The notes under the pieces: generated by a model
Told to the model about the DNA's origin: nothing
Database searches by the model: none
What the model saw: only the letters and a program-made list of their open reading frames with translations
Position numbers and translations under genes: made by a program
From: Tsuneonella dongtanensis
GTDB taxonomy: Bacteria; Pseudomonadota; Alphaproteobacteria; Sphingomonadales; Sphingomonadaceae
Reading direction: 5' to 3'
DNA: 64,000 nt
Assembly (NCBI RefSeq): GCF_001698205.1
Contig: NZ_CP016591.1
Span: 1,240,001-1,304,000, forward strand
In this document: positions 1 through 64,000 of the stretch, piece after piece
Layout of the letters: each line of letters begins with the position of its first letter
How positions within the stretch are numbered: position 1 is the first letter of the stretch

Positions 1-24
1 TATCCTGGTTGATCGGGCGAAAGC

Positions 25-1242
25 TCAGACGGTCCGCTCGCGCTCGTGAGGAGCGGGTAGCGGGCCGTCGGGCACTCCTTCGGCCGCTTCGGCGACGGGT
101 GGTTCTCCGAACAGCGGCTCTCCGAACAGGAAGCCGACGAGGTTGGGGCGCCCCACGTGGTCGAAGAAAGCGGTCAGCGTGAGCAGGATCGGCACCGAAA
201 GCAGCGCCCCCAGCACTCCCCAGATCCAAGTGAAATAACTCAGCGCGATCAGGATGAGCACAGGGTTCATCGTGAACCGCTTGCCGAGCACCGCCGGGGT
301 GACGGCGTTCGATTCGATCGTGTGGAGGGCAAGGTAGGCCGCCGCAGGTATGATCCCGAGAAAGACCGTGTCCGCCGTACCGACGCCGAACAGCGCCAGC
401 ACTGCGACCATCGTCAGTGGCCCGATGTAGGGCAGGAAGTTGAGGATCGCCGCGAGCCCGCCCCACATGACCGGAGCGTCGAGCCCCAGGGCCCAGGCTC
501 CCAGTGCCACCACCACGCCTACGCCCGCGTTGATCATGGTGACGGTGAGGATATAGGCCGCCACCCGGTCCTGCACTTCGCGGATGACCCGCGCGGCCTT
601 GAGGCTTGCGCCGAAGTCGCTGCGCTCCAGCAGCAGCCGGCGCCGCATCCGCACGCGCGCCTCGACCATGAAGAACGCCATGAGGAAAGTGAGCAACGTT
701 TCGAGCACCACGGTCGGGGTCGCATATGCGAACTCCTCGATCATGGACGGCGTAGCGACCACGACCTCGGGCGCCGTTTCGCCGGTGATTTCGGCGATCT
801 GACGGTTCGCCTCGCCCAGCCAGTAGAACTGCCGCTGCAGGTCCTTGAAGCGCTCGCCGAGCTGATCGAGGATGGCGGGCAGCGAATCGAACAGGGTGAT
901 CGCCGGCTGGAGGATGAGAACTGCCGCGAGGACCAGGACGCTGAGCATGACCAGCAGTGAAAGGAGCGATGCCAGCACGTTGGGCAGGCCCCAGCTCGCC
1001 AGCTTGTCGGCCAGGGGCGACAGCACGATGGTCAGGATGAGCGCGGTGACCAGCGGGAGGAAGACCACCGACCCGACCGAGAGGACGAACGGCAGCGCGA
1101 GAAACAGCCCGAGGCCGAGGATCACCACCAGCGCCGAAATCAGCCGCAATTCCTGCGCCGCGAACGTCATTCGTGCCGTGCGCGAGGTCCGCCGCGGCAC
1201 GGCGGGTGCGTCGAGATCGGTAGTGGGACGCGCCTCGCTCAT
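25..1242 (-). CDS. AI-2E family (PerM-like) transporter
   Basis: Inner-membrane protein of 405 residues, the usual length for the AI-2E/PerM family. Hydrophobic segments cluster near residues 33-75 and 88-112, then a soluble stretch of about 60 residues, then a block of membrane helices from about 175 to 365 that contains the family-like FLPYIGP motif. The C-terminal 40 residues are polar. Family members export signals, auxin-like compounds or ions; the substrate cannot be told from sequence. It lies 78 bp downstream of ecfG on the same strand and may be read through from it; I see no EcfG-type promoter of its own. Confidence 0.85.
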   Translation of the reverse strand: MSEARPTTDLDAPAVPRRTSRTARMTFAAQELRLISALVVILGLGLFLALPFVLSVGSVVFLPLVTALILTIVLSPLADKLASWGLPNVLASLLSLLVMLSVLVLAAVLILQPAITLFDSLPAILDQLGERFKDLQRQFYWLGEANRQIAEITGETAPEVVVATPSMIEEFAYATPTVVLETLLTFLMAFFMVEARVRMRRRLLLERSDFGASLKAARVIREVQDRVAAYILTVTMINAGVGVVVALGAWALGLDAPVMWGGLAAILNFLPYIGPLTMVAVLALFGVGTADTVFLGIIPAAAYLALHTIESNAVTPAVLGKRFTMNPVLILIALSYFTWIWGVLGALLSVPILLTLTAFFDHVGRPNLVGFLFGEPLFGEPPVAEAAEGVPDGPLPAPHERERTV

Positions 1243-1320
1243 GAACCGCCTTTCGCGTGTGCGACGAGTCTGCCGCGAAGGCGAGATCCGTTCAAGCGGT
1301 CACGTGCGATTGCGTGCGGA

Positions 1321-1932
1321 TCAGCGCGTCGGTTCGCTGACGCCGTTGCCGGCGGCTACCTCGTCGAGTTCTTCGAGGATGGCGCGATGGGCATTCACGT
1401 CCTCGATCGAACGCTGCGGAACGTCGCCATCGTCGAGCATCGTCGTCAGCGCAGCCCGTGCGCGGCCGACGCGGCTCTTGATCGTTCCAACGGCGCAGCC
1501 GCAGATCTCGGCTGCCTCTTCGTACGAAAAGCCGCCTGCACCCACGAGCAGCAGTGCCTCGCGCCGCTCGGGCGGGAGGGTCAGCAATGCGCGACGCATG
1601 TCGCTCAGGTGGATCGGCTCTTCCTGCCCGGCCGGCGCCGTAAGGATCCGCTCGGCAACGGTCTCGTCATAGTCGCCGCGGAAGCGGTTCCGGCGCATGT
1701 CGGTCAGGTAAGCGTTGCGGAGGATGACGAACGTCCACGCGCGCATGCTGGTGCCGGGTTCGAAACGCTCTTGCGCAGCCCATGCCTTGAGCAGGGTTTC
1801 CTGGACCAGATCGTCGGCCATGTCGGGGCGCCCGCACAACCCGCGCGCGAACGCACGCAGGTGAGGCACGACATCGGTCAGCTCGCGTTTGAAGTCGGCC
1901 TGTTCGGAGGCCGTCCGTTTCGCCTCGGACAT
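1321..1932 (-). CDS. ecfG: General stress ECF sigma factor EcfG
   Basis: 203-residue ECF sigma factor. Region 2 contains the DDLVQETLLKAW motif at about residues 40-52 and region 4 is a helix-turn-helix near residues 118-165 (YEEAAEICGCAVGTIKSRV). No C-terminal extension of the SigJ type is present. In alphaproteobacteria EcfG directs transcription from GGAAC-N16/17-CGTT promoters and is held by NepR until phosphorylated PhyR titrates NepR. Here nepR lies immediately upstream with a one-base overlap (TGATG), and the operon starts at a perfect EcfG promoter (2224-2248), so the sigma factor autoregulates. The identity rests on sequence plus the nepR/phyR context. Confidence 0.95.
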   Translation of the reverse strand: MSEAKRTASEQADFKRELTDVVPHLRAFARGLCGRPDMADDLVQETLLKAWAAQERFEPGTSMRAWTFVILRNAYLTDMRRNRFRGDYDETVAERILTAPAGQEEPIHLSDMRRALLTLPPERREALLLVGAGGFSYEEAAEICGCAVGTIKSRVGRARAALTTMLDDGDVPQRSIEDVNAHRAILEELDEVAAGNGVSEPTR

Positions 1933-2126
1933 CAGTTCTTGGAGTCCAGCTTCGACAGCAGGTCCTTGAACGTGTCGGGAAGCGGCTCTTCGACGACGGA
2001 GTCGTATAGCTGGCGCAGGCCATTGGCCCAGCCCGGTGTGCCGGGACCGCCCGCAGTCTTTTCAGCAGTCACAGAAATTGTCTTCTTCCCCTCGCGAGAA
2101 CCCGCGGCCGGTTTCTTCTTGTCCAA
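1932..2126 (-). CDS. nepR: Anti-sigma factor NepR
   Basis: Small anti-sigma factor that binds EcfG and, alternatively, the sigma-like domain of phosphorylated PhyR. The conserved helices are visible as GLRQLYDSVVEEPLPD and FKDLLSKLDS in the C-terminal half. I chose the TTG at 2126 (MDKKKP...), which gives 64 residues, close to the ~60 usual for NepR, with GGCGGAAG about 6 bases upstream. An open frame runs on to a TTG at 2207, but that would add about 27 unconserved residues and sit almost on the predicted transcription start. Its stop overlaps the ecfG start, implying translational coupling. Confidence 0.88.
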   Translation of the reverse strand: MDKKKPAAGSREGKKTISVTAEKTAGGPGTPGWANGLRQLYDSVVEEPLPDTFKDLLSKLDSKN

Positions 2127-2221
2127 TGTAGCTTCCGCCCCAGTTAAGCACCAGTATCCCGGGCTCGCCACCGCTGCGTCCGCGCTGCGCAGGGAAAGGT
2201 GAAGCAAGCCGATGAAACAGG

Positions 2222-2246
2222 GGAACGTTACTCGGCGATCTTTGTT
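2222..2246 (+). promoter_or_regulatory. Possible overlapping EcfG-type promoter facing the kinase gene
   Basis: The same DNA forms an inverted repeat GGGGAAC (2220-2226) / GTTCCCC (2244-2250). Read on the plus strand it gives GGAAC-N16-TGTT, one mismatch from the EcfG consensus, about 40 bp upstream of the histidine kinase start. It would share most of its bases with the nepR-ecfG promoter. The function is inferred from the match only. Confidence 0.4.
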
Positions 2247-2248
2247 CC
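2224..2248 (-). promoter_or_regulatory. EcfG-dependent promoter of nepR-ecfG
   Basis: On the minus strand GGAAC (2248-2244), a 16-base spacer and CGTT (2227-2224) match the alphaproteobacterial EcfG consensus exactly. Transcription would start near 2217, leaving about a 90-base leader before the preferred nepR start. Confidence 0.88.
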
Positions 2249-2284
2249 CCCTTCACCCGAACAACGTTTCGGGCAGGCAGCAGG

Positions 2285-4009
2285 ATGGGGCTCATCGGGG
2301 CGATCGAAGTGGAACGGCACGAGCAGGGTCAGCGGCGTTCGCGTCGCTGGCTGATATCCTATCCGCGCGCGACTCCGCTGACGATCTTCCTTCTGATCGC
2401 GGCCATCACGGCGCTCAGCGTCTTCGCGATCGAGCGCGGAGAGCGGCGGCGGGACGAAGCACGGCTATCCGAAACCGCGCAGGCGGTGGCATCGGCGATC
2501 GAACGTCGCGGCCACACGTCGTCGGCCTACCTGCGCGCGGGTGCAGCGCTGTTCGGCACGGTCGAAAGCGTCCCGCCAAGCCTGTTCCGCCGGTTCGTGA
2601 GCGAGCTGCGGCTCGATTCCGATTACCAGGGCGCCGAGGGGCTGGGCTGGGCGGAAACCATTACAGCGGACGAGATTCCCGACTTCGAGGAGCGGCTCGC
2701 CGAAGAGCTACCCGGCAGACCACGCGTGCGTCCGGCGCCGACCAGCAGCCGGGTGCACCTTGTGCCGGTCACTTATATCCAGCCCGACACGCAGCGTAAC
2801 CGCCGCGCGCTGGCCTTCGACATGTATTCCGAGCCCGTCCGTCGCGAAGCGATGGACGAGGCCGAACGCACGGTCCGGCCGACGGCCAGCGGCCGCGTCG
2901 TGCTTGTGCAGGAAGGGGACGTCCCGGCCCCCGGTTTCCTCGTCTACATGCCGGTCTTCGACCAGGTCGAAGGGGGCAGGAACCTCAAGGGCTTCATATA
3001 CAGCCCCTTCAACGGACGCGATTTCCTGGAATCGGCGCTGCAACTCGAGAACCGGAACGGCATGGGCGTACGTCTATACGACGGCGACGTTGCCGATCCC
3101 GATGTGTTGCTTGCCGAACTTCCAGGCGATGCGGCCACGCAGCGCATCCTGCGAAAGAGCATCGCCGTCGCCAATCGGACGATGCTGCTCGAAGTGCAGT
3201 CCGCTCGCGGGTCATCGCTGTCGATGCTGTCGATGCTGACCTTGCTGTTCGGCCTGCTCGTCGCGACGCTGCTGATGATCGTCGCCCGCCTCCTGACCCA
3301 GCAGGCGGTCGAGGACCAGACATCTCTCGACTGGCTGGCGGAGCAGAACTCGATCCGCGACACCCTTACGCGCGAACTCAATCACCGGGTGAAGAACACG
3401 CTGGCGAACGTGCTGTCGATCGTCAGTCTGACGCGCAGGCGCGCAACCAGTCTCGACGACTTTGCCGAAGGGATCGACGGACGGATCCGGGCGCTATCCG
3501 CAACGCATGACCTGCTGACCCAGTCGGAGTGGGGGACGACCCCGATCCGCGATGTGATCGAAGCCGAGTTGGCGCCCTATGCGCGGTCCGAGGGGGCGCT
3601 GGAAATCGCCGGTCCGCTGGTCGAGCTGGCTCCGAACGATGCGCTCTCGCTGGGCTTGGCAATCCATGAACTCGCGACCAACGCCACCAAATACGGCGCG
3701 CTCTCGGCCCCGGGGGGCAAGGTGCGGATCACCTGGGCGCTCGACCGGGACGACCTTGCCAGCATCCGGTGGGTGGAGACCGGTGGGCCGCCCGTTCCGG
3801 CCACGCGCCCGCGCGGGTTCGGAACCGACCTGATCCAGAAGATCGTCGCGCACGAACTGCGCCATCCGGTCGACCTGCGCTTCGAAGAGAGCGGGGTGGT
3901 CTGCACGCTGCATGTCCCCGTTCGCCAGCCAAGCGAGTTCGAGTTGCGCGCCCGCCGACGGGCTGCAGTGGCGGCTTCGGAAAAGGAAACGAAAAAGGGG
4001 AGCGATTGA
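2285..4009 (+). CDS. CHASE-domain HWE/HisKA_2 histidine kinase, candidate PhyR-activating kinase
   Basis: 574-residue membrane sensor kinase. Transmembrane helices at about 31-49 and 313-335 enclose a periplasmic region of about 260 residues that looks like a CHASE domain. The cytoplasmic part has the phosphoacceptor box ELNHRVKN (H367, HRxxN type), the N-box HELATNATKYGAL at 461-473 and the W-x-E signature (W496, E498) that defines HWE kinases. HRxxN kinases are known in Sphingomonas as PhyR-activating kinases (Paks). Position between nepR-ecfG and phyR fits that role; the ligand is unknown. The first ATG (2285) lies 35 bp downstream of the inverted-repeat promoter region. No receiver domain is attached. 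Confidence 0.88.
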   Translation: MGLIGAIEVERHEQGQRRSRRWLISYPRATPLTIFLLIAAITALSVFAIERGERRRDEARLSETAQAVASAIERRGHTSSAYLRAGAALFGTVESVPPSLFRRFVSELRLDSDYQGAEGLGWAETITADEIPDFEERLAEELPGRPRVRPAPTSSRVHLVPVTYIQPDTQRNRRALAFDMYSEPVRREAMDEAERTVRPTASGRVVLVQEGDVPAPGFLVYMPVFDQVEGGRNLKGFIYSPFNGRDFLESALQLENRNGMGVRLYDGDVADPDVLLAELPGDAATQRILRKSIAVANRTMLLEVQSARGSSLSMLSMLTLLFGLLVATLLMIVARLLTQQAVEDQTSLDWLAEQNSIRDTLTRELNHRVKNTLANVLSIVSLTRRRATSLDDFAEGIDGRIRALSATHDLLTQSEWGTTPIRDVIEAELAPYARSEGALEIAGPLVELAPNDALSLGLAIHELATNATKYGALSAPGGKVRITWALDRDDLASIRWVETGGPPVPATRPRGFGTDLIQKIVAHELRHPVDLRFEESGVVCTLHVPVRQPSEFELRARRRAAVAASEKETKKGSD

Positions 4010-4020
4010 CGCTCCCCTTT
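3992..4020. terminator. Bidirectional terminator between the kinase and phyR
   Basis: AAAGGGGAGCG (3994-4004) and CGCTCCCCTTT (4010-4020) form a stem with a 5-base loop that contains the kinase stop codon. Five A residues on the left flank become a U run on the minus strand, so it should work best for phyR transcripts, while the plus strand has only three U. Confidence 0.75.
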
Positions 4021-4046
4021 CCACATTCACAACGCTGGTTCGAAGC

Positions 4047-4838
4047 TTAGCCCAGCGGGCGGCTCGATCCGAAGAATAGCGCCTGGCTGATGGCCGCCCG
4101 GACGGTCGATTCCTGGAACGGCTTTGTCACCAGGTAGGTCGGCTCGGGCCGGTCGCCCGTCAGGAGTCGTTCGGGGTAGGCGGTGATGAAGATCACCGGC
4201 ACGCTGTCGATCGCAAGGATGTCATCCACCGCATCGAGGCCCGATGAGCCGTCCGCGAGCTGGATGTCGGCGAGGACGAGGCCCGGCGTGCGCTCCGCGA
4301 CGACTTCCTGCGCCTGCGTGCGCGTGGCCGCCGTGCCGCAGATGTCGTGCCCGAGCGAGCGTACGAGATCTTCGAGCTGCATCGAGATCAGCGGCTCATC
4401 CTCGATGATGAGGACGCTGGTGGACGACTCGCGCTCGATTTCGTCGACGGCTTGCTGGACCATCGTCTCGATGTCGGCGGCGTCAATCTCCATGATCTCG
4501 GCCGCTTCCGGGATCGAGAAATCCTCGAGCGTCGTCAGGAGAAGAGCCTGCCGGTTGAGCGGCGTGATCGTCCGCAGGCGATCCTGCGCCGCCGCTTCGT
4601 GATCACCGTGGTCTCCGGCGTCGGCGACTTCGAGGTAGGCACTGGCCCAGACCTTGTTGAAGGCCTTGTAGAGCGGCACGCGGCCGCCCGAGAGCGATTC
4701 CTTCAGCCCTTCGTCGGCGAGCGCCGCTTCGAGCGTGGCACGCACGAAAGCATCGCCGGTCTGCTGAGAGCCGGTGAGCGCACGCGCATAGCGACGCAGA
4801 TAAGGTAGATTGGCGGCGACTTGATCCCCGAGCGACAT
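4047..4838 (-). CDS. phyR: General stress response regulator PhyR
   Basis: 263 residues, the normal PhyR length. Residues 1-130 form a sigma-factor-like domain of EcfG type, and residues about 140-258 a receiver with acidic pair E146/D147, phosphoacceptor D191 (LADIQLAD) and K239 (TKPF). On phosphorylation PhyR opens and binds NepR, releasing EcfG. The start at 4838 is chosen because AGGGA lies a few bases upstream; the frame stays open upstream to 4991 but that part is unconserved and covers the promoter. It is preceded by a perfect EcfG promoter (4871-4895), giving positive feedback. Confidence 0.95.
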   Translation of the reverse strand: MSLGDQVAANLPYLRRYARALTGSQQTGDAFVRATLEAALADEGLKESLSGGRVPLYKAFNKVWASAYLEVADAGDHGDHEAAAQDRLRTITPLNRQALLLTTLEDFSIPEAAEIMEIDAADIETMVQQAVDEIERESSTSVLIIEDEPLISMQLEDLVRSLGHDICGTAATRTQAQEVVAERTPGLVLADIQLADGSSGLDAVDDILAIDSVPVIFITAYPERLLTGDRPEPTYLVTKPFQESTVRAAISQALFFGSSRPLG

Positions 4839-4870
4839 GCAGTCCCTTCCCGTTAAAATCCTGCGCACAG

Positions 4871-4895
4871 AACGTGCCCTGCGTCCGAAGGTTCC
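4871..4895 (-). promoter_or_regulatory. EcfG-dependent promoter of phyR
   Basis: Minus-strand GGAAC (4895-4891), 16 bases, CGTT (4874-4871), an exact consensus match, 33 bp upstream of the phyR start codon. Confidence 0.87.
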
Positions 4896-4930
4896 GGCTT
4901 CGGTTTGACAATGTGCGCGGGGTAAACATA

Positions 4931-5722
4931 GTGCGTGCTGTTGCGGGGAAAAGGGGAGTTGGGGAGTTGGGGGTAAAAGCCGTATCGGCATCGCTCCACG
5001 ACTGTTTCGCTTGCCCGCTCCGCTCGGTCGAGGCGCTGTGTCCTCCCAGCGATGAGCAGACCCGAACCATTCAGGCCATGAAACGGGGCGAGCGATCGCT
5101 CGAGCGGGGCCAGCTGCTTTACGCGCAGGGTCAGCGCACGGGCGAGATGTATACCGTGCTCGATGGCATCCTTATCCGCTATCGAACGCTGGACGACGGG
5201 CGCCGGCAGATCGTCAACTTCATGTTCCCCGGCAACCTCCTTGGCCTCCAGGCGGCCTTCGACGAGCCCTGCGGCCATTCGGTGGAAGCGCTGATCCCTG
5301 CGCGGGTCTGCGTTTTCGATCGTGCCGACTTCCAGCCGCTCATCGCGGCGCACCCCCGGCTCGGCTTCGACATCGTGTGGATGGCGGCGAAGGAAGAAAC
5401 CGAGCTCGAACAGCACATCGTCTCGCTGGGGCAACGCAACGCCCGCGAGCGGGTTACCGCTCTGGCGGTCTGGCTGCTCGAACGCGCGATCGCGACCGGA
5501 CTGGCCGAGGACGGCAATCGACTGGCGATCCCGATGACCCAGGTCCAGATCGCTGATATGATGGGGCTGTCCCCCGTGCACGCCAACCGCACGTTGCAGA
5601 GCCTTCGGCGAGACGATCTGGTCGACTGGAAGCCGACCCTTCTTGTGATACCGGACATGCGTCGCGCGATCGAATTTGCCCGAGTAGGCGCACCCAACCC
5701 GCGAAAAAGTCCTTACATTTGA
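4931..5722 (+). CDS. FNR-like Crp/Fnr family regulator with four conserved cysteines
   Basis: About 263 residues: cyclic-nucleotide-like beta-roll, dimer helix, C-terminal winged helix (AIPMTQVQIADMMGLS onward). From the GTG at 4931, cysteines fall at 25, 28, 37 and 127, closely matching the Fe-S ligands C20, C23, C29 and C122 of E. coli FNR; this agreement and GCGGGG upstream decide the start. GTG codons at 4874 and 4913 are alternatives. The recognition helix reads SPVHANRTLQ, so the FNR E-x-x-S-R contact is replaced by V-x-x-N-R and the target site probably differs from TTGAT-N4-ATCAA. Likely an oxygen- or redox-responsive regulator. It is divergent from phyR. Confidence 0.82.
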   Translation: MRAVAGKRGVGELGVKAVSASLHDCFACPLRSVEALCPPSDEQTRTIQAMKRGERSLERGQLLYAQGQRTGEMYTVLDGILIRYRTLDDGRRQIVNFMFPGNLLGLQAAFDEPCGHSVEALIPARVCVFDRADFQPLIAAHPRLGFDIVWMAAKEETELEQHIVSLGQRNARERVTALAVWLLERAIATGLAEDGNRLAIPMTQVQIADMMGLSPVHANRTLQSLRRDDLVDWKPTLLVIPDMRRAIEFARVGAPNPRKSPYI

Positions 5723-5769
5723 GATATTTGTAAGTTTTTTCCAAGCCCTCGCATTTTTTTTGATCGGGC

Positions 5770-5896
5770 CGGGAACGCGTTTTCGCATCGGGCATTTTAT
5801 CATTGTCACCGCCGAGACCCCCCCTCCCGTCCAAGCGGCTGGTGATACGATCCCGAAGGGCCTCCGCTCTGAAAGCAGAGCGGAGGCCTTTTTTTT
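5770..5896 (+). ncRNA. Candidate small RNA ending in a strong terminator
   Basis: The stretch between the FNR-like gene and the convergent response regulator has no credible coding frame but ends in a textbook terminator 137 bases past the regulator's stop codon. It contains a C-rich run with CCCCCTCCCG (about 5820-5830) that could pair with Shine-Dalgarno sequences. GGAAC-N16-CATT at 5772-5796 is one mismatch from an EcfG promoter. A long 3' UTR of the regulator is the main alternative. Confidence 0.3.
5859..5896 (+). terminator. Rho-independent terminator
   Basis: Perfect 13-bp stem (GGCCTCCGCTCTG, 5859-5871, with 5876-5888), AAAG loop, then eight T residues (5889-5896). It is oriented on the plus strand and shows no U run on the other strand. 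Confidence 0.92.
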
Positions 5897-5975
5897 GTGC
5901 CTTTCGGAAATTCGACTGGACAACAACAGGAGCGAGCTGTCGGATGCCGCTCGATCCGCCGGGGATCTCAGTCAA

Positions 5976-6437
5976 TCAGGATGCGGAAGTGGGCTCCGGC
6001 TCGCCCTTGCCGAGGGCATCGCGCAGCCGCGCAATCAGGCCTTCGCGGGGAGGGCGGCACAGCGCGTCGATCAGTTCCGCATGATCGTAGGGCTTCTGGA
6101 GCACCGGCCCCAGTTCGGCGATCTCTGCCGGAATGTCCTGCGGCGAGCCGGTAGAGAACACGATCCGCGGGGGCTTCGGTCCTACCGAATTGACGAGCTC
6201 GGCGATCGCCCAGCCGTCGTCGCGATCGGCTAGGTGCACGTCGAGCACGAGACCATCGGGTTTGTGCTCGCGCAGTGCCGCGAGCGCGTCTTCCGTGGTG
6301 GTGCAGATTTTCACCGACTTGGCCCCTGCGTCGAGCAGCGAGCCCTCGAGGGCGACCGCGATCAGGGCGTCGTCCTCTACCAGCAGAATGTCACCCAGCT
6401 TCTTGCCGGGGTTGCGCTTTTTTGCTGACTTCGACAT
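5976..6437 (-). CDS. Single-domain response regulator, SdrG/FATGUY-like
   Basis: 153-residue stand-alone receiver with a basic N-terminus and no output domain. The acidic pocket is E21/D22, the phosphoacceptor D66 (GLVLDVHLAD), the switch Thr T96 and the conserved Lys K115 (QKPY). The segment VFSTGS resembles the FATGUY motif of single-domain regulators such as Sphingomonas SdrG, which passes phosphate within the general stress network. A perfect EcfG promoter (6496-6521) supports that assignment. I start at 6437 (MSKSAKK); an upstream in-frame ATG at 6563 would include the promoter. Confidence 0.82.
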   Translation of the reverse strand: MSKSAKKRNPGKKLGDILLVEDDALIAVALEGSLLDAGAKSVKICTTTEDALAALREHKPDGLVLDVHLADRDDGWAIAELVNSVGPKPPRIVFSTGSPQDIPAEIAELGPVLQKPYDHAELIDALCRPPREGLIARLRDALGKGEPEPTSAS

Positions 6438-6495
6438 CCGCACTGCCGCATCCCTCCGACGATCATGTCCCAACGACCGACCATCACATGCTGCG

Positions 6496-6521
6496 AACGG
6501 GTCGCTGGCGCGTGCGGTTCC
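6496..6521 (-). promoter_or_regulatory. EcfG-dependent promoter of the single-domain response regulator
   Basis: Minus-strand GGAAC (6521-6517), 17-base spacer, CGTT (6499-6496). Exact match with the second permitted spacing, 59 bp upstream of the start codon. Confidence 0.82.
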
Positions 6522-6573
6522 CAGGCGGGAGAGGATTGCGGTGTGCCGTGGTTTTGCGGCCACAGACGGCCAG

Positions 6574-7728
6574 TCACAAGTCCTTGGCGTAGATCACGTA
6601 CTCGCGATTGACCTTGCTTTCGATCGCGTCGGCGATCGCGACCATCCCCTGATTGTCGTCGAGGATCCAGCCGATTTCGCCGCGCTTTGTACCGTAGTGG
6701 GCAATGGCGTTGCGGCGAATGTGCTCGATCATCATGAAAGCGAGCTGGCTCGCCATGCGCGACGACTGGAGCCTCTTCTTCACGCCCATCAATGGCACCC
6801 GCATCGTCCGCACTTGCGGCTTGCGCAGCCAGAGCAGGAGTTTGGCCCATCCGAAGGGAAGCAGCCGTCCCTTGAGCGGAGCGATCGCCTCGTTGAGGTC
6901 GGGCAGGGTCATCATGAAGGCGACGGGCTCTCCATCGTACTCGGCGACCATGATGAGGTCCTCGAACACCACGGGTTTGAACTTCTTGCCGGCGTAGGCG
7001 ATCTCCGCCTCGGTAAAGGGTACAAAACCCCAGTTGTCGGACCAGGCATCGTTGAGGATTTCGAGGATCAGCCTCGCTTCCTCGTCGAAACGCGACTTGT
7101 CGACGTTGCGGATGCGGATCCGTGCGTTCTTCTCTCCGGCGGCGACGATCCGCTGGATCAGCGGCGGGAACTCGCGGGTGACGTCGAGGTCGTAGGTCAG
7201 CAGCGACTTGGCCGGTTCGTATCCCCCCGCGCTGTCGATATAGCGGGCATAGCGTTCGGGCTGGTGCCCCATCATGATCGTGGGCGGATGATCGTGGCCT
7301 TTCACGAGTTGCCCCGGCTCCTCCCAGATCGACATGCTGAGGGGGGCGAGCACGCGGGTCATACCCTTGCCGCGCAGCCATTGCTCGGCCCTTGCGATCA
7401 ACGCGTGGGCGACCTCTTCGTCCTCGGCCTCGAGCAGTCCCCAGTTACCCGTTCCCGGCCCCATCCCCTGTTCGGCGGGTTGGGCGAGGGCTAGGCGGTC
7501 GATGTGGGCGGAAATACGACCCACCGCACGCCCGTTCTCGCGCGCGATCATCAATTCGACGTCGGCGTGCTCGAAGAACGGGTTCTTGCCCGGGGTGACG
7601 AGCTCGATGGCCTCCATCCGCAGGGGCGGGACCCAGTTGGGGTCCGATCCATTCAGTCGATAAGCGAGATCGACGAATTCGCGCCGCTCGCGCTTGTTGG
7701 AAACGGGCGTGATCTCTATCTGGCGCAT
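6574..7728 (-). CDS. Large GNAT-related protein of unknown substrate (YghO-like)
   Basis: 384 residues from the ATG at 7728; an in-frame ATG at 7758 would add ten residues. The N-terminal half carries GRAVGRISAHIDR and a WGLLEAEDEEVA stretch typical of the long acyltransferase-like family that includes E. coli YghO, with a second acetyltransferase-like region around EYDGEPVAFMMTLPD. No acetyl-CoA loop of the simple Q-x-x-G-x-G/A type stands out. No reaction is known for the family. It is divergent from the fatty-acid desaturase, with about 80-108 bp between the starts. Confidence 0.65.
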   Translation of the reverse strand: MRQIEITPVSNKRERREFVDLAYRLNGSDPNWVPPLRMEAIELVTPGKNPFFEHADVELMIARENGRAVGRISAHIDRLALAQPAEQGMGPGTGNWGLLEAEDEEVAHALIARAEQWLRGKGMTRVLAPLSMSIWEEPGQLVKGHDHPPTIMMGHQPERYARYIDSAGGYEPAKSLLTYDLDVTREFPPLIQRIVAAGEKNARIRIRNVDKSRFDEEARLILEILNDAWSDNWGFVPFTEAEIAYAGKKFKPVVFEDLIMVAEYDGEPVAFMMTLPDLNEAIAPLKGRLLPFGWAKLLLWLRKPQVRTMRVPLMGVKKRLQSSRMASQLAFMMIEHIRRNAIAHYGTKRGEIGWILDDNQGMVAIADAIESKVNREYVIYAKDL

Positions 7729-7835
7729 GAAGCGTTTTTGACCTCGTTCATTTCGCATATGCCGCGAAACCGCTATCGGTCGGCACGAACCGCGCAGGCG
7801 GATAGGCCGCGCACCCCGTTGTTGAAAAGCAGATT

Positions 7836-8960
7836 ATGACCCAGCAGCTCGCCAACCCGCCCGCAAAGGCATCGCCGACCTACACCGGCGCGCGCAACGA
7901 GGACGACAAGGCGTTGCTGCGCGCCGCGGTGGAACTCACCCGCGACCTGGGCGAAGCCAAGGCGTCGATCTACTGGCCCGACATGCTCGGCTCAGCGCTC
8001 GTCGGGTACGCTGCGCTGGCGGGCGCAATCGTATCGGACACGCTGTGGGTCACCCTGCTGCTCGGCGTGATCGCGACGCTGGCGCTCTATCGGGCGCTCC
8101 TGTTCATCCACGAATTGACCCACATCCACCGTGATGCGCTGCCGGGCTTTCGGACCGCCTGGAACATCCTCGTCGGCATTCCCATGCTGATGCCGAGCTT
8201 CATGTACGAGGATGGGCACACGATCCATCATTCGCGCAAGCGCTACGGCACGCCCGACGATCCCGAATACCTTCCGCTCGCTTTGATGAAGCCGTGGTCG
8301 CTGCCGGTCTTCGTGCTCGTCGCACTGCTCGCGCCGATCGGACTGGTCATCCGCTATGGCATCCTGGCGCCGCTCGGCCTGCTCATCCCGCCGTTGCGGC
8401 GGCTGAACTGGGAGCGGTTCTCGACCCTGGCGATCAATCCCGATTTTCGCCGGCGTCCGCCGGCGGATGGCGACCGCAAGCGGTTCATCCTGCTCGAGAC
8501 CGGAGCGGCGATCTGGGGCATTGTGGTGATTGCGAGCGTGTTCTGGATCGGCTGGCGCCCGCTGGTCGTCGCACTCGCGGTGTTCTCGGCGGTCGGCATC
8601 CTAAATCAGCTCCGCACGCTCGTCGCGCATCTGTGGGAGAACGACGGCGAGCCGATGAGCGTGACCGCGCAATATCTCGACACCGTCAACGTGCCGCCAC
8701 CAGGCTTCATCGCCGCGTTGTGGGCGCCGGTCGGCCTTCGGTATCATGCGCTGCACCACCTGCTGCCCTCGTTGCCGTACCATTCGCTGGGCGAAGCGCA
8801 TCGCAGGCTTGCGGCGCATGAGCTGGCGCAGGCGACCTACAACCGCGCTCACTATCGCGGGATGGCTCCGCTCGTCGGCAAGATCGCTTCGAGTACCATG
8901 GGGCGCCGCCAGTCCTCAGTGCAGCAAAAAGGGGCCGCCTCGGCTGAGGCGACCCCTTGA
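7836..8960 (+). CDS. Membrane fatty-acid desaturase family protein
   Basis: 374 residues with hydrophobic helices around 47-90, 150-185 and 220-260 and the three histidine clusters of membrane di-iron desaturases/hydroxylases: HELTH (first box), HTIHHSRKR (second) and HALHH (third). The family introduces double bonds or hydroxyls into acyl chains or carotenoid-type lipids; the substrate is not decided by sequence. No ferredoxin or cytochrome b5 domain is fused. The last codons form the stem of a terminator used by the convergent lipoprotein gene. Confidence 0.82.
   Translation: MTQQLANPPAKASPTYTGARNEDDKALLRAAVELTRDLGEAKASIYWPDMLGSALVGYAALAGAIVSDTLWVTLLLGVIATLALYRALLFIHELTHIHRDALPGFRTAWNILVGIPMLMPSFMYEDGHTIHHSRKRYGTPDDPEYLPLALMKPWSLPVFVLVALLAPIGLVIRYGILAPLGLLIPPLRRLNWERFSTLAINPDFRRRPPADGDRKRFILLETGAAIWGIVVIASVFWIGWRPLVVALAVFSAVGILNQLRTLVAHLWENDGEPMSVTAQYLDTVNVPPPGFIAALWAPVGLRYHALHHLLPSLPYHSLGEAHRRLAAHELAQATYNRAHYRGMAPLVGKIASSTMGRRQSSVQQKGAASAEATP
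8926..8956 (-). terminator. Terminator for the convergent lipoprotein gene, inside the desaturase 3' end
   Basis: On the minus strand GGGGTCGCCTC pairs with GAGGCGGCCCC across an AGCC loop and is followed by five T. It sits within the last codons of the desaturase gene; the stem has one mismatched pair. Confidence 0.7.
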
Positions 8961-9008
8961 GACGCCGGCAGGGCATGAGCCCGGGCCGTGCGTGACGACT
9001 GATTGCAA

Positions 9009-9305
9009 TTAGTCTTCGACGCTCAGCGTTCCGCTGTTCGTGTCGACCTTCACGCGCGTATCGGCATCGCCAACATCGGCCTTGACGCCGTCGGGGCCGA
9101 TTGAAACCTTGTCCGAGGTGTCAGTCGCCGTCGTGCCGTCGGCGGGCGTCGTGACGACGGTGGTCTCGGTCGCCATCGGGGCCGCTTCCATTGCCGCGGC
9201 ATCGCCTTCGGCAGTGGCCATCGCGTCGGCGTCTTCCGGGGTGCTGTCGGCACAGGCAGCCAGCGCGAGCGCAGCGGCGAGGGCGGGAATGGCAAACTTC
9301 TTCAT
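9009..9305 (-). CDS. Small EcfG-controlled lipoprotein of unknown function
   Basis: 98 residues beginning MKKFAIPALAAALALAAC, a lipoprotein signal with lipobox LAAC. The mature part is rich in Ala, Thr, Asp and Met, of low complexity and strongly acidic, ending with KVDTNSGTLSVED. I recognise no domain. The start at 9305 is preceded by CAGGAG. A perfect EcfG promoter lies upstream, so it is probably an envelope protein made under general stress. It is convergent with the desaturase gene. Confidence 0.75.
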   Translation of the reverse strand: MKKFAIPALAAALALAACADSTPEDADAMATAEGDAAAMEAAPMATETTVVTTPADGTTATDTSDKVSIGPDGVKADVGDADTRVKVDTNSGTLSVED

Positions 9306-9335
9306 GGTGTAACTCCTGGAAACATTGACCATCCC

Positions 9336-9360
9336 AACGGATCAATGCTGCCAAGGTTCC
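9336..9360 (-). promoter_or_regulatory. EcfG-dependent promoter of the small lipoprotein
   Basis: Minus-strand GGAAC (9360-9356), 16 bases, CGTT (9339-9336), an exact match 31 bp upstream of the start codon. It lies in the short gap between lptG and the lipoprotein gene. Confidence 0.85.
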
Positions 9361-9367
9361 GCCACAA

Positions 9368-10465
9368 TTACTCTTCGGTACGGACCAACACGGTCTCGCC
9401 GACCAGCGCGAAGAGGACGAACGGGGCCCACGCGGCGAGCAGCGGGGGATAGCCGCCGAAGTTGCCCATCGCGAGCGCGGCGTTGTCGACGACGAAGTAG
9501 GCAAAGCCCAGCGCCATGCCGATCACTGCGCGCACGAACAGCTGCCCCGACCGGGCGAGTCCGAACGCCGCCACCGCTCCCAAGAGCGGCATGAGCATCG
9601 ATGACATGGGGCTGACGAGCTTGTGCCACCACTTGGACTCGAGTTCGGCGGTGCGGCGCCCGGCCTCGGCGTATTCGTCGATCGAGCGACGCAGGTCCCA
9701 GAACGAGGTGGCGTCGGGATCGACACTGCCCAGCGCGACCTGTTCGGGGGTGATGTCCTTGCCCAGCACCGTCTCGTCCAGCGTCGACGAACGCCCCCCG
9801 GCGATCTCGAAACGCACGGCCTCTTCCAGCTTCCAGCCATCGTCCGTCCAGGTCGCGCGCGGGCTGCGGATCTGGTCGGCGATGCCTCCGCTCGGCGAGC
9901 GGCGATACCAGGTCACACCGCTCAGCTGGGTGGCGCGCCCGGTTCCGGTGACCATAGCGGCCGAGAGGATGTCCGACCCTTCGGCGATGTAGACGTTCGC
10001 GCGGACGCCCGAATCCTTCGGCACCGCCTTGAACTCGTTGGCGTCCCACGCCTTCAGCGTCGCGGTCGCGCGGGTCACGACCCGTTCGTTGAAGGCAAAG
10101 CTGCCGATGCCGACGACGAAGGCGGTCAACAGAAGCGGCGCAAGCACCTGGTGGGCGCTGAGGCCAGCAGCCTTCATCGCGATCACTTCGCTGTTCTGAT
10201 TGAGCCCGACCAGCGTGATGATCGTCGCCAGCAGCACCGAATACGGCAGGAAGCGCGCGACGAGCTGCGGCAGCCGCAAGCCGGCGTACGTCAGGATCTC
10301 GCCTTGGCCGTTGCCCGGAACCGCCAGGATCTTGCCGGTCGCGGTAAGGAGGTCGAGCATCAGCAGCACCAGCACGAGCATCACGAGTACCGCGAAGATG
10401 CGAACCGCGAACATCTTCGCGAGGTAGAGCGTCAGCGTGCGCGAAGGGAAAAAGTCGAACTGCAT
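9368..10465 (-). CDS. lptG: LPS export ABC transporter permease LptG
   Basis: 365 residues, the standard YjgP/YjgQ architecture: three N-terminal helices (about 18-40, 60-82, 100-125), a periplasmic beta-jellyroll of about 130 residues, then three C-terminal helices from about 285. LptG pairs with LptF and the ATPase LptB to extract lipopolysaccharide or other glycolipids from the inner membrane and push them onto the Lpt bridge. It follows lptF by 9 bp on the same strand, so the two are co-transcribed. lptB is not in the window. Confidence 0.92.
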   Translation of the reverse strand: MQFDFFPSRTLTLYLAKMFAVRIFAVLVMLVLVLLMLDLLTATGKILAVPGNGQGEILTYAGLRLPQLVARFLPYSVLLATIITLVGLNQNSEVIAMKAAGLSAHQVLAPLLLTAFVVGIGSFAFNERVVTRATATLKAWDANEFKAVPKDSGVRANVYIAEGSDILSAAMVTGTGRATQLSGVTWYRRSPSGGIADQIRSPRATWTDDGWKLEEAVRFEIAGGRSSTLDETVLGKDITPEQVALGSVDPDATSFWDLRRSIDEYAEAGRRTAELESKWWHKLVSPMSSMLMPLLGAVAAFGLARSGQLFVRAVIGMALGFAYFVVDNAALAMGNFGGYPPLLAAWAPFVLFALVGETVLVRTEE

Positions 10466-10474
10466 GGCTTCGGG

Positions 10475-11770
10475 CTACTCCGCGGCCGCCATGGCGGCCA
10501 GCCGCGCCGGTGGGCGGCGGCGCAGCAGCTTGCGCATACGCTTGCCGAGCTTCGAGAACGCGGTCTCCAGCGCGCCGATCGCCTGTCCTCCGGGCACATA
10601 GGCGACGCGGTAGTACATCCACAGGATCAGCGCGGCGAACAGGAGGAACGGCACCCACAGCGCGAGCGTCGGGTCGACACGGCCCAAGGTGGCATAGTCT
10701 TCGGCGTACTGGTTGATCTTGTGATAGGCGACCACCATCACGATCGACACGAACACCCCGAGCGCGCTGGTCGATCGCTTGGGCGGGATCGCCAGCGCCA
10801 CCGCCAGCAGCGGCATCAGAAGCATCATGACCACTTCGACGAGCCGGAAGTTGAAGCTCGCCTGGCTACCGACCCGCGCCGCCCGGTCAGCCTCGGCCGT
10901 ATCGCCCCAGCCGATCCGCAAGAGCTCGGGCAGGATGTACTCGCGGGTCTCGTCGCCGCGCGCGCGGAAGCGCTCCACGGCGGGCAGGTCGATCGGCAGG
11001 TCGTGGCGGGTGAAGCTGAGCACACGCGGGGTGGTTTTGCCGCCCATGTCCTGCACGATGATCCCGTCGGTCAGGCGGAAGATGATCGTGTCCGGATTGT
11101 CGCTCGTCGCGAGGAAGGCGCCTTCCTTGGCCGAGATCGACAAGACCTGCCCCTTCTCGTTGGATACGCGGGCGAAGATGCCGACGAGGCGGCGGCCGTC
11201 GTCCTCGCTACGCTCGATCCGCAGCGCCATGCGGTCCTTGAGCGTCGTGAACTCGCCCACCTTGATCGATGCGCCCAAGGCGCCCGAACGCAGTTCGTAG
11301 TCGAGCCGTTCGTACCAATACCGGCTCACCGGCTGGACGTAGAACACCAGCGCCACGTTGATCGCGATCAGGACGGCGGCGATCATGTAAGGTACCCGCA
11401 GCAGCCGCCCATAGCCTTGTCCGACGGCGCGCATCACGTCGAGTTCGCTGCTCGTCGCGAGCTTGCGGAACGCCATCAGGACGCCGAGCAGCAGACCCAG
11501 CGGGATCGCCAGGCTGGCGTATTCGGGGATGAGCGTCGCGAGCATCTTGAACACGACGCCGATCGGCCCACCCTGGACCGCGACGAAATCGAGCAGGCGG
11601 AGCATCTTCTCGAGCGTCAGCAACGAGGCCGCGAGCACAAACACCCCGAACATCGGAACGATGGTCAGCCGCAGGATGTAGCGATCGATGGCGGGCAGGA
11701 ATTTGAGCACGGGTGTGGCGGTATGTCTCGCTTGTCGAGGTGCGTTAGCGACAAAATCGCCCGCGGTCAT
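10475..11770 (-). CDS. lptF: LPS export ABC transporter permease LptF
   Basis: YjgP/YjgQ family permease, partner of LptG. Helices near the N-terminus (LTIVPMFGVFVLAASLLTL), at the TLIPEYASLAIPLGLLLGV coupling region and after the jellyroll (VVMMLLMPLLAVALA). The C-terminus is unusually basic (RKLLRRRPPARLAAM). With the ATG at 11770 it has 431 residues; a GTG 20 codons later (at VLKFLPAIDRY) would match the usual start of the family better, and neither has a clear ribosome site. The frame stays open far upstream, but that part is antisense to the lipoprotein gene at 11829. Confidence 0.9.
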   Translation of the reverse strand: MTAGDFVANAPRQARHTATPVLKFLPAIDRYILRLTIVPMFGVFVLAASLLTLEKMLRLLDFVAVQGGPIGVVFKMLATLIPEYASLAIPLGLLLGVLMAFRKLATSSELDVMRAVGQGYGRLLRVPYMIAAVLIAINVALVFYVQPVSRYWYERLDYELRSGALGASIKVGEFTTLKDRMALRIERSEDDGRRLVGIFARVSNEKGQVLSISAKEGAFLATSDNPDTIIFRLTDGIIVQDMGGKTTPRVLSFTRHDLPIDLPAVERFRARGDETREYILPELLRIGWGDTAEADRAARVGSQASFNFRLVEVVMMLLMPLLAVALAIPPKRSTSALGVFVSIVMVVAYHKINQYAEDYATLGRVDPTLALWVPFLLFAALILWMYYRVAYVPGGQAIGALETAFSKLGKRMRKLLRRRPPARLAAMAAAE

Positions 11771-11828
11771 GCCCCCTGTTCGGGGGTGCAGCGAAAACGT
11801 TGCCCGCGAAGGGTCGTTTCCATGGCCG

Positions 11829-13097
11829 ATGAAGAAATTCGCCTGCCTTGCCGCGCCGCTCGCGCTTGCCGCCTGCACCACATCCACTCCAGTCCCGGAA
11901 GATATGGCTTCGGTTTCGGACCTGCCGACCGGAGCGACCCGCTCTCCTTCGGGCTTCGCGACGATCGGCAAGGTGCCGCCCGCCGCGTGGCCCGAGGACC
12001 CGCCGCCCCAACCGGCCAGGCTCGACACGTTCGAGCGGCGAACGGCGACGGGTTCCGAGGCCGATCGGGCGAAGGCGCGGGAAGATGCCAACGGGCCCGA
12101 GGACTTCCAGCGCGAGGTCGAGCGGCTGATGCAGCTCCTGCCCGGTGCCGAGCGCGGCAACTTCGTCGAACTGCGACTGGCGCGCGACGACACGGTAGAG
12201 ACGTTTCCGGCGCCGCTGCTCGGCGCGGAAGTCTGGTTCAAGCGCGATGCAGCCGCGACCCTCGCCAAGTACACGCGCGATCCCCGCTTCTTCGCGAAGA
12301 CCGGTGGTCTCACCGAAAGCGAAATGCAGACCCTGCGCGGGCTCTGGTTCAAGCGTCTGGAGAAGGTACCGGGCGGCTATGGCATGAGCAGCGATCCTTC
12401 GCTCGGTCGGCTAGAGATTTCGCTCGGGGTAACCGAAGCGCAGTTCCGCGAGGTCGCGCGGCGAGAGGGCTGGAGCTGGGGCGACGAGGTCGATTTCAAG
12501 TTCAGCCCCGCGCAGCCGACAGCCTTTGCCGATCCCAACCTGGCCGGGCTCGTCCGCAGCTTCGCGCGCGAGGAGACCAACGCGACGATCCGGCTGACGG
12601 CGCTCGGCACCGGACGTATCACCCTCAAAGACGGGTGCTTCCGGCTGGACAGCCGCGAGCCTGCGCTGGTCATGTTCGGTTACGACGCCCAGCTGGGCCG
12701 CGACGCTGAAGGCTATCTGGTCGTGACGTCTCCGGGGCAGACGGGGAACCCCTACCGGATCGGCGAACCGGGAGCGTGGAATGCGCCCAACCATGTCGAC
12801 GAGGACTGGCGTGACGTGAAGGCGCTGCGCGAGGCATGCGGGTCGGACCCGATCCTCAACGTCGCGGTGCCATCCTCGCAGCGGACGTTCGCGCTGCCCT
12901 ACGCCGACTGGGTGCTCGATTACGCCCTTGTCAACGACCTGACCTACGACCAGGCGTGGGACCGGATCATGGCCTGCATGGCGCGCGAAGAGCGGGAAGG
13001 GGTCATGAGCATCGACGTGCGCGATGCCTGCGTGACCCAGTTCAATCGCAAGGGGCAGGCGCTGCCCCAACCGCTGCCTCCGCCTCCGCCGGGTTAG
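11829..13097 (+). CDS. Uncharacterised lipoprotein, 422 residues
   Basis: Starts MKKFACLAAPLALAAC with lipobox LAAC, then a Pro/Ser-rich linker to about residue 60 and a globular region with no family I recognise. The central part has motifs such as EVWFKRDAAATLAKY and a cysteine-containing C-terminal half, ending in a proline run. The in-frame ATG at 11688 is rejected because it overlaps lptF and precedes the signal peptide. It is divergent from lptF and convergent with clpS (4-bp gap). Probably an outer-membrane or periplasmic anchored protein. Confidence 0.72.
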   Translation: MKKFACLAAPLALAACTTSTPVPEDMASVSDLPTGATRSPSGFATIGKVPPAAWPEDPPPQPARLDTFERRTATGSEADRAKAREDANGPEDFQREVERLMQLLPGAERGNFVELRLARDDTVETFPAPLLGAEVWFKRDAAATLAKYTRDPRFFAKTGGLTESEMQTLRGLWFKRLEKVPGGYGMSSDPSLGRLEISLGVTEAQFREVARREGWSWGDEVDFKFSPAQPTAFADPNLAGLVRSFAREETNATIRLTALGTGRITLKDGCFRLDSREPALVMFGYDAQLGRDAEGYLVVTSPGQTGNPYRIGEPGAWNAPNHVDEDWRDVKALREACGSDPILNVAVPSSQRTFALPYADWVLDYALVNDLTYDQAWDRIMACMAREEREGVMSIDVRDACVTQFNRKGQALPQPLPPPPPG

Positions 13098-13101
13098 CGG
13101 C

Positions 13102-13467
13102 TTAGGCCTTCTCCAGCGTGCACTGGAGCGGGTGCTGGTTCTGGCGCGCGAAGTCCATCACCTGGTTCACCTTTGTCTCGGCGACCTCGTAGGGAAACAC
13201 CCCGCACACCCCGACGCCGCGCTGGTGGACGTGGAGCATCACCCGCGTCGCCTGCTCGAGGTCCATGCGGAAGAACCGCTTCAGCACCATCACGACGAAC
13301 TCCATCGGAGTGTAGTCGTCGTTGAGCATCAGCACCTTGTACTGGCTCGGCTTCTTGGGCTTGGTGCGGGTCTTGGTGGCGACGCCGACCGCATCGCCGG
13401 TATCGGCATCGTCGTCCTTCCCGGCGGCACGGACGGGGTCTTGCAGGGTAGGGAAGCGGTCGGTCAT
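13102..13467 (-). CDS. clpS: ClpS adaptor of the Clp protease
   Basis: 121 residues. The ClpS core starts near residue 40 with [17 protein letters not shown] and continues to the [16 protein letters not shown] segment that shapes the N-degron pocket. ClpS binds ClpA and delivers proteins with bulky N-terminal residues to ClpAP. The N-terminal tail (about 40 residues, Thr/Lys-rich) is longer than in E. coli, as usual in alphaproteobacteria. The start at 13467 ([11 protein letters not shown]) is chosen over an upstream frame to 13560. clpA is not adjacent. Confidence 0.92.
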
Positions 13468-13531
13468 CGGTCTCGCAATATCGTATCGCCGGGCTGCCAA
13501 GCAAGATGCAGCGACGCTGGTTAAGCCATGG

Positions 13532-13574
13532 CAAACGAAAACGGGCCGGACGGATTGCACCGTCCGGCCCGTTT
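13532..13574 (-). terminator. Terminator of the phasin gene
   Basis: A perfect 15-bp stem (13539-13553 with 13560-13574) and 6-base loop lies 56 bp past the phasin stop, followed on the minus strand by TTTTCGTTT. Confidence 0.85.
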
Positions 13575-13629
13575 CTATGTCGCGCGCCCCTTGGAAAGGG
13601 GGAGAGGAGGGCGCGCGGGTCGAAGGCGC

Positions 13630-14481
13630 TTAGGCGGCCTTCGAGAACTTCTCGACCGCGAGGCTCACGCGGCTCGAAAGCGGCGCGAAAGCTTCGTTGG
13701 CGATCTTCATGCCGGTCTCGGCATTCTTCGAGTAGTGCGCGACGGCGGCGTCGAAGTTGCGACGGGCGATCTCGCCCTGCAGCTTGAACAGCTCGGTCGG
13801 GCTCTTGACCGCGGCCATCGCCTTGAGATCGGCCGTGGCGGTCTCGAACGCACCCTTGGCAACCGCGAGCTCGCCGCGGGCCATGTCCTGGACGCCGGTG
13901 CCGAGGATCTTGCCCGACTCGACGAGGGCTTCGACGTTGCCCTTGGTGAATTCGGTCATCTCGCCGGCGACAGCCTGGAGCTTGTCGTAGGCGGCCTTGG
14001 CGCGGGTCTGCGCGTCGGCGGCAAATTCCTTCGCCTTGGCGGCGTAATCGGCGTCGGCGGTCTTCTTGGCAGTGGCCATGATCTTGTCCTTCAGGTTCGA
14101 AACGGTGGAAACGGGGGTCTTGGCGGTCTTCGCGACCTTCTTGGCGGCGGGCTTGGCAGCCGGCTTCGCCTTGAGGGCGGTCTTCTTCGGCGCAGCCTTG
14201 GCGGCGACGGCCTTCTTCGCGACTTTCTTCGGCGCGGCCTTCTTGGCCACAGCCTTCTTGGCCGGGGCCTTCTTGGCGACGGCCTTCTTCGCAGGCGCGG
14301 CCTTCACTTCGGCAACGGCCTTGTCGATCTTCGGCGTGTCGACCTTCGGCGCTTCGACCTTGGCGGTCTCGGCGACGGAGGCCTTGTTGACGGTCACGTC
14401 GCCAGCGGCGGCCGCATACGCCTTTTCGGCGGCGGCATCAGCCTTGGCGGTATCAATCTTGGTCTCGGGCTGGGTAGCCAT
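13630..14481 (-). CDS. Phasin with lysine/alanine-rich histone-like domain
   Basis: 283 residues in two parts. Residues about 55-125 are a low-complexity AAKK/PAKK region resembling histone H1 and the PhaF tail, which in Pseudomonas binds DNA and ties PHA granules to the nucleoid. Residues about 130-283 are an amphipathic helical phasin domain (phasin_2 type) that coats polyhydroxyalkanoate granules. The order is reversed compared with PhaF, where the basic tail is C-terminal. phaC lies 1.7 kb away. Two TGCA-S-TGCA boxes in the promoter suggest control by a PhaR-type repressor. It has its own terminator. Confidence 0.85.
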   Translation of the reverse strand: MATQPETKIDTAKADAAAEKAYAAAAGDVTVNKASVAETAKVEAPKVDTPKIDKAVAEVKAAPAKKAVAKKAPAKKAVAKKAAPKKVAKKAVAAKAAPKKTALKAKPAAKPAAKKVAKTAKTPVSTVSNLKDKIMATAKKTADADYAAKAKEFAADAQTRAKAAYDKLQAVAGEMTEFTKGNVEALVESGKILGTGVQDMARGELAVAKGAFETATADLKAMAAVKSPTELFKLQGEIARRNFDAAVAHYSKNAETGMKIANEAFAPLSSRVSLAVEKFSKAA

Positions 14482-14495
14482 GAAACTTCGCTCCT

Positions 14496-14560
14496 ATGTT
14501 GCAGTGCACAAAATAGGCATTGCAACTGCGAAGTCAAGGATTTTTTGTGCAGTGCAACAT
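14496..14560 (-). promoter_or_regulatory. Paired TGCAGTGCA boxes upstream of the phasin gene
   Basis: TTGCAGTGCAC (14499-14509) and GTGCAGTGCAA (14547-14557) lie in an almost perfect long inverted repeat, with a third partial TTGCAACTGC between them. TGC/GCA-rich palindromes in phasin promoters are typical of PhaR, which leaves DNA to bind nascent PHA. No phaR is present in the window, so the regulator is inferred. Confidence 0.55.
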
Positions 14561-14852
14561 AAACCGTTCTCCGACCCTTTATCCGGGTCGCCTGTGGACC
14601 TTCGTGTCACGCCGACCGGTATGCAATCCAAAACTTCGTGAGGAGGAGAAGCTTTGGTATTACAGTTGGTTAGCGGAAACACGCATGTAGGAGGCGTGAC
14701 TTTCGCTCCACGACTGGCCACCGGCCCCGCCCGCCGCTCGCAAGGCCGAGATCGCGCGTGCGCCATGCGTCGGCAGGGCGCGCCGAAGGTTTGGGCGGGA
14801 TCACACGGCATTCCACCGCGCTATCAAATGAACCCACTGTAGGAAACTGGCC

Positions 14853-15060
14853 CTTGGACAAGGCGGCACGCAACGCATCGACGTGTTCCGGCACGAGGAT
14901 CAGGTGCACGTGGTTGGGCATCAGAACCCAACTCCACACGGAGACACCGACCATCGCACAATGCTTGGCGAGCAGGTCGCGCTACGCTGCGTCATCCTCC
15001 TGGGGGAAAATTAAGTGCTCTGTCACCGTAATCCTAAGCTGGCGAAACTTCCCCGCGAAA
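14853..15060 (-). pseudogene. Remnant of a REP-associated tyrosine transposase (Y1 family)
   Basis: The minus strand encodes RDLLAKHC followed by SVWSWVLMPNHVHLILVPE, the conserved His-hydrophobic-His (HUH) core of RAYT transposases. Just upstream the frame is broken by a TAG at 14984-14982, within a stretch reading FPQEDDAA that corresponds to the usual region before the core. After ALSK at about 14853 the similarity stops, and the catalytic Tyr region is missing. It is a truncated, inactive fossil. Its edges are approximate. Confidence 0.72.
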
Positions 15061-15065
15061 TTGGG

Positions 15066-15091
15066 GGAACGCCGCAAGCGCTAGATTCGTT
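15066..15091 (+). promoter_or_regulatory. Possible EcfG-dependent promoter of the toxin-antitoxin operon
   Basis: Exact GGAAC (15066-15070), 17-base spacer, CGTT (15088-15091). Transcription would begin near 15100, inside the operator palindrome. About one such match is expected by chance in a window this size, so location is the main support. Confidence 0.4.
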
Positions 15092-15097
15092 AGCGCC

Positions 15098-15139
15098 TTG
15101 TCAACCCCAGTTGACAACGACTCTGGCGTCGACTATAGG
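15098..15139 (+). promoter_or_regulatory. Toxin-antitoxin promoter with overlapping operator palindrome
   Basis: TTGTCAAC-CCCA-GTTGACAA (15098-15117) is a perfect 8-bp inverted repeat. Its right arm contains a sigma70-like -35 TTGACA (15111-15116), with TATAGG 17 bases on (15134-15139). The -10 element ends only 6 bases before the toxin ATG, so the mRNA from this promoter would be almost leaderless. An autorepressor binding here would block RNA polymerase directly. Confidence 0.6.
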
Positions 15140-15145
15140 ATACAC

Positions 15146-15439
15146 ATGTTCGAGGTCCGGCAGACAACCCGTTTTGCCACTTGGCTGGCGGGTCTGCGGG
15201 ACGAAAGGGCTCGCGGTCGCATCCTGAAAAGGATTGATCGAGCGCAAGCCGGAAACCTTGGAGATGTCGGCCCCGTAGGGGAAGGCATCTCAGAAATGCG
15301 GATTTTCTATGGGCCGGGCTATCGGGTGTATTTCATTCAGCGAGGGCAGGAACTGATCCTGCTGCTTTGCGGCGGCGATAAGTCCACCCAAGACGCGGAC
15401 ATTGAGGAAGCCAAGGAATTGGCAAAGGAGATTGAGTGA
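15146..15439 (+). CDS. Type II toxin, RelE/HigB-like addiction module killer protein
   Basis: 97 residues of the Gp49/HigB-like killer family: MFEVRQTTRFATWLAGL at the N-terminus, the conserved EMRIFYGPGYRVYF strand pair, and LLLCGGDKSTQ near the C-terminus. Such toxins are usually ribosome-dependent mRNA interferases. The ATG at 15146 is used because it matches the family's first residues; the frame extends upstream to 15098 through the promoter. The stop overlaps the antitoxin start (TGATG). Local base composition is more AT-rich than the flanking genes, suggesting acquisition. Confidence 0.85.
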   Translation: MFEVRQTTRFATWLAGLRDERARGRILKRIDRAQAGNLGDVGPVGEGISEMRIFYGPGYRVYFIQRGQELILLLCGGDKSTQDADIEEAKELAKEIE

Positions 15440-15747
15440 TGGCTAAGATCGAAACGACCGCTTTCGACTCTGCGGATTATCTAAATACCGCTGAGGCAAT
15501 CGCCGCGTATCTCGACGCCTATCTTGAGGATTCTACCCCTCAGGAGCTACGTAGCGCCCTTTCCACCGTTGCCCGCTCACATGGGGTCTCCGACCTCGCC
15601 CATCGCAGTGGGGTGACCCGTGCCGGAATTTACAAAGCGCTTGGAGAGGATGGCAATCCATCCTTTGAGACCATTCGATCCATACTTGCCGCTATGGGCT
15701 TGCGCCTAGCAGTGGAGCCCGCGGAAAGAGTTTTAGAGGCCGCCTAA
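15439..15747 (+). CDS. Cognate antitoxin with helix-turn-helix
   Basis: 102 residues of the antidote family paired with the killer proteins. The C-terminal half is an Xre/HigA-like helix-turn-helix (LAHRSGVTRAGIYKAL), followed by NPSFETIRSILAAMGLRL, the usual end of this family. It should bind the toxin and the palindrome at 15098-15117. AAAGGAG lies about 8 bases upstream of the ATG. The toxin-first gene order is as in higBA. Confidence 0.85.
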   Translation: MAKIETTAFDSADYLNTAEAIAAYLDAYLEDSTPQELRSALSTVARSHGVSDLAHRSGVTRAGIYKALGEDGNPSFETIRSILAAMGLRLAVEPAERVLEAA

Positions 15748-15823
15748 GCCCCACGGAGCCCGACTCGACTCTCTCGGTTTCCACGTTAACTTCTTGATTC
15801 CGATCGCGGAATTAGGAGGAAAG

Positions 15824-16042
15824 ATGGCCGATCAATCTGCCGTTCACACCGGCGAAAACTCGCCAGAGGAAGTTGCTTTTAAGCTGCTTCAGCTTATTGC
15901 CAGCGTCGAACAACGCGAAAGCTCTGGTCATGGGAAGAACCCCATGAGCCGGGAATACATCATCCGCACTTATTGCCAGTGTCTCCGCGCGGTCCATGCG
16001 CCTCACACTGTCGATGATATTGTAGCGAAATACCCGGGCTGA
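15824..16042 (+). CDS. Small hypothetical protein, 72 residues
   Basis: Begins MADQSAVHTGENSPEEVAF and is preceded by a strong AGGAGG four bases before the ATG, which argues for real translation. Predicted mostly helical with two short helices (AFKLLQLIASVEQ and YIIRTYCQCLRAV). I recognise no family. It follows the antitoxin by 76 bp on the same strand and shares the lower GC of the island. It could be cargo of the same transfer event. Confidence 0.5.
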   Translation: MADQSAVHTGENSPEEVAFKLLQLIASVEQRESSGHGKNPMSREYIIRTYCQCLRAVHAPHTVDDIVAKYPG

Positions 16043-16207
16043 CGAACTCCGCATAAGTCCGCACAACGGCGAAAACGTCGTCTTTGTCCGACGATGGGAG
16101 ACGCAGGCATTCCAGAAATACGGTGACCGTGCATATAATTCGAGCCAACGGAACTCTCGCAGATTGCGGAATCCCTATAGCGAATTCGCCGCACTGAATT
16201 CTACCGT

Positions 16208-18058
16208 TTAGCGCGTCTTCACATACCGCCCCGGCGCGTCCTCGATCACCTTGTCGCCCTTTCCTCCGGGCTTGCGCTTGCCCGTTGCGGACACCTGCTT
16301 TCCGCCGCGCGCTTCCAGCCACTTGCGCCAGTGCGGCCACCAGCTCCCGGGGTGCTCGGTCGCGCCTTCGACGAATTTCTCGAGGCTCGGTGCCGCGCTG
16401 TCGCCGGTCCAGTACTGGTACTTGCCGGCGTCGGGGTGGTTAACCACCCCTGCGATGTGGCCTGAGCCGGCGAGCACGAAGGTGGTGTCGCCGCGCACGT
16501 GCCGGGTCATCCGCCAGACGCTTTCGGCAGGCGCGATGTGATCCTCGCGCCCCGCCTGGATGTAGATCGGGGTCTCGATCCGGGTGAGGTCGATCGGCGT
16601 GCCGTCGGCTTCCATCGCGTCGGGCACCACCAGCTTGTTGCCGCGGTAGAGGTCGCGCAGGTAATCCCCGTGCCACTTGGCGGGCAGGTTGGTGACGTCG
16701 CCGTTCCAGTGGAGCAGGTCGAACGCCGGGTAATCCTCGCCGAGCAGGTAGTTGTTGACGACGTAGTTCCAGATAAGGTCGCGCCCGCGCAGCATGTTGA
16801 AGGTGGCTGCCATGTAGCGCCCGTCGAGGAAGCCTTCCTTCGACAGGTTGCCGATCATCTCGAGCTGGCCCTCGTCGATGAAATGCTTGAGCTCGCCCGC
16901 CTTCTCGAAGTCGACCTGGGCGGTGAAGAAGGTGGCGCTGGCGACCTTGTCCGCCTCCTTCCGCCGCGCGAGGATCGCAAGGGCTGCGGCGAGCGTGGTG
17001 CCGGCGACGCAATAGCCGATCGTGTGCACCGCCTTCACCCCGAGCCGGTCGCGGATGACGTCGATCGCCTCGATCTCGGCGCGGATGTAGTCGTCCCAGA
17101 CGACGTCCTTCATGCTCGCGTCGGCCGATTTCCAGCTGGTGACGAACACGGTCAGCCCCTGGTCGACCGCCCACTTGATGAAGCTCTTCTTCGGGGTGAG
17201 GTCGAGGATGTAGAACCGGTTGATCCACGGCGGGAAGATGACCAACGGGGTTTCGGCCACGGTCTCGGTGGTCGGGCTGTACTGGATCAGCTGGTAGAGC
17301 GGCCCTTCGTGCACCACCTTGCCGGGCGTCGTGGCGATATTCTCGCCAAGGCGAAAGGCGTCGGCGTCGGTATGGGTCAGCTGGCCGCGCCTGAGGTCGT
17401 TGATGAGGTGCTGCAGGCCCTTCACCAGGTTGGCGCCCCTGGTCTCGATCGTCCGCTGGAGCACGACCGGGTTGGTGGCGAGGAAGTTGTCCGGGCTCAT
17501 CGCCTCGAGCGCGACCTTCGTCGCGAACGTCAGCTGCTCCTTCTTCTCGGGATCGACGCCTTCGATCGCCTGCGCCGCGGAGACGAAATACTCGGCGAGC
17601 ATGAGATAGGTCTGGTGGAGCAGCGCGAACGCCGGGTGGCTGCGCCAGGCAGGGTCCGAAAAGCGCCGGTCCTTGCGCGGCAGGTCGGGCGCGCTCTCGC
17701 CGCCGGCCATTGCGCCGCCGAGCACGCCCTGCCACAGCTTCATGCCCTCTTCGGCCAGGCGCGCCTGCATCGCCATCCCGTCCTGCGCGGCCTTCGCCCA
17801 TCCCTGGCTCATCAGCATGAATTGCGTCGGATCCATCATGGCCGGGGCCGCCTGCGCCGCGCGCGCCTTTTCGCCCATGAACTCGAGCCACATGGCCTGC
17901 ATCTTCTGCGCCGTATCGGTCCAGCCGGCGATTTCGCCCCAGTCTTTCGCCACGGGCGCGCCCTGCGGCGCAAACTGGCCCCAGAGCTCGCGCATGGCCT
18001 CGCCCTGCATGTCGAAGAACCCGGCAAACGGGTCGGTCGGTCGGGATTCGTCGGCCAT
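16208..18058 (-). CDS. phaC: Class I poly(R)-hydroxyalkanoate synthase PhaC
   Basis: 616 residues, typical of class I synthases that work without PhaE/PhaR subunits. The alpha/beta-hydrolase core starts near residue 265, with the lipase-like box GYCVAG holding catalytic C350, the Asp in AGREDHIAP and the His in GSGHIAGVVN. It polymerises 3-hydroxyacyl-CoA into PHA on granules, where the phasin at 13630 would act. A basic C-terminal tail (about 30 residues) is normal. phaA/phaB are not nearby. It is divergent from the aminotransferase gene. Confidence 0.96.
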   Translation of the reverse strand: MADESRPTDPFAGFFDMQGEAMRELWGQFAPQGAPVAKDWGEIAGWTDTAQKMQAMWLEFMGEKARAAQAAPAMMDPTQFMLMSQGWAKAAQDGMAMQARLAEEGMKLWQGVLGGAMAGGESAPDLPRKDRRFSDPAWRSHPAFALLHQTYLMLAEYFVSAAQAIEGVDPEKKEQLTFATKVALEAMSPDNFLATNPVVLQRTIETRGANLVKGLQHLINDLRRGQLTHTDADAFRLGENIATTPGKVVHEGPLYQLIQYSPTTETVAETPLVIFPPWINRFYILDLTPKKSFIKWAVDQGLTVFVTSWKSADASMKDVVWDDYIRAEIEAIDVIRDRLGVKAVHTIGYCVAGTTLAAALAILARRKEADKVASATFFTAQVDFEKAGELKHFIDEGQLEMIGNLSKEGFLDGRYMAATFNMLRGRDLIWNYVVNNYLLGEDYPAFDLLHWNGDVTNLPAKWHGDYLRDLYRGNKLVVPDAMEADGTPIDLTRIETPIYIQAGREDHIAPAESVWRMTRHVRGDTTFVLAGSGHIAGVVNHPDAGKYQYWTGDSAAPSLEKFVEGATEHPGSWWPHWRKWLEARGGKQVSATGKRKPGGKGDKVIEDAPGRYVKTR

Positions 18059-18155
18059 CTCGCGGTCCTTACCTAGCTAAGGCTGTTTCGCTGCGTTGCG
18101 GAATCGCTTACAGCCTATCGCGCCGCAACGCACCTGCGGCTTTGGTTTGGGACCG

Positions 18156-19355
18156 ATGGACGACGAATTCTACCGCATCAAGCGACTGCCGCCTTACGTC
18201 ATTGCCGAAGTCAACGGCATGCGGGCAGCAGCACGCGCTGCGGGCAAGGACATCATCGATCTCGGCATGGGCAATCCCGACCTGCCGCCTCCGCAGCACG
18301 TGATCGACAAGCTGTGCGAAGTGGCGATGAAGCCGGATGCGCACGGATATTCGCAGTCGAAGGGTATTCCGGGCCTGCGCAAGGCGCAGGCGAACTATTA
18401 CGGCCGCCGGTTCGGGGTCGAGCTCGATCCCGAGAGCGAGGTCGTCGTCACGATGGGGTCGAAGGAAGGCCTCGCGAGCCTGGCGACCGCCATCACCGCG
18501 CCCGGCGACGTCGTGCTGGCGCCCAATCCGAGCTACCCGATCCACACGTTCGGGTTCATCATCGCCGGCGCCACCATCCGCAGCGTGCCCACCACGCCCG
18601 ACGAGAACTACTTTGCGTCGCTCGAGCGGGCGATGGCCTTCACCGTGCCCCGGCCGAGCATCCTGGTCGTCAACTACCCGTCGAACCCGACGGCCGAGAC
18701 GGTGGACCTCGCCTTTTACGAACGGCTGGTCGCCTGGGCGCGCGAGAACAAGGTGTGGATCCTGTCCGACCTTGCCTATTCCGAGCTCTACTACGACGGC
18801 AAACCCACGGTTTCGATCCTTCAGGTGAAGGGCGCGAAGGACGTGGCGGTCGAGTTCACCTCGCTCAGCAAGACCTTTTCGATGGCCGGCTGGCGGATCG
18901 GCTTCGCGGTGGGCAACAGGAAGCTCATCGCGGCGATGACGCGGGTGAAGAGCTACCTCGACTACGGCGCGTTCACCCCGATCCAGGCGGCCGCCTGCGC
19001 GGCGCTCAACGGACCGCAGGACATCGTCGAGAAGAACCGCCAGCTCTATCACAAGCGGCGCGACGTGCTGGTGGAGGTCATGGGCCGGGCGGGCTGGGAC
19101 ATCCCGCCGCCCCCCGCGTCGATGTTCGCCTGGGCGCCGCTGCCCCCCGCTCTCAAGCATATGGGCAGCCTCGAGTTCTCGAAGCAGATGCTCATCCACG
19201 CCGAGGTCGCCGTTGCGCCGGGTGTCGGCTACGGCGAGGACGGCGAAGGCTTCGTCCGCATCGCACTCGTCGAGAACGAGCAGCGACTGCGTCAGGCGGC
19301 GCGCAACGTGAAGCGCTGGTTCCAGCAGATGGGAATCAATAGCTCCGCAGCATGA
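18156..19355 (+). CDS. Class I/II PLP aminotransferase (AlaC/DapL-like)
   Basis: 399 residues of fold-type I aminotransferase. The N-terminal pattern DEFYRIKRLPPYVIAEVN is characteristic of the alanine/glutamate-pyruvate transaminase AlaC and related LL-diaminopimelate aminotransferase-like proteins. The PLP lysine is in SLSKTFSMAGWRIGF (about residue 237). It likely makes alanine from pyruvate and glutamate; a DapL role is less likely but cannot be excluded. I start at 18156 (MDDEFY), since the frame's earlier start at 18096 adds unconserved residues. Confidence 0.85.
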   Translation: MDDEFYRIKRLPPYVIAEVNGMRAAARAAGKDIIDLGMGNPDLPPPQHVIDKLCEVAMKPDAHGYSQSKGIPGLRKAQANYYGRRFGVELDPESEVVVTMGSKEGLASLATAITAPGDVVLAPNPSYPIHTFGFIIAGATIRSVPTTPDENYFASLERAMAFTVPRPSILVVNYPSNPTAETVDLAFYERLVAWARENKVWILSDLAYSELYYDGKPTVSILQVKGAKDVAVEFTSLSKTFSMAGWRIGFAVGNRKLIAAMTRVKSYLDYGAFTPIQAAACAALNGPQDIVEKNRQLYHKRRDVLVEVMGRAGWDIPPPPASMFAWAPLPPALKHMGSLEFSKQMLIHAEVAVAPGVGYGEDGEGFVRIALVENEQRLRQAARNVKRWFQQMGINSSAA

Positions 19356-19446
19356 CCTGCGCGGAAACCGTTAACCCTTGCCGCGTTGTCGTTAGCCGAG
19401 GGTTGCGATATGCTAAGTTCTGATCCCGGAGGAGTGAGCTAGGGTA

Positions 19447-20004
19447 ATGCCGGTGACCAGCCGCCTTGCCGAACTGTCCGAACGCGAGCGCGCGGTGCTC
19501 GGGGGTATCGACCGGCGCCTGCCGCTGAAATCGATCGCGGCCGAGCTGGGCGTCTCGGAATCGCGGGTCAACCAGCACGTGCGCGCCTTGAAAGAGCGCT
19601 TCGAGGTCAACAATCTGTCCGACCTGGTCGATGCGTGGCGCGCGGAAGATATTGAAATCAAAGAGGATGCGGACTGCAGAAATTCTGCATGGAGAAATCC
19701 GCAGGTTCCCCGAACGGCGATCGGCAGCGAAACGGGAGGCCGGGTCGCACCCGGGGAATTCGTTCTCTCCGACGCTGCGCTGTATGCGATCGAGGCGCCG
19801 TGGTCGATGGAGAGCGAGCCCCGGGTAGTCCCGGGGGCGCTCGACGGTGGTAACGCCGTCCTCCTCCGCTTAGCCGTCATCATCGGGATCGCATTCGGCC
19901 TTGTTGCTGCAATCGTCCTGGTGGTGACGGCCTCGCTCTCGCTGAGCGAAGCGCTGGAGGGCAGGGCCACGGTCCCCGCAGACCAATCGCAACCGTCGGG
20001 ATGA
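19447..20004 (+). CDS. Tail-anchored LuxR-type HTH protein
   Basis: 185 residues. Residues about 8-63 are a GerE/LuxR helix-turn-helix (LSERERAVLGGID... KSIAAELGVSESRVNQHV) at the N-terminus instead of the usual C-terminal position. A polar linker follows, and a single strong transmembrane helix at about 138-163, then a short periplasmic tail. No receiver or autoinducer domain is present. A DNA-binding domain tethered to the membrane suggests control by proteolysis or by the membrane partner at 20395. It heads a four-gene same-strand cluster. Confidence 0.78.
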   Translation: MPVTSRLAELSERERAVLGGIDRRLPLKSIAAELGVSESRVNQHVRALKERFEVNNLSDLVDAWRAEDIEIKEDADCRNSAWRNPQVPRTAIGSETGGRVAPGEFVLSDAALYAIEAPWSMESEPRVVPGALDGGNAVLLRLAVIIGIAFGLVAAIVLVVTASLSLSEALEGRATVPADQSQPSG

Positions 20005-20036
20005 GCGCCGGCGGATGTCCGCCGGAGTTCATCACA

Positions 20037-20375
20037 ATGTCCGACAAGATCCGCCAAGACGCACTCAACCTGCGCAAGCTCGTCCGTGAAGCCGAAGCCG
20101 TCAGCGACGAGGTTCTCATCGCCTGCGCGCGCCTCAAGCAGGCCATGGTTCGCGCCCGCCAGAATCCCGACATCAACGTGGACACCGGACAGCGCGCCCT
20201 GATGCGCCTTACCCAGGCCGAGGCCCAGGCCCTTTCGCTTTCGACCAGCCTCCTTCGCGTACACGACGAACTGAGCAAGGTCGCCCGCGAGACGATGGGC
20301 GGCGATGGCGACGGCAACACCGTCATCGCGCAGGCCGCTGTCGCTGAGGACATTCCCGCGTTGATCGAGGCGTGA
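20037..20375 (+). CDS. Hypothetical helical protein, 112 residues
   Basis: Begins MSDKIRQDALNLRKLVREAE and is predicted almost wholly helical with heptad-like spacing (residues 5-35 and 60-85), so it may form a coiled coil. There is no signal peptide. It sits 32 bp after the LuxR-type gene and 19 bp before the membrane protein gene, an operon-like arrangement. I do not recognise a family. Interaction with the tail-anchored regulator is possible but unproven. Confidence 0.6.
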   Translation: MSDKIRQDALNLRKLVREAEAVSDEVLIACARLKQAMVRARQNPDINVDTGQRALMRLTQAEAQALSLSTSLLRVHDELSKVARETMGGDGDGNTVIAQAAVAEDIPALIEA

Positions 20376-20394
20376 ATGCCCGTATCACGCGCCC

Positions 20395-20907
20395 GTGGAC
20401 CTGACTTCAGCCGATACGCGCTACTGGCTTCAAGCCGCCATCTTCGGACTCCTAGCACTCTCCGCCTGGCGGTGGGGCAGGGGGCCGGAGAGGCTGCTCG
20501 CCGGGGTGCTGGTCTGGTTCAGTGCCGGGGATGCGATCAATCACGCCCTCTTCGAGGTCGACGACCGTTACATGACGGTCGACACCGGTCATCTGGTCAT
20601 CGATCTTGTCGCACTGGCGGTTTCGCTTGCCGTCGCGCTCAGGGCTAACCGGATTTACCCGCTATGGTTCGCAAGCTTTCAGCTTCTGGCAGTGATGGCG
20701 CACCTGGCCCGCGACGTCGCGCAAGAGGCGGCGCCGCTCGCGTACCTCGTGATGTACATCGGACCCTCGTATTGTCAGATCATAGTTCTGGCAGTGGGCA
20801 TCTGGTGCCATCGCCGTCGGGAATTGCGGTACGGCCCCTATCGGTCGTGGCGGACCTCCTCGCCCCGTTCGCGGGCGACGGCGCCGCCGAACTGGCCGAC
20901 CGGCTGA
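20395..20907 (+). CDS. Hypothetical polytopic membrane protein, 170 residues
   Basis: GTG start at 20395. Five hydrophobic segments at about 12-27, 33-48, 64-84, 90-105 and 117-137, with an aromatic- and Arg-rich cytosolic tail. No known transporter or enzyme motif. The end overlaps the start of the RadC-like gene by about 60 bases in another frame, implying close coupling. It is the third gene of the LuxR-membrane cluster and a candidate partner of the tail-anchored HTH protein. Confidence 0.6.
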   Translation: MDLTSADTRYWLQAAIFGLLALSAWRWGRGPERLLAGVLVWFSAGDAINHALFEVDDRYMTVDTGHLVIDLVALAVSLAVALRANRIYPLWFASFQLLAVMAHLARDVAQEAAPLAYLVMYIGPSYCQIIVLAVGIWCHRRRELRYGPYRSWRTSSPRSRATAPPNWPTG

Positions 20908-21431
20908 TTGCGCGCTTCGGCTCGCTGGCCCGGGCGCTTGCAGCAAGCCCCGCGCAACTGCACGCCGCCGCCGGCGGGCACGAGGCCGCCTGCGCCGCCA
21001 TCGCCGGAGCGCGGCGCCTTGTGGAGGCCGCGCTCGATGAAGAGCTGGTCCGCGCCCCGGTCGATGGTGCCGATCCCGCGCTCCACCGCTACCTGCGCGC
21101 CCGGTTGGTCGCCGCGGACACGGAACGGCTGCACGTCGTCTACTGCGACGCGGCGCGGGGCTACCTTGCCGACGAAACGGTGGCGGCGGGCGATGCCAGG
21201 CGAATCGAGGCCCGGGCCCGGCCCGTGATCGAGCGCGCGCTGGCGCTTGGGGCGGCGGGTTTCCTGATGGCCCACAACCACCCCTCGGGCGTGTGCCGGC
21301 CGAGTGCCGACGACATCGCCGCTACCCGGCAGCTTGCGGCGATCGCCGAGGCGCTGGAACTGACCCTGGTCGATCACCTGATCGTGACGCGGCGCAGCGT
21401 ATTCTCGATGCGCGACGGGGGGTGCCTCTAG
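20847..21431 (+). CDS. RadC-family JAB/MPN domain protein
   Basis: About 194 residues. The JAB metalloprotease-like motif MAHNHPSG followed by SADD (H-x-H ... S-x-x-D) is intact near the C-terminus, preceded by a helical region (ADRLIARFGSLARALAASP) like the N-terminal part of RadC. Family function is uncertain despite the historical DNA-repair name. The GTG at 20847 is my best start; a GTG at 20805 is possible, and both overlap the preceding membrane protein gene. It converges on the hydroxylase gene with a 4-base overlap. Confidence 0.75.
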   Translation: MADLLAPFAGDGAAELADRLIARFGSLARALAASPAQLHAAAGGHEAACAAIAGARRLVEAALDEELVRAPVDGADPALHRYLRARLVAADTERLHVVYCDAARGYLADETVAAGDARRIEARARPVIERALALGAAGFLMAHNHPSGVCRPSADDIAATRQLAAIAEALELTLVDHLIVTRRSVFSMRDGGCL

Positions 21432-22642
21432 CCCTTGAGCATTTCGGGCAGCGCGCCCGACACGCCGCGCGCCTCGTCCATGAACCAGGTCTTGAGCGGG
21501 GAAAGGCGCTGGACCCCGGCCATGCCGAACCGGCGGACTGCGCTCGCCGTCTTACCCGGCAAGCCGAACAGCCGCGTCAGGCCGTCGGTCGCGAGCGCCA
21601 CCGAGAAAGCGTCGAGCCCGCGCCAGCGCTCGTATCGTGCGAGGACCTGCGCATCGCCCGGCTCGAGACCCAGCCGCATCCCGTCGGCAATCACTTCGAC
21701 CAGTGCCCCGACGTCGCGCAGGCCGAGGTTGAGCCCCTGGCCTGCGATCGGATGAATCCCGTGCGCGGCATCGCCGACAAGCGCGAGGCGATCGTCGACC
21801 ACTTTTGCGGTATGGTGGAAGCCCAGCGGATAGGACGAGCGCGGTCCGATCGCGGTCACCTCGCCGAGTACGTCGCCCATCCGCTTGACGACTTCGGCGT
21901 GGAATGCCCGCTCGCCCAGCTTGAGCGTGCCCGCCGCATCCTTTTCGTCGACCGTCCAGACCAGCGCGCTGCGGTGACGGCCTTGCGCATCGTCGCGCAT
22001 CGGCAACAGCGCGAACGGGCCGGCGGGCCAGAAGATTTCCCAGGCAGTTCCTTCGTGGGGCAGGGCGTGGGTCAGCGAGGAGATGATCGCGCGGTGGCGA
22101 TAGTCCCACGTCGCGACCGCCATCCCTGCTTCCTCGCGGGTGGGAGAGCGACGGCCTTCGGCGGCGACGAGCAGGCTGCCCGCAAGGGCGCGCCCGTTGG
22201 CCAGCCGCGCGACGACGCCGTGCGGCCCACGCTCACGCCCGACGACTTCGGCACGGGGGTGGAACGCGATCAGCGACTCGCGCTCCGCAGCCTCGTAGAG
22301 CGCAAGCCGCAGTCGGCGGTTCTCGAACATCCGGCCGAGCGAACCCTCGTGCGGTTCGGGCACGAAGTCGATCCGCCCGGGCTTGAGCTGGTCGCTCACG
22401 GCGATCCGCTCGATAGGACAGGCAAAGGGTTCGAGCCGTTCGGCGAGCCCGATATTGGAGAACAGGTTCCAGCTCGCGGTCGAGATCGCGCTGGCGCGAC
22501 CGTCGAACCCCTCGGCGGTCAGTTCGGCCGGATCGGCACGGTCGACCACGTAGCTCGAAATCCCCTTCTTCGCTGCAGCGAGGGCGAGAGTCATGCCGAC
22601 CAGTCCGCCGCCGAGGATCACGAGGTCGCGCTTGTCGTCCAT
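21428..22642 (-). CDS. UbiH/UbiF/Coq6-type FAD-dependent hydroxylase
   Basis: 404 residues of the class A flavin monooxygenase family that hydroxylates the ubiquinone ring. The dinucleotide fold GGGLVG is at the N-terminus (VILGGGLVGMTLALAA), and the second FAD motif GDAAHGIHPIAGQGLNLG is near residue 290. The specific position (C1, C5 or C6) cannot be assigned. The start at 22642 (MDDKRD) is right before the FAD motif; an upstream open frame overlaps dsbD antisense. It is divergent from dsbD with a 25-bp gap. Confidence 0.88.
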   Translation of the reverse strand: MDDKRDLVILGGGLVGMTLALAAAKKGISSYVVDRADPAELTAEGFDGRASAISTASWNLFSNIGLAERLEPFACPIERIAVSDQLKPGRIDFVPEPHEGSLGRMFENRRLRLALYEAAERESLIAFHPRAEVVGRERGPHGVVARLANGRALAGSLLVAAEGRRSPTREEAGMAVATWDYRHRAIISSLTHALPHEGTAWEIFWPAGPFALLPMRDDAQGRHRSALVWTVDEKDAAGTLKLGERAFHAEVVKRMGDVLGEVTAIGPRSSYPLGFHHTAKVVDDRLALVGDAAHGIHPIAGQGLNLGLRDVGALVEVIADGMRLGLEPGDAQVLARYERWRGLDAFSVALATDGLTRLFGLPGKTASAVRRFGMAGVQRLSPLKTWFMDEARGVSGALPEMLKG

Positions 22643-22667
22643 GGGTCCCGGCCCTAGAGCGCCGCAC

Positions 22668-24722
22668 ATGATCCGCGCAAGGACCTTGCCGCTGCTGGCC
22701 GCGATCTGCGCGCTGATCGCCGCGCTTTTGCCCGGTTTCGCGCTGGCGCAGGAACGCGCGAACCACATCGCCGCGCGGCTCGTGGCCGAAGGTCCGGTCG
22801 AGCCGGGTCGGCCGCTGACGCTGGCGATCGCATTCGACCCCGAGCCGGGCTGGCACGGGTACTGGTCCAACCCCGGCGATGCCGGATACGGGATGGAGCT
22901 GGACTGGCAGCTTCCCGAGGGCTGGCAGGCCGGTGAATCCCAATACCCGGTGCCGCGCAAGCTCGTGATCGGCGGGCTGATGAACCACGTCTACAAGGGC
23001 CCGTACGCGGTTCTGGTCGACCTGGCCGTGCCCGAGCGCGCGGCGGTGCAGAACATTGCACCGATCGTGGTCGATGCGCAGTGGCTCGCCTGCACCGACG
23101 AAATCTGCGTGCCGGAACAGGCGCGGCTGACGCTCGACCTGTCCAGCGCGCCGCCGCAGCCGACGGCGTTCGACCGCTGGCGGGCGGCGATCCCGGCGTT
23201 GCTCGACCGGCCGGTAACCTATGCCATCGACGGCAAGCGCCTGCGCATCGCGGTGCCGCTGCCGGCCGCGGTGGCCCTGCCCGAACCGCACGTGTTCGTC
23301 GGCCAGCGCGACCTCGTTCAATACGCCGCCGTGCAGACCTTCTCGCGCGAAGGGGACCTGCTCATCGCCGAAATTCCGCTGGCGGATGCGGTCGTCGCGC
23401 CGGATCCCATCAGCGGGATCCTGTCTTTCGGCGACGGCGACGGCGTGCGCTTCGTCGGCGAAAAGGGGACCGTTCCCGCAGCCGGCGTGCCGCTAAAGAT
23501 CGCGTCCGCCGACACCGGGCCGCTGTGGCTGCTCCTGCTCGGCGCGTTGGCGGGCGGACTGCTGCTCAACGTGATGCCGTGCGTGTTTCCCATTCTCAGC
23601 CTCAAGGCGCTCAGCCTGGCCCGCGCGGGCGAAAGCGATGCCAGGGCCCGCGCCGAAGGGCTGGCCTATACCGCGGGCGTCGTGATCGCGACGCTGGCGC
23701 TCGGCGTGCTGCTGCTGGGCCTGCGGTCCGCGGGAGAGGCGGTCGGCTGGGCATTCCAGCTGCAGGAGCCGGCGGTCGTGGCGGGTCTGCTCGTGCTGGC
23801 GGTGGCGATCACTGCCAACCTTGCGGGGCTGTACGAGTTGCCGGCGCTCTCGGTCACGCGGGGCGGCGAACCGGCCAGCGCCTTTGCCACCGGCCTGCTC
23901 GCCGCGTTCGTGGCCACCCCGTGCACGGGGCCGTTCATGGCGGCCGCGATGGGCGCGGCGCTGCTGCTTCCGCCGCTGCAGGCACTGCTGCTGTTCGGCG
24001 CGCTGGGCCTTGGCCTGGCCCTGCCGTTCCTCCTGCTCGGCTTCGTCCCGCCGCTGCGGCGTATGCTGCCGAGGCCCGGGCCGTGGATGGTGCGATTCCA
24101 GCGCTGGATGGCGGTGCCGATGGGGCTCACCGCGGTGGCGCTCGTGTGGCTTTGCTGGCGGCTCGGCGGGGCATGGTTCACCGCGGTATCGCTGATACTC
24201 GCGCTCGGCGTGCTTGTCGCGCTATGGGCGGCGGGCCGGCGGCAGCACGTCGGCAAGCCCGCGGGCCGGACATTCGCGCTACTGGCAGCACCCTTCGCGG
24301 TGTTCGCCGCAGTCGCGCTGCCCGCGGCGATAGCCGAACAGCCCACCGCGGCCAGAGCTCAGGACGTGATCCCTGCTCAGCCTTTCAGCGAAGCGCGGCT
24401 CTCCGAAGCGCGCGCATCGGGCAAGCCGGTGTTCGTCTGGTTCACCGCCGACTGGTGCCTCACGTGCAAGGTCAACGAGGGTGTCGCCATCGAGCGCGAA
24501 GCGACGAAGGCCGCCTTCGAAAAGGCGGGCGTCGTCGCGCTGGTGGGCGACTGGACGCGGCGCGACCCTGAGATCACCCGGTTCCTCACCCGCCAGGGCG
24601 CGGCGGGCGTGCCGCTCTACATGTGGTATCCGGCGGGCGGTGAGGGCGTGCAGCTACCGCAGGTTCTAACGCCCGAAAGCCTCGTTACGCTGGCGGAGGG
24701 GACGGCTCCGGCTGGATCGTAG
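22668..24722 (+). CDS. dsbD: Thiol:disulfide interchange protein DsbD
   Basis: 684 residues. Signal peptide 1-24; N-terminal periplasmic domain with the cysteine pair in ACTDEIC; eight-helix membrane core with NVMPCVFP and TPCTGPF cysteines; C-terminal thioredoxin-like domain with WCLTC. It carries electrons from cytosolic thioredoxin to periplasmic targets such as cytochrome c maturation factors and DsbC. The start at 22668 gives the signal peptide directly. Its 3' end overlaps the convergent lipoprotein gene by 38 bp. Confidence 0.93.
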   Translation: MIRARTLPLLAAICALIAALLPGFALAQERANHIAARLVAEGPVEPGRPLTLAIAFDPEPGWHGYWSNPGDAGYGMELDWQLPEGWQAGESQYPVPRKLVIGGLMNHVYKGPYAVLVDLAVPERAAVQNIAPIVVDAQWLACTDEICVPEQARLTLDLSSAPPQPTAFDRWRAAIPALLDRPVTYAIDGKRLRIAVPLPAAVALPEPHVFVGQRDLVQYAAVQTFSREGDLLIAEIPLADAVVAPDPISGILSFGDGDGVRFVGEKGTVPAAGVPLKIASADTGPLWLLLLGALAGGLLLNVMPCVFPILSLKALSLARAGESDARARAEGLAYTAGVVIATLALGVLLLGLRSAGEAVGWAFQLQEPAVVAGLLVLAVAITANLAGLYELPALSVTRGGEPASAFATGLLAAFVATPCTGPFMAAAMGAALLLPPLQALLLFGALGLGLALPFLLLGFVPPLRRMLPRPGPWMVRFQRWMAVPMGLTAVALVWLCWRLGGAWFTAVSLILALGVLVALWAAGRRQHVGKPAGRTFALLAAPFAVFAAVALPAAIAEQPTAARAQDVIPAQPFSEARLSEARASGKPVFVWFTADWCLTCKVNEGVAIEREATKAAFEKAGVVALVGDWTRRDPEITRFLTRQGAAGVPLYMWYPAGGEGVQLPQVLTPESLVTLAEGTAPAGS

Positions 24723-25248
24723 CCTCGGGCGCGCCGAGGCGGCGACAGCGTTCGATCAACTCGGCGGGGCGGGGGCTGCCCGGCAGCTTGAGAGTTCCCG
24801 CGCCCGGGATCGTGAGCTCGAGCCCGCGCACACCGGTCAGCGCATCGAGCCGGGGATCGGCAGGGTCATAGCGCCCCTGCCAGAAGAATCCGCGCTTCTC
24901 CCCGGCCGCCAGCGCATCGATCTTGAGCCGCTCGACGTGACCATTGCCGATCAGCGCCATCATGCCCTTCGCGCGCGCCTCGGTCGGGGCGAAGCGCGTG
25001 ACCTTGAGCATCGCACCCCCGTCGGCGCATTCGAGCGCAAGCAGGGGTGCCTTGCCGGGGTGGCCGAACACGATCCGCTCCGGCCCGCCGCTGCCCGCCC
25101 AGATCGCTCCTTCCGTGCCCGGCGACACCATCAGGACCTGCGGCGCGCTCGCCTCGTCATCGAGGGCGATCCGCTCCACATAGCGATCGCTTGCCGGCGG
25201 GCGGCACGCGGCAAGCGCGGCGAGCGCGATGATCGAGAGGCGCCTCAC
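24685..25248 (-). CDS. Hypothetical lipoprotein, 187 residues
   Basis: GTG start overlapping the stop of the peptidase gene (GTGA), with signal LSIIALAALAAC and lipobox LAAC. The mature protein has a beta-rich pattern with a cysteine pair (ECADGG and ERCRRLG) and a WQGRYDPADPRLDAL stretch; I do not recognise a family. It is translationally coupled to the S10 peptidase, so it may accompany it in the envelope. The 3' end runs 38 bp into the 3' end of dsbD on the other strand. Confidence 0.7.
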   Translation of the reverse strand: MRRLSIIALAALAACRPPASDRYVERIALDDEASAPQVLMVSPGTEGAIWAGSGGPERIVFGHPGKAPLLALECADGGAMLKVTRFAPTEARAKGMMALIGNGHVERLKIDALAAGEKRGFFWQGRYDPADPRLDALTGVRGLELTIPGAGTLKLPGSPRPAELIERCRRLGAPEATIQPEPSPPPA

Positions 25249-26753
25249 CGTGCGCGAATGAAGGCACGCAGATCGTCCGACAGCTTGCGGCGATCCTCGT
25301 CCCGGACGTACATCATGTGGCCAGCGTCGTAGTAGCGGTACTCGATGCGGTCCTGCGGGAAACCGGTGCGCGACAGCGCATACTCGGCCGCGAAGAACGG
25401 GGTCGCGAAATCGTACCAGCCCTGACCCACGAACACTCGCATCGACGCGTTCTCGCGCATGGCCCGGCCCAGATAGGGGGCGACGGTGAAGTAGGCGTTG
25501 CGGTCGCGCCCTCCCGCAATCGTCCAGTCCCACGGCTGCACGCTGCCGATCGTCACATAGGGGCGGTCGGTCTGGTAACCGATGCTCTCGCGCATCCACG
25601 CGTTGATCGCCGCCGCATAGCCGCCGTCGATGCCGTAGAAACTGGGATCGTTGTCGGGCTCTTCGCCGGCATTGTCGTAGTCCCTGCCGATATAGCGGCT
25701 GTCGAGGCGGCCCACGGTCAGCCCGCGGTCGCGCAGCAATTCCTTGTAGAACCGCCCGCTGCTGACCCGCATGTCGGCGCGCTCGAGGAATTCCTCGGAC
25801 AGGCCGGTAAAGCGCGCCAGTTGCGGGCGTATCGCGGCGCGCTCCTCGGCGCTCGCCTTCTGTCCCTTGAGGAGGAAGGCAGCGTAAGGCCCGATCGCGA
25901 ATTGCCGCGCTTCCTCGACGAATGCCTCGACCGACGGCGCGCTGGCTTTCCCGTGGTAGAGCGCGGTCGCCGCCATGGTCGGCAGCACAGTAACGTAACC
26001 GAGCTCCGCGCCCTCGGTCTCGGCGCCCGCGCCGAAGTCGAGAATCGTCGAGATCAGGATCACGCCGTTGAGCGAGACGTCGTTGTATGCGCCCTCGAGT
26101 TCGTTGACGACTGCGGCCGATCGGGTCGTGCCGTAGCTTTCGCCGCCGAGGAACTTGGGGCTGTTCCACCGACCGTTCTTGTTCAGCCACTGCCGGATCA
26201 CCTGGGCGACCGACTTGGCATCCTTGGTGACGCCCCAGTACTCCTCGCCCTTGGTGTCGCCGATCGGATGGCTGAAGCCGGTACCGACCGGGTCGATGAA
26301 GACGAGATCGGTGACGTCGAGCAGCGAGTCGGGGTTGTCGAGGATCGGGTAGGGCGGTCCGCCGTCGTCGCGTGCATCGCTCGGAATGGCGACCCGCTTG
26401 GGTCCGAATGCGCCCATCTGCAGCCAGACCGAGCCGGAGCCCGGCCCGCCATTGAACAGGAACGTCACGGGCCGCGACGGATCGCGCGGCTCGGCGATAT
26501 AGGCGCTCGTGACTATCGCGGCCTTAGCCTCGCCCTTGTCGTCCTTGAGCACTTGCTCCTCGACCGTCGCGGTATAGCGCATCGCCCGCCCGCCGAACGT
26601 GCCGGACAGCGACTTCGAGGCGCTGTTCGCCTTGTAATCCTTCGGCGAGGCCGCCGCAGGCTTCGACTTGTCATCGTCGGCAGCCGCGGTGGGCAGGGCC
26701 CAGATGAACGAAAAGGCGAGCACGGCGGCAGCCGGCAGGAAGCGGACAGACAT
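25245..26753 (-). CDS. Secreted serine carboxypeptidase (peptidase family S10)
   Basis: 502 residues with a signal peptide (cleavage after about residue 24, PTAAA). S10 alpha/beta-hydrolase landmarks: NGGPGSGSVWLQMGAFGP (oxyanion region), catalytic Ser in GGESYGT, catalytic Asp in GWYDFATP and catalytic His in YDAGHMMY. It should remove C-terminal residues from peptides in the periplasm or outside the cell. The ATG at 26753 is used. The following lipoprotein gene overlaps its stop. Confidence 0.9.
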   Translation of the reverse strand: MSVRFLPAAAVLAFSFIWALPTAAADDDKSKPAAASPKDYKANSASKSLSGTFGGRAMRYTATVEEQVLKDDKGEAKAAIVTSAYIAEPRDPSRPVTFLFNGGPGSGSVWLQMGAFGPKRVAIPSDARDDGGPPYPILDNPDSLLDVTDLVFIDPVGTGFSHPIGDTKGEEYWGVTKDAKSVAQVIRQWLNKNGRWNSPKFLGGESYGTTRSAAVVNELEGAYNDVSLNGVILISTILDFGAGAETEGAELGYVTVLPTMAATALYHGKASAPSVEAFVEEARQFAIGPYAAFLLKGQKASAEERAAIRPQLARFTGLSEEFLERADMRVSSGRFYKELLRDRGLTVGRLDSRYIGRDYDNAGEEPDNDPSFYGIDGGYAAAINAWMRESIGYQTDRPYVTIGSVQPWDWTIAGGRDRNAYFTVAPYLGRAMRENASMRVFVGQGWYDFATPFFAAEYALSRTGFPQDRIEYRYYDAGHMMYVRDEDRRKLSDDLRAFIRAR

Positions 26754-26797
26754 GGGCGGTCCTATGGCAAAGCCTCGCGGCGCGGTAAACGCAGACG

Positions 26798-27583
26798 CTA
26801 TCTGGGTTTCACGAACTTGTAGAGAAACCGGTCGGTCTTGCCGCGGATCGCCGGGTCGAACACGTTCTTCGTGTGATCGTCGGCCGGGTTGGCAAGGAGG
26901 TCGCTTTGCGCAGCCAGCTTGAATCCGGCGCGGGCAAAGTCGGCGCGGACGACCGCCGGATCGATCCGGTGCAGCTTGTCGACCAGCGCCCGTGTGTCGC
27001 TTCCCGAACCGACGTGATCGATTACGCCGACGATCCCGCCCGGCTTCATCGCGGCATAGAGCGCGCGCAGGTACGCGTCGGGGTCGGTGTAGGGGATCTT
27101 GTACTGCTCCGAGACCCAGTAGAGATCGTGATAGTTGAGGTTGTTGATCGCGAAATCGAGGCTGTTGGGGGCGTAGGCGAACTTGTCGAACGGATATCGC
27201 TCCATGCTGACCCCCGGTGCCCGCGCCTCGAGCGCGGTCCAAGCCTCGGCGTCCTTCGTGCCGTTGTAGAACTGGGCGGGCTGCAGGCCGACGACGGATC
27301 CCCCGGGCGCGACGGCGTGGGCCATGATCTCGGTCCAGTACCCCTCGCCGGGGATGAGGTCGGCGGCGACCATGCCGGGCTTGAGGCCGAGGAAGGCGAG
27401 CGTTTCGGCCGGCTTGCGGCTCTCGTCGAGCGCGCGCGCCTCGGCCGGGCGGCCGGGCGCGGCGACCGCGGCCTCGAGCGATGAAGGCGACGCCATCCGC
27501 GCCAGCGGCTGACCCACTTCCATCGAAGCGCAGGCAGAAAGCGAAAGCAGCGAAACGGCAGCGAAAGCGGCAAGCAGGCGCAT
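26798..27583 (-). CDS. Exported lipoprotein with class I methyltransferase fold
   Basis: 261 residues. MRLLAAFAAVSLLSLSAC is a lipoprotein signal (lipobox LSAC), yet the mature part has a Rossmann-type methyltransferase layout: LGLKPGMVAADLIPGEGYWT as motif I, then HAVAPGG, AINNLNYHDLYW and a later AAMKPGGIVGVIDH strand. A periplasmic protein would lack S-adenosylmethionine, so the fold may be reused for binding or another reaction. This exported group is found in several proteobacteria. It lies 44 bp upstream of the S10 peptidase gene on the same strand. Confidence 0.8.
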   Translation of the reverse strand: MRLLAAFAAVSLLSLSACASMEVGQPLARMASPSSLEAAVAAPGRPAEARALDESRKPAETLAFLGLKPGMVAADLIPGEGYWTEIMAHAVAPGGSVVGLQPAQFYNGTKDAEAWTALEARAPGVSMERYPFDKFAYAPNSLDFAINNLNYHDLYWVSEQYKIPYTDPDAYLRALYAAMKPGGIVGVIDHVGSGSDTRALVDKLHRIDPAVVRADFARAGFKLAAQSDLLANPADDHTKNVFDPAIRGKTDRFLYKFVKPR

Positions 27584-27688
27584 GACGGGTTCCCCTTTGA
27601 CAGACGGGTCCGCCATGCTCCCGAATGGGGCTCTGGCCATTCCCGGTTCGACCAACGCCGTTGGCGATGCGACGAACCTTCGGACGTC

Positions 27689-29884
<2,196 letters not shown>

Positions 29885-29980
29885 GCCGCGGATATGGGGA
29901 ACGAAACGGGCACACGCAAGCACGGTTGGCGCGGGGTCCGCGCATTGGTAGCGTGGCCGCATCGCACCCACGTCTGGAGT

Positions 29981-30541
29981 ATGTCCATGCTACGCCCCTT
30001 GTCCGCCGTCGCCGCCGTCCTTGCGCTCACTGCCTGCGGAAGCGAGCCGTCCGAGCCGCGAACCGTCGACGAAGTCATCGCCGAGGCGGGCGAGCTCGAT
30101 TCCCCGCGGCCGGGCCAGTACGAAACGAAAGTCGAGCTGATCGAGTTCTCGATCCCCGGCCTCCCGCCGCAACAGGCCGACCAGATGAAGTCGATGATGG
30201 GCAAGATGCAGGCGGAGAACAACGCCTACTGCCTGACCGAGGCCGAGGCGAAGAAGGGCTTCGAGGACCAGGTCCGCAAGATGACCCAGGGCGAGGGGCA
30301 GATGGACTGCCAGTTCGGTCGATTCGACGTGGATGGCGGCAAGCTCGATGCTCAGCTCACCTGCAAGGGCCCACAGGGAATGACCGCCGAGATGACGCTC
30401 GATGGAACGACAGGCGCCGAATCCTCGTCGATGCACATGACCATGGTGCAGAAGGCGGCGATGATCCCCGGCGGGGAGATGCGGATGGAAATGAAGATGG
30501 ATTCCAAACGCGTCGGGGAGTGCCTTTCGGCCGGCGCCTGA
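29981..30541 (+). CDS. DUF3617 lipoprotein
   Basis: 186 residues. Lipoprotein signal [19 protein letters not shown] (lipobox LTAC), then the DUF3617 pattern: [18 protein letters not shown], a Met-rich helix ([10 protein letters not shown]), [10 protein letters not shown], and conserved cysteines ending at [10 protein letters not shown]. Function unknown; the family is common in sphingomonads. CTGGAG precedes the ATG. It is divergent from uvrB. Confidence 0.82.
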
Positions 30542-30572
30542 AACCTACCGGCTCGGGCAGAGTTTCACCCTC

Positions 30573-31334
30573 ATGACGGGTACCGGAATTCGCGAACGCT
30601 TCGATTACGCGCAGGCGTTGCGCACGCGCATCGCGCTGGCCCGCGAGCCCGCACCCGACGAGATTTCAGGGCCGCCTGTCCGGCGGCTCGTGGGCGAGCT
30701 CGAGATGTTCGCCGAGCCATTCCGGCGGGTGGTGCGGCGACACGAACCCTTCGCTGCTGCCCGGCCGCGCACCGTGATGCTGCTCCCCGGCTTTGCCACG
30801 CACCCCGTCCGCATGCGCTACATGGCGCGGCGGCTCGAGGCTGCGGGTCATACCGTCAAGCGTTGGGGAATGGGTTTCAACTGGGGCGCGCGGGCGGACA
30901 CGCTCGACCGCCTGCAGGCGCGGCTGGGGACTCTGGTGGAGCGGCACGCGGAGCCGGTGGTGCTGGTCGGCTGGAGCCTGGGCGGGCTGTTCGCGCGCGA
31001 ACTCGCCAAGCGGCAGCCAGAACAGGTCGCCAAGGTCGTCACGATGGGCTCGCCGTTCTCGTTCAGCCCGCGGGCGAACAACGTCTGGCGCGCGTATCAC
31101 TTCCTGACCGGCCACCGGGTGGAAGAGCCGCCGGTCGAGGTCGAGCTGTCGGCCAAGCCGCCGGTCGAAACGGTCGCCCTGTGGAGCCCGCGCGACGGCA
31201 TCGTCCATCCGCGCAGCGCCCGCGGCGCGCCGGGCGAGCGCGACCGCGAAGTGGCGCTGCGATGCACGCACATGGGCTTCGCCTACGATCCGCAGGCGAT
31301 CGCGGCGGTCCTGCGCGAGCTGGATGCCGAATGA
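30573..31334 (+). CDS. Alpha/beta hydrolase
   Basis: 253 residues. LLPGFATHPVRM (oxyanion loop) and nucleophile elbow GWSLGG are clear; the acid Asp is likely in WSPRDGIVHP and the His in RCTHMGF. The first 60 residues form a helical N-terminal extension. The substrate is unknown; the fold fits lipases or acyl esterases. It stands between a DUF3617 gene (31-bp gap) and the ATP-grasp cluster, 69 bp upstream of the latter. Confidence 0.78.
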   Translation: MTGTGIRERFDYAQALRTRIALAREPAPDEISGPPVRRLVGELEMFAEPFRRVVRRHEPFAAARPRTVMLLPGFATHPVRMRYMARRLEAAGHTVKRWGMGFNWGARADTLDRLQARLGTLVERHAEPVVLVGWSLGGLFARELAKRQPEQVAKVVTMGSPFSFSPRANNVWRAYHFLTGHRVEEPPVEVELSAKPPVETVALWSPRDGIVHPRSARGAPGERDREVALRCTHMGFAYDPQAIAAVLRELDAE

Positions 31335-31403
31335 TGCACTGCAATATGGGGGTGCAATTCGCGCCAAGCCCTCTAGGGTGCGGTCGATGACCGCCGGGGG
31401 ACG

Positions 31404-32831
31404 ATGAGCGCTGCGACCGATCCGTTCGACGAGATGCGCGATCCCGCGGGCGCGGTGCGTCCTGCCTATGCCGGTTACTCGCAGTGGTACGACGAGCAGG
31501 AGCGCGACTGGCTGAAGCGCAAGGACCGCGAAGCCGAAGCGGTGTTTCGGCGTACCGGCATCACCTTCAACGTCTACAGCGAGGAAGCCGCCGAAGAGCG
31601 CCTGATCCCGTTCGACATGGTGCCGCGGATCGTCTCCGCCGCCGAATGGCGCAAGCTGACGAAAGGTATCGAGCAGCGCGTCCGCGCACTCAACGCGTTC
31701 ATCCACGACCTCTACCACCGGCAGGAAATCATCCGGGCGGGCCGCGTGCCGGAACGCCTGCTGCGCGACAACGCGGCCTGGTTGCCGGACATGGTCGGAT
31801 TCACTCCCCCGGGCGGGGTCTATACCCACATCGTCGGGATCGACCTCGTGCGGACGGGGCCCAACGATTTCTTCGTGCTGGAGGACAATGCCCGCACGCC
31901 ATCGGGCGTGTCCTACATGCTCGAGAACCGCGAAACGATGATGGCGATGTTCCCCGAACTTTTCACGCGGGTCGGGGTGGAAACGGTCAGCGACTATCCG
32001 CGCAAGCTCGCCCGCAGCCTCGCGGCGTGCGCGCCGCCCAAGTGCAAGGGCAAGCCGACCGTCGCGGTGCTGACCCCCGGAATCTACAACAGCGCCTATT
32101 ACGAGCACGCCTTTCTCGCCGACCAGATGGGAGCCGAGCTTGTCGAGGCGCCCGACTTGAGGGTGATCGACGGTCGTGTCGCGATGCGCACCACCGGCGG
32201 CTACGAGCCGGTCGACGTGCTCTATCGCCGGGTGGACGACGAGTATCTCGATCCGCTCAGCTTCAATCCCGACAGCATGCTCGGGGTGCCCGGAATCATG
32301 GACGTCTATCGCTCGGGCGGGATCACCATCGCCAATGCGCCCGGGACAGGCATCGCCGACGACAAGGCGATCTACTCGTTCATGCCCGACATCGTCGAGT
32401 TCTACACGGGCGAGAAGCCGCTGTTGCCCAACGTCGAGACGCACCGCTGCGCGGACCCCGAGACGCTGAAGTACGTCCTCGACAACCTTGCGGAACTGGT
32501 CGTCAAGGAAGTGCACGGCTCGGGCGGCTACGGCATGCTGGTGGGCCCGACCTCCAGCCGCCGCGAGATCGCCGATTTCCGGCGCAAGCTCGTCGCCAAT
32601 CCCGACAACTACATTGCCCAGCCGACGCTGGCGCTGAGCACCTGTCCGGTATTCACCCGCAAGGGCCTGGCCCCGCGCCATGTCGACCTGCGCCCCTTCG
32701 TGCTGGTGTCGCCCGAAGGCGTCGAGATCACGCCCGGAGGTCTTACCCGCGTGGCGCTCAAGAAAGGCAGCCTGGTGGTCAATTCGTCGCAAGGCGGGGG
32801 CACCAAGGACACCTGGGTGCTGAAAGACTGA
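31404..32831 (+). CDS. Circularly permuted type 2 ATP-grasp protein
   Basis: 475 residues of the permuted ATP-grasp family. Recognisable segments are LIPFDMVPRIV, DLYHRQEIIRAGRVP, FFVLEDNARTPSGVSYM, KEVHGSGGYGMLVGP (nucleotide loop) and the C-terminal VVNSSQGGGTKDTW. ATP-grasp enzymes join a carboxylate to an amine or thiol through an acyl phosphate, so peptide-bond or amino-acid ligation is the likely chemistry; the substrate is unknown. It is followed one base later by the alpha-E gene, and by transglutaminase-like and Anbu genes, a conserved neighbourhood in many proteobacteria. Confidence 0.9.
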   Translation: MSAATDPFDEMRDPAGAVRPAYAGYSQWYDEQERDWLKRKDREAEAVFRRTGITFNVYSEEAAEERLIPFDMVPRIVSAAEWRKLTKGIEQRVRALNAFIHDLYHRQEIIRAGRVPERLLRDNAAWLPDMVGFTPPGGVYTHIVGIDLVRTGPNDFFVLEDNARTPSGVSYMLENRETMMAMFPELFTRVGVETVSDYPRKLARSLAACAPPKCKGKPTVAVLTPGIYNSAYYEHAFLADQMGAELVEAPDLRVIDGRVAMRTTGGYEPVDVLYRRVDDEYLDPLSFNPDSMLGVPGIMDVYRSGGITIANAPGTGIADDKAIYSFMPDIVEFYTGEKPLLPNVETHRCADPETLKYVLDNLAELVVKEVHGSGGYGMLVGPTSSRREIADFRRKLVANPDNYIAQPTLALSTCPVFTRKGLAPRHVDLRPFVLVSPEGVEITPGGLTRVALKKGSLVVNSSQGGGTKDTWVLKD

Positions 32832-32832
32832 C

Positions 32833-33777
32833 ATGCTGGGCCGGACCGCCAACGGACTGTTCTGGATGTTCCGCTATCTCGAGCGGGCGGAGAACACGGC
32901 GCGCCTGCTCGATGCCGGGCTGCGGATGGCGCTGACGCGCGACATCATCTCGGCCGAAGAGGAATGGCGGTCGGTCATCCAGGCATCCGGGCAGGGCAAT
33001 GCCTACCGCGCCAAGCATGGCACCTTTACCGGCATCCAGGTCTGGAACCACATCCTGCGCGATCGCGACAACCCCGGCAGCGTGCTTGAGATGATGCGCA
33101 ACGTGCGCACCAACGCGCGCCTCGTGCGCAACGCGATCTCGGGCGAACTGTGGAGCGTCGTCAACGAAAGCTGGATGCAGATCGACGACGCGCTGTCGCG
33201 CCCCGTGGGGCAGGGCGCGGTCGGCGGGGTGATCGCGATGATCCGCCGCGCGGGCACGCTGGCGCACGGCGCGATGGTGAATTCGATGCTCCGCGATGCG
33301 GGCTACAACTTTGCCAACGCGGGCACCTTCGTCGAGCGGGCGGACAACACCGCGCGCATCCTCGACATGAAGTACTACCTGCTCCTGCCTTCGCTCAGCT
33401 ACGTCGGCTCGAGCCTCGATTCCGGCCAATGGGACCAGGTCCTGCGCTCGGTGTCGGGCGACCGCGCCTATCGCTGGCTCAACGCGGGGCAGGCCGACCC
33501 GCGCGGGATCGTGGAATTCCTCGTGATGGACGAGCGCTTTCCCCGAAGCCTCGCGTTCAGCCACATGATGCTCCGCGCGAACCTCAAGGCGCTGGCGCGC
33601 ATCCACAAGACGGAGGCCGAGAGCAGCCGGCTGATCGAGCAATCCTCGACGATGCTCGGCGACCTGACGATCGAGAAGGTCTTTGACGAAGGCCTGCACG
33701 AGTTCCTGACCCGCTTCATGCGATCGAACGCCGAAATCGCGCGTGCGATCGCCGACGACTATCGGTTCCTGCGGTGA
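32833..33777 (+). CDS. Alpha-E (DUF403) domain protein
   Basis: 314 residues, nearly all helical, matching the alpha-E family: MLGRTANGLFWMFRYLERAENTAR at the start, FVERADNTARILDMKYYLLLP in the middle, repeated ERA(E/D)NTAR signatures. The family almost always accompanies permuted ATP-grasp and transglutaminase-like proteins and is thought to act with them; the biochemical role is not established. The start is two bases after the ATP-grasp stop. Confidence 0.9.
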   Translation: MLGRTANGLFWMFRYLERAENTARLLDAGLRMALTRDIISAEEEWRSVIQASGQGNAYRAKHGTFTGIQVWNHILRDRDNPGSVLEMMRNVRTNARLVRNAISGELWSVVNESWMQIDDALSRPVGQGAVGGVIAMIRRAGTLAHGAMVNSMLRDAGYNFANAGTFVERADNTARILDMKYYLLLPSLSYVGSSLDSGQWDQVLRSVSGDRAYRWLNAGQADPRGIVEFLVMDERFPRSLAFSHMMLRANLKALARIHKTEAESSRLIEQSSTMLGDLTIEKVFDEGLHEFLTRFMRSNAEIARAIADDYRFLR

Positions 33778-33793
33778 GGGAGGGATAGACGCG

Positions 33794-34609
33794 ATGCGCC
33801 TGGCGATCCGCCACACCACGAAATACACCTTCGCCGCACCCGTTGCGCACGCGCTCCAGCGCCTGCGGCTGACGCCCAAGACCACGCAGGGGCAATCGAT
33901 CCTCGACTGGTCGATGGAATACGAGAATGCGCGGCAGGAGCTCGAATACGAGGACCAGCACCACAACACCGTGACGCTCGTTGCCGTCGACGAAGGCGCG
34001 CGCGAAGTTACCGTTACCTGCCGCGGAACGGTGCAGACCCAGGATCAAGCCGGGGTCATCGGTCGCCACGCGGGTCACCTGCCGCTGTGGAGTTTCATCG
34101 GCCAGACCTCGCTTACCAAGCCGGGCCCGCGGTTGCGGCAGATGGTCCGCGCGCTCGATTTCTCCGATCAGCGGCGGCTGGAATTCCTCCATGCGCTGTC
34201 GGCCGCGGTGCGCGAGAACGTCGCGTACCAGACCGGTTCGACCGGTGTTACGACCACCGCCGAACAGGCGCTCGAAACGGGGTGCGGGGTGTGCCAGGAC
34301 CATGCCCATGTATTCATCGCTGCGGCGCGCAGCGTCGGTGTTCCGTCACGCTACGTCTCGGGCTACCTGATGATGAATGATCGCATCGATCAGGAAGCGA
34401 CCCACGCGTGGGCCGAAGCCCACGTCGACGGGCTCGGCTGGGTCGGGTTCGACGTGTCGAACGGGATCAGCCCGGACCCGCGCTACGTTCGCGTCGCCAC
34501 GGGCCGCGACTACCGCGACGCGGCGCCGATCACCGGGATCGTCTTCGGCACGTCCACCGAGGACTTGCACGTCGACGTGGCTGTGGAGCAACAGCGGCAG
34601 GAACAGTGA
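33794..34609 (+). CDS. Transglutaminase-like cysteine peptidase family protein
   Basis: 271 residues. The N-terminal half is the beta-rich Bact_transglu_N domain (MRLAIRHTTKYTFAAPV); the catalytic core has C167 in GCGVCQDHAHVF, H204 in THAWAEAHV and D220 in GFDVSNG. Members hydrolyse or transfer peptide amide bonds. There is no signal peptide, so it is cytosolic. The start at 33794 follows the alpha-E stop by 16 bp. In this cluster it could cleave or cross-link the ATP-grasp product. Confidence 0.9.
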   Translation: MRLAIRHTTKYTFAAPVAHALQRLRLTPKTTQGQSILDWSMEYENARQELEYEDQHHNTVTLVAVDEGAREVTVTCRGTVQTQDQAGVIGRHAGHLPLWSFIGQTSLTKPGPRLRQMVRALDFSDQRRLEFLHALSAAVRENVAYQTGSTGVTTTAEQALETGCGVCQDHAHVFIAAARSVGVPSRYVSGYLMMNDRIDQEATHAWAEAHVDGLGWVGFDVSNGISPDPRYVRVATGRDYRDAAPITGIVFGTSTEDLHVDVAVEQQRQEQ

Positions 34610-34674
34610 ACGCGTCCAAGCTTTAGTTACATTCAAGCCAAGCAGCAGACGCCGGCCGGGGGGCCTTCGATGAA

Positions 34675-35433
34675 ATGACTTATTGCGTGGGAATGGTGCT
34701 CGACAAGGGCCTCGTGCTGATGAGCGACACGCGGACCAATTCGGGCGTCGACAACATCTCGGTGTTCCGCAAGATGATGTTCTGGGAGCAGCCCGGAGAA
34801 CGCATCATCGCCGTGATGACCGCGGGCAACCTTGCCACCACCCAGGCAGTCATCAGCCAGCTCGAGGAGCGCACCAAGGCTCCCGGCGAGCGGCACAACA
34901 CGGTGTATGACGCACCGACCATGTTCCAGGTGGCGACCGAGATCGGACGCCTGCTGCGCGATACGATCGACGAGCGCCAGGCCGCCAACGGCAGCGCTGG
35001 CCAGGGACGTTTCACCGCCTCGATCATCGTCGCCGGACAGATCAAGGGGATGGAGCCGCGGCTGTTCCTGATCTACCCGGAAGGCAACTTCATCGAGGCC
35101 AGCTGGGATACCCCGTTCTTCCAGATCGGCGAAACCAAGTATGGCCGGCCGATCCTCATCCGCGCCTACGACAGGTCGATGAGCTTCGAGGATGCAGTGA
35201 AGCTGCTGATGGTCAGCTTCGATTCCACGCTCAAGGCAAACCTGTCTGTCGGCCTGCCGCTCGATATGATGGTGATAGAGCGCGACACGTTCATTGCCGG
35301 GCACCAGAGGCGCATCACGCACGAGGACAGCTATTTCCAGGCGATCTCGGCCGGGTGGAGCGATTCACTGCGCAATGCCTTCAACGAGCTTCCCGACTAC
35401 AGCTTTTTCGCGCAGGCAGACGAAACGGCCTGA
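34675..35433 (+). CDS. Anbu, proteasome-type protease
   Basis: 252 residues of the Anbu (ancestral beta subunit / bacterial proteasome homologue) Ntn-hydrolase family. It begins MTYCVGMVLDKGLVLMSDTRTN; the threonine after Met would be the catalytic nucleophile once Met is removed. HslV-like strands continue with IIAVMTAGNLATTQ and FTASIIVAGQI. Anbu forms open ring or spiral assemblies with little known protease activity. It ends the ATP-grasp/alpha-E/transglutaminase cluster, 65 bp downstream. No unfoldase gene is present. Confidence 0.9.
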   Translation: MTYCVGMVLDKGLVLMSDTRTNSGVDNISVFRKMMFWEQPGERIIAVMTAGNLATTQAVISQLEERTKAPGERHNTVYDAPTMFQVATEIGRLLRDTIDERQAANGSAGQGRFTASIIVAGQIKGMEPRLFLIYPEGNFIEASWDTPFFQIGETKYGRPILIRAYDRSMSFEDAVKLLMVSFDSTLKANLSVGLPLDMMVIERDTFIAGHQRRITHEDSYFQAISAGWSDSLRNAFNELPDYSFFAQADETA

Positions 35434-35607
35434 GTTGGCCCGACGGCGGAGCAATTACTCCGCAGAAGCTCGTAGAATTGCGTCCGATGCGGATGAATGC
35501 CGTGCAGTCGCACGGATGACGCTTTGGGAAGATTACTTAATTCATTACGTCCGATTCGGTAGTCGACCTGAATTGTAAATATCTGCATCCCCGGCATCAT
35601 CGCCGGC

Positions 35608-36225
35608 ATGGGTCAGCGCAACGTCATCCACTTCGTCGACGCGGACATTCGCATGCGGGCGGACCTCGCCCGCACGGCCTTCGCGATGGGGCATCACGCA
35701 GAGGTCTATGCCGATCTCGGCGAACTGTGCGAGCATCCGCCGCAGCGCGGCATCGTCGTCGTTCGCGACCAGTTGGAGAGCGGCGGGATCGAGGCCACGC
35801 TCGACCTGCTTGCCCGGGTCGGGATCTGGCTGCCGGTGGTCGCCATGGACGAAGCGCCGCGGACCGCGCGGGTGGTCGCCGCGATCAAGGCGGGCGCGCT
35901 CGACTACCTGCCGCTGCCGCTGGAGCCGGAACGGCTCGATGCCATGCTCGAACGGATCGGCGACGAGGCGCGCGAGCATGCCGAGGCGCGCCGACGGATG
36001 GTCGAGGCGCGCGGCCGGATCGGCGCGCTCTCTACGCGCGAGCGCGAAGTGCTCGACTGGCTGGCGATGGGCAGCAGCAACAAGGCGATCGCGCGCGAAC
36101 TCCAGATCAGCCCGCGCACGGTCGAGATCCACCGCGCCAACATGATGACCAAGCTCGGTGCCAGCCATGCCGCCGAGGCGGTGCGCCTGCGGATCGAGGC
36201 GCGCCTCGACGGGGCGCGGCTCTAG
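35608..36225 (+). CDS. Atypical NarL/FixJ-family response regulator
   Basis: 205 residues: receiver-like domain 1-115 and a C-terminal LuxR-type helix-turn-helix (LSTREREVLDWLAMGSSNKA, 141-160, then SPRTVEIHRANMM). The receiver keeps D11 and D13, but the phosphoacceptor position reads VVVRDQL, placing R53 where Asp is expected with D54 one residue on, and the conserved Lys site reads LPLPLEP. It may be phosphorylation-independent or use a shifted Asp. The upstream 20 bases form a CCGGC/GCCGG hairpin with no clear ribosome site. It lies 174 bp past the Anbu gene. Confidence 0.78.
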   Translation: MGQRNVIHFVDADIRMRADLARTAFAMGHHAEVYADLGELCEHPPQRGIVVVRDQLESGGIEATLDLLARVGIWLPVVAMDEAPRTARVVAAIKAGALDYLPLPLEPERLDAMLERIGDEAREHAEARRRMVEARGRIGALSTREREVLDWLAMGSSNKAIARELQISPRTVEIHRANMMTKLGASHAAEAVRLRIEARLDGARL

Positions 36226-36229
36226 GGCG

Positions 36230-36907
36230 TCAGCGGCAGAAACCGCGGCCGGTCGCTTCCAGATGGAAATGGTCGCGGTGCGCGGCGTTGTAGGCCGGTC
36301 CCAGGATCGTCCCGAAGCGCTTGCACGCGCTGGCGTGCACCAGCCGCAGGAACCGCTGCTCGTCCGGTGTGCCGCCGCTCCAGTCCTCGAGCACGCTGAT
36401 GCGTCGCCCGTCCGCCAGCACGAACGCGCCGATGTCGACCGCCTGCGCGGTGGCGTGGGCCGACATCCGGTCGCTTCCGGCGATCGTGCGGCACGAGTAG
36501 CTGCCCATCGTTTCGATCCGAGCGAGTGGGGCGCCGAGTACTTCGCGCGCCGCGCGGTCGACCCCGAAGCGCGCCCAGGCTGCCAGGGTATCGGCCAGCG
36601 GGCACGACACCGGGCCGAGGTTGGTCAACTGGAAACGCGCCGCGTCACCCTGCAGCGCGGTCAGGCTTACGGTGCCGACGGTCGCGCAGCCCGCGCCGTA
36701 GAAGCGATCGGGCAAGGGAGAGAAATTCGCGCCGCGCGCGCCGAGTTCGCCGAGGCAGACCTGCGTTTCGGGCGCGACCGCCACCGCGCGCGGCGCAGCC
36801 TGCGCCTGTGGCCGCACCGGCTCGCGTCCACCCGGCACGAGGTTGCCGCACGCGGCGAGCGTCAGGGCCAGCGATAAAGCCAGAGCAGAGGCGGGGCGGC
36901 GAAGCAT
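36230..36907 (-). CDS. Extensin-like C-terminal domain lipoprotein
   Basis: 225 residues with lipoprotein signal (ALALSLALTLAAC). The extensin_C domain (PF06904 type) starts near CLGELGARG and includes GAGCATVGTV, SYSCRTIAGSDRMSAHATAQAVDIGAF and the final HRDHFHLEATGRGFC. The pattern S-x-H-x(6)-D and HxH resembles the zinc-binding site of D,D-peptidase-like folds, so peptidoglycan binding or hydrolysis is plausible. I start at ATG 36907 with GGAG ten bases upstream; a GTG at 36916 is the alternative. Confidence 0.82.
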   Translation of the reverse strand: MLRRPASALALSLALTLAACGNLVPGGREPVRPQAQAAPRAVAVAPETQVCLGELGARGANFSPLPDRFYGAGCATVGTVSLTALQGDAARFQLTNLGPVSCPLADTLAAWARFGVDRAAREVLGAPLARIETMGSYSCRTIAGSDRMSAHATAQAVDIGAFVLADGRRISVLEDWSGGTPDEQRFLRLVHASACKRFGTILGPAYNAAHRDHFHLEATGRGFCR

Positions 36908-36942
36908 GGACGCCACTCTCCCGCATCATGGTTAACCAATCC

Positions 36943-38406
36943 CTAATCGGCGGGGGTCGGCTCGGTCGATGGAGCGGTCGGTGCGGTCAGCAGGCTGACG
37001 GCGACGATCGCGACCCAGGCCGCCACGAAGCCGGGCAGGATTTCGTAGACTCCGGGACCGCCCATGAATGCTGCGTCCCAGCGCCGCCAAACCCATACGA
37101 TCACGACTGCCGCGCCGGTGACGAGTCCCGCCAGGGCCCCTGCGCCGGTCATCCGCTGCCATGTCAGCGAGAGCACGATCAACGGACCGAACGCCGCGCC
37201 GAACCCGGCCCATGCGTGCGCGACGAGGCCGAGGACCTCGCTCTCGGGGTCCGCCGCGATCGCGATTCCCGCCAGCGCCACGAGCAGCACGCACAGACGG
37301 CCGACGTTCACCGCTTCGCGCTCCCCGGCGCTCTTGCGCAGGAAGAGGCGGTAGAAATCCTCGGTCAGCGAGCTGGATGAAACGAGAAGCTGGGAGGAGA
37401 TCGTGCTCATGATCGCAGCCAGCAGCGCGGCATAGAGAAACCCCGTCACCAGCGGATGGAACAGCGCGTTGGCGAGCAGGATGAAGATCGTTTCCGGATC
37501 GCCCAGCACCAGGCCGTTGCGCTCGACATAGGCGCGACCGGCAAGGCCCACCCCGATCGCGCCGGCCAGGCAGATCGCCATCCAGCCCATGCCGATCCAC
37601 CGCGCCTTCGGGACATCCGCGACCGAGCGGATCGCCATGAACCGCACGATGATGTGCGGCTGGCCGAAATAGCCCAGGCCCCACGTCACCGCCGAGAGCC
37701 AGCCGACCACGGTGAGACCCTGGGTCAGGCTGAGGAAGCCCTCCTGCGGCACGGCGGCGATGCTTCCGCCGGCGCTGCCTCCTTCGCCGAACATCACGAC
37801 CAGCGGCATCAGGACGAGCGCGCCGAACATGATGATGCCTTGCACGAAATCGGTCAGGCTCACGGCCAGGAAGCCGCCGATCATGGTGTAGACCAGCACG
37901 ACGCTCGCCGTGATCCAGATGCCGGTCATGTAATCGCCGCCGAACGCCATCTCGAACAGCTTTCCGCCGCCCACCATGCCGGCCGCGGTGTAGACGGTGA
38001 AGAACAGCACCACGATCACCGCGCTCGTCAGTCGCAGGGCGACCGCGTGGGAGGGAAAGCGGTTGCCGAGGAATTCCGGTATCGTCAGGGCATCGCCGAG
38101 CGCCTCGGTCTGGCGGCGGAGGCGCGGGGCGACGACGATCCAGTTGACCAGGGCGCCGACGAAAAGCCCGATCCCGATCCACGCCTCGACAAGACCGCTC
38201 GCGTAGAGCGCGCCCGGCAGGCCCAGCAGCAGCCAGCCCGACATGTCGCTGGCCCCGGCAGAGAGCGCCGCCACGCCCGGCGAGAGGTTGCGGCCGGCCA
38301 GCAGATACCCTTCGCTGTCCGCAGTCGACTTGCGCCAGGCGTAGAGCCCGATCCCGAGCATGAGCAGGAAATAAAGCGCGAGGGAAACGAGGACGCCGGT
38401 CTGCAT
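36943..38406 (-). CDS. putP: Sodium/proline symporter PutP
   Basis: 487 residues, about thirteen membrane helices, sodium:solute symporter family. The sequence SAGASDMSGWLLLGLPGALY is the PutP signature of helix 2, and STISSQLLVSSSSLTEDFYR matches helix 9, which binds sodium. It imports proline with Na+, for nutrition or osmoprotection. No putA lies nearby. The start at 38406 (MQTGVLV) is used; the upstream frame to 38490 is unconserved. Confidence 0.9.
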   Translation of the reverse strand: MQTGVLVSLALYFLLMLGIGLYAWRKSTADSEGYLLAGRNLSPGVAALSAGASDMSGWLLLGLPGALYASGLVEAWIGIGLFVGALVNWIVVAPRLRRQTEALGDALTIPEFLGNRFPSHAVALRLTSAVIVVLFFTVYTAAGMVGGGKLFEMAFGGDYMTGIWITASVVLVYTMIGGFLAVSLTDFVQGIIMFGALVLMPLVVMFGEGGSAGGSIAAVPQEGFLSLTQGLTVVGWLSAVTWGLGYFGQPHIIVRFMAIRSVADVPKARWIGMGWMAICLAGAIGVGLAGRAYVERNGLVLGDPETIFILLANALFHPLVTGFLYAALLAAIMSTISSQLLVSSSSLTEDFYRLFLRKSAGEREAVNVGRLCVLLVALAGIAIAADPESEVLGLVAHAWAGFGAAFGPLIVLSLTWQRMTGAGALAGLVTGAAVVIVWVWRRWDAAFMGGPGVYEILPGFVAAWVAIVAVSLLTAPTAPSTEPTPAD

Positions 38407-38461
38407 GGTGCCGGGTGTTAGCGCTTCCCCGGGCCACTGGCCAGCGAGCCAGCCGGCATCG

Positions 38462-39100
38462 TCACCAACGGATAAGGCGCGGTCCCGCAATCCGGCCGAC
38501 GAGCCCCGTCACGAACACCGGCACGATGTGCCAGACGCCCAAGTGGGCCAGCCCATCGAGCGGACACGTGAGCCCATAGGCCGCAGACCCCAGGGCGCTC
38601 GCGGCGACCCCGAGGAAAAGTCCTGCTCGTTCGGGCGCGACCGGTGCCCCGCGGCGAAGCCACAGGCCAAGCGACAGGGCGACCAGAAGCGAGGATGCTC
38701 CCGCCTTCAAGGCACAGTCGAGGTCGATCCATCGGTCGATCGTCGGGCCGTGAGAAACGCCCGGCGCCATCCACGCGATCAGCGCGGCGAGCGGCAGCAG
38801 CGCCAGTCCCGCCATGGCCCACTTGGGCCCATCGTAGGCGGCGCCAACACGCGGGGACGCCATGGCGACCACCGCCAATGCCGATGAAATGCCGGTGAGC
38901 AGGAGGAGCCCGTTGGCGACGATCGACATCTCCGCCATAGGTTCGTCGAGAAATACGGGCCGTCCGAACATCACGAACACGGCCGCCACCGTCGCGGCGA
39001 AGGCAAGGCCTACCGCAGCCGCCCCGGAGCGCATCTTGAGCGGCCGCACCGGCGCGAGGTCGTCGACCAGGCTGTCGATCAGGGGATTGTCGTGCATCAT
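38462..39100 (-). CDS. nrsF: NrsF, membrane anti-sigma factor of SigF (DUF1109)
   Basis: 212 residues with six predicted membrane helices and a short cytosolic N-terminus (NPLIDSLVDDLAPVRPLK), the DUF1109/NrsF family. Cysteines C129 (LDCALKAG) and C179 (GLTCPLDG) match the pair that the Caulobacter NrsF uses to sense heavy-metal stress. It would hold SigF inactive at the membrane until metals or oxidants attack these thiols. The start at 39100 lies 4 bp after the sigF stop; a second ATG follows directly. It is the last gene of the bufA1-doxX-sigF-nrsF operon. Confidence 0.9.
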   Translation of the reverse strand: MMHDNPLIDSLVDDLAPVRPLKMRSGAAAVGLAFAATVAAVFVMFGRPVFLDEPMAEMSIVANGLLLLTGISSALAVVAMASPRVGAAYDGPKWAMAGLALLPLAALIAWMAPGVSHGPTIDRWIDLDCALKAGASSLLVALSLGLWLRRGAPVAPERAGLFLGVAASALGSAAYGLTCPLDGLAHLGVWHIVPVFVTGLVGRIAGPRLIRW

Positions 39101-39104
39101 GTCT

Positions 39105-39635
39105 TCAATTCGCTTTTTCGACGAGGGCGGCAAGGCGCTTGAGCCCCCGGTGGACGTTCACTTTGACAAGCGACTCGCTCTGTCCGCAGATGCGGGCGGC
39201 GTCGCTCACCGGCTGGCCCTGGATCTTGACAAGGCGGATGGCGGTGGCCTGCGCCTCGGGCAGGCTTTCGAACAGGCGATCGAGGCTGATCCGCGCGGCG
39301 ACGGCGTCCTGCTCGGGCAACTGCTCGAACTCATATCCTTCGATGCCGACTTCCTCGTTGCGATAGACGCGGCGCAAGTGGTCGACCCAGCGATACCGCG
39401 CGATCGCCGCGAGCCACGGCAGGAACGGCCTCGCCGGGTCGTAACTGGCACGTTTGGCGTGCAGGCTGACAAGCACTTCCTGCACCAGGTCGTCGAGCTG
39501 TTCCGGTGCGACCCGACGGCGAAAGTAGCGGGTAAGCCAGCCACCGCATTCGCGCAGGAGCGCGTTGTAGGCAGTTCGGTCGCCGCCTTGGCTGGCGCGC
39601 ATCAATTGCGCGAGGGTGGCCTCGTCGGCGATCAC
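39105..39635 (-). CDS. sigF: ECF sigma factor SigF (metal stress)
   Basis: 176 residues, GTG start overlapping the doxX stop (GTGA). Region 2: LDDLVQEVLVSLH and FLPWLAAIARYRWVDHLRR; region 4: SDAARICGQSESLVKVNVHRGLK. Pairing with a DUF1109 protein and a bufferin gene defines it as SigF-like, the sigma factor that answers chromate, cadmium and copper in Caulobacter. Two GTAAC(C/G)-N16-CGAA promoters in the adjacent divergent region are its probable targets, one of which drives its own operon. Confidence 0.9.
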   Translation of the reverse strand: MIADEATLAQLMRASQGGDRTAYNALLRECGGWLTRYFRRRVAPEQLDDLVQEVLVSLHAKRASYDPARPFLPWLAAIARYRWVDHLRRVYRNEEVGIEGYEFEQLPEQDAVAARISLDRLFESLPEAQATAIRLVKIQGQPVSDAARICGQSESLVKVNVHRGLKRLAALVEKAN

Positions 39636-40105
39636 TGGACCACGCGCCGCGCGAGCAGGTGATCGAGCGAGAGCAAGCCGCCGCCGCGCGCCACAAGTAC
39701 CAGCGCCATCGCCGCCCACAGCGAGTGGGTCGGCCACCACGCTTCGGGATAGACGAAGAGCTGGATCACCAGCGTCATGCCGATGAGGCCCAGCGCAGAG
39801 AGCCGGGTGGCGAGTCCGAGCACGAGGAGGATCGGCAGGACCGTTTCTCCCCACAGCGCCATCTGCGCGGACAGCCCAGCCGGCACCGGGACGCCCGCGT
39901 ACTCGCTCTCGAAGAGGAAGCGGGAGGTGTCGCTCAGTTCCATCCAGGTCCCCTCGACCACCTTGGTCCGGCCCGAGCGCCAGAACACGCCGCCGAGCGC
40001 AAGACGGGTCAGCAGCAGGGCAGCCGCTTCGACCGCGGCCGACGATAGCATTCCGGCGAGCCGGTCCCAATGGTGCCGGATTCCAGGGTGGACGAGGGTG
40101 CCCAT
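39632..40105 (-). CDS. DoxX-family membrane protein of the bufferin operon
   Basis: 157 residues with four helices (LLLTRLALGGVFWRSG near the start, GETVLPILLVLGLATRL in the middle), typical DoxX. DoxX genes accompany bufferin operons and other metallophore clusters; a role in membrane redox chemistry or thiol handling is suspected. The start at 40105 is 5 bp after the bufA1 stop. An open frame continues upstream through bufA1, but that is a different reading frame and is rejected. Confidence 0.88.
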   Translation of the reverse strand: MGTLVHPGIRHHWDRLAGMLSSAAVEAAALLLTRLALGGVFWRSGRTKVVEGTWMELSDTSRFLFESEYAGVPVPAGLSAQMALWGETVLPILLVLGLATRLSALGLIGMTLVIQLFVYPEAWWPTHSLWAAMALVLVARGGGLLSLDHLLARRVVQ

Positions 40106-40110
40106 GGCGA

Positions 40111-40389
40111 TCAGCGCTTGACCGGGGTGAGCGAACCCTTGCCCTTGGGGGTCTGGGTCTTCACGCAAGTGCCTTCCTTGACGAGCTTCCAGGCATTGCC
40201 CTGGTAGTCGCGGGTCGATGTGCCCGCGCAGCTCGTACCGGGGCCGGCGGCGCAGTCGTTCTTGCCCGCCTTGGAGATGCCGTAGCACTTTTCCATTTTG
40301 TCGGCGGCGTGGGCGGGGGCGCCGAGCGCAAAGGTGGCGGCAATGGCCGCCAGTGCGATCGATCCGGCGGCAATCGAGGTCTTGTTCAT
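40111..40389 (-). CDS. bufA1: BufA1-type bufferin precursor (DUF2282)
   Basis: 92 residues: signal peptide 1-28 (ALGAPAHA) and a 64-residue core with four cysteines, C35, C46, C54 and C75, in the DUF2282 pattern ([13 protein letters not shown] ... EGTC). Bufferins are RiPPs whose cysteines are converted by the BufB iron enzyme with BufC into copper-binding heterocycles and exported to buffer periplasmic copper. It is the first gene of an operon with doxX, sigF and nrsF and is preceded by a SigF-type promoter. It has no bufB of its own, so the divergent BufBC pair probably modifies it. Confidence 0.88.
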
Positions 40390-40432
40390 GGCAGTCTTCC
40401 CTTTTCGTTCGGGGTGGGTCTCGCCCTGCCAA

Positions 40433-40458
40433 TTCGGGAAGTCTGCCGGTGCGGTTAC
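40433..40458 (-). promoter_or_regulatory. SigF-type promoter of bufA1-doxX-sigF-nrsF
   Basis: Minus-strand GTAACC (40458-40453), 16 bases, CGAA (40436-40433). This equals the Caulobacter SigF motif GTAACC-N16-CGAA. It starts the operon that includes sigF itself, so SigF is autoregulated. Confidence 0.82.
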
Positions 40459-40483
40459 AGCCGCTTTCTTTTTTCCTTGCGCT

Positions 40484-40509
40484 GTAACGGCGCGCTCCAT
40501 GGGGGCGAA
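40484..40509 (+). promoter_or_regulatory. SigF-type promoter of bufA2-bufB-bufC
   Basis: GTAACG (40484-40489), 16 bases, CGAA (40506-40509), one base from the motif on the other arm and with identical spacing. The transcription start would be about 30 bases before the bufA2 ATG. Confidence 0.8.
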
Positions 40510-40552
40510 CCAGCCCGTGCCGATCACCGGCAAGCACACGGGAGATTTCCAC

Positions 40553-40837
40553 ATGACCACGATTCGCAGCGGCGCCAGCATCGCCGCTTCCGCCGCGCTC
40601 TTCGCGATGTCCGCCATGGTCTTCGCCGCCGAGCCGCCTGCCGGCAGCACCGGCCGGGCCCTCGGAAAGGAGGACACGGTGCATTGCTACGGCGTCCACA
40701 GCTGCAAGGGCAACGCGGACTGCAAGACCACCGCCAACGAGTGCAAGGGCCAGAACGTCTGCAAGGGCCATGGCTTCAAGGCGATGGCCGCGGGCCAGTG
40801 CCTCGCCAAGGGCGGCACCATCGGCGACCTTGGCTGA
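40553..40837 (+). CDS. bufA2: BufA2-type bufferin precursor
   Basis: 94 residues: signal peptide 1-26 (AMVFAAE) and a core with six cysteines at 45, 51, 57, 64, 70 and 83, in a [15 protein letters not shown] / [13 protein letters not shown] pattern typical of the BufA2 bufferin subfamily. It is the precursor for BufBC maturation. GGAG lies 8 bases before the ATG. It differs from BufA1 on the other arm in number and spacing of cysteines, so the two products may bind metal differently. A 14-bp stem-loop separates it from bufB. Confidence 0.87.
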
Positions 40838-40851
40838 CGACAGTCGGCCCT

Positions 40852-40902
40852 GCGTCCCGCCGGGGTCCCGTACCCCCCTCCTCGTCCCCGGCGGGACGCT
40901 TT
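40852..40902 (+). other. Stem-loop between bufA2 and bufB, probable attenuator or mRNA stabiliser
   Basis: GCGTCCCGCCGGGG (40852-40865) pairs perfectly with 40886-40899 around a 20-base pyrimidine-rich loop that includes CCTCCT. Only three U follow, so it should be a leaky terminator or a 3' end protector that gives more precursor than enzyme. Confidence 0.7.
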
Positions 40903-40927
40903 ACCGCAGGAAGCGAACGAGATTTCC

Positions 40928-41764
40928 ATGCCGACTGAACCCACTGCCTTTTCCGGCTTCGGCCTCGGCTTGCGCAGAGAGCATTATGCCGACTTCGTCG
41001 AGGGCGGGGTGGCAGTCGATTTCGTCGAGATCATCTCGGAAAACTACATGGTCGACGGCGGCCGTCCGTTGGCGACGCTGGACAAGGTGCGCGCGCACTA
41101 CCCGGTGGCGATGCACGGCGTCTCCCTGTCGATCGGCCGGGCCGAGGGGCTGGACGACGGGTATCTCCGGCGGCTGCGCGACCTCGCCGACCGGATCGAG
41201 CCGCTATGGGTGTCCGATCACCTGTGCTGGACGGGCACCAACGCGCACACCACCCACGACCTCCTGCCGATGCCCTACACCCGCGAGGCGCTCGACCTCG
41301 TCTGCCGCAACATCGACCGCGCGCAGGATGCTCTGGGCCGCACGATGCTGTTCGAGAACCCGTCGAGCTACCTCGCCTTCCCGGAGGACGAGATGCGCGA
41401 GTGGGAATTCATCGCCGAGATGGCGCGTCGGACCGGGTGCAGCCTGTTGCTCGACGTCAACAACGTCTACGTCAGCGCGCACAACCACGGATTCGAAGCC
41501 GAGGATTTTCTTGCCGGGCTCCCCGCCGACCGGGTGCGGCAGATGCACCTTGCCGGGCATACACCCGGCGAGATCCTGATCGACACCCACGACCGGCCGG
41601 TATGCGACGGCGTCTGGGACCTCTACGCCAGGGCGGTCGAGCGCTTCGGCCACGCAGCGACGATGATCGAGCGCGACGACGACGTGCCGCCGCTCACCGA
41701 CTTGCTCGCCGAACTCGACGTCGCGCGAGGCTTCGCGAGCGCGGTGGAAAGGCGCGCGGCGTGA
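40928..41764 (+). CDS. bufB: BufB, multinuclear non-heme iron enzyme (DUF692/MNIO)
   Basis: 278 residues, TIM-barrel family related to methanobactin MbnB. Likely metal ligands are visible as AMHGVSLSIG, VSDHLCW, LFENPSSYL, LLDVNNVYVSAHNH, MHLAGH and DTHDRPV. MNIO enzymes use two or three irons and O2 to turn peptide cysteines into thiooxazole or oxazolone groups; here the substrate should be BufA2 and perhaps BufA1. AGGAAG precedes the ATG. Its stop overlaps the bufC start (GTGA). Confidence 0.92.
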   Translation: MPTEPTAFSGFGLGLRREHYADFVEGGVAVDFVEIISENYMVDGGRPLATLDKVRAHYPVAMHGVSLSIGRAEGLDDGYLRRLRDLADRIEPLWVSDHLCWTGTNAHTTHDLLPMPYTREALDLVCRNIDRAQDALGRTMLFENPSSYLAFPEDEMREWEFIAEMARRTGCSLLLDVNNVYVSAHNHGFEAEDFLAGLPADRVRQMHLAGHTPGEILIDTHDRPVCDGVWDLYARAVERFGHAATMIERDDDVPPLTDLLAELDVARGFASAVERRAA

Positions 41765-42543
41765 GCCTGGCCGCCGTCCAACACGATTTTCTCGCCCAGG
41801 TCCTCGACGAGGATGCCGCCATGCCGCCGCACTGGTCGGCGCGCGAGCGGACGGGGATGGCCATCTACCGCAACGCCTATCGCGCGCAACTGGTGGGTGC
41901 CCTCGGCGAAACGTTTCCCGCGGTGAAGGCCTGGGTCGGCGACGAATCCTTCGCCCGGGCCGCGGCGCACCATGCGATCGTCAACCCTCCTTCGAGCTGG
42001 TCGCTCGACCATCTGGGCGCGGGCTTCGACGAAACGCTGGAAGAGCTGTTCGCGAACGATCCAGAGGTCGCCGAACTCGCATGGCTCGAATGGCATATGC
42101 ACCTTGCCTTCGTCGCCCGCGACGCGGTGCCGCTCGACCAAGCGGGGCTCGCCGCGGCGATAGGCACGGTTGATCCTGAGGACATCGCAGCGCTGCGGTT
42201 CACGACCCTCCCCGGACTCGCCGCGCGGCGCGTGTCCCACGATATCCCCGCGATCTGGACCGCCGCCACGTCCAACGCCGAGCTTCCCTCGGACTACCGG
42301 CTGGCCGAAGCCGCCGGCATCGTCGTCTGGCGCGAGGGGCTGCGATCGGTGTTCCGGCCCGCCTCCGCGGGCGAGGCGGACTGCCTCGCGCTTGCGGCCG
42401 GGGGCGCGACTTTCGGAGAGGTCTGCGCTTTGCTCGGCGAACGCCGCGCGGACGAGGCGAGCGCCGCCGCCGCTGCGGGCGAAATGCTCACGCGCTGGAT
42501 CTGCGACGGGATGCTCGCGGCGATCGGCCCCCGAAAGCCCTAG
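41761..42543 (+). CDS. bufC: BufC, DUF2063 partner of BufB
   Basis: 260 residues, GTG start overlapping the bufB stop. The N-terminal DUF2063 domain (QHDFLAQVL, RTGMAIYRNAYRAQLVGAL, then TFPAVKAWVGDESF) is the part that binds the precursor leader in MbnC-like partners. The C-terminal part is a less conserved winged-helix-like region ending in [10 protein letters not shown]. It forms a complex with BufB. The 3' end overlaps typA by 4 bases on the opposite strand. Confidence 0.9.
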   Translation: MSLAAVQHDFLAQVLDEDAAMPPHWSARERTGMAIYRNAYRAQLVGALGETFPAVKAWVGDESFARAAAHHAIVNPPSSWSLDHLGAGFDETLEELFANDPEVAELAWLEWHMHLAFVARDAVPLDQAGLAAAIGTVDPEDIAALRFTTLPGLAARRVSHDIPAIWTAATSNAELPSDYRLAEAAGIVVWREGLRSVFRPASAGEADCLALAAGGATFGEVCALLGERRADEASAAAAAGEMLTRWICDGMLAAIGPRKP

Positions 42544-44369
42544 TCCGCCTTGCGCTTGGCCTTCTTCCGCTCGTGCGGGTCGAGGATCGCCTTCCGCAGC
42601 CGGATGCTCTTCGGCGTCACCTCGACCATCTCGTCGTCGTCGATGTAGGCGATGGCCTGTTCGAGCGTCATGATCTTGGGCGGGGTCAGGCGGATCGCGT
42701 CGTCCTTGCCGGTCGAGCGGAAGTTGGTCAGCTGCTTGGACTTGAGCGGGTTGACCTCGAGATCCTCGGGCTTGGCGTTCTCGCCGATGATCATGCCTTC
42801 GTAGAGCTTGGTCTGGGGCCCGAGGAACAGGATGCCGCGCTCTTCCAGGCTGTTGAGCGCGTAGCCGACCGCCTCGCCGGTGGCGTTCGAGATCAGCACG
42901 CCGTTCTGGCGGCCCTCGATCGCGCCCTTGTAGGCGTCGTACTTCTCGAACAGGCGGTTCATGATGCCGGTGCCGCGCGTGTCGGACAAGAACTCGCCGT
43001 GGTAGCCGATGAGGCCGCGGCTGGGGGCGCTGAAAGTGATGCGGGTCTTGCCCGCGCCGCTCGGGCGCATCTCGGTCAGCTCGGCCTTGCGGCGCTGCAT
43101 CTTCTCCACGACCGTGCCCGAGTGTTCGTCGTCGACGTCGATCACGACGGTCTCGTACGGCTCGGTGCGCTGGCCGTCTTCCTCGCGGAACAGAACGCGG
43201 GGGCGGCTGATGCCGAGCTCGAAGCCCTCGCGGCGCATCGTCTCGATCAGCACGCCGAGCTGGAGTTCGCCGCGGCCGGCGACCTCGAAGCTGTCCTTGT
43301 CGGCGCTTTCGGTCACGCGGATGGCGACGTTGACTTCCGCTTCGCGCATCAGGCGGTCGCGGATCATGCGGCTGGTGACCTTGTCGCCCTCGCGCCCCGC
43401 GAGCGGGCTGTCGTTGACCGCAAAGCGCATCGACAGCGTCGGCGGGTCGATCGGCTGGGCGGCGATGGGCTCGCTGACGGACGGATCGGCGATGGTGTTC
43501 GCGACGGTCGCCTTCTCGAGGCCCGCGAGCGCGATGATGTCGCCCGCCTGCGCGCTGTCGACCGGCACCCGGTCGAGCCCGCGATAGGCGAGCAGTTTGG
43601 TCGCGCGGCCGACCTCGATCACCTTGCCGTCCATGTCGAGCGCGCGGATCGGGTCGTTGACCTTGACCGTGCCCGAGTGGACGCGGCCGGTGAGCACGCG
43701 GCCCATGAAGTTGTCGCGGTCGAGCAGCGTCGCGAGGAAGGCGAAGGGGCCGTGCACATCGGCCTCGGGGGCGGGGACGTGGTCGACGATCTTCTGGAAC
43801 AGCGGGATCAGCGTGCCTTCGCGCAACGACGGGTCCTCGTTGGCATAGCCGTTGCGGCCCGAGGCATAGAGTACCGGGAAGTCGAGCTGTTCGTCGTTCG
43901 CATCGAGCGACACGAACAGGTCGAACACCTCGTCGAGCACTTCCTGGATGCGCTCGTCCGGGCGGTCGATCTTGTTGACGACGACGATCGGGCGCAGGCC
44001 CAGCGCGAGCGCCTTGCCGGTGACGAACTTGGTCTGCGGCATCGCGCCCTCGGAGCTGTCGACCAGCAGGATGACCCCGTCGACCATGCTAAGGATGCGC
44101 TCCACCTCGCCGCCGAAGTCGGCGTGGCCGGGGGTGTCGACGATATTGATCCGCACCGTCTCGCCGCCGCCTTCGGGTGCCCATTCGACCGAGGTGGGCT
44201 TCGCGAGGATGGTGATCCCGCGTTCCTTTTCCAGGTCGTTCGAATCCATCGCGCGCTCTTCGATGCGCTGGTTCTCGCGGAATGTGCCGGATTGGCGGAA
44301 AAGCTGGTCGACGAGCGTTGTCTTGCCGTGGTCGACGTGGGCGATGATCGCCACGTTGCGAAGGGACAT
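42540..44369 (-). CDS. typA: Ribosome-associated GTPase TypA/BipA
   Basis: 609 residues, normal length. GTPase motifs: G1 [10 protein letters not shown]2 region ERGITI, G3 DTPGHADF, G4 NKIDRPDE. Domains II and III follow, then the unique C-terminal domain ([24 protein letters not shown]). It assists 50S assembly and translation under cold or stress. The start at 44369 ([15 protein letters not shown]) is certain from the family; the frame continues upstream without meaning. Confidence 0.97.
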
Positions 44370-44503
44370 CGGGTTTCTCTTGTTCGGGGGCGGGCCGTGG
44401 GCCTGCGAAGTCGGCGCGCCCCTAGCCGAGCGCGCCCGCGAACACAACCGGGCCCGGCCCTGCAAGAGGTGTGTCGCTCCTGCCACAGTGTCTAGACCGT
44501 TAT

Positions 44504-44537
44504 CGGGCTTACGAAATGTCGCTTGAGCGGGCTTACG
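44504..44537 (+). repeat. Direct repeat CGGGCTTACG upstream of the TonB receptor
   Basis: Two identical 10-base copies at 44504-44513 and 44528-44537, 24 bases apart centre to centre, about 90 bp before the receptor start. Possibly a regulator site; nothing else supports that. Confidence 0.4.
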
Positions 44538-44624
44538 GGCAAGTTTATTGACCGCGCTGTCAGTTGGGGCAGGTTGGGCGACCAAAGCAAGGTGCCGATC
44601 TTCCCGCTTAGGAGAGGACGTTTC

Positions 44625-47285
44625 ATGATCAAGACGCGCACCGGATTCGCCGGCTCGGCCCGATTCACCCTGCTTGCGGGGGCCGCCGCCCTGGCGCTGC
44701 CGGGCATCGCACACGCCCAGGACGCGGCCGACGATGCGGCCGTCGAGGAAGAAGAAGCGAGCGGCAACCAGATCGTCGTCACCGCGACGAAGCGCGAACA
44801 GACGCTGCAGGAAGTCCCGGTCGCGGTCAGCGTGACCACCGCCGAAACGATCGAGCGCGCGCAGATCCGCGACGTCACCGACCTTGCCACCGTCGTCCCC
44901 TCGCTCCGCGTGACGCAGAGCCAGAGCCAGGTGGCCACGACCTACTCCATCCGCGGCTTCGGCACGTCGGGCAACAACATCGGATTCGAACCGTCGGTCG
45001 CCATGTTCGTCGACGGCGTCTATCGCAGCCGCGCGATCGCGCAGATTTCCGACCTTCCGGACATCCAGCGCGTCGAGGTCCTTCGCGGCCCGCAGTCGAC
45101 CCTGTTCGGCAAGAATGCCTCGGCGGGCGTGATTTCCCTGGTCACGAAGGCACCCAGCTTCCGGTTCGGAGGCTCGCTCGAGGCGAGCTACGGCAATTAC
45201 GACGCGATGGTGGTCAAGGGTTACGTAACCGGTCCGATCAGCGATTCGATCGCCGCCAGCCTTGCTGCGGGTTACAACCGCCGCGACGGATACGTCACGA
45301 ACCTGTTCAACGGTGACGACCTCAACAATCGCAACCGCTGGTTCGCCCGTGGGCAGGTGCTCATCGAACCCAGCGACACCTTCAAGTTCCGGGTTATCGG
45401 CGACTACGACGAGATCGACGAGAAGTGCTGCGCGGCCTTCAACCTGCAGCGATCGCCGTTCGGCTTTACCACTGCGGTCGAAGCCGTCGGCGGCCGCATC
45501 AACGATTTCCGCGATGTTCCCGATGCCGATGTCGTCTATTCGGACGTTGTACCATTCAGCAAGGTCCGCAACTTGGGCATCTCCGGACAGGGTGACCTCG
45601 AACTCGGCGCGCTGACGCTGACGTCGATCTCGGCCTATCGCGATACACAGTTCGACGCAGACCAGGACGTCGATTTCTCGAGCGCGCGCCTCGCGACCGG
45701 TGCGAACATCGGTCAGGTCAGCCTGAAGACCTTCACTCAGGAACTGCGCGTCGCTTCGGACTTCGACGGTCCGCTAAACTTCCTGCTCGGCGGTTACTAT
45801 TTCAACGAGAAGGCCCGCAGCGCCGACCAGATCGTCTTCGGCGCCGACTTCCGCAATTATGTCGGAGCATTGCTGTCGCAGCAGGCCCCCCCCGGTACGA
45901 CCGTCGCGGGGCTCGAGGCCCAGTTCGGCGCGCTTACGGGTCAGAACTTCACGAACCGCTTCTTCGCCGCCGGGCAGGGCTTCTTCAACGACATGAGCCA
46001 GGACAACGAGGCGTATTCGCTGTTCGGCAACGTGGATTTCGAGGTGTCCGACGCGCTGACGATAACCCTCGGCGCCAACTACACGCACGATGCGAAGGAC
46101 GTGACGACCAATTCGGTCAGCACGGATGTCTTCTCGGGCCTCAACCTCCCCGCCATCCGGCAGACCGCAATCAATGCAACCGTGGCGGGCCAGGTCGGCG
46201 CGCGGCTGACCCCGGCGGTGGCCTTTGCCACTCCGGCACAGATCGCAGCGTTCGCTGCCGCAGGTCCGGTGCAGGCCGCGACGCTCGCTGCGATCCAGGC
46301 TGCGGCAACGACCGGAACGGCATCAATCCTCGCGCTCACGCCGTTCCAGTTCCTGCCACCCTTCCAGAACTGCCCCAACGCGGTCGAGGCATGCCGTACC
46401 CGCGACGGCGACTGGAGCTGGACTGCGCGCCTTGCGTATGAATTCAGCCCGACGCTGAACGCCTACGCCAGCTGGTCGACGGGCTACAAGGCACCGTCCT
46501 TCAACCTCTCGCGCGACAGCCGGCCCGCAACATTTATCAATGGTGTGCCGGCCGGTGATTGCGCTGCGTTGATATCTGGCGGCCTTGCGGTCACCAATCT
46601 GACATGCGGCCTGCGCTTCGCAGCTGCGGAGAATTCGGAGGTCTACGAGGTCGGCATCAAGGGCAACTGGGGCATCGCCGCCGCCAATCTCACCCTGTTC
46701 CAGCAGTCGATCAAGAATTTCCAGACCAACGTGTTTACCGGACTTGGTTTCGCGATCGGCAACGCCGAGAAGCAGGAAACGAGGGGTGTCGAATTCGACG
46801 GGTACGTCCGTCCGACCGACCAGCTCACGTTCAATCTCGCGATGACCTACCTCGATCCGAAGTACGCGCGTTACACGGCATCGCCGTACGGCGACATCTC
46901 GGGCACGTCGATCGTCAACATCCCCAAGCTGTCGGCGGTGTTCGGCGCGCAGTGGGACCAGGAGCTGGCCAGTGGCGACCGCCTCATTGCGCGGACGGAC
47001 TTCAGCTATCAGTCGCCGATCCAGGTTGCCGAGGGCCTCGTCCGCTTCGGTAGCGTCGCTGCCAACCTCGCTGCGGCGCGTCCGTTCCGGGCCGAGGTCA
47101 ACGACCTCAACGCGTCGCTCACCTATGCGATGGAGATGGGTCTCGAACTGACCGTCTGGGGGCGCAACCTGCTCGACGACCGCAACATCACCGGTATCTT
47201 CGATTCGACAGCGCAGAACGGCTCGGTTTCGGGTTACACCAACCAGCCGCGCACCTACGGCGTAGCGGCGCGCTTCAAGTTCTGA
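44625..47285 (+). CDS. TonB-dependent outer-membrane receptor
   Basis: 886 residues. Signal peptide ends near LPGIAHAQ; the plug starts with QIVVTATKREQTLQEVPVAV and contains VEVLRGPQSTLFGKNASAG; the beta-barrel ends in the classic AARFKF with terminal Phe. The family imports iron chelates, vitamins, sugars or other large substrates with energy from TonB. The sequence gives no ligand. ~60 residues around 545-605 are unusually Ala/Thr-rich. AGGAG lies about 9 bases before the ATG. No neighbouring gene suggests a substrate. Confidence 0.9.
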   Translation: MIKTRTGFAGSARFTLLAGAAALALPGIAHAQDAADDAAVEEEEASGNQIVVTATKREQTLQEVPVAVSVTTAETIERAQIRDVTDLATVVPSLRVTQSQSQVATTYSIRGFGTSGNNIGFEPSVAMFVDGVYRSRAIAQISDLPDIQRVEVLRGPQSTLFGKNASAGVISLVTKAPSFRFGGSLEASYGNYDAMVVKGYVTGPISDSIAASLAAGYNRRDGYVTNLFNGDDLNNRNRWFARGQVLIEPSDTFKFRVIGDYDEIDEKCCAAFNLQRSPFGFTTAVEAVGGRINDFRDVPDADVVYSDVVPFSKVRNLGISGQGDLELGALTLTSISAYRDTQFDADQDVDFSSARLATGANIGQVSLKTFTQELRVASDFDGPLNFLLGGYYFNEKARSADQIVFGADFRNYVGALLSQQAPPGTTVAGLEAQFGALTGQNFTNRFFAAGQGFFNDMSQDNEAYSLFGNVDFEVSDALTITLGANYTHDAKDVTTNSVSTDVFSGLNLPAIRQTAINATVAGQVGARLTPAVAFATPAQIAAFAAAGPVQAATLAAIQAAATTGTASILALTPFQFLPPFQNCPNAVEACRTRDGDWSWTARLAYEFSPTLNAYASWSTGYKAPSFNLSRDSRPATFINGVPAGDCAALISGGLAVTNLTCGLRFAAAENSEVYEVGIKGNWGIAAANLTLFQQSIKNFQTNVFTGLGFAIGNAEKQETRGVEFDGYVRPTDQLTFNLAMTYLDPKYARYTASPYGDISGTSIVNIPKLSAVFGAQWDQELASGDRLIARTDFSYQSPIQVAEGLVRFGSVAANLAAARPFRAEVNDLNASLTYAMEMGLELTVWGRNLLDDRNITGIFDSTAQNGSVSGYTNQPRTYGVAARFKF

Positions 47286-47310
47286 TCGCCTGATCCGACG
47301 AAAAGAAGAA

Positions 47311-47336
47311 GGGCCCCGTTCGCGGGGCCCTTTTTT
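47311..47336 (+). terminator. Terminator of the TonB receptor gene
   Basis: GGGCCCCG (47311-47318), TTCG loop, CGGGGCCC (47323-47330), then six T. 26 bp past the stop codon. Confidence 0.92.
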
Positions 47337-47399
47337 GTTGCGCGGTCGGGGCGGGTATGATTCCTGCTGCCTGTCGACAATCAAAGGGGGAGTTTCGGC

Positions 47400-47852
47400 A
47401 TGAATTGGATGATCCTGCCGTTCAAGCGCTACGCGGAATTCACCGGCCGTTCGCGCCGCATGGAATATTGGATGTTCACGCTCTTCAACCTGATCGTCAT
47501 GATGGTCCTCGTGTTCGTGGCGTTCGGTGCGGGCGGAGCGGCCGGCCTGCTCGACGCGAGTGCCGACCCGGGCGAAGGGGCTGCGGCCCTTTTCGGCGGC
47601 CTCGGGCTGCTCGTGTTGCTATATGTCCTGGCGATCTTCATTCCCAGCATCGCGGTAACGATCCGTCGCCTGCACGACCGCGATCTCAGCGGCTGGTGGT
47701 ATCTCGGGGCGATTGTCGCGGGATTGGTGCCCTATGTCGGGTTCATCGCCTCGATCGCATTCCTGGTGGTGCTGGCATTGCCCGGCACACCCGGCTCCAA
47801 CCGGTTCGGCCCCGATCCCAAGGGCGCTGGCGAAGCCGAAACCTTCGCCTGA
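47400..47852 (+). CDS. DUF805 membrane protein (first copy)
   Basis: 150 residues. Cytosolic start NWMILPFKRYAEFTGRSRRMEYW, the DUF805 signature, then membrane helices at about 27-50, 62-85 and 98-125, and the conserved RRLHDRDLSGWW turn. Family function unknown. A second, related copy lies 64 bp downstream. The ATG at 47400 follows GGGGGAG. Confidence 0.85.
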   Translation: MNWMILPFKRYAEFTGRSRRMEYWMFTLFNLIVMMVLVFVAFGAGGAAGLLDASADPGEGAAALFGGLGLLVLLYVLAIFIPSIAVTIRRLHDRDLSGWWYLGAIVAGLVPYVGFIASIAFLVVLALPGTPGSNRFGPDPKGAGEAETFA

Positions 47853-47871
47853 ACACCGTCAGCAAGCACGC

Positions 47872-47896
47872 GCCCGCCTCCTGAGCGGAGGCGGGC
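47872..47896 (+). other. GC-rich hairpin between the DUF805 genes
   Basis: GCCCGCCTCC (47872-47881) and GGAGGCGGGC (47887-47896) with a 5-base loop, 20 bp after the first DUF805 stop and without a proper U run (GTATTT follows). Could be a weak terminator or an mRNA processing site. Confidence 0.45.
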
Positions 47897-47916
47897 CGTG
47901 TATTTGGGAAAGTGGA

Positions 47917-48354
47917 ATGACGGAGAACCCGACCTGGCGCGGCTGGATGCTGAGGCCTCTGCGGCATTACGCCGACTTTCGTGGCCGTTCCGGTCGGCGC
48001 GAGTTCTGGTGGTACTGCCTGTTCCTTGTCCTTGGCTATTTCGCCATTTTCGCAGTGGGCGTCATAGCCGCTGGATCGGGTGCCGGAGAGTCCTCCATAG
48101 GACTGGTGCTCATGGGCGGTTGGGGCCTTTTCTTCCTCGCCAACTTCGTGCCGGGCCTGGCGCTCACGACCCGGCGCCTGCACGACATCGGTCTGAGTGG
48201 AGTCTTGCTTCTTGCGGTGTTCGCGGCGCTGATCTTCCTCAACATCCTTGGCTGGCTTGGCTACTTCGTGGCCATGGGCCTGCCGGGGCAGCGGACCGAG
48301 AATCGCTGGGGCCCGCCGCTGGGCGCCCGCGAAGTCGCCGACGTCTTCGCCTAA
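47917..48354 (+). CDS. DUF805 membrane protein (second copy)
   Basis: 145 residues, MLRPLRHYADFRGRSGRREFWWY signature at the N-terminus, helices at about 33-52, 63-80 and 96-120, and RRLHDIGLSG. Diverged from the first copy but of the same architecture, so a tandem duplication. GGGAAAG precedes the ATG. The 3' end overlaps the ABC permease gene by 4 bases on the other strand. Confidence 0.85.
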   Translation: MTENPTWRGWMLRPLRHYADFRGRSGRREFWWYCLFLVLGYFAIFAVGVIAAGSGAGESSIGLVLMGGWGLFFLANFVPGLALTTRRLHDIGLSGVLLLAVFAALIFLNILGWLGYFVAMGLPGQRTENRWGPPLGAREVADVFA

Positions 48355-50861
48355 AGAGCCCGCAGGGCCTGCGCCGGCTTCGCGCGCAGGAGCGGCAGCG
48401 CACCGACCATCGCGAAGGCGACCACCAGCGCAAGGCCTGCGCCGAGCACGCCGAACACGGCCGGCCAGGCGGGCAGCCACTCGAACTCGAACATCTGCGT
48501 GACCACGAACCACGCCGCGCCGAGCCCGATGGCGAGGGCCACGCCCGCAAGCACCGCGGCGAGCGCGCCGTATTCGGCCAGCGCAAGGACCAGCACCTGC
48601 CTGCGGCTCGCGCCGAGCACGCGCAGGACCACGGTATCGTACATCCGCTGCGCCCGCGCCGCGGCGATCGCGCCGAGCAGCACCGCAAGCCCTGCGAGCA
48701 CCGCGACCGATGCCGCGGCGAGCGTGGCGAGGCCCACTTGCGCCAGCAGGTCGCGCGCTTGGCGCAGGACCGGCCCGGTCTCGATCACGCTCGACGAGGG
48801 AAAGGCGCGCACCAGCGACTGGAGCAGCGCGCTCTTGCCCGCCTCATCCTTGAGTTCGACCGTGGCGGCGAGGTTGTGCGGGGCGTCCTGGAGCGTGTTG
48901 GGGCTGAACACGAGGACGTAGTTGAAGCCCATCGTCTGCCAGTCGATCCGGCGGAGCGACGCGATCCGTGCGGTCCGCTCGACTCCGAGCACGCCGATCG
49001 TCAGGTAGTCCCCGACCTCGAGTCCGATCGCCTGCGCCAGGTCCTCGTCCACGGAGACAAGCGGTTCTTCGGCATAGTCTCCCGGCCACCATTCGCCTTC
49101 GGTCACCGTGTTCCCTTCAGGCACGGCCGTCGAATAGGTGAGCCCCCGCTCGCCGCGCAGGGCCCAGGCGCCCTCCGGCAGGTTGTCGCCCAGGGTCGCC
49201 ACCCGCGTCATCGCGTCCTTTGGCCCATAGGCGAGGATCGCGCCGCGCAGGGCCGGGACGGTACGCACTTCAGAACCCGGCGCGTCCTTCTCGACGATCG
49301 CGCCGAACTCGGCCGCGCGGTCCTTCGGCAGGTCGAGCACGAAGTAGTCGGGCGCCTGCGCCGGAACGCGGCGGGCGACGGTGCCGTCGATGCTCGTCTG
49401 CACCGCGGCGAGGAGGACGAACGCGGCAAGGCCGAAGCCGAGCGCCGTCACGAGCGTGCCGGTCGCCGCGCCGGGTCGGTGGAGGTTGGCGAGCGCCGCG
49501 CGCCGCAGCGGATCGCGCGGGCGGGGCAGGGCGGCTGCCCCCTTGCGGATACCCCAGCCGATGAGCGCGAGCAGCGCCAGCGCTCCTGCCGCTCCGGCAA
49601 GGAACCCTGCGGTCAGAAGGGGATCGCGCGCAGTGCCGAGCGCCAGCGCGGCGATTGCGGCAAGGCCGGCAAGCACCGGGATCACCGCCTTGGGGTCGCG
49701 CGCCAGCGGACTGACCCGCTCGCGCATAAGCGCCATCGCGGGAAAATGCCGCGCGCGCACCAGCGGCGGCGCGGCGAAGACCAGCGCGACCAGCAGGCCA
49801 TAGGCGAGCGCCGTGAGGAGCGCCCCGGGCGCGAAGGTCACTCCGCTGCCCACGGGCAGAAGCCCGTCGAGAGCGCTGGCGAGGATCGGCGTCACCGCCA
49901 CGCCTACGGCGATGCCCGCCAGGCTGCCGACGAGGGCCGCCGCGCCGATCTCGAGCGCGTAGATCCTGGCGATGTCCGCACTGGTCGCGCCGAGCACCTT
50001 GAGCGTCGCGATGCCCTGTCGCCGCGCGTCGAGGTACGACGAGACCCCGCCGCCGATGCCGATCCCCGCGATGACCAGCGCGGCGAGGCCGACGAGCGTG
50101 AGGAATTCGCCCATGCGGCCGACAAAGCGGTCCGCCCCCGGCGCGCCCCGATCGCGGGTGCGGATCTCGAACCCGGCGTTCGGGAAGCGGGCCTTGAGCG
50201 CGTCCTCCGCCGCCTGCGCATCCTGTGCCGAGGCGAACTTCACGTTGGTCTTGGTGCGATACATCGCGCCCGGCGCGGTGAGCCCGGCGGCGGCGGGCAC
50301 ATCGCTCCGCACGATCACCGTGGGGCCGAGTTGAAAACCTTCGCCCAGCCGGTCGGGTTCGGCATCGAGGATGCCGCCGACCTCGAGTTCGGCAGTGCCC
50401 ACCGAGAACCTGTCGCCCACGGCCACGCCAAGACGATCCGCCGCGCCCTGTGCGACCCAGGCGGTCCCGGCGGGCGGAGCGCCGATCGACCGGCCGCCGA
50501 CGAGAGTCGCGGTGCCGTAGAGCGGCCAACCGTCGTCGACCGCCTTCAGTTCGACCGGTGCGGCCGCCTCACCTGTGGTGGCCATGGCCTGCATCCGCGT
50601 GCCTTGCGAGACCGTGCCGAGCTCTTCGAGCGCGTCCAGTTCGTCGGGCGCGAGGGCGCGTTGCCATACCCCGACCTGGAGGTCGCCGCCGAGGAATTCG
50701 CGGCCCCGTTCCTCCAGCTGCTGCTCGATCGTGCCGGTCAGCGTGCCGATCGCGGCGAGCGCGCCGGTGCCGAGGAACAGGCATACGAGAAGGAGGCGCA
50801 GGCCCCTGAACCGCGCCGAGAGGTCGCGGCGTGCGATGCGCCAGGCTGCGCCCCAAGTCAC
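48351..50861 (-). CDS. ABC transporter permease, FtsX-like (YbbP type)
   Basis: 836 residues with one N-terminal helix (about 22-40), a large periplasmic domain, three helices near 255-375, a middle pair, a second periplasmic domain and a final FtsX block (LAAASVAVLAGLAVLLG onward). The two FtsX domains in one chain are typical of YbbP, the permease of YbbA; such pairs act with the neighbouring TesA-like esterase. GTG start at 50861. The ATPase gene is 10 bp upstream. Confidence 0.88.
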   Translation of the reverse strand: MTWGAAWRIARRDLSARFRGLRLLLVCLFLGTGALAAIGTLTGTIEQQLEERGREFLGGDLQVGVWQRALAPDELDALEELGTVSQGTRMQAMATTGEAAAPVELKAVDDGWPLYGTATLVGGRSIGAPPAGTAWVAQGAADRLGVAVGDRFSVGTAELEVGGILDAEPDRLGEGFQLGPTVIVRSDVPAAAGLTAPGAMYRTKTNVKFASAQDAQAAEDALKARFPNAGFEIRTRDRGAPGADRFVGRMGEFLTLVGLAALVIAGIGIGGGVSSYLDARRQGIATLKVLGATSADIARIYALEIGAAALVGSLAGIAVGVAVTPILASALDGLLPVGSGVTFAPGALLTALAYGLLVALVFAAPPLVRARHFPAMALMRERVSPLARDPKAVIPVLAGLAAIAALALGTARDPLLTAGFLAGAAGALALLALIGWGIRKGAAALPRPRDPLRRAALANLHRPGAATGTLVTALGFGLAAFVLLAAVQTSIDGTVARRVPAQAPDYFVLDLPKDRAAEFGAIVEKDAPGSEVRTVPALRGAILAYGPKDAMTRVATLGDNLPEGAWALRGERGLTYSTAVPEGNTVTEGEWWPGDYAEEPLVSVDEDLAQAIGLEVGDYLTIGVLGVERTARIASLRRIDWQTMGFNYVLVFSPNTLQDAPHNLAATVELKDEAGKSALLQSLVRAFPSSSVIETGPVLRQARDLLAQVGLATLAAASVAVLAGLAVLLGAIAAARAQRMYDTVVLRVLGASRRQVLVLALAEYGALAAVLAGVALAIGLGAAWFVVTQMFEFEWLPAWPAVFGVLGAGLALVVAFAMVGALPLLRAKPAQALRAL

Positions 50862-50871
50862 TTTTGCCAGC

Positions 50872-51567
50872 TCATTTCGTGACGTCGCTCGCGATGCGGC
50901 CGTCGCCGATGGTGATGACCCGGCCGCAGCGTTCGGCCAGCTCGACGTCGTGGGTGATCACGAACAGCGTCGCGCCCGTGTCGCGAGCCTGCGCGAAGAG
51001 CAGGTCGATGATCGCGTGGCCGGTGGCGGCGTCGAGGTTGCCGGTCGGCTCGTCGGCGAAGATCAAGGGCGGACGCGGCGCGGTGGCGCGGGCGATCGCG
51101 ACGCGCTGCTGCTCGCCGCCCGAAAGCTGCGCGGGGTAGTGGTCCTTGCGGTGGCCCAGGCCGACGGCATCGAGCTCGGCGCTGGCGCGCTCGCGCGCGT
51201 CGGCCATCCCGGCAAGCTCCATCGGGGTCGCGACGTTCTCGATCGCGGTCATCGTCGGCAGCAGGTGGAAGGCCTGGAGCACGATGCCGATACGGCCGCG
51301 CCGCGCCATCGCCAGCCCGTCCTCGTCCATGTCCGAGAAGTCGGCACCTGCTACTTCAAGCGAGCCCCCGCTAGCGCGCTCAAGGCCGGTCAGCACGGCC
51401 ATCAGGCTCGACTTGCCCGAGCCCGACGGGCCGAGCAGCGCGACGACTTCTCCCGGCATGACGTCGAGATCGATGCCCTTCAGGATCTCGACCGGGGCCG
51501 AGGGGGTTCCGAGGGTCAGGGTGAGGTTGCGGGCGGAAATCGCCGCTTCGGGGCTTGTCACGGGCAT
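50872..51567 (-). CDS. ABC transporter ATP-binding protein (YbbA/LolD type)
   Basis: 231 residues. Walker A GPSGSGKSS, Q-loop VLQAFHLLPTMTAIENV, signature LSGGEQQRVAIARA, Walker B LIFADEPTGNLD and H-loop THDVEL. Partner of the FtsX-like permease at 48351. The start at 51567 (MPVTSPE) is preferred; the upstream frame overlaps the divergent esterase. The neighbouring arylesterase makes the ybbA-ybbP-tesA arrangement known from E. coli. Confidence 0.9.
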   Translation of the reverse strand: MPVTSPEAAISARNLTLTLGTPSAPVEILKGIDLDVMPGEVVALLGPSGSGKSSLMAVLTGLERASGGSLEVAGADFSDMDEDGLAMARRGRIGIVLQAFHLLPTMTAIENVATPMELAGMADARERASAELDAVGLGHRKDHYPAQLSGGEQQRVAIARATAPRPPLIFADEPTGNLDAATGHAIIDLLFAQARDTGATLFVITHDVELAERCGRVITIGDGRIASDVTK

Positions 51568-51616
51568 GCGATGGCATAGCTGGGGTGCGAAGGCGAGTTT
51601 GCGAAGGGTTTTGTCG

Positions 51617-52318
51617 ATGCGGATAGGCGGATTGTCGATGGTTCTGGCACTGGCGGCCCTTGCGGGGTGCAGCGGAGAGGCTCCCGCTCCTGCCCCCGAG
51701 GCATCGGGCACGCCGGTCGCGGCGGCTACTGCAGAGGTGTCGGGCCCCGAGATTCGCGGCCTCGCTTTCGGCGATTCGCTGTTCGCGGGCTACGGCCTCG
51801 CCGATCCGGCCACGCAGAGCTATCCGGCGCGGCTGGAGGCGGCACTGCGAGGTGCCGGCCGCAACGTGCGCATCGCCAACGCCGGGGTATCGGGCGACAC
51901 GACGGCGGCGGGCCGCCAGCGACTTGCCTTCACGCTCGACAGCCAGCCGGAGCAGCCCGACTTCGTGATCCTGGAACTCGGCGGCAACGACCTCCTGCGC
52001 GGCCTCCCGCCCGAACAGACACGCGAGAACCTGTCGGCGATGCTGGATGAGCTGAAGACGCGCGGCATTCCCGTGATCCTCTACGGCCTGCAGGCCCCGC
52101 CTAACTACGGCGCCGAGTGGCAGGCGAAATACGATGCGATCTTCCCGGACCTCGCGAAGCAATACGGCGCGACGCTGGTGCCTTTCGTGACCGAGGAGGT
52201 CTTTGCAGATCCCGCGATGCTCCAGGCCGACCGCATCCATCCGACCGACAAGGGGGTGGCCGCGCTGGTCGACGCGACGGCCGAAAAGGTCGCTGGGGCC
52301 TTGCCGGACAAGACCTGA
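51617..52318 (+). CDS. SGNH arylesterase / TesA-like lipoprotein
   Basis: 233 residues. Lipoprotein signal MVLALAALAGC, then the SGNH blocks: AFGDSLFAGYGL (Ser), VSGDTTAAGRQR (Gly), ELGGNDLLRG (Asn) and DRIHPTDKG (Asp/His). It resembles TesA (thioesterase I, arylesterase), which is periplasmic in E. coli; here it is predicted membrane anchored. It starts 49 bp from the divergent ABC ATPase gene. The next gene, recO, starts directly after its stop. Confidence 0.87.
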   Translation: MRIGGLSMVLALAALAGCSGEAPAPAPEASGTPVAAATAEVSGPEIRGLAFGDSLFAGYGLADPATQSYPARLEAALRGAGRNVRIANAGVSGDTTAAGRQRLAFTLDSQPEQPDFVILELGGNDLLRGLPPEQTRENLSAMLDELKTRGIPVILYGLQAPPNYGAEWQAKYDAIFPDLAKQYGATLVPFVTEEVFADPAMLQADRIHPTDKGVAALVDATAEKVAGALPDKT

Positions 52319-52921
52319 GTGCACCTGACTTTCCCCGCGATCGTCGTCGCCGCGCGCCAGCATGGCGAGACGGCGGTGATCGCGCGGGTCTTGTCGCAGG
52401 ACCACGGCCTCGTCGCGGGCTACGTCGCAGGCGGGCGAGGGCGGCAGCTGCGCCCGGTGATGATCCCCGGCAACCGGGTCGCGGCGGAACTCTCGGCGCG
52501 AAGCGACAGCCAGCTGCCGTTCCTCAAGCTGGAACTCATCGAGAGCCGCGGGCCGTGGCTCGGCGAGCCGCTCGCCGCGAGCGCGATCGCCTGGGTTACG
52601 ACGCTGACCGCGCTCGTCCTGCCGGAGCGCAATCCCTATCCCTCGCTTTACCGGGGGCTCGGCGCGACGCTCGACGCGATCTGCCACGCCCCGTCGGCGC
52701 GCGGCTGGCTGCGGGCGCTCGTGGGGTACGAGGTGCTGGTGCTGCGCGAGCTCGGCTATGGCGGCGCAGCGCCGCCTGCCGAAGCTGACCTTGACGCGCT
52801 CCTCGAATTGTTTGCCCGGACCGCCGCGCCGCTGACCCGCTACTTGCTTGCCGACCGGAAGGGCGATGGTATGGCCACCCGCGCCATGCTGGGCGAGCGT
52901 CTGGAGAAATTGAGGGCATGA
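52319..52921 (+). CDS. recO: DNA repair protein RecO
   Basis: 200 residues, shorter than E. coli RecO (242). The N-terminal OB fold is visible ([25 protein letters not shown]), followed by the helical domain ([19 protein letters not shown]). The zinc-finger cysteines of many RecO proteins are absent. RecO loads RecA on gapped DNA with RecR. The GTG start abuts the esterase stop codon and its own stop overlaps leuB (ATGA). Confidence 0.88.
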
Positions 52922-53976
52922 AGGTCGCGGTGTTTCCCGGCGACGGGATCGGTCCCGAGGTCACCCGTGAGGCGATCCGCGTGCTCGAGGCGCTGGACCT
53001 GCCGGCCCTGACGCTGTTCGAGGGCGATGTCGGCGGAATCGCCTACAAGCGCCATGGCCACCCGCTCCCGCCCGAAACGCTCGCGATGGCCCGCGCCGCC
53101 GATGCCGTATTGTTCGGTGCGGTGGGCGATCCGGAATGCGACGGGCTCGAGCGGGCGCTCAGGCCCGAACAGGCGATCCTGGGATTGCGCGCGGCGCTCG
53201 GGCTCTTCGCCAACCTGCGCCCTGCGACGACGTTTCCCGGGCTCGAGGGCATGAGCGCGCTGAGGCCCGAAATCGCCCGCAGCATCGACCTCCTCATCGT
53301 GCGCGAACTCAACGGCGACGTCTATTTCGGCGACAAGGCGATCGAGACGCTCCCCGACGGCCGTCGCCGCGGGTGGGACATGATGAGCTATGCCGAGGAC
53401 GAGGTGCGGCGTATCGCCCACGTCGCCTTCCGCGCAGCGCAGGGGCGCAAGCGGCGCCTGTGTTCGGTCGACAAGGCCAACGTGCTCGAAACCAGCCAGC
53501 TGTGGCGCGACGTGGTGATCGAGGTCGCGAGCGAATACCCCGACGTGGCGCTGGAACACATGTACGTCGACAATGCGGCGATGCAGCTCGTGCGCGATCC
53601 GGGCCGGTTCGATGTCGTCGTGACCGGCAACCTTTTCGGCGACATCCTGTCCGACCAGGCGAGCATGTGCGTCGGCTCGATCGGCCTGCTGGCCAGTGCC
53701 GCGCTTGGCGAACAGCAGACCGAGTTCGGCACGTTCGGCCTCTACGAACCGATCCACGGCAGCGCACCGGACATTGCCGGGCAGGGGAAGGCCAATCCGA
53801 TGGCGACGATCCTCTCGGCCGCGATGATGCTGCGCCACTCGTTCGGCCGCGAGGCCGAGGCGGCGCGGATCGAGGCGGCGGTCGCAGCGGCGTTGGCCGA
53901 CGGCATTCGCGGGAGCGACCTTGGCGGCGATGCCGGGACCGGCGCGATCGGCGACGCGGTGCTCGCACGGTTGTGA
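52918..53976 (+). CDS. leuB: 3-isopropylmalate dehydrogenase LeuB
   Basis: 352 residues of the isocitrate/isopropylmalate dehydrogenase family: PGDGIGPEV at the start, [11 protein letters not shown] (substrate loop), [35 protein letters not shown], and [20 protein letters not shown]. It oxidises and decarboxylates 3-isopropylmalate in leucine synthesis using NAD+. The coenzyme-specific region EPIHGSAPD fits LeuB. It is not beside leuA, leuC or leuD here. It overlaps recO by 4 bases and the following glycosyltransferase gene by 4. Confidence 0.95.
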
Positions 53977-55064
53977 GCCTCGACCTCGGCATCGTTCTGC
54001 CGACGCGCAACGAGCGCGACAACCTGCCCTCGCTCGTGACCAGGGTCGAAGAGGCGCTCGGGCGCGAAGGCTGGGAAATCGTCGTGGTCGACGACGACAG
54101 TCCGGACGGAACCGCCGACGTGGCCCGCGATCTCGCCCGCTCCGATCCGCGTGTGCGCGTGATCCAGCGATTCGGCAGGCGGGGCCTCGCGAGTGCGGCG
54201 ATCGAGGGGATGTGCGCGACCGCCGCGCCATTCGTCGCGGTCATGGACGCGGACCACCAGCACGATCCTGCGCTCCTCCCGGCAATGCTGGCGGCCGTGG
54301 AGGCGGGCGAATGCGACGTCGCGGTCGCCAGCCGTTTCGTCACCGGGGGCAGCGCCGCAGGCCTCGCCAGCGAGACGCGCGAGAAAGGCAGTCGCCTCGC
54401 CAACCGCCTCGCGCGCAAGGTGACCGGGGTCGAGCTGACCGACCCGATGAGCGGGTATTTCCTGCTCCGCGCTGACCGGCTGCGCGCGGCCGCGCCCCGG
54501 CTTTCGGGCATCGGCTTCAAGATCCTGCTGGACCTTCTGGCGACCGCCGACCCGCCGATGCGCGTGAAGGAGTTCCCGCTGGAATTCGCCGCGCGTGCGA
54601 GCGGTGAGAGCAAGCTCGACACCGCGGTCGCTTTCGAATTCCTCGTCGGCCTTTACGATCGCAGCTTCGGGCGGGTGATTCCCAGTCGCTTCGCGCTGTT
54701 CGGGACGGTGGGCGCGGTGGGCGTCGCGGTGCACATGGCGGTGCTGTGGCTGCTCTTCCGGCTGGCTGGCGAAGGCTTCGCGCTTGCTACGGTCTTCGCA
54801 ACATTCGCCGCGATGACGTTCAATTTCTGGCTCAACAACCGGCTGACCTACCGCGATGCGCGGCTGGTGGGCGGCCTTGCGTGGTTGAAGGGCTGGGCCG
54901 GTTTCTGCGCCACCTGCTCGGTTGGCGCGCTCGCCAACGTCGCGACCGCGACGCTGCTCGAGGCTCGGGGCGTGTTCTGGGTCCTCGCCGCTTTGGCCGG
55001 GATCGTCATCGGATCGGTGTGGAACTACGCGCTGTCGAGCTGCTTCGTGTGGGGGCGGTACTGA
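53973..55064 (+). CDS. Dolichol-phosphate mannose synthase-like glycosyltransferase fused to a GtrA domain
   Basis: 363 residues, GTG start overlapping leuB. Residues 1-225 are a family-2 glycosyltransferase ([53 protein letters not shown]), the polyprenyl-phosphate sugar synthase type. Residues about 232-363 are a GtrA-like four-helix membrane domain that probably flips the lipid-linked sugar. The product would serve the glycosyltransferase on the other strand at 55069. Confidence 0.9.
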
Positions 55065-55068
55065 CCGG

Positions 55069-56343
55069 CTATCGCCAGCTATCGATCCACATCCATTTTT
55101 CGAACCCGCGCGCATCGGGCAGCGGGCCCGCGCTGAGGATCGGGTAGAACCACACGAACAGCGCGAGCGAACCGGTGAGGATAGTCCACGACAGCCATCC
55201 CCATCCCCGCGTGCGCAACTCGTCGAGCGCGAGGGCCAGGGCGGCCAGGAGCGCCATGCTCGGCACGAAGTAGTGGTAGTAGAACTGCACGGGCTTCGCG
55301 GCGAACAGCCAGAATCCCAGGCTGACCGCGTAGACGGCGGCGACTGCGAGCGCATCCATCCGCCTGCCCTTGACGCCCGCCCAGGCCGCCCAGCCGACCG
55401 CGACGAGGCCGGCCAGCATGGACAGCGGGTTTCCGATCAGCAGCACCCCGCGCTGCGCGCCGTCGACCGGTTCGTAGAGATACCAGATCGCCCGCCGGTC
55501 GATCACCCAGTCGAACCACATGCTCTGGTAGGGGTGCGGCTTGACCACGCTTTCCTGCATCTGGAGCATCATCTGGTGAAGGCCGATGAAGCCCCGATCC
55601 GCCATTTCCGCGGGCTCGATCCACCAGGCGGGCCAGAAGCTGGCGGCATAGACCGCGATCGGCACCGCGCCGAGCCACAGGGCCGCCTCGGGCAGCCGCA
55701 CGCCCGGAACCGGTGCGCCGCGATGACCCCACAAGCCTTTCCAGCCACAGGCGTGAAGCCGGGCGCCGAGGAACGCAAGTCCGGGCAAAGGGGCGAGCGC
55801 CGCCGCATTCCACTTCGCCGCCAGCGCGAGGCCCAGCGCGATACCGGCGAGCGCAAGGCTGCGCCGACCATGCTCCGGCTCGCGGACCGCGGCGGCGCAT
55901 TGCCAGAACGCCACCGCCAGGAAGGCGACCATGAACGCGTCGAGCATCGCGATGCGCGCGTGGACGAACAGCAGGAACCCGCTGGCCAGCAGCAGCCCGT
56001 AAGCTATCGTCGCGTAGGCGCGGAGTGAAGCGAACCACAGCGCGCGCATCGCTGCCCACAGCGCGAGCGCGCCGGCCAGAGCGCTGGGCAGGCGCCATGC
56101 GAAGGGGGTATCGCCCAGAAGGGCGATGCCAGCTGCGATCACCTGCTTGCCGAGCATGGGGTGCTCGCGATTGAGCCAGTCGCTCCCATCCAGCAGGGCG
56201 CGGGCGGCGGGCAGGTAGTGGACCTCGTCGAAATAGGGCTTCGACGGGACGCCGAGGCGTACGAGGCACAGTGCGAAGAAGGCCGCGACCAGCACGGCGC
56301 ACCAGCCGGCCGGATCGCGAGGATGGTGCGGTGCAAGGCTCAT
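55069..56343 (-). CDS. PMT/ArnT-type membrane glycosyltransferase (family 39)
   Basis: 424 residues, about ten helices. FDEVHYLPAARALLDG with Asp-Glu early in the first periplasmic loop, NREHPMLGKQVIAAG, and HARIAMLDAFMVAFL are hallmarks of protein O-mannosyltransferase family members, which use polyprenyl-phosphate sugars. It converges on the polyprenyl-phosphate synthase gene with a 4-bp gap, which suggests the two act together to glycosylate an envelope protein or lipid. The acceptor is unknown. Confidence 0.87.
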   Translation of the reverse strand: MSLAPHHPRDPAGWCAVLVAAFFALCLVRLGVPSKPYFDEVHYLPAARALLDGSDWLNREHPMLGKQVIAAGIALLGDTPFAWRLPSALAGALALWAAMRALWFASLRAYATIAYGLLLASGFLLFVHARIAMLDAFMVAFLAVAFWQCAAAVREPEHGRRSLALAGIALGLALAAKWNAAALAPLPGLAFLGARLHACGWKGLWGHRGAPVPGVRLPEAALWLGAVPIAVYAASFWPAWWIEPAEMADRGFIGLHQMMLQMQESVVKPHPYQSMWFDWVIDRRAIWYLYEPVDGAQRGVLLIGNPLSMLAGLVAVGWAAWAGVKGRRMDALAVAAVYAVSLGFWLFAAKPVQFYYHYFVPSMALLAALALALDELRTRGWGWLSWTILTGSLALFVWFYPILSAGPLPDARGFEKWMWIDSWR

Positions 56344-56516
56344 TCGCAGGCTTGCCTAGCCGTGCCAGCGCGCCAGCGAAAGTCTCGCCGTGCGAAAGGC
56401 ACGACTTGTCGCCCCCGTACAATACCCGAGTTGTATTCACCGCGTAATCTTCGTAGGCGAATCGAACAACCAAGACTGGTCGCAGTCATTGCATTCAAGA
56501 ACATAGGGGAATTTCA

Positions 56517-56729
56517 ATGAGGTCTCGCGCAATTGCTTCGTCGCTGGTGGCGCTGTCGCTGCTGGCGGCTCCGGTAGCGGCCCAGGCGGCTCCTGCTGCT
56601 CGTACGTCGGCCCCGACCACGGAAGAGAATGAACTTCTGGGCGGCAGCTTTCTCTGGATCATCCTCGCGATCGCTGCGGTGGTCGGTGCGATCCTCCTGC
56701 TCGACGACGACGATCCGGTCAGCCCGTAA
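56517..56729 (+). CDS. Small exported single-helix membrane protein, 70 residues
   Basis: Signal-peptide-like N-terminus (MRSRAIASSLVALSLLAAP, AAQA), a short Thr/Ala-rich linker, one hydrophobic helix at about 45-62 (LWIILAIAAVVGAILLL) and a final DDDDPVSP. Such small proteins with an acidic end are common in sphingomonads but uncharacterised. AGGGGAA lies about 5 bases before the ATG, and it has its own terminator. Confidence 0.7.
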   Translation: MRSRAIASSLVALSLLAAPVAAQAAPAARTSAPTTEENELLGGSFLWIILAIAAVVGAILLLDDDDPVSP

Positions 56730-56753
56730 GCACCGGACCAATTTTGAGATGCG

Positions 56754-56781
56754 AAGCGGGGCCCGGCGTGGCCCCGCTTTT
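56754..56781 (+). terminator. Terminator of the small membrane protein gene
   Basis: AAGCGGGGCC (56754-56763) pairs with GGCCCCGCTT (56770-56779), six-base loop, then a short T run (CTTTTCGTTT). Confidence 0.75.
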
Positions 56782-56857
56782 CGTTTGTGCTCCTATCACG
56801 CCCCACAGGCCTTTTTGTTTGCCTGAAGGTGTCCGCCGACCCTAGACGCTGGCCGGC

Positions 56858-58069
56858 ATGAAGAAGACCACCGGAATGGACCGCGCCGCGACGGCGCATT
56901 GGCGCCCAGCCACTCGCGCGGTGCGCGGGGGCACCTGGCGTTCCGAGCACGGCGAAACGAGCGAGGCCCTGTTCGTCTCCTCGGGCTATACCTACGACGA
57001 TGCGCAGACGGTCGCCGACCGTTTCGCGGGCGAGGCCGAGGGGATGACATACTCGCGCCTGCAGAACCCCACCGTCGCCATGCTCGAGGAACGGATCGCG
57101 CTTATGGAAGGCGCGGAGGCGTGCCGCGCCCAGGCAAGCGGGATGGCGGCGATGACCGCCGCGCTGCTGTGCCAGCTGTCCGCCGGCGACCACGTGGTGG
57201 GCGCGCGCGCGGCGTTCGGTTCGTGCCGCTGGCTGCTCGATCACCTGTGCCCGCGATTCGGGATCGAGGTGAGCGTCATCGACAGCACCGACAATGCCGC
57301 GTGGGAAGCCGCGATCAGGCCCAACACGAAGGTGTTCTTCTTCGAGACTCCGGCCAATCCGACCCTCGACGTGGTCGACCTCAGGCATGTCTGCGATCTT
57401 GCCCGGTCGCGCGGCATCGTGACCGTGGTGGACAACGCCTTCGCCACCAGCGCGCTCCAGCGTCCGCTCGAATTCGGGGCCGACGTCATCGCCTACAGCG
57501 CGACCAAGCTGATGGACGGGCAGGGCCGCGTGCTCGCTGGGGCCGTGTGCGGATCGAAGCAGTTTATCGACGAGGTCCTCCTGCCTTTCCAGCGCAACAC
57601 CGGGCCGAACCTGTCGCCGTTCAACGCCTGGGTCGTGCTCAAGGGTCTCGAGACGCTCGACCTGCGGGCGAAGGCACAGAGCCGCGCCGCGGTCGAACTC
57701 GGCCGCGTGATCGAGCCGCGCGTCGCGCGGATGCTGCACCCGGGCCTGCCGAGCCATCCCCGCCACGACCTGGCCACGGCCCAAATGCCGCACGGCACGG
57801 GCCCGATATTCGCCTTCGAGGTTCCCGGCGGGCGCAAGCAGGCATTCGCGCTGCTCGACGCGCTCCAGCTGGTCGACATCTCGAACAACATCGGCGACTG
57901 CCGCAGCCTGATGTGCCACCCGGCGAGCACCACCCACGCCAACATGGGCGAGGACGCGCGGGCGGAGATGGGCGTGACCGAAGGACTTCTCCGCATCAAC
58001 GTGGGCCTCGAGGACATCGACGACCTCAAGGAAGACCTCGATCGCGCCCTGACGGCGGCCGGGCTCTAG
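56858..58069 (+). CDS. metZ: O-succinylhomoserine sulfhydrylase MetZ
   Basis: 403 residues of the Cys/Met metabolism PLP family. Landmarks: YSRLQNPTVAMLEERIALME, ASGMAAMTAALL, FFFETPANPTLDVVDL, PLP lysine K217 in SATKLMDGQGR, and the STTHAN stretch near residue 365. It forms homocysteine directly from O-succinylhomoserine and sulfide. The lysine neighbourhood SATKxxDGQGR is the MetZ type and separates it from cystathionine synthases. I see no SAM riboswitch in the 76 bp upstream. Confidence 0.92.
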   Translation: MKKTTGMDRAATAHWRPATRAVRGGTWRSEHGETSEALFVSSGYTYDDAQTVADRFAGEAEGMTYSRLQNPTVAMLEERIALMEGAEACRAQASGMAAMTAALLCQLSAGDHVVGARAAFGSCRWLLDHLCPRFGIEVSVIDSTDNAAWEAAIRPNTKVFFFETPANPTLDVVDLRHVCDLARSRGIVTVVDNAFATSALQRPLEFGADVIAYSATKLMDGQGRVLAGAVCGSKQFIDEVLLPFQRNTGPNLSPFNAWVVLKGLETLDLRAKAQSRAAVELGRVIEPRVARMLHPGLPSHPRHDLATAQMPHGTGPIFAFEVPGGRKQAFALLDALQLVDISNNIGDCRSLMCHPASTTHANMGEDARAEMGVTEGLLRINVGLEDIDDLKEDLDRALTAAGL

Positions 58070-58812
58070 GGCTGCCCCATGTCGTTCGTGATCCGTGCGT
58101 TCACGAACCGCATCAGCACGGGAAGGCGGTAGGCGCGGCGCAGCGCGTCGCACTGCGCCAGCGCTTCGGGATCGGGCGTGCCGCCTTCGTGGAACACGTC
58201 GATCGTGACCGCCCACGAGCCACCGGGAGACCCGCCTTCGCCGATGCTGTCGAGGAACCTCCCGCGCGCGGCGTGGCCTTCCTCGCGTCGCTCCATGAAC
58301 TCGTCGAACGAGACCGGACGGTCGTAGCGGACCACCACCGGCACGTTCTTCGCTCGGCCGCCCAGCGGCGGCGCCTTCACCGGTTCGCTGCCGGTCACCG
58401 CGATCTCGTAGATCAGGCGAGGCGGCGTGTCGGGGAAAGCGGTGATCGGTTCGTCGCCCATGTCGTAGGTGACCTCGGCATAAGCGAGCCGGTCGCCCAG
58501 GTTCTCCCGCGCCCAGCGGCCAAGCCAGTAACTGTCGGAGCGGACCTCCCGCACGCGCGTGCGCTCCGCCGGATCGTTCACCCACGGCGCGCGCATCTCG
58601 CGATACAGGCAGGGCACGCCAGGCTCTTCGGCGAACTTGGCGCGGGCGAGCATCCATGCGAGATCCGGTGGATAGGGTTCCGCCGACGGCGCCGTATCGG
58701 CAACACTGGCGGCGGTCGCCGTGCCAGCGCTTGCTGAGGGTGCCGGGGTCTCCGCGCGGTCGGCACAGGCGGCGAGCAGCGGCAGGGCGAAAACGGGGAT
58801 CAGCGGCCTCAT
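58066..58812 (-). CDS. Hypothetical lipoprotein, 248 residues
   Basis: Signal MRPLIPVFALPLLAAC with lipobox LAAC, then an Ala/Ser/Thr/Pro linker to about residue 45. The globular part has an aromatic-rich stretch (RSDSYWLGRWARENLG) and a C-terminal SWAVTIDVFHEGGTPD segment; no family recognised. It overlaps the metZ stop by 4 bases on the opposite strand and diverges from the SDR gene. Start at 58812. Confidence 0.7.
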   Translation of the reverse strand: MRPLIPVFALPLLAACADRAETPAPSASAGTATAASVADTAPSAEPYPPDLAWMLARAKFAEEPGVPCLYREMRAPWVNDPAERTRVREVRSDSYWLGRWARENLGDRLAYAEVTYDMGDEPITAFPDTPPRLIYEIAVTGSEPVKAPPLGGRAKNVPVVVRYDRPVSFDEFMERREEGHAARGRFLDSIGEGGSPGGSWAVTIDVFHEGGTPDPEALAQCDALRRAYRLPVLMRFVNARITNDMGQP

Positions 58813-58884
58813 AGCGCTTGAACCGTCAGGGCCCGCGCTTGTTTCCACTGTCCATTCGCGATTGCGCGGTGCATCCTGTCTTCC

Positions 58885-59625
58885 ATGGTACAAGCCAGCA
58901 AGGGCGCGGCCCTCATCGTCGGCGCGGGGGACGGGATCGGGCGGAGCTGCGCCCATGCATTCGCCGCACAGGGGCTGACCGCCTGCCTCACCCGCCGCGC
59001 GCGGCACGCCGACCAGCTCGATGCGCTGGTGGCGGAGATCGGAGACGCGGGCGGGGCTGCGCGGGCCTTTCCCTCCGACGCGCGTGACGAGGACGAGACC
59101 GCCCGGCTGGTCGATACGATCGAGGCCGAGGTCGGCCCGCTCGAGGTCATGGTCTTCAACATCGGCGCCAACGTCCGCTTCGGCGTGCGCGAGACCACCG
59201 CGCAGGTCTATCGGAAGGTGTGGGAGATGGCCGCCTTCGCAGGCTTCCTTGCCGGGCGCGAGGCGGCGCGGGTCATGGTGCCGCGCGAGCGGGGGACGGT
59301 GATCTTCACCGGAGCGACCGCGTCGATGCGCGGGAGCGCGGGGTTCGCGGCCTTCGCGGGCGCCAAGTTCGCGTTGCGGGCGCTGGCCCAGTCGATGGCG
59401 CGCGAGCTGGGGCCGCAGGGCATCCACGTCGCGCACGTTGTGATCGACGGCGCGGTCGACGGCGCGTTCATCCGCGGCCTGCGGCCCGACTGGGAGGAGC
59501 GGCTTGCCGAGGAGGCTTTGCTCACCCCCGACCACATCGCCGCCGAATACGTGCGCCTGTGGCAGCAACCGCGCGATGCCTGGACGCACGAGCTGGACCT
59601 GCGCCCGTGGAAGGAGACGTTCTGA
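58885..59625 (+). CDS. Short-chain dehydrogenase family protein with Phe in place of the catalytic Tyr
   Basis: 246 residues with the SDR Rossmann fold: nucleotide motif VGAGDGIG near residue 12 and the NIGAN motif at 92-96. The catalytic YxxxK reads F157-A-G-A-K161. Without Tyr the usual hydride-transfer acid is missing, so it may catalyse another reaction or only bind. The stop overlaps the isomerase start (TGATG), so the two proteins likely share a pathway, probably degradation of an aromatic or fatty compound. Confidence 0.82.
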   Translation: MVQASKGAALIVGAGDGIGRSCAHAFAAQGLTACLTRRARHADQLDALVAEIGDAGGAARAFPSDARDEDETARLVDTIEAEVGPLEVMVFNIGANVRFGVRETTAQVYRKVWEMAAFAGFLAGREAARVMVPRERGTVIFTGATASMRGSAGFAAFAGAKFALRALAQSMARELGPQGIHVAHVVIDGAVDGAFIRGLRPDWEERLAEEALLTPDHIAAEYVRLWQQPRDAWTHELDLRPWKETF

Positions 59626-60227
59626 TGCCCGCCAAGACGCTCGAGTTCATCTTCGATCTGGTCAGCCCCAATGCCTACCTCGCATGGTGGCCGATGAAGG
59701 ACATGCTGGCTCGTACCGGCGCGACGCTCGAGATCACTCCGGTCCTGCTCGGCGGGATGCACAAGCTGACAGGCAACGCCCCGCCGATGATCCGCGACGC
59801 CGACGTCAAGGGCAAGGTCGAGTACGGCTTTCTCGAGATGCGCAGGTTCGTCGCGAAACATGGCCTCGACCGCTTCGCGCTGCCGCAGCCGTTCCCGTTT
59901 CCCACCATGACGCTCCAGCGGATGCTCCTTGCCGTCGAGGGTGCGGAGCGGATCGCGCTCGCCGAACACCTGCTCGTGGCGATCTTCGAGCGCGGGCTCG
60001 ATGTGACCGATCCGGCCGCGCTCGGCGCCGATCTCGCCGCTGGCGGTTTCGATGCCGCCGCGCTCGCCGAAGCGGCGCAGGATCCCGCGATCAAGCAGCG
60101 CCTGGCCGACAACACCGCCGCTGCCGTGGAGCGCGGCGCCTTCGGCATCCCCACCTGGTTCGTCGGCTCCGAGATGTTCTTCGGCAAGGAGCGTCTTGGC
60201 CAGATCGAGGATGAACTGGCCGGCTGA
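59625..60227 (+). CDS. 2-hydroxychromene-2-carboxylate isomerase family (NahD-like, DsbA fold)
   Basis: 200 residues of the kappa-GST/DsbA-like isomerase family. Starts EFIFDLVSPNAYLA, where the SPNAY serine replaces the CxxC cysteine and activates glutathione. GIPTWFVGSEMFFGKERL near the C-terminus is typical. In naphthalene degradation NahD isomerises hydroxychromene carboxylate; here no other ring-degradation gene is adjacent except the coupled SDR. GAGACG precedes the ATG. Confidence 0.88.
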   Translation: MPAKTLEFIFDLVSPNAYLAWWPMKDMLARTGATLEITPVLLGGMHKLTGNAPPMIRDADVKGKVEYGFLEMRRFVAKHGLDRFALPQPFPFPTMTLQRMLLAVEGAERIALAEHLLVAIFERGLDVTDPAALGADLAAGGFDAAALAEAAQDPAIKQRLADNTAAAVERGAFGIPTWFVGSEMFFGKERLGQIEDELAG

Positions 60228-60336
60228 CCGGGCAAGCCGGCGAGTTCTTCCTGCAATTCGTTCGCCGAAACCGGCAACATATGTTATGTTCGCTCGGTCG
60301 GTCCGCGTCCTGCCGCCCGGCACCGAAAGGCCAGCG

Positions 60337-61680
60337 ATGAATCCGCAGGACCATTATGCCGCGCTCATCCAGTCTTCGGACGACGCGATCATTGCCAAGG
60401 ACCTGGAAGGTATCGTCCTGAGCTGGAACCCGGCTGCAGAGGCGCTGTTCGGCTGGACGTACAAGGAAATGGTCGGCCATTCGATCAGGTGCCTTCTTCC
60501 CGACGACAGGCAGGACGAGGAGGACCTGATCCTCGCCCGTATCCGGGAAGGGGAGAAGGTCGGGCTGTTGCTGACCGACCGGCTGCACAAGGACGGCCAT
60601 CGAATTCCGGTGTCGGTGACGATTTCTCCGGTGCGCGATCCGGCTGGCAGGATCATCGGGGCGAGCAAGATTGCGCGTGACGCGAGCGGCCACATTGCGA
60701 CCGAACGGCAGCTGCGCGAAAGCGAGAACCGTTTTCGCTTGCTCGCCGAGAACATCGCGCAACTCGCGTGGATTGCCGAGGCCGACGGCGACATCTTCTG
60801 GTACAACCAGCGCTGGTACGATTACACGGGAACGACGCTCGACGAGATGAAGGGATGGGGCTGGCGTGCGGTCCACCATCCCGACCACCTCGACCGCGTC
60901 GAGACGCTGTTCCGCCAGCAACTCGAGGCCGAGGAGGAGTGGGAGGACATCTTCCCGCTGCGGTCGGCCGACGGGCAATGGGGCTGGTTCCTCAGCCGCG
61001 CCAAGCCGATCCGCGACGAGGATGGCCGGGTGACCCACTGGTTCGGCACCAACACCGACATTACTGAACAGCGCGAACAGACCGAGCAGATCAACCTCCT
61101 GCTGCGCGAGGTGAATCACCGCAGCAAGAACATGCTCGCCAAGGTCCAGGCGCTCGCCCGCAGCAGCATCGGCGCCGACGAGCAACTGGTGAGGCGCTTC
61201 GAACAACGGGTGGGAAGCCTTGCGGTGAACCAGGACATCTTGGTTCGGCGTGACTGGCGCGAGGTGCCCGTGGACGAGCTGGTCCGGTTGCAGCTTCGCT
61301 TCATCGATGGCGAGGGCAAGCGCGTCGCGCGTTCGGGGCCCGACTGCGCACTGATACCGCGCGCCGCCGAGATCGTCGGCATGGCGCTGCACGAACTGGC
61401 GACCAATTCGCTCAAGTACGGCGCGCTCTCGGTAGACGAGGGGCATGTTGCGATCGACTGGTCGTGCTCTCCCGAGGGGTTCACGATCGCCTGGCGCGAG
61501 CGCGGCGGCCCACGCGTGAAAAAGCCCAAGCACCGGGGATTCGGCAGCCAGCTGATCGAGGACATTCCCGGCCGTGCGCTCGGCGGCACGGTCGTCCATC
61601 ATTACGATCCGAAGGGCGTATCTTGGGAACTCTCGATCCCCGAGAGCAATCTTGCCGACCGTGCAAGACTCACCGCCTGA
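60337..61680 (+). CDS. Double-PAS HWE histidine kinase (HRxxN type)
   Basis: 447 residues, soluble. PAS domain 1 at about 10-115 (YAALIQSSDDAIIAKDLEG) and PAS domain 2 at about 130-245 (LAENIAQLAWIAEADG), then the HWE core: phosphoacceptor H261 in EVNHRSKN (HRxxN), N-box HELATNSLKYGAL from 352, and W386-R-E388. There is no cysteine of the LOV GRNCRFLQ kind in PAS 1, so it is not a photosensor of that type. HRxxN kinases can feed the PhyR pathway; no receiver is near. Confidence 0.88.
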   Translation: MNPQDHYAALIQSSDDAIIAKDLEGIVLSWNPAAEALFGWTYKEMVGHSIRCLLPDDRQDEEDLILARIREGEKVGLLLTDRLHKDGHRIPVSVTISPVRDPAGRIIGASKIARDASGHIATERQLRESENRFRLLAENIAQLAWIAEADGDIFWYNQRWYDYTGTTLDEMKGWGWRAVHHPDHLDRVETLFRQQLEAEEEWEDIFPLRSADGQWGWFLSRAKPIRDEDGRVTHWFGTNTDITEQREQTEQINLLLREVNHRSKNMLAKVQALARSSIGADEQLVRRFEQRVGSLAVNQDILVRRDWREVPVDELVRLQLRFIDGEGKRVARSGPDCALIPRAAEIVGMALHELATNSLKYGALSVDEGHVAIDWSCSPEGFTIAWRERGGPRVKKPKHRGFGSQLIEDIPGRALGGTVVHHYDPKGVSWELSIPESNLADRARLTA

Positions 61681-61719
61681 CCCTTGCGCCCCGGCGCGCG
61701 CTTGCTACGTTCCCCATTG

Positions 61720-62115
61720 ATGAAACAGCTTTTCCAGCACGCCGCGATTACCGACGGCATCACCGTGCGGGTGGCGGTCAACTTCCTGCCCGAGCAGTCG
61801 CGCCCGCAGGACGGGAAGTGGTTCTGGGTCTATCACATCCGCATCGAGAACGGCTCGCACGAGCGGGTCCAGCTCGTCAGCCGTCACTGGCGGATCACCG
61901 ACGGTCGCGGGATGGTCAGCATCATCGATGGTGAGGGCGTGGTCGGCGAAAAGCCGGTGCTCGAGCCGGGGCAGAGCCACGACTATGTCTCGGGCTGTCC
62001 GCTGGCGACTCCGCACGGCACGATGGAAGGCTTCTACACCTTCCACCGCGGCCGGGGAGAGCCGCTCGAAGTGCGTATCCCGTTCTTTCCTCTGGCGGCT
62101 CCGGCCGAAGCGTAA
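61720..62115 (+). CDS. apaG: ApaG (DUF525) protein
   Basis: 131 residues. ITVRVAVNFLPEQSRP, FWVYHIRIENGSHERVQLVSRHW, then EGVVGEKPVLEPGQSHDYVSG and a final MEGFYTFHRGRGE match ApaG throughout; fold is a fibronectin-like beta sandwich. ApaG was linked to Mg2+ and Co2+ resistance in Salmonella, but the biochemistry is unknown. Start at 61720. Confidence 0.93.
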   Translation: MKQLFQHAAITDGITVRVAVNFLPEQSRPQDGKWFWVYHIRIENGSHERVQLVSRHWRITDGRGMVSIIDGEGVVGEKPVLEPGQSHDYVSGCPLATPHGTMEGFYTFHRGRGEPLEVRIPFFPLAAPAEA

Positions 62116-62417
62116 CCGGCTCTGCTTCGCGCCCATTGCGCCCTGTGTGTGATCGGCGCGGCGTGGATCTGATGCATGACGCTACAGACGCAGCGGTTCA
62201 TCCCAGTCCTGAGCTTCAGACCCTCGCGGGGGTCCCTTCATCCATCGATTGCATTCGTCGAGGCGCCTGAGATCGTGGTGGCAACGCCCCCGGACAGTCG
62301 ATGCCGCAGGGCGAGAAACCGTTGAGACCGGGCGCAATAGTGTTACGTTTCATTGCCAAGCTGATTCGCGATAGTTGCGCGTTAGCTGGCAACTGATTTC
62401 TTCGGGGAGAATTTTAG
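62116..62417. other. Intergenic stretch without a recognised gene
   Basis: About 300 bp between apaG and the duplicated-domain protein. Nothing coding is supported. A small hairpin-like AGTTGC/GCAACT pair lies near 62374-62395, just before the next gene, and GGGGAGA gives that gene's ribosome site. No EcfG or SigF motif is seen. Confidence 0.5.
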
Positions 62418-63203
62418 ATGGCTGGTTCTTTTGGTCGCGCGCTCGGGACTGCGGCGCTCGTTTCATTGGTGGCCGCACCGGCGTTGGCGGAAAAGGCGAG
62501 CCAGCTCACCTCGATCAACGGATCGCTGGGCCGCGATGCCGAATCGATGCTGCAATCGCGCGGCTTCACGCACGTTTCGACCCACAAGAACGACATGGGC
62601 TACGTCTACAGCTACTGGTGGAAGTCGGCCGACAAGTCCTGCGTCTCGGTAGAGGTGTACAACGGCCGCGTGGAAACGGTCTCCGACGCTTCGGCGAGCG
62701 ATTGCGGACACGGCGGGGGCAGCGCGGCGGCTGCGGCCGGCGTCGTCGCGGGCGCTGCGATCCTGGGCGCCTTGCTCAGCCACAAGTCGCACCACCACGA
62801 CAACGACCAGCACGCCGCCGACGTCGCCGCCGAACAGCAGTACGAGCGCGGCTACACCGACGGGCTGCACAACGCTGCCTATCACAACTACGAACGCACC
62901 GACGCGTACTCCTCGGGCTACCAGGCCGGTGTCGACGAACGGAATGCCAACCTGTCGCATCACAGCGGGCGCGGCGGCTACAGCGCGTTCGTGAAGGTCG
63001 ACGATCTCAACGGCGCGCGTGCCGCCGGGGGAATGGAGGAACTGACGCGCCGGGGCTTCACCCAGGTCGACAACTTCACCAGCGGCAACGCGCGCTATTC
63101 GATCCAGTACCGCGCCGCCTCGCGCCAGTGCGTCCAGGCCACCGTCGCCGACGGCAGGCTGGAAGACGTGCGGGACATCGGCACCCATCCCAAGTGCCGC
63201 TGA
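62418..63203 (+). CDS. Exported protein with two copies of a ~60-residue domain
   Basis: 261 residues: signal peptide ending near PALAE, domain copy 1 at 35-96 (SRGFTHVSTHKNDMG ... CVSVEVYNGRVETVSD ... DC), a Gly/Ala-rich hydrophobic helix at 102-120, a His cluster (HKSHHHDNDQH) at 122-132, a Tyr-rich linker with two GY-x-DG/AG-like repeats, and copy 2 at 198-260 (RRGFTQVDNF ... CVQATVADGRLEDVRD ... KC). Each copy has two cysteines, so a disulfide is likely. Function unknown; the His-rich part could bind metal. Confidence 0.75.
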   Translation: MAGSFGRALGTAALVSLVAAPALAEKASQLTSINGSLGRDAESMLQSRGFTHVSTHKNDMGYVYSYWWKSADKSCVSVEVYNGRVETVSDASASDCGHGGGSAAAAAGVVAGAAILGALLSHKSHHHDNDQHAADVAAEQQYERGYTDGLHNAAYHNYERTDAYSSGYQAGVDERNANLSHHSGRGGYSAFVKVDDLNGARAAGGMEELTRRGFTQVDNFTSGNARYSIQYRAASRQCVQATVADGRLEDVRDIGTHPKCR

Positions 63204-63215
63204 GGAGCTGAAGCC

Positions 63216-63911
63216 ATGCGCCTGACCCGCACCGCCGCCCCGATCGCTCTCGTGCTCGCGCTGGCGGCATGCGGGCAGGCCGACGATCCGGCGGATACCG
63301 CCGCAGCCGAGAGCGTGGCGGTATCGATTCCCGAAAGCCTTGCACCGTTCGGCGACGGCTATCCCAAGTCCGGCGATCCGTGCCGCACGCTGGGCGAGAG
63401 CGCCGCGACCTCGAACTACCTCGACGACAGCGCTATGCTGGTCGGCTGCCCGGACGAGGCTTCGGCCGAAGCGCTCGGTGGCAAGGTCGTCGGGAATGTG
63501 GACGGGGTTCGCCTCGTCTCCGTCCCGATGGGCGACGCCAACGCGGGCATGGAAATGAACGGCCCGCCGCCGCCGGTCGACAGCGTGGACGCCAAGGTTG
63601 CCGGGACCGACTACAACGCCACCGCGCAGATCCGGTGCGGCTTCAAGAACGCTTCGCCGACGCAGACGTGCGCCGCCGGGGTCAAGCGCAACTGGGGCGA
63701 CGACGGCAGCAATCTGGTCGAGGTGACCAAGCCCGACGGCCGCAAGCGCGCGCTGTTCTTCGACGGCACGAAGCCTACCGGCGCCGACAGCGCCCAGTCC
63801 GACGGCAGCGCCGGGTGGGACTTCGCCTTCACCCGGAGCGGCGACGAAGTGACCATCAAGTTCGGTCCGGAAACCTACGTCGTCGTGGACGCGCTCGTCG
63901 AAGGCGGTTGA
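63216..63911 (+). CDS. Hypothetical lipoprotein, 231 residues
   Basis: Signal [19 protein letters not shown] with lipobox LAAC. The mature part contains [27 protein letters not shown] and [21 protein letters not shown], giving four cysteines in two pairs, and a C-terminal beta-rich region with [14 protein letters not shown]. It follows the duplicated-domain gene by 12 bp, so the two are probably co-transcribed. I do not recognise a family. Confidence 0.72.
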
Positions 63912-63935
63912 TCGGCGCTCGACTGCCTGAGGCCG

Positions 63936-64000
63936 TCAGCGCTTCCAGAGCCAGTAAAGGATCGCCGCGTTGATCGCGGGCGAGAGGATCGCGGCCAGCG
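63936..64000 (-). CDS. 3' end of a gene entering from the right edge, probable membrane protein
   Basis: The minus strand encodes LAAILSPAINAAILYWLWKR followed by a TGA at 63938-63936. The hydrophobic helix ending in a basic tail suggests a small membrane protein. The product cannot be identified from 21 codons. Confidence 0.5.
   Translation of the reverse strand, partial: LAAILSPAINAAILYWLWKR

Follow-up and report, generated by a model that had tools for sequence, protein, structure and literature searches.

Two divergent gene rows occupy positions 38462–42543 of the window, the 64-kb stretch of DNA analysed here, which belongs to a genome of 3.01 Mb in a single contig. The minus arm encodes, in this order, Buf1 (DUF2282), DoxX, SigF and NrsF, and the plus arm encodes Buf2, BufB and BufC (Table 1). 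The precursor genes bufA1 and bufA2 are separated by 163 bp between start codons at 40389 and 40553, as the original prediction held, and its placement of sigF and nrsF within one of the two operons is borne out, both lying in the Buf1 arm. Intergenic distances in the minus arm amount to 4–5 bases or to an overlap of 4 bases, the latter between the GTG start of sigF and the stop of doxX; the GTG start of bufC overlaps the bufB stop by four bases. Because of these overlaps, each arm looks like one operon.

The N-terminus of Buf1 is signal-peptide-like as judged by eye, and the best named matches of the Buf2 protein come from Sphingobium, Novosphingobium and Sphingopyxis. BufC scores 22.1 bits against the HvfC equivalog NF050145 (cut-off 142). 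NrsF reaches 36.3 bits against the NCBIfam equivalog NF042994 (cut-off 300) and is therefore treated as a homologue rather than as the curated equivalog; its two Cys columns are conserved in 97/97 and 96/97 matches and lie 50 residues apart in the window protein. Elsewhere in the window, a proteasome-family peptidase gene (34675–35433; PF00227, 40.7 bits) adjoins a probable response regulator gene named by eye (35608–36225), and a TonB-dependent receptor gene (44523–47285; PF00593, PF07715) lies past both the bufferin locus and a gene that by eye resembles typA.

Table 1. Genes and promoter features of the divergent bufferin locus (positions in the 64-kb window).
Feature	Position	Strand	Basis and remarks
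nrsF, membrane anti-sigma factor	38462–39100	-	PF06532 (DUF1109) 108 bits, over cut-off; two conserved Cys
sigF, ECF sigma factor	39105–39635	-	PF04542 and PF08281 over cut-offs; GTG start
DoxX-family membrane protein	39632–40105	-	PF07681 60.8 bits
bufA1, Buf1 (DUF2282) bufferin precursor	40111–40389	-	PF10048 83.8 bits; 92 aa; four Cys
SigF-type promoter, Buf1 arm, GTAACC-N16-CGAA	40433–40458	-	Exact match; pair conserved in relatives
Inter-promoter segment, 25 bp, gap class 22–25	40459–40483		Its length is the phased quantity
SigF-type promoter, Buf2 arm, GTAACG-N16-CGAA	40484–40509	+	Matches GTAACS-N16-CGAA; pair conserved in relatives
bufA2, Buf2 (6-Cys) bufferin precursor	40553–40837	+	NF050166 104.3 bits (cut-off 60); 94 aa
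bufB, MNIO bufferin maturase, Buf2 (Cys-Lys) type	40928–41764	+	NF050167 382.3 bits (cut-off 310); tree
bufC, DUF2063 partner protein	41761–42543	+	PF09836 72.2 bits; GTG start

Divergent SigF-type promoters

The two N16-spaced sites that had been proposed between the arms were both found in place (Table 1). They had further been said to match the Caulobacter SigF promoter, which is exact for the minus site, while the plus site has G instead of C at base 6. The 25-bp segment between them contains a T-rich tract at 40465–40474. Two motif matches in the 64 kb, a number reached by 2 of 100 shuffles, compare with 0.14 expected in shuffles, and the single motif has 18 copies in the genome as opposed to 5 of the reversed pattern, with many of the 18 overlapping long reading frames (sorted in part). 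As evidence, a lone motif carries little weight and the divergent pair a great deal. The pair pattern TTCG-N17-GTTAC-N(10-40)-GTAAC-N17-CGAA was searched with the same gap range of 10–40 in the family and in the class, and was found in 52 of 397 family genomes (1/397 for the reversed pattern). It occupies 53 places including that of the window: bufferin loci account for 40, 2 have only sigF as a neighbour, and 11 lie elsewhere, 3 of them no more than about 4 kb from a bufferin locus but outside its inter-arm gap. The twin-promoter observation is thus confirmed as real and conserved by the comparison with related genomes that had been proposed as a check.

Extension of the compact pair to other families was rejected, as only 3 genomes of the 385 sampled in the class contain it, one of which is that of the window (five of the 385 are members of the family). 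Within the family, five of the 11 places elsewhere are in genomes of one genus, g95 (G107, G357, G174, G301, G377; L100, L102–L105), and have a divergent GTTAC/GTAAC pair with a gap of 17; bufferin genes were not found in 14-kb stretches around them.

Loci were also sampled independently of the motif by a PF05114 search of the same 397 family genomes, 151 of which gave a match; among the matches listed, 80 further MNIO loci were taken (60 high-score, 20 lower-score), and the surroundings of the 52 other divergent-pair places and of the window's own were examined. Four layouts are distinguished: nrsF-sigF-doxX-buf1 divergent from buf2-bufB-bufC (layout A, that of the window and also of Sphingobium fluviale CHR27, locus L022), doxX-buf1 divergent from sigF-nrsF-buf2-bufB-bufC (layout B), buf1-bufB-bufC-doxX in a single row, often with sigF-nrsF (layout C), and buf2-bufBC divergent from buf1-bufBC-doxX (layout D). 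Head-to-head loci outside layout D (n=78) contain the exact pair in 62 cases and a pair with at most one deviation in 70; for the head-to-head loci found through MNIO and not through the motif (n=31), the numbers are 17 and 24. Two head-to-head loci (L141, L200) have no pair.

The SigF-type assignment of both promoters is supported by a mapped precedent. In the sections of the Caulobacter crescentus study on which we draw, 5'RACE places transcription starts at GTAACC-N16-CGAA upstream of both CC3254 and CC2907; CC3254–3257 encode DUF2282, DUF692, DUF2063 and DoxX, and CC2907–2905 encode DUF2282 (as CC2907 is listed), DUF692 and DUF2063 (Kohler et al. 2012, PMC3511200). There, lacZ fusions were made for the CC3254 and sigF promoters, the CC3254 fusion was basal without sigF, and both operons were down in sigF mutant arrays under dichromate. 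NrsF is a negative regulator that requires Cys 131 and Cys 181, and sigF shows no strong autoregulation (PMC3511200). Since starts, fusions and arrays in Caulobacter bear on the same motif, SigF very likely controls both arms at the window locus. We take CC2907 to be a Buf2 precursor.

Control of bufferin operons by SigF is already known. As far as these sections of the Caulobacter study go, the window locus and the Caulobacter SigF regulon (CC3252–CC3257 and CC2905–CC2907) are alike in promoter sequence, spacer, SigF with NrsF and the presence of two bufferin-type operons; in Caulobacter, however, the operons are separate, each has its own DUF692/DUF2063 pair, and sigF has its own promoter (Kohler et al. 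2012, PMC3511200). The window instead has one intergenic region, one BufBC pair, and sigF downstream of buf1 and doxX. By analogy with Caulobacter, the stimulus would be a metal or an oxidant. Positive feedback through sigF in the Buf1 arm is to be expected, but may be weak, given that sigF is not strongly autoregulated in Caulobacter.

Outside the window, the same genome has a SigF-type motif 9 bases before an open reading frame with a SelR domain (methionine sulfoxide reductase B type; G000:C1:405444, L035) and another 4 bases before that of a DUF1223 protein (385713, L034), both of which are possible further SigF targets in envelope repair. In the window's genus (g1, 11 genomes), NrsF occurs only in the genome of the window and in G003, and the same is true of MNIO among the matches listed; the bufferin locus is patchy within the genus.

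Helical phasing of the promoter spacing

The most unusual feature of the locus is the helical phasing of its promoters. The gap was counted in head-to-head loci as the bases that separate GTTAC from GTAAC, using 75 pairs with at most one deviation and excluding six pairs with two (gaps 24, 32, 33, 34, 35 and 42). Gaps fall at 13 (4 loci), 22–25 (23), 32–37 (28) and 43–47 (16), plus 62, 62, 68 and 75, and none of the 75 loci has a gap of 14–21, 26–31 or 38–42. The best-fitting period is 10.5–10.7 bp, depending on the subset. With each genus-gap value taken once at 10.5 bp, R is 0.74 when gaps of every size are used (n=61) and 0.77 below 60 (n=58), and 0 of 20,000 uniform simulations were as strongly phased. 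With one locus per genus (32 genera, gaps below 60), the median R over 5,000 draws is 0.78 and the largest approximate p is 9e-7; simple p-values for phasing are inflated because the loci are related. Layouts A (R=0.82, n=48) and B (R=0.78, n=18) are each phased, as are the MNIO-derived loci, for which no gap range was set and layout D was included (R=0.82, n=25 below 60 bp). The four gaps above 60 were excluded from the one-per-genus test, from the layout and tract-subset tests and from part of the genus-gap test; the gap of 62 misses the register by about 3.5 bp.

In the same loci, the separation of the facing genes gives R=0.25 (n=71), but contains the promoter gap and is therefore not an independent control. 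The 11 non-bufferin places yield seven distinct gaps (10, 17, 18, 19, 21, 27, 30) with R=0.61 (n=7), and this small control is not flat. A search with a gap range of 14–44 returned 8 genomes, all of them already in the first sample. Within the family, the spacing of the -35 elements thus appears to be quantised in approximately whole helix turns, a reading that is well supported.

A prediction fixed from the first sample (phase 2.5 modulo 10.5) was carried over to a held-out search of genus g63 with gaps of 25–55, where the pair is present in 29 of 114 genomes (reversed control 1/114). Bufferin loci make up 20 of the 26 new places, at gaps of 33, 33, 35, 35, 36, 43, 43, 44, 44, 45, 45, 45, 46, 46, 46, 47, 52, 53, 55 and 55; their phase is 2.63 with R=0.69 and a V-test p=6.5e-6 that ignores relatedness within the genus. 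The distinct gap values alone (n=11) give R=0.58, and one of the 20 held-out loci (in G948) is nearly identical to a first-sample locus (in G321). The other six new places (gaps 27, 28, 42, 42, 42, 54) have no adjoining bufferin genes in the stretches examined.

It could be argued that the phasing is a founder effect, in which a few ancestral spacings drifted slightly with no constraint. The loci are indeed related: the fewest changes of spacing class on the BufB protein tree, some branches of which are weak, number at least 18 among 72 loci, and eight changes picked by eye from that tree reach only p=0.006. Against such an origin, single genera contain spacings that differ by jumps of about 10 or 21 bp (23 and 33–34 in g59; 22, 25 and 45 in g16), and four g63 loci of the held-out set form a further class of 52–55 bp, close to the predicted 55; we regard a founder effect as unlikely. 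A phasing constraint in the window's family is well supported. In another alphaproteobacterial family (f12), 11 pairs upstream of sigF among 30 NrsF loci have gaps of 14–47 and are unphased (R=0.18; two pairs with two deviations, gaps 22 and 25, left out); one of the 11 faces Buf1. Two of these loci (L238 and L245, from the f12 set L227–L245) were seen, among five frames read, to face a frame with a signal peptide and Met-rich repeats. In a third family, one Buf1/Buf2-like pair was seen, with a gap of 30 that is out of phase.

Possible causes of the phasing

From ECF structures, region 4 of SigF would contact the AAC of GTAAC. By arithmetic, the contact centres are then about gap + 7, or 31, 41 and 52 bp, apart; this is close to 3, 4 and 5 turns and would place the two polymerases on nearly the same face of the DNA. 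The quantised spacing suggests either cooperation of the two polymerases or a factor that bridges them. In its direct form, the two promoters would be one cooperative bidirectional unit, in which two identical ECF-polymerase complexes sit on the same face at a distance of 2 to 5 turns, each recruiting or stabilising the other, both arms fire together, and evolution tolerates almost only whole-turn insertions. We put this forward tentatively, as a possibility that falls short of being probable.

An A-to-T tract resembling an UP element provides a different explanation: if one shared tract served both polymerases and lay on the right face for each, the gap, as the sum of the two distances, would be quantised as well. 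With a hand-set matrix and a threshold of 8, the tract is scored in 47 of the 66 segments between paired promoters, compared with 7.3% of shuffles; of the one-way SigF-type promoters, 18 of 29 have it, located 13–16 or 23–25 bp upstream of GTAAC and phased with R=0.82. In the divergent pairs, however, it shows no overall phasing to either arm (R=0.07 and 0.13), pairs that lack it are phased nonetheless (R=0.71, n=19, vs R=0.84, n=47, with the tract), and it is absent from the gap-13 pairs. A shared UP element as the whole cause was therefore rejected, contact between polymerases or a bridging factor being favoured, and we consider a shared tract a doubtful explanation. No likelier is a regulator or nucleoid protein between the promoters that bridges or bends the DNA and so sets the register; it would account for a register held over 2 to 5 or more turns, a distance at which direct contact is not easy, and most pairs have an A/T-rich centre, yet no conserved operator is seen by eye between the -35 elements except the A/T tract, which is itself below threshold in 19 of 66.

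A partial parallel is found in HrpL of Pseudomonas syringae, where the portion of the study considered here describes an ECF promoter near a divergent promoter and an UP-like tract, although the facing promoter is sigma-54 dependent (PMC5263251). In the open-access papers searched, we found no account of helical quantisation of paired like ECF promoters. Cooperation between polymerases at ECF promoters, with or without a factor between them, becomes testable by insertions through this natural series of spacings about one turn apart.

One BufBC pair beside two precursors

The original prediction also had two precursor types share one BufBC pair, and this gains support from the genome, which has a single MNIO match and a single DUF2282 match (Buf1 itself), as well as from relatives that lost Buf2 and keep BufBC beside Buf1. 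The published form of a Buf1 cluster, with Buf1 followed by its own Buf1-type MNIO pair, differs from the window, where DoxX follows Buf1 and the only MNIO is of the Buf2 type. Buf1 and Buf2 occur with one BufBC at the locus in 67 genomes, 51 of which have exactly one MNIO and 12 two or three, with 4 named records uncounted; among the 12, the BufB of the locus is in two pieces or cut in G028, G241 and G288, and the locus of G199 (L181) is cut at the contig end and may be of layout D.

In a quick tree of 139 BufB proteins, which left out short or low-score matches (L089, L095 and L099 among them), 29 of 30 Buf1-adjacent BufB fall into one clade (SH-aLRT 99) that contains 0 of the 96 Buf2-adjacent ones. 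The BufB of layouts A and B, common to Buf1 and Buf2, are all among these 96. In the part of the captophorin study cited here, an Asp that follows the catalytic Asp at a substrate-facing site is a marker of Cys-Lys MNIOs (Gadgil et al. 2026, PMC13097082). This Asp is present in 61 of 65 shared BufB and in 1 of the 30 Buf1-type BufB, of which 12 have another residue, while in 17 the site pattern was not found. With the shared BufB placed in the Buf2 (Cys-Lys) type by tree and active site, and with MNIO groups that track precursor families in the text of the Buf1/Buf2 survey used here (Antoine et al. 2025, PMC12452194), the enzyme pair may serve Buf2 only and leave Buf1 unmodified at the window locus. 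This is improbable in our view, as 22 genomes of genus g63 retain BufBC and Buf1 without Buf2, and as all four Cys are kept in 71/71 Buf1 proteins that are followed by DoxX and not by MNIO.

In many g63 genomes, the arm facing Buf1 has BufB and BufC but lacks Buf2. The check for Buf2 found 0 of the 22 over the NF050166 cut-off and detected 4/4 positive controls with Buf2; the check excluded G931 and G919, which lie on short contigs, and G860, G939 and G941 are less than 90% complete. One MNIO is present in 21 of these 22 genomes and two in G952, and no other Cys-rich precursor was evident by eye between promoter and bufB in seven Buf2-less loci. Six of the 22 loci have their BufB on the tree, where these group next to a g63 locus that carries Buf2, within the branch of layout A. 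A Buf2-type enzyme pair is thus kept where Buf1 is the only bufferin found. We infer from this natural deletion of Buf2, as the best evidence for enzyme sharing, that one MNIO pair probably serves both Buf1 and Buf2. A C-terminal TPKG-GSL tail of Buf1 was rejected as a mark of enzyme sharing because it also occurs in Buf1 with its own MNIO (4/4 dual clusters, 8/30 one-operon clusters).

We consider it probable, with considerable confidence, that the locus as a whole is a bidirectional, SigF-driven copper-bufferin locus with shared BufBC and with -35 elements in helical register. Following the Caulobacter model, a thiol-reactive metal or oxidant would act on membrane-bound NrsF and free SigF. 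SigF-RNA polymerase would then read both back-to-back promoters, as conserved motifs and gene order suggest, with Buf1, DoxX and more SigF and NrsF as the output of the minus side and Buf2, BufB and BufC as that of the plus side. The single Buf2-type BufBC is predicted to install thiooxazoles on both precursors, a chemistry taken from relatives, and both bufferins would be exported by Sec and bind excess periplasmic copper, as is known for relatives. The register of the -35 elements, which emerges from comparison, would put the two SigF-polymerases on nearly the same face, presumably because the two complexes assist one another, directly or through a factor between them.

The survey of Buf1 and Buf2 clusters names the same set of genes, namely Buf1, Buf2, MNIO, DUF2063, DoxX, sigma and NrsF, and, in the passages considered here, reports tandem precursors and places sigma/NrsF genes in clusters of the Buf1 type, with none in those of the Buf2 type (Antoine et al. 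2025, PMC12452194). The window instead has a mixed divergent cluster, and layout B has sigF-nrsF-buf2-bufB-bufC in a row on one strand; both layouts are at odds with the statement, in those passages, that sigma and NrsF are absent from Buf2 clusters (PMC12452194). The system resembles the captophorins, as far as they are treated in the part of the study cited, in an MNIO with a DUF2063 partner, which in the captophorins is a DUF2063/RRE protein, and in a Cys-Lys MNIO with its substrate-facing Asp; unlike there, the Cys-Lys-type enzyme is predicted to accept a DUF2282 precursor as well, in which no Lys follows the central Cys residues (Gadgil et al. 2026, PMC13097082). No account of a mixed divergent cluster, or of one MNIO pair for Buf1 and Buf2, was found in the open-access papers searched. 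The locus would offer a clear case in which an MNIO belonging to one class of precursor is expected to mature a different class, and such sharing would run against the published MNIO groups that track precursor families.

In four loci (L192, L193, L194 and L199), Buf2-BufBC lies head to head with Buf1-BufBC-DoxX, so that each precursor has its own MNIO, and such dual clusters are a possible ancestor of the shared layout. The promoter gap is 13 in three of these loci and in L181, and 37 in L199.
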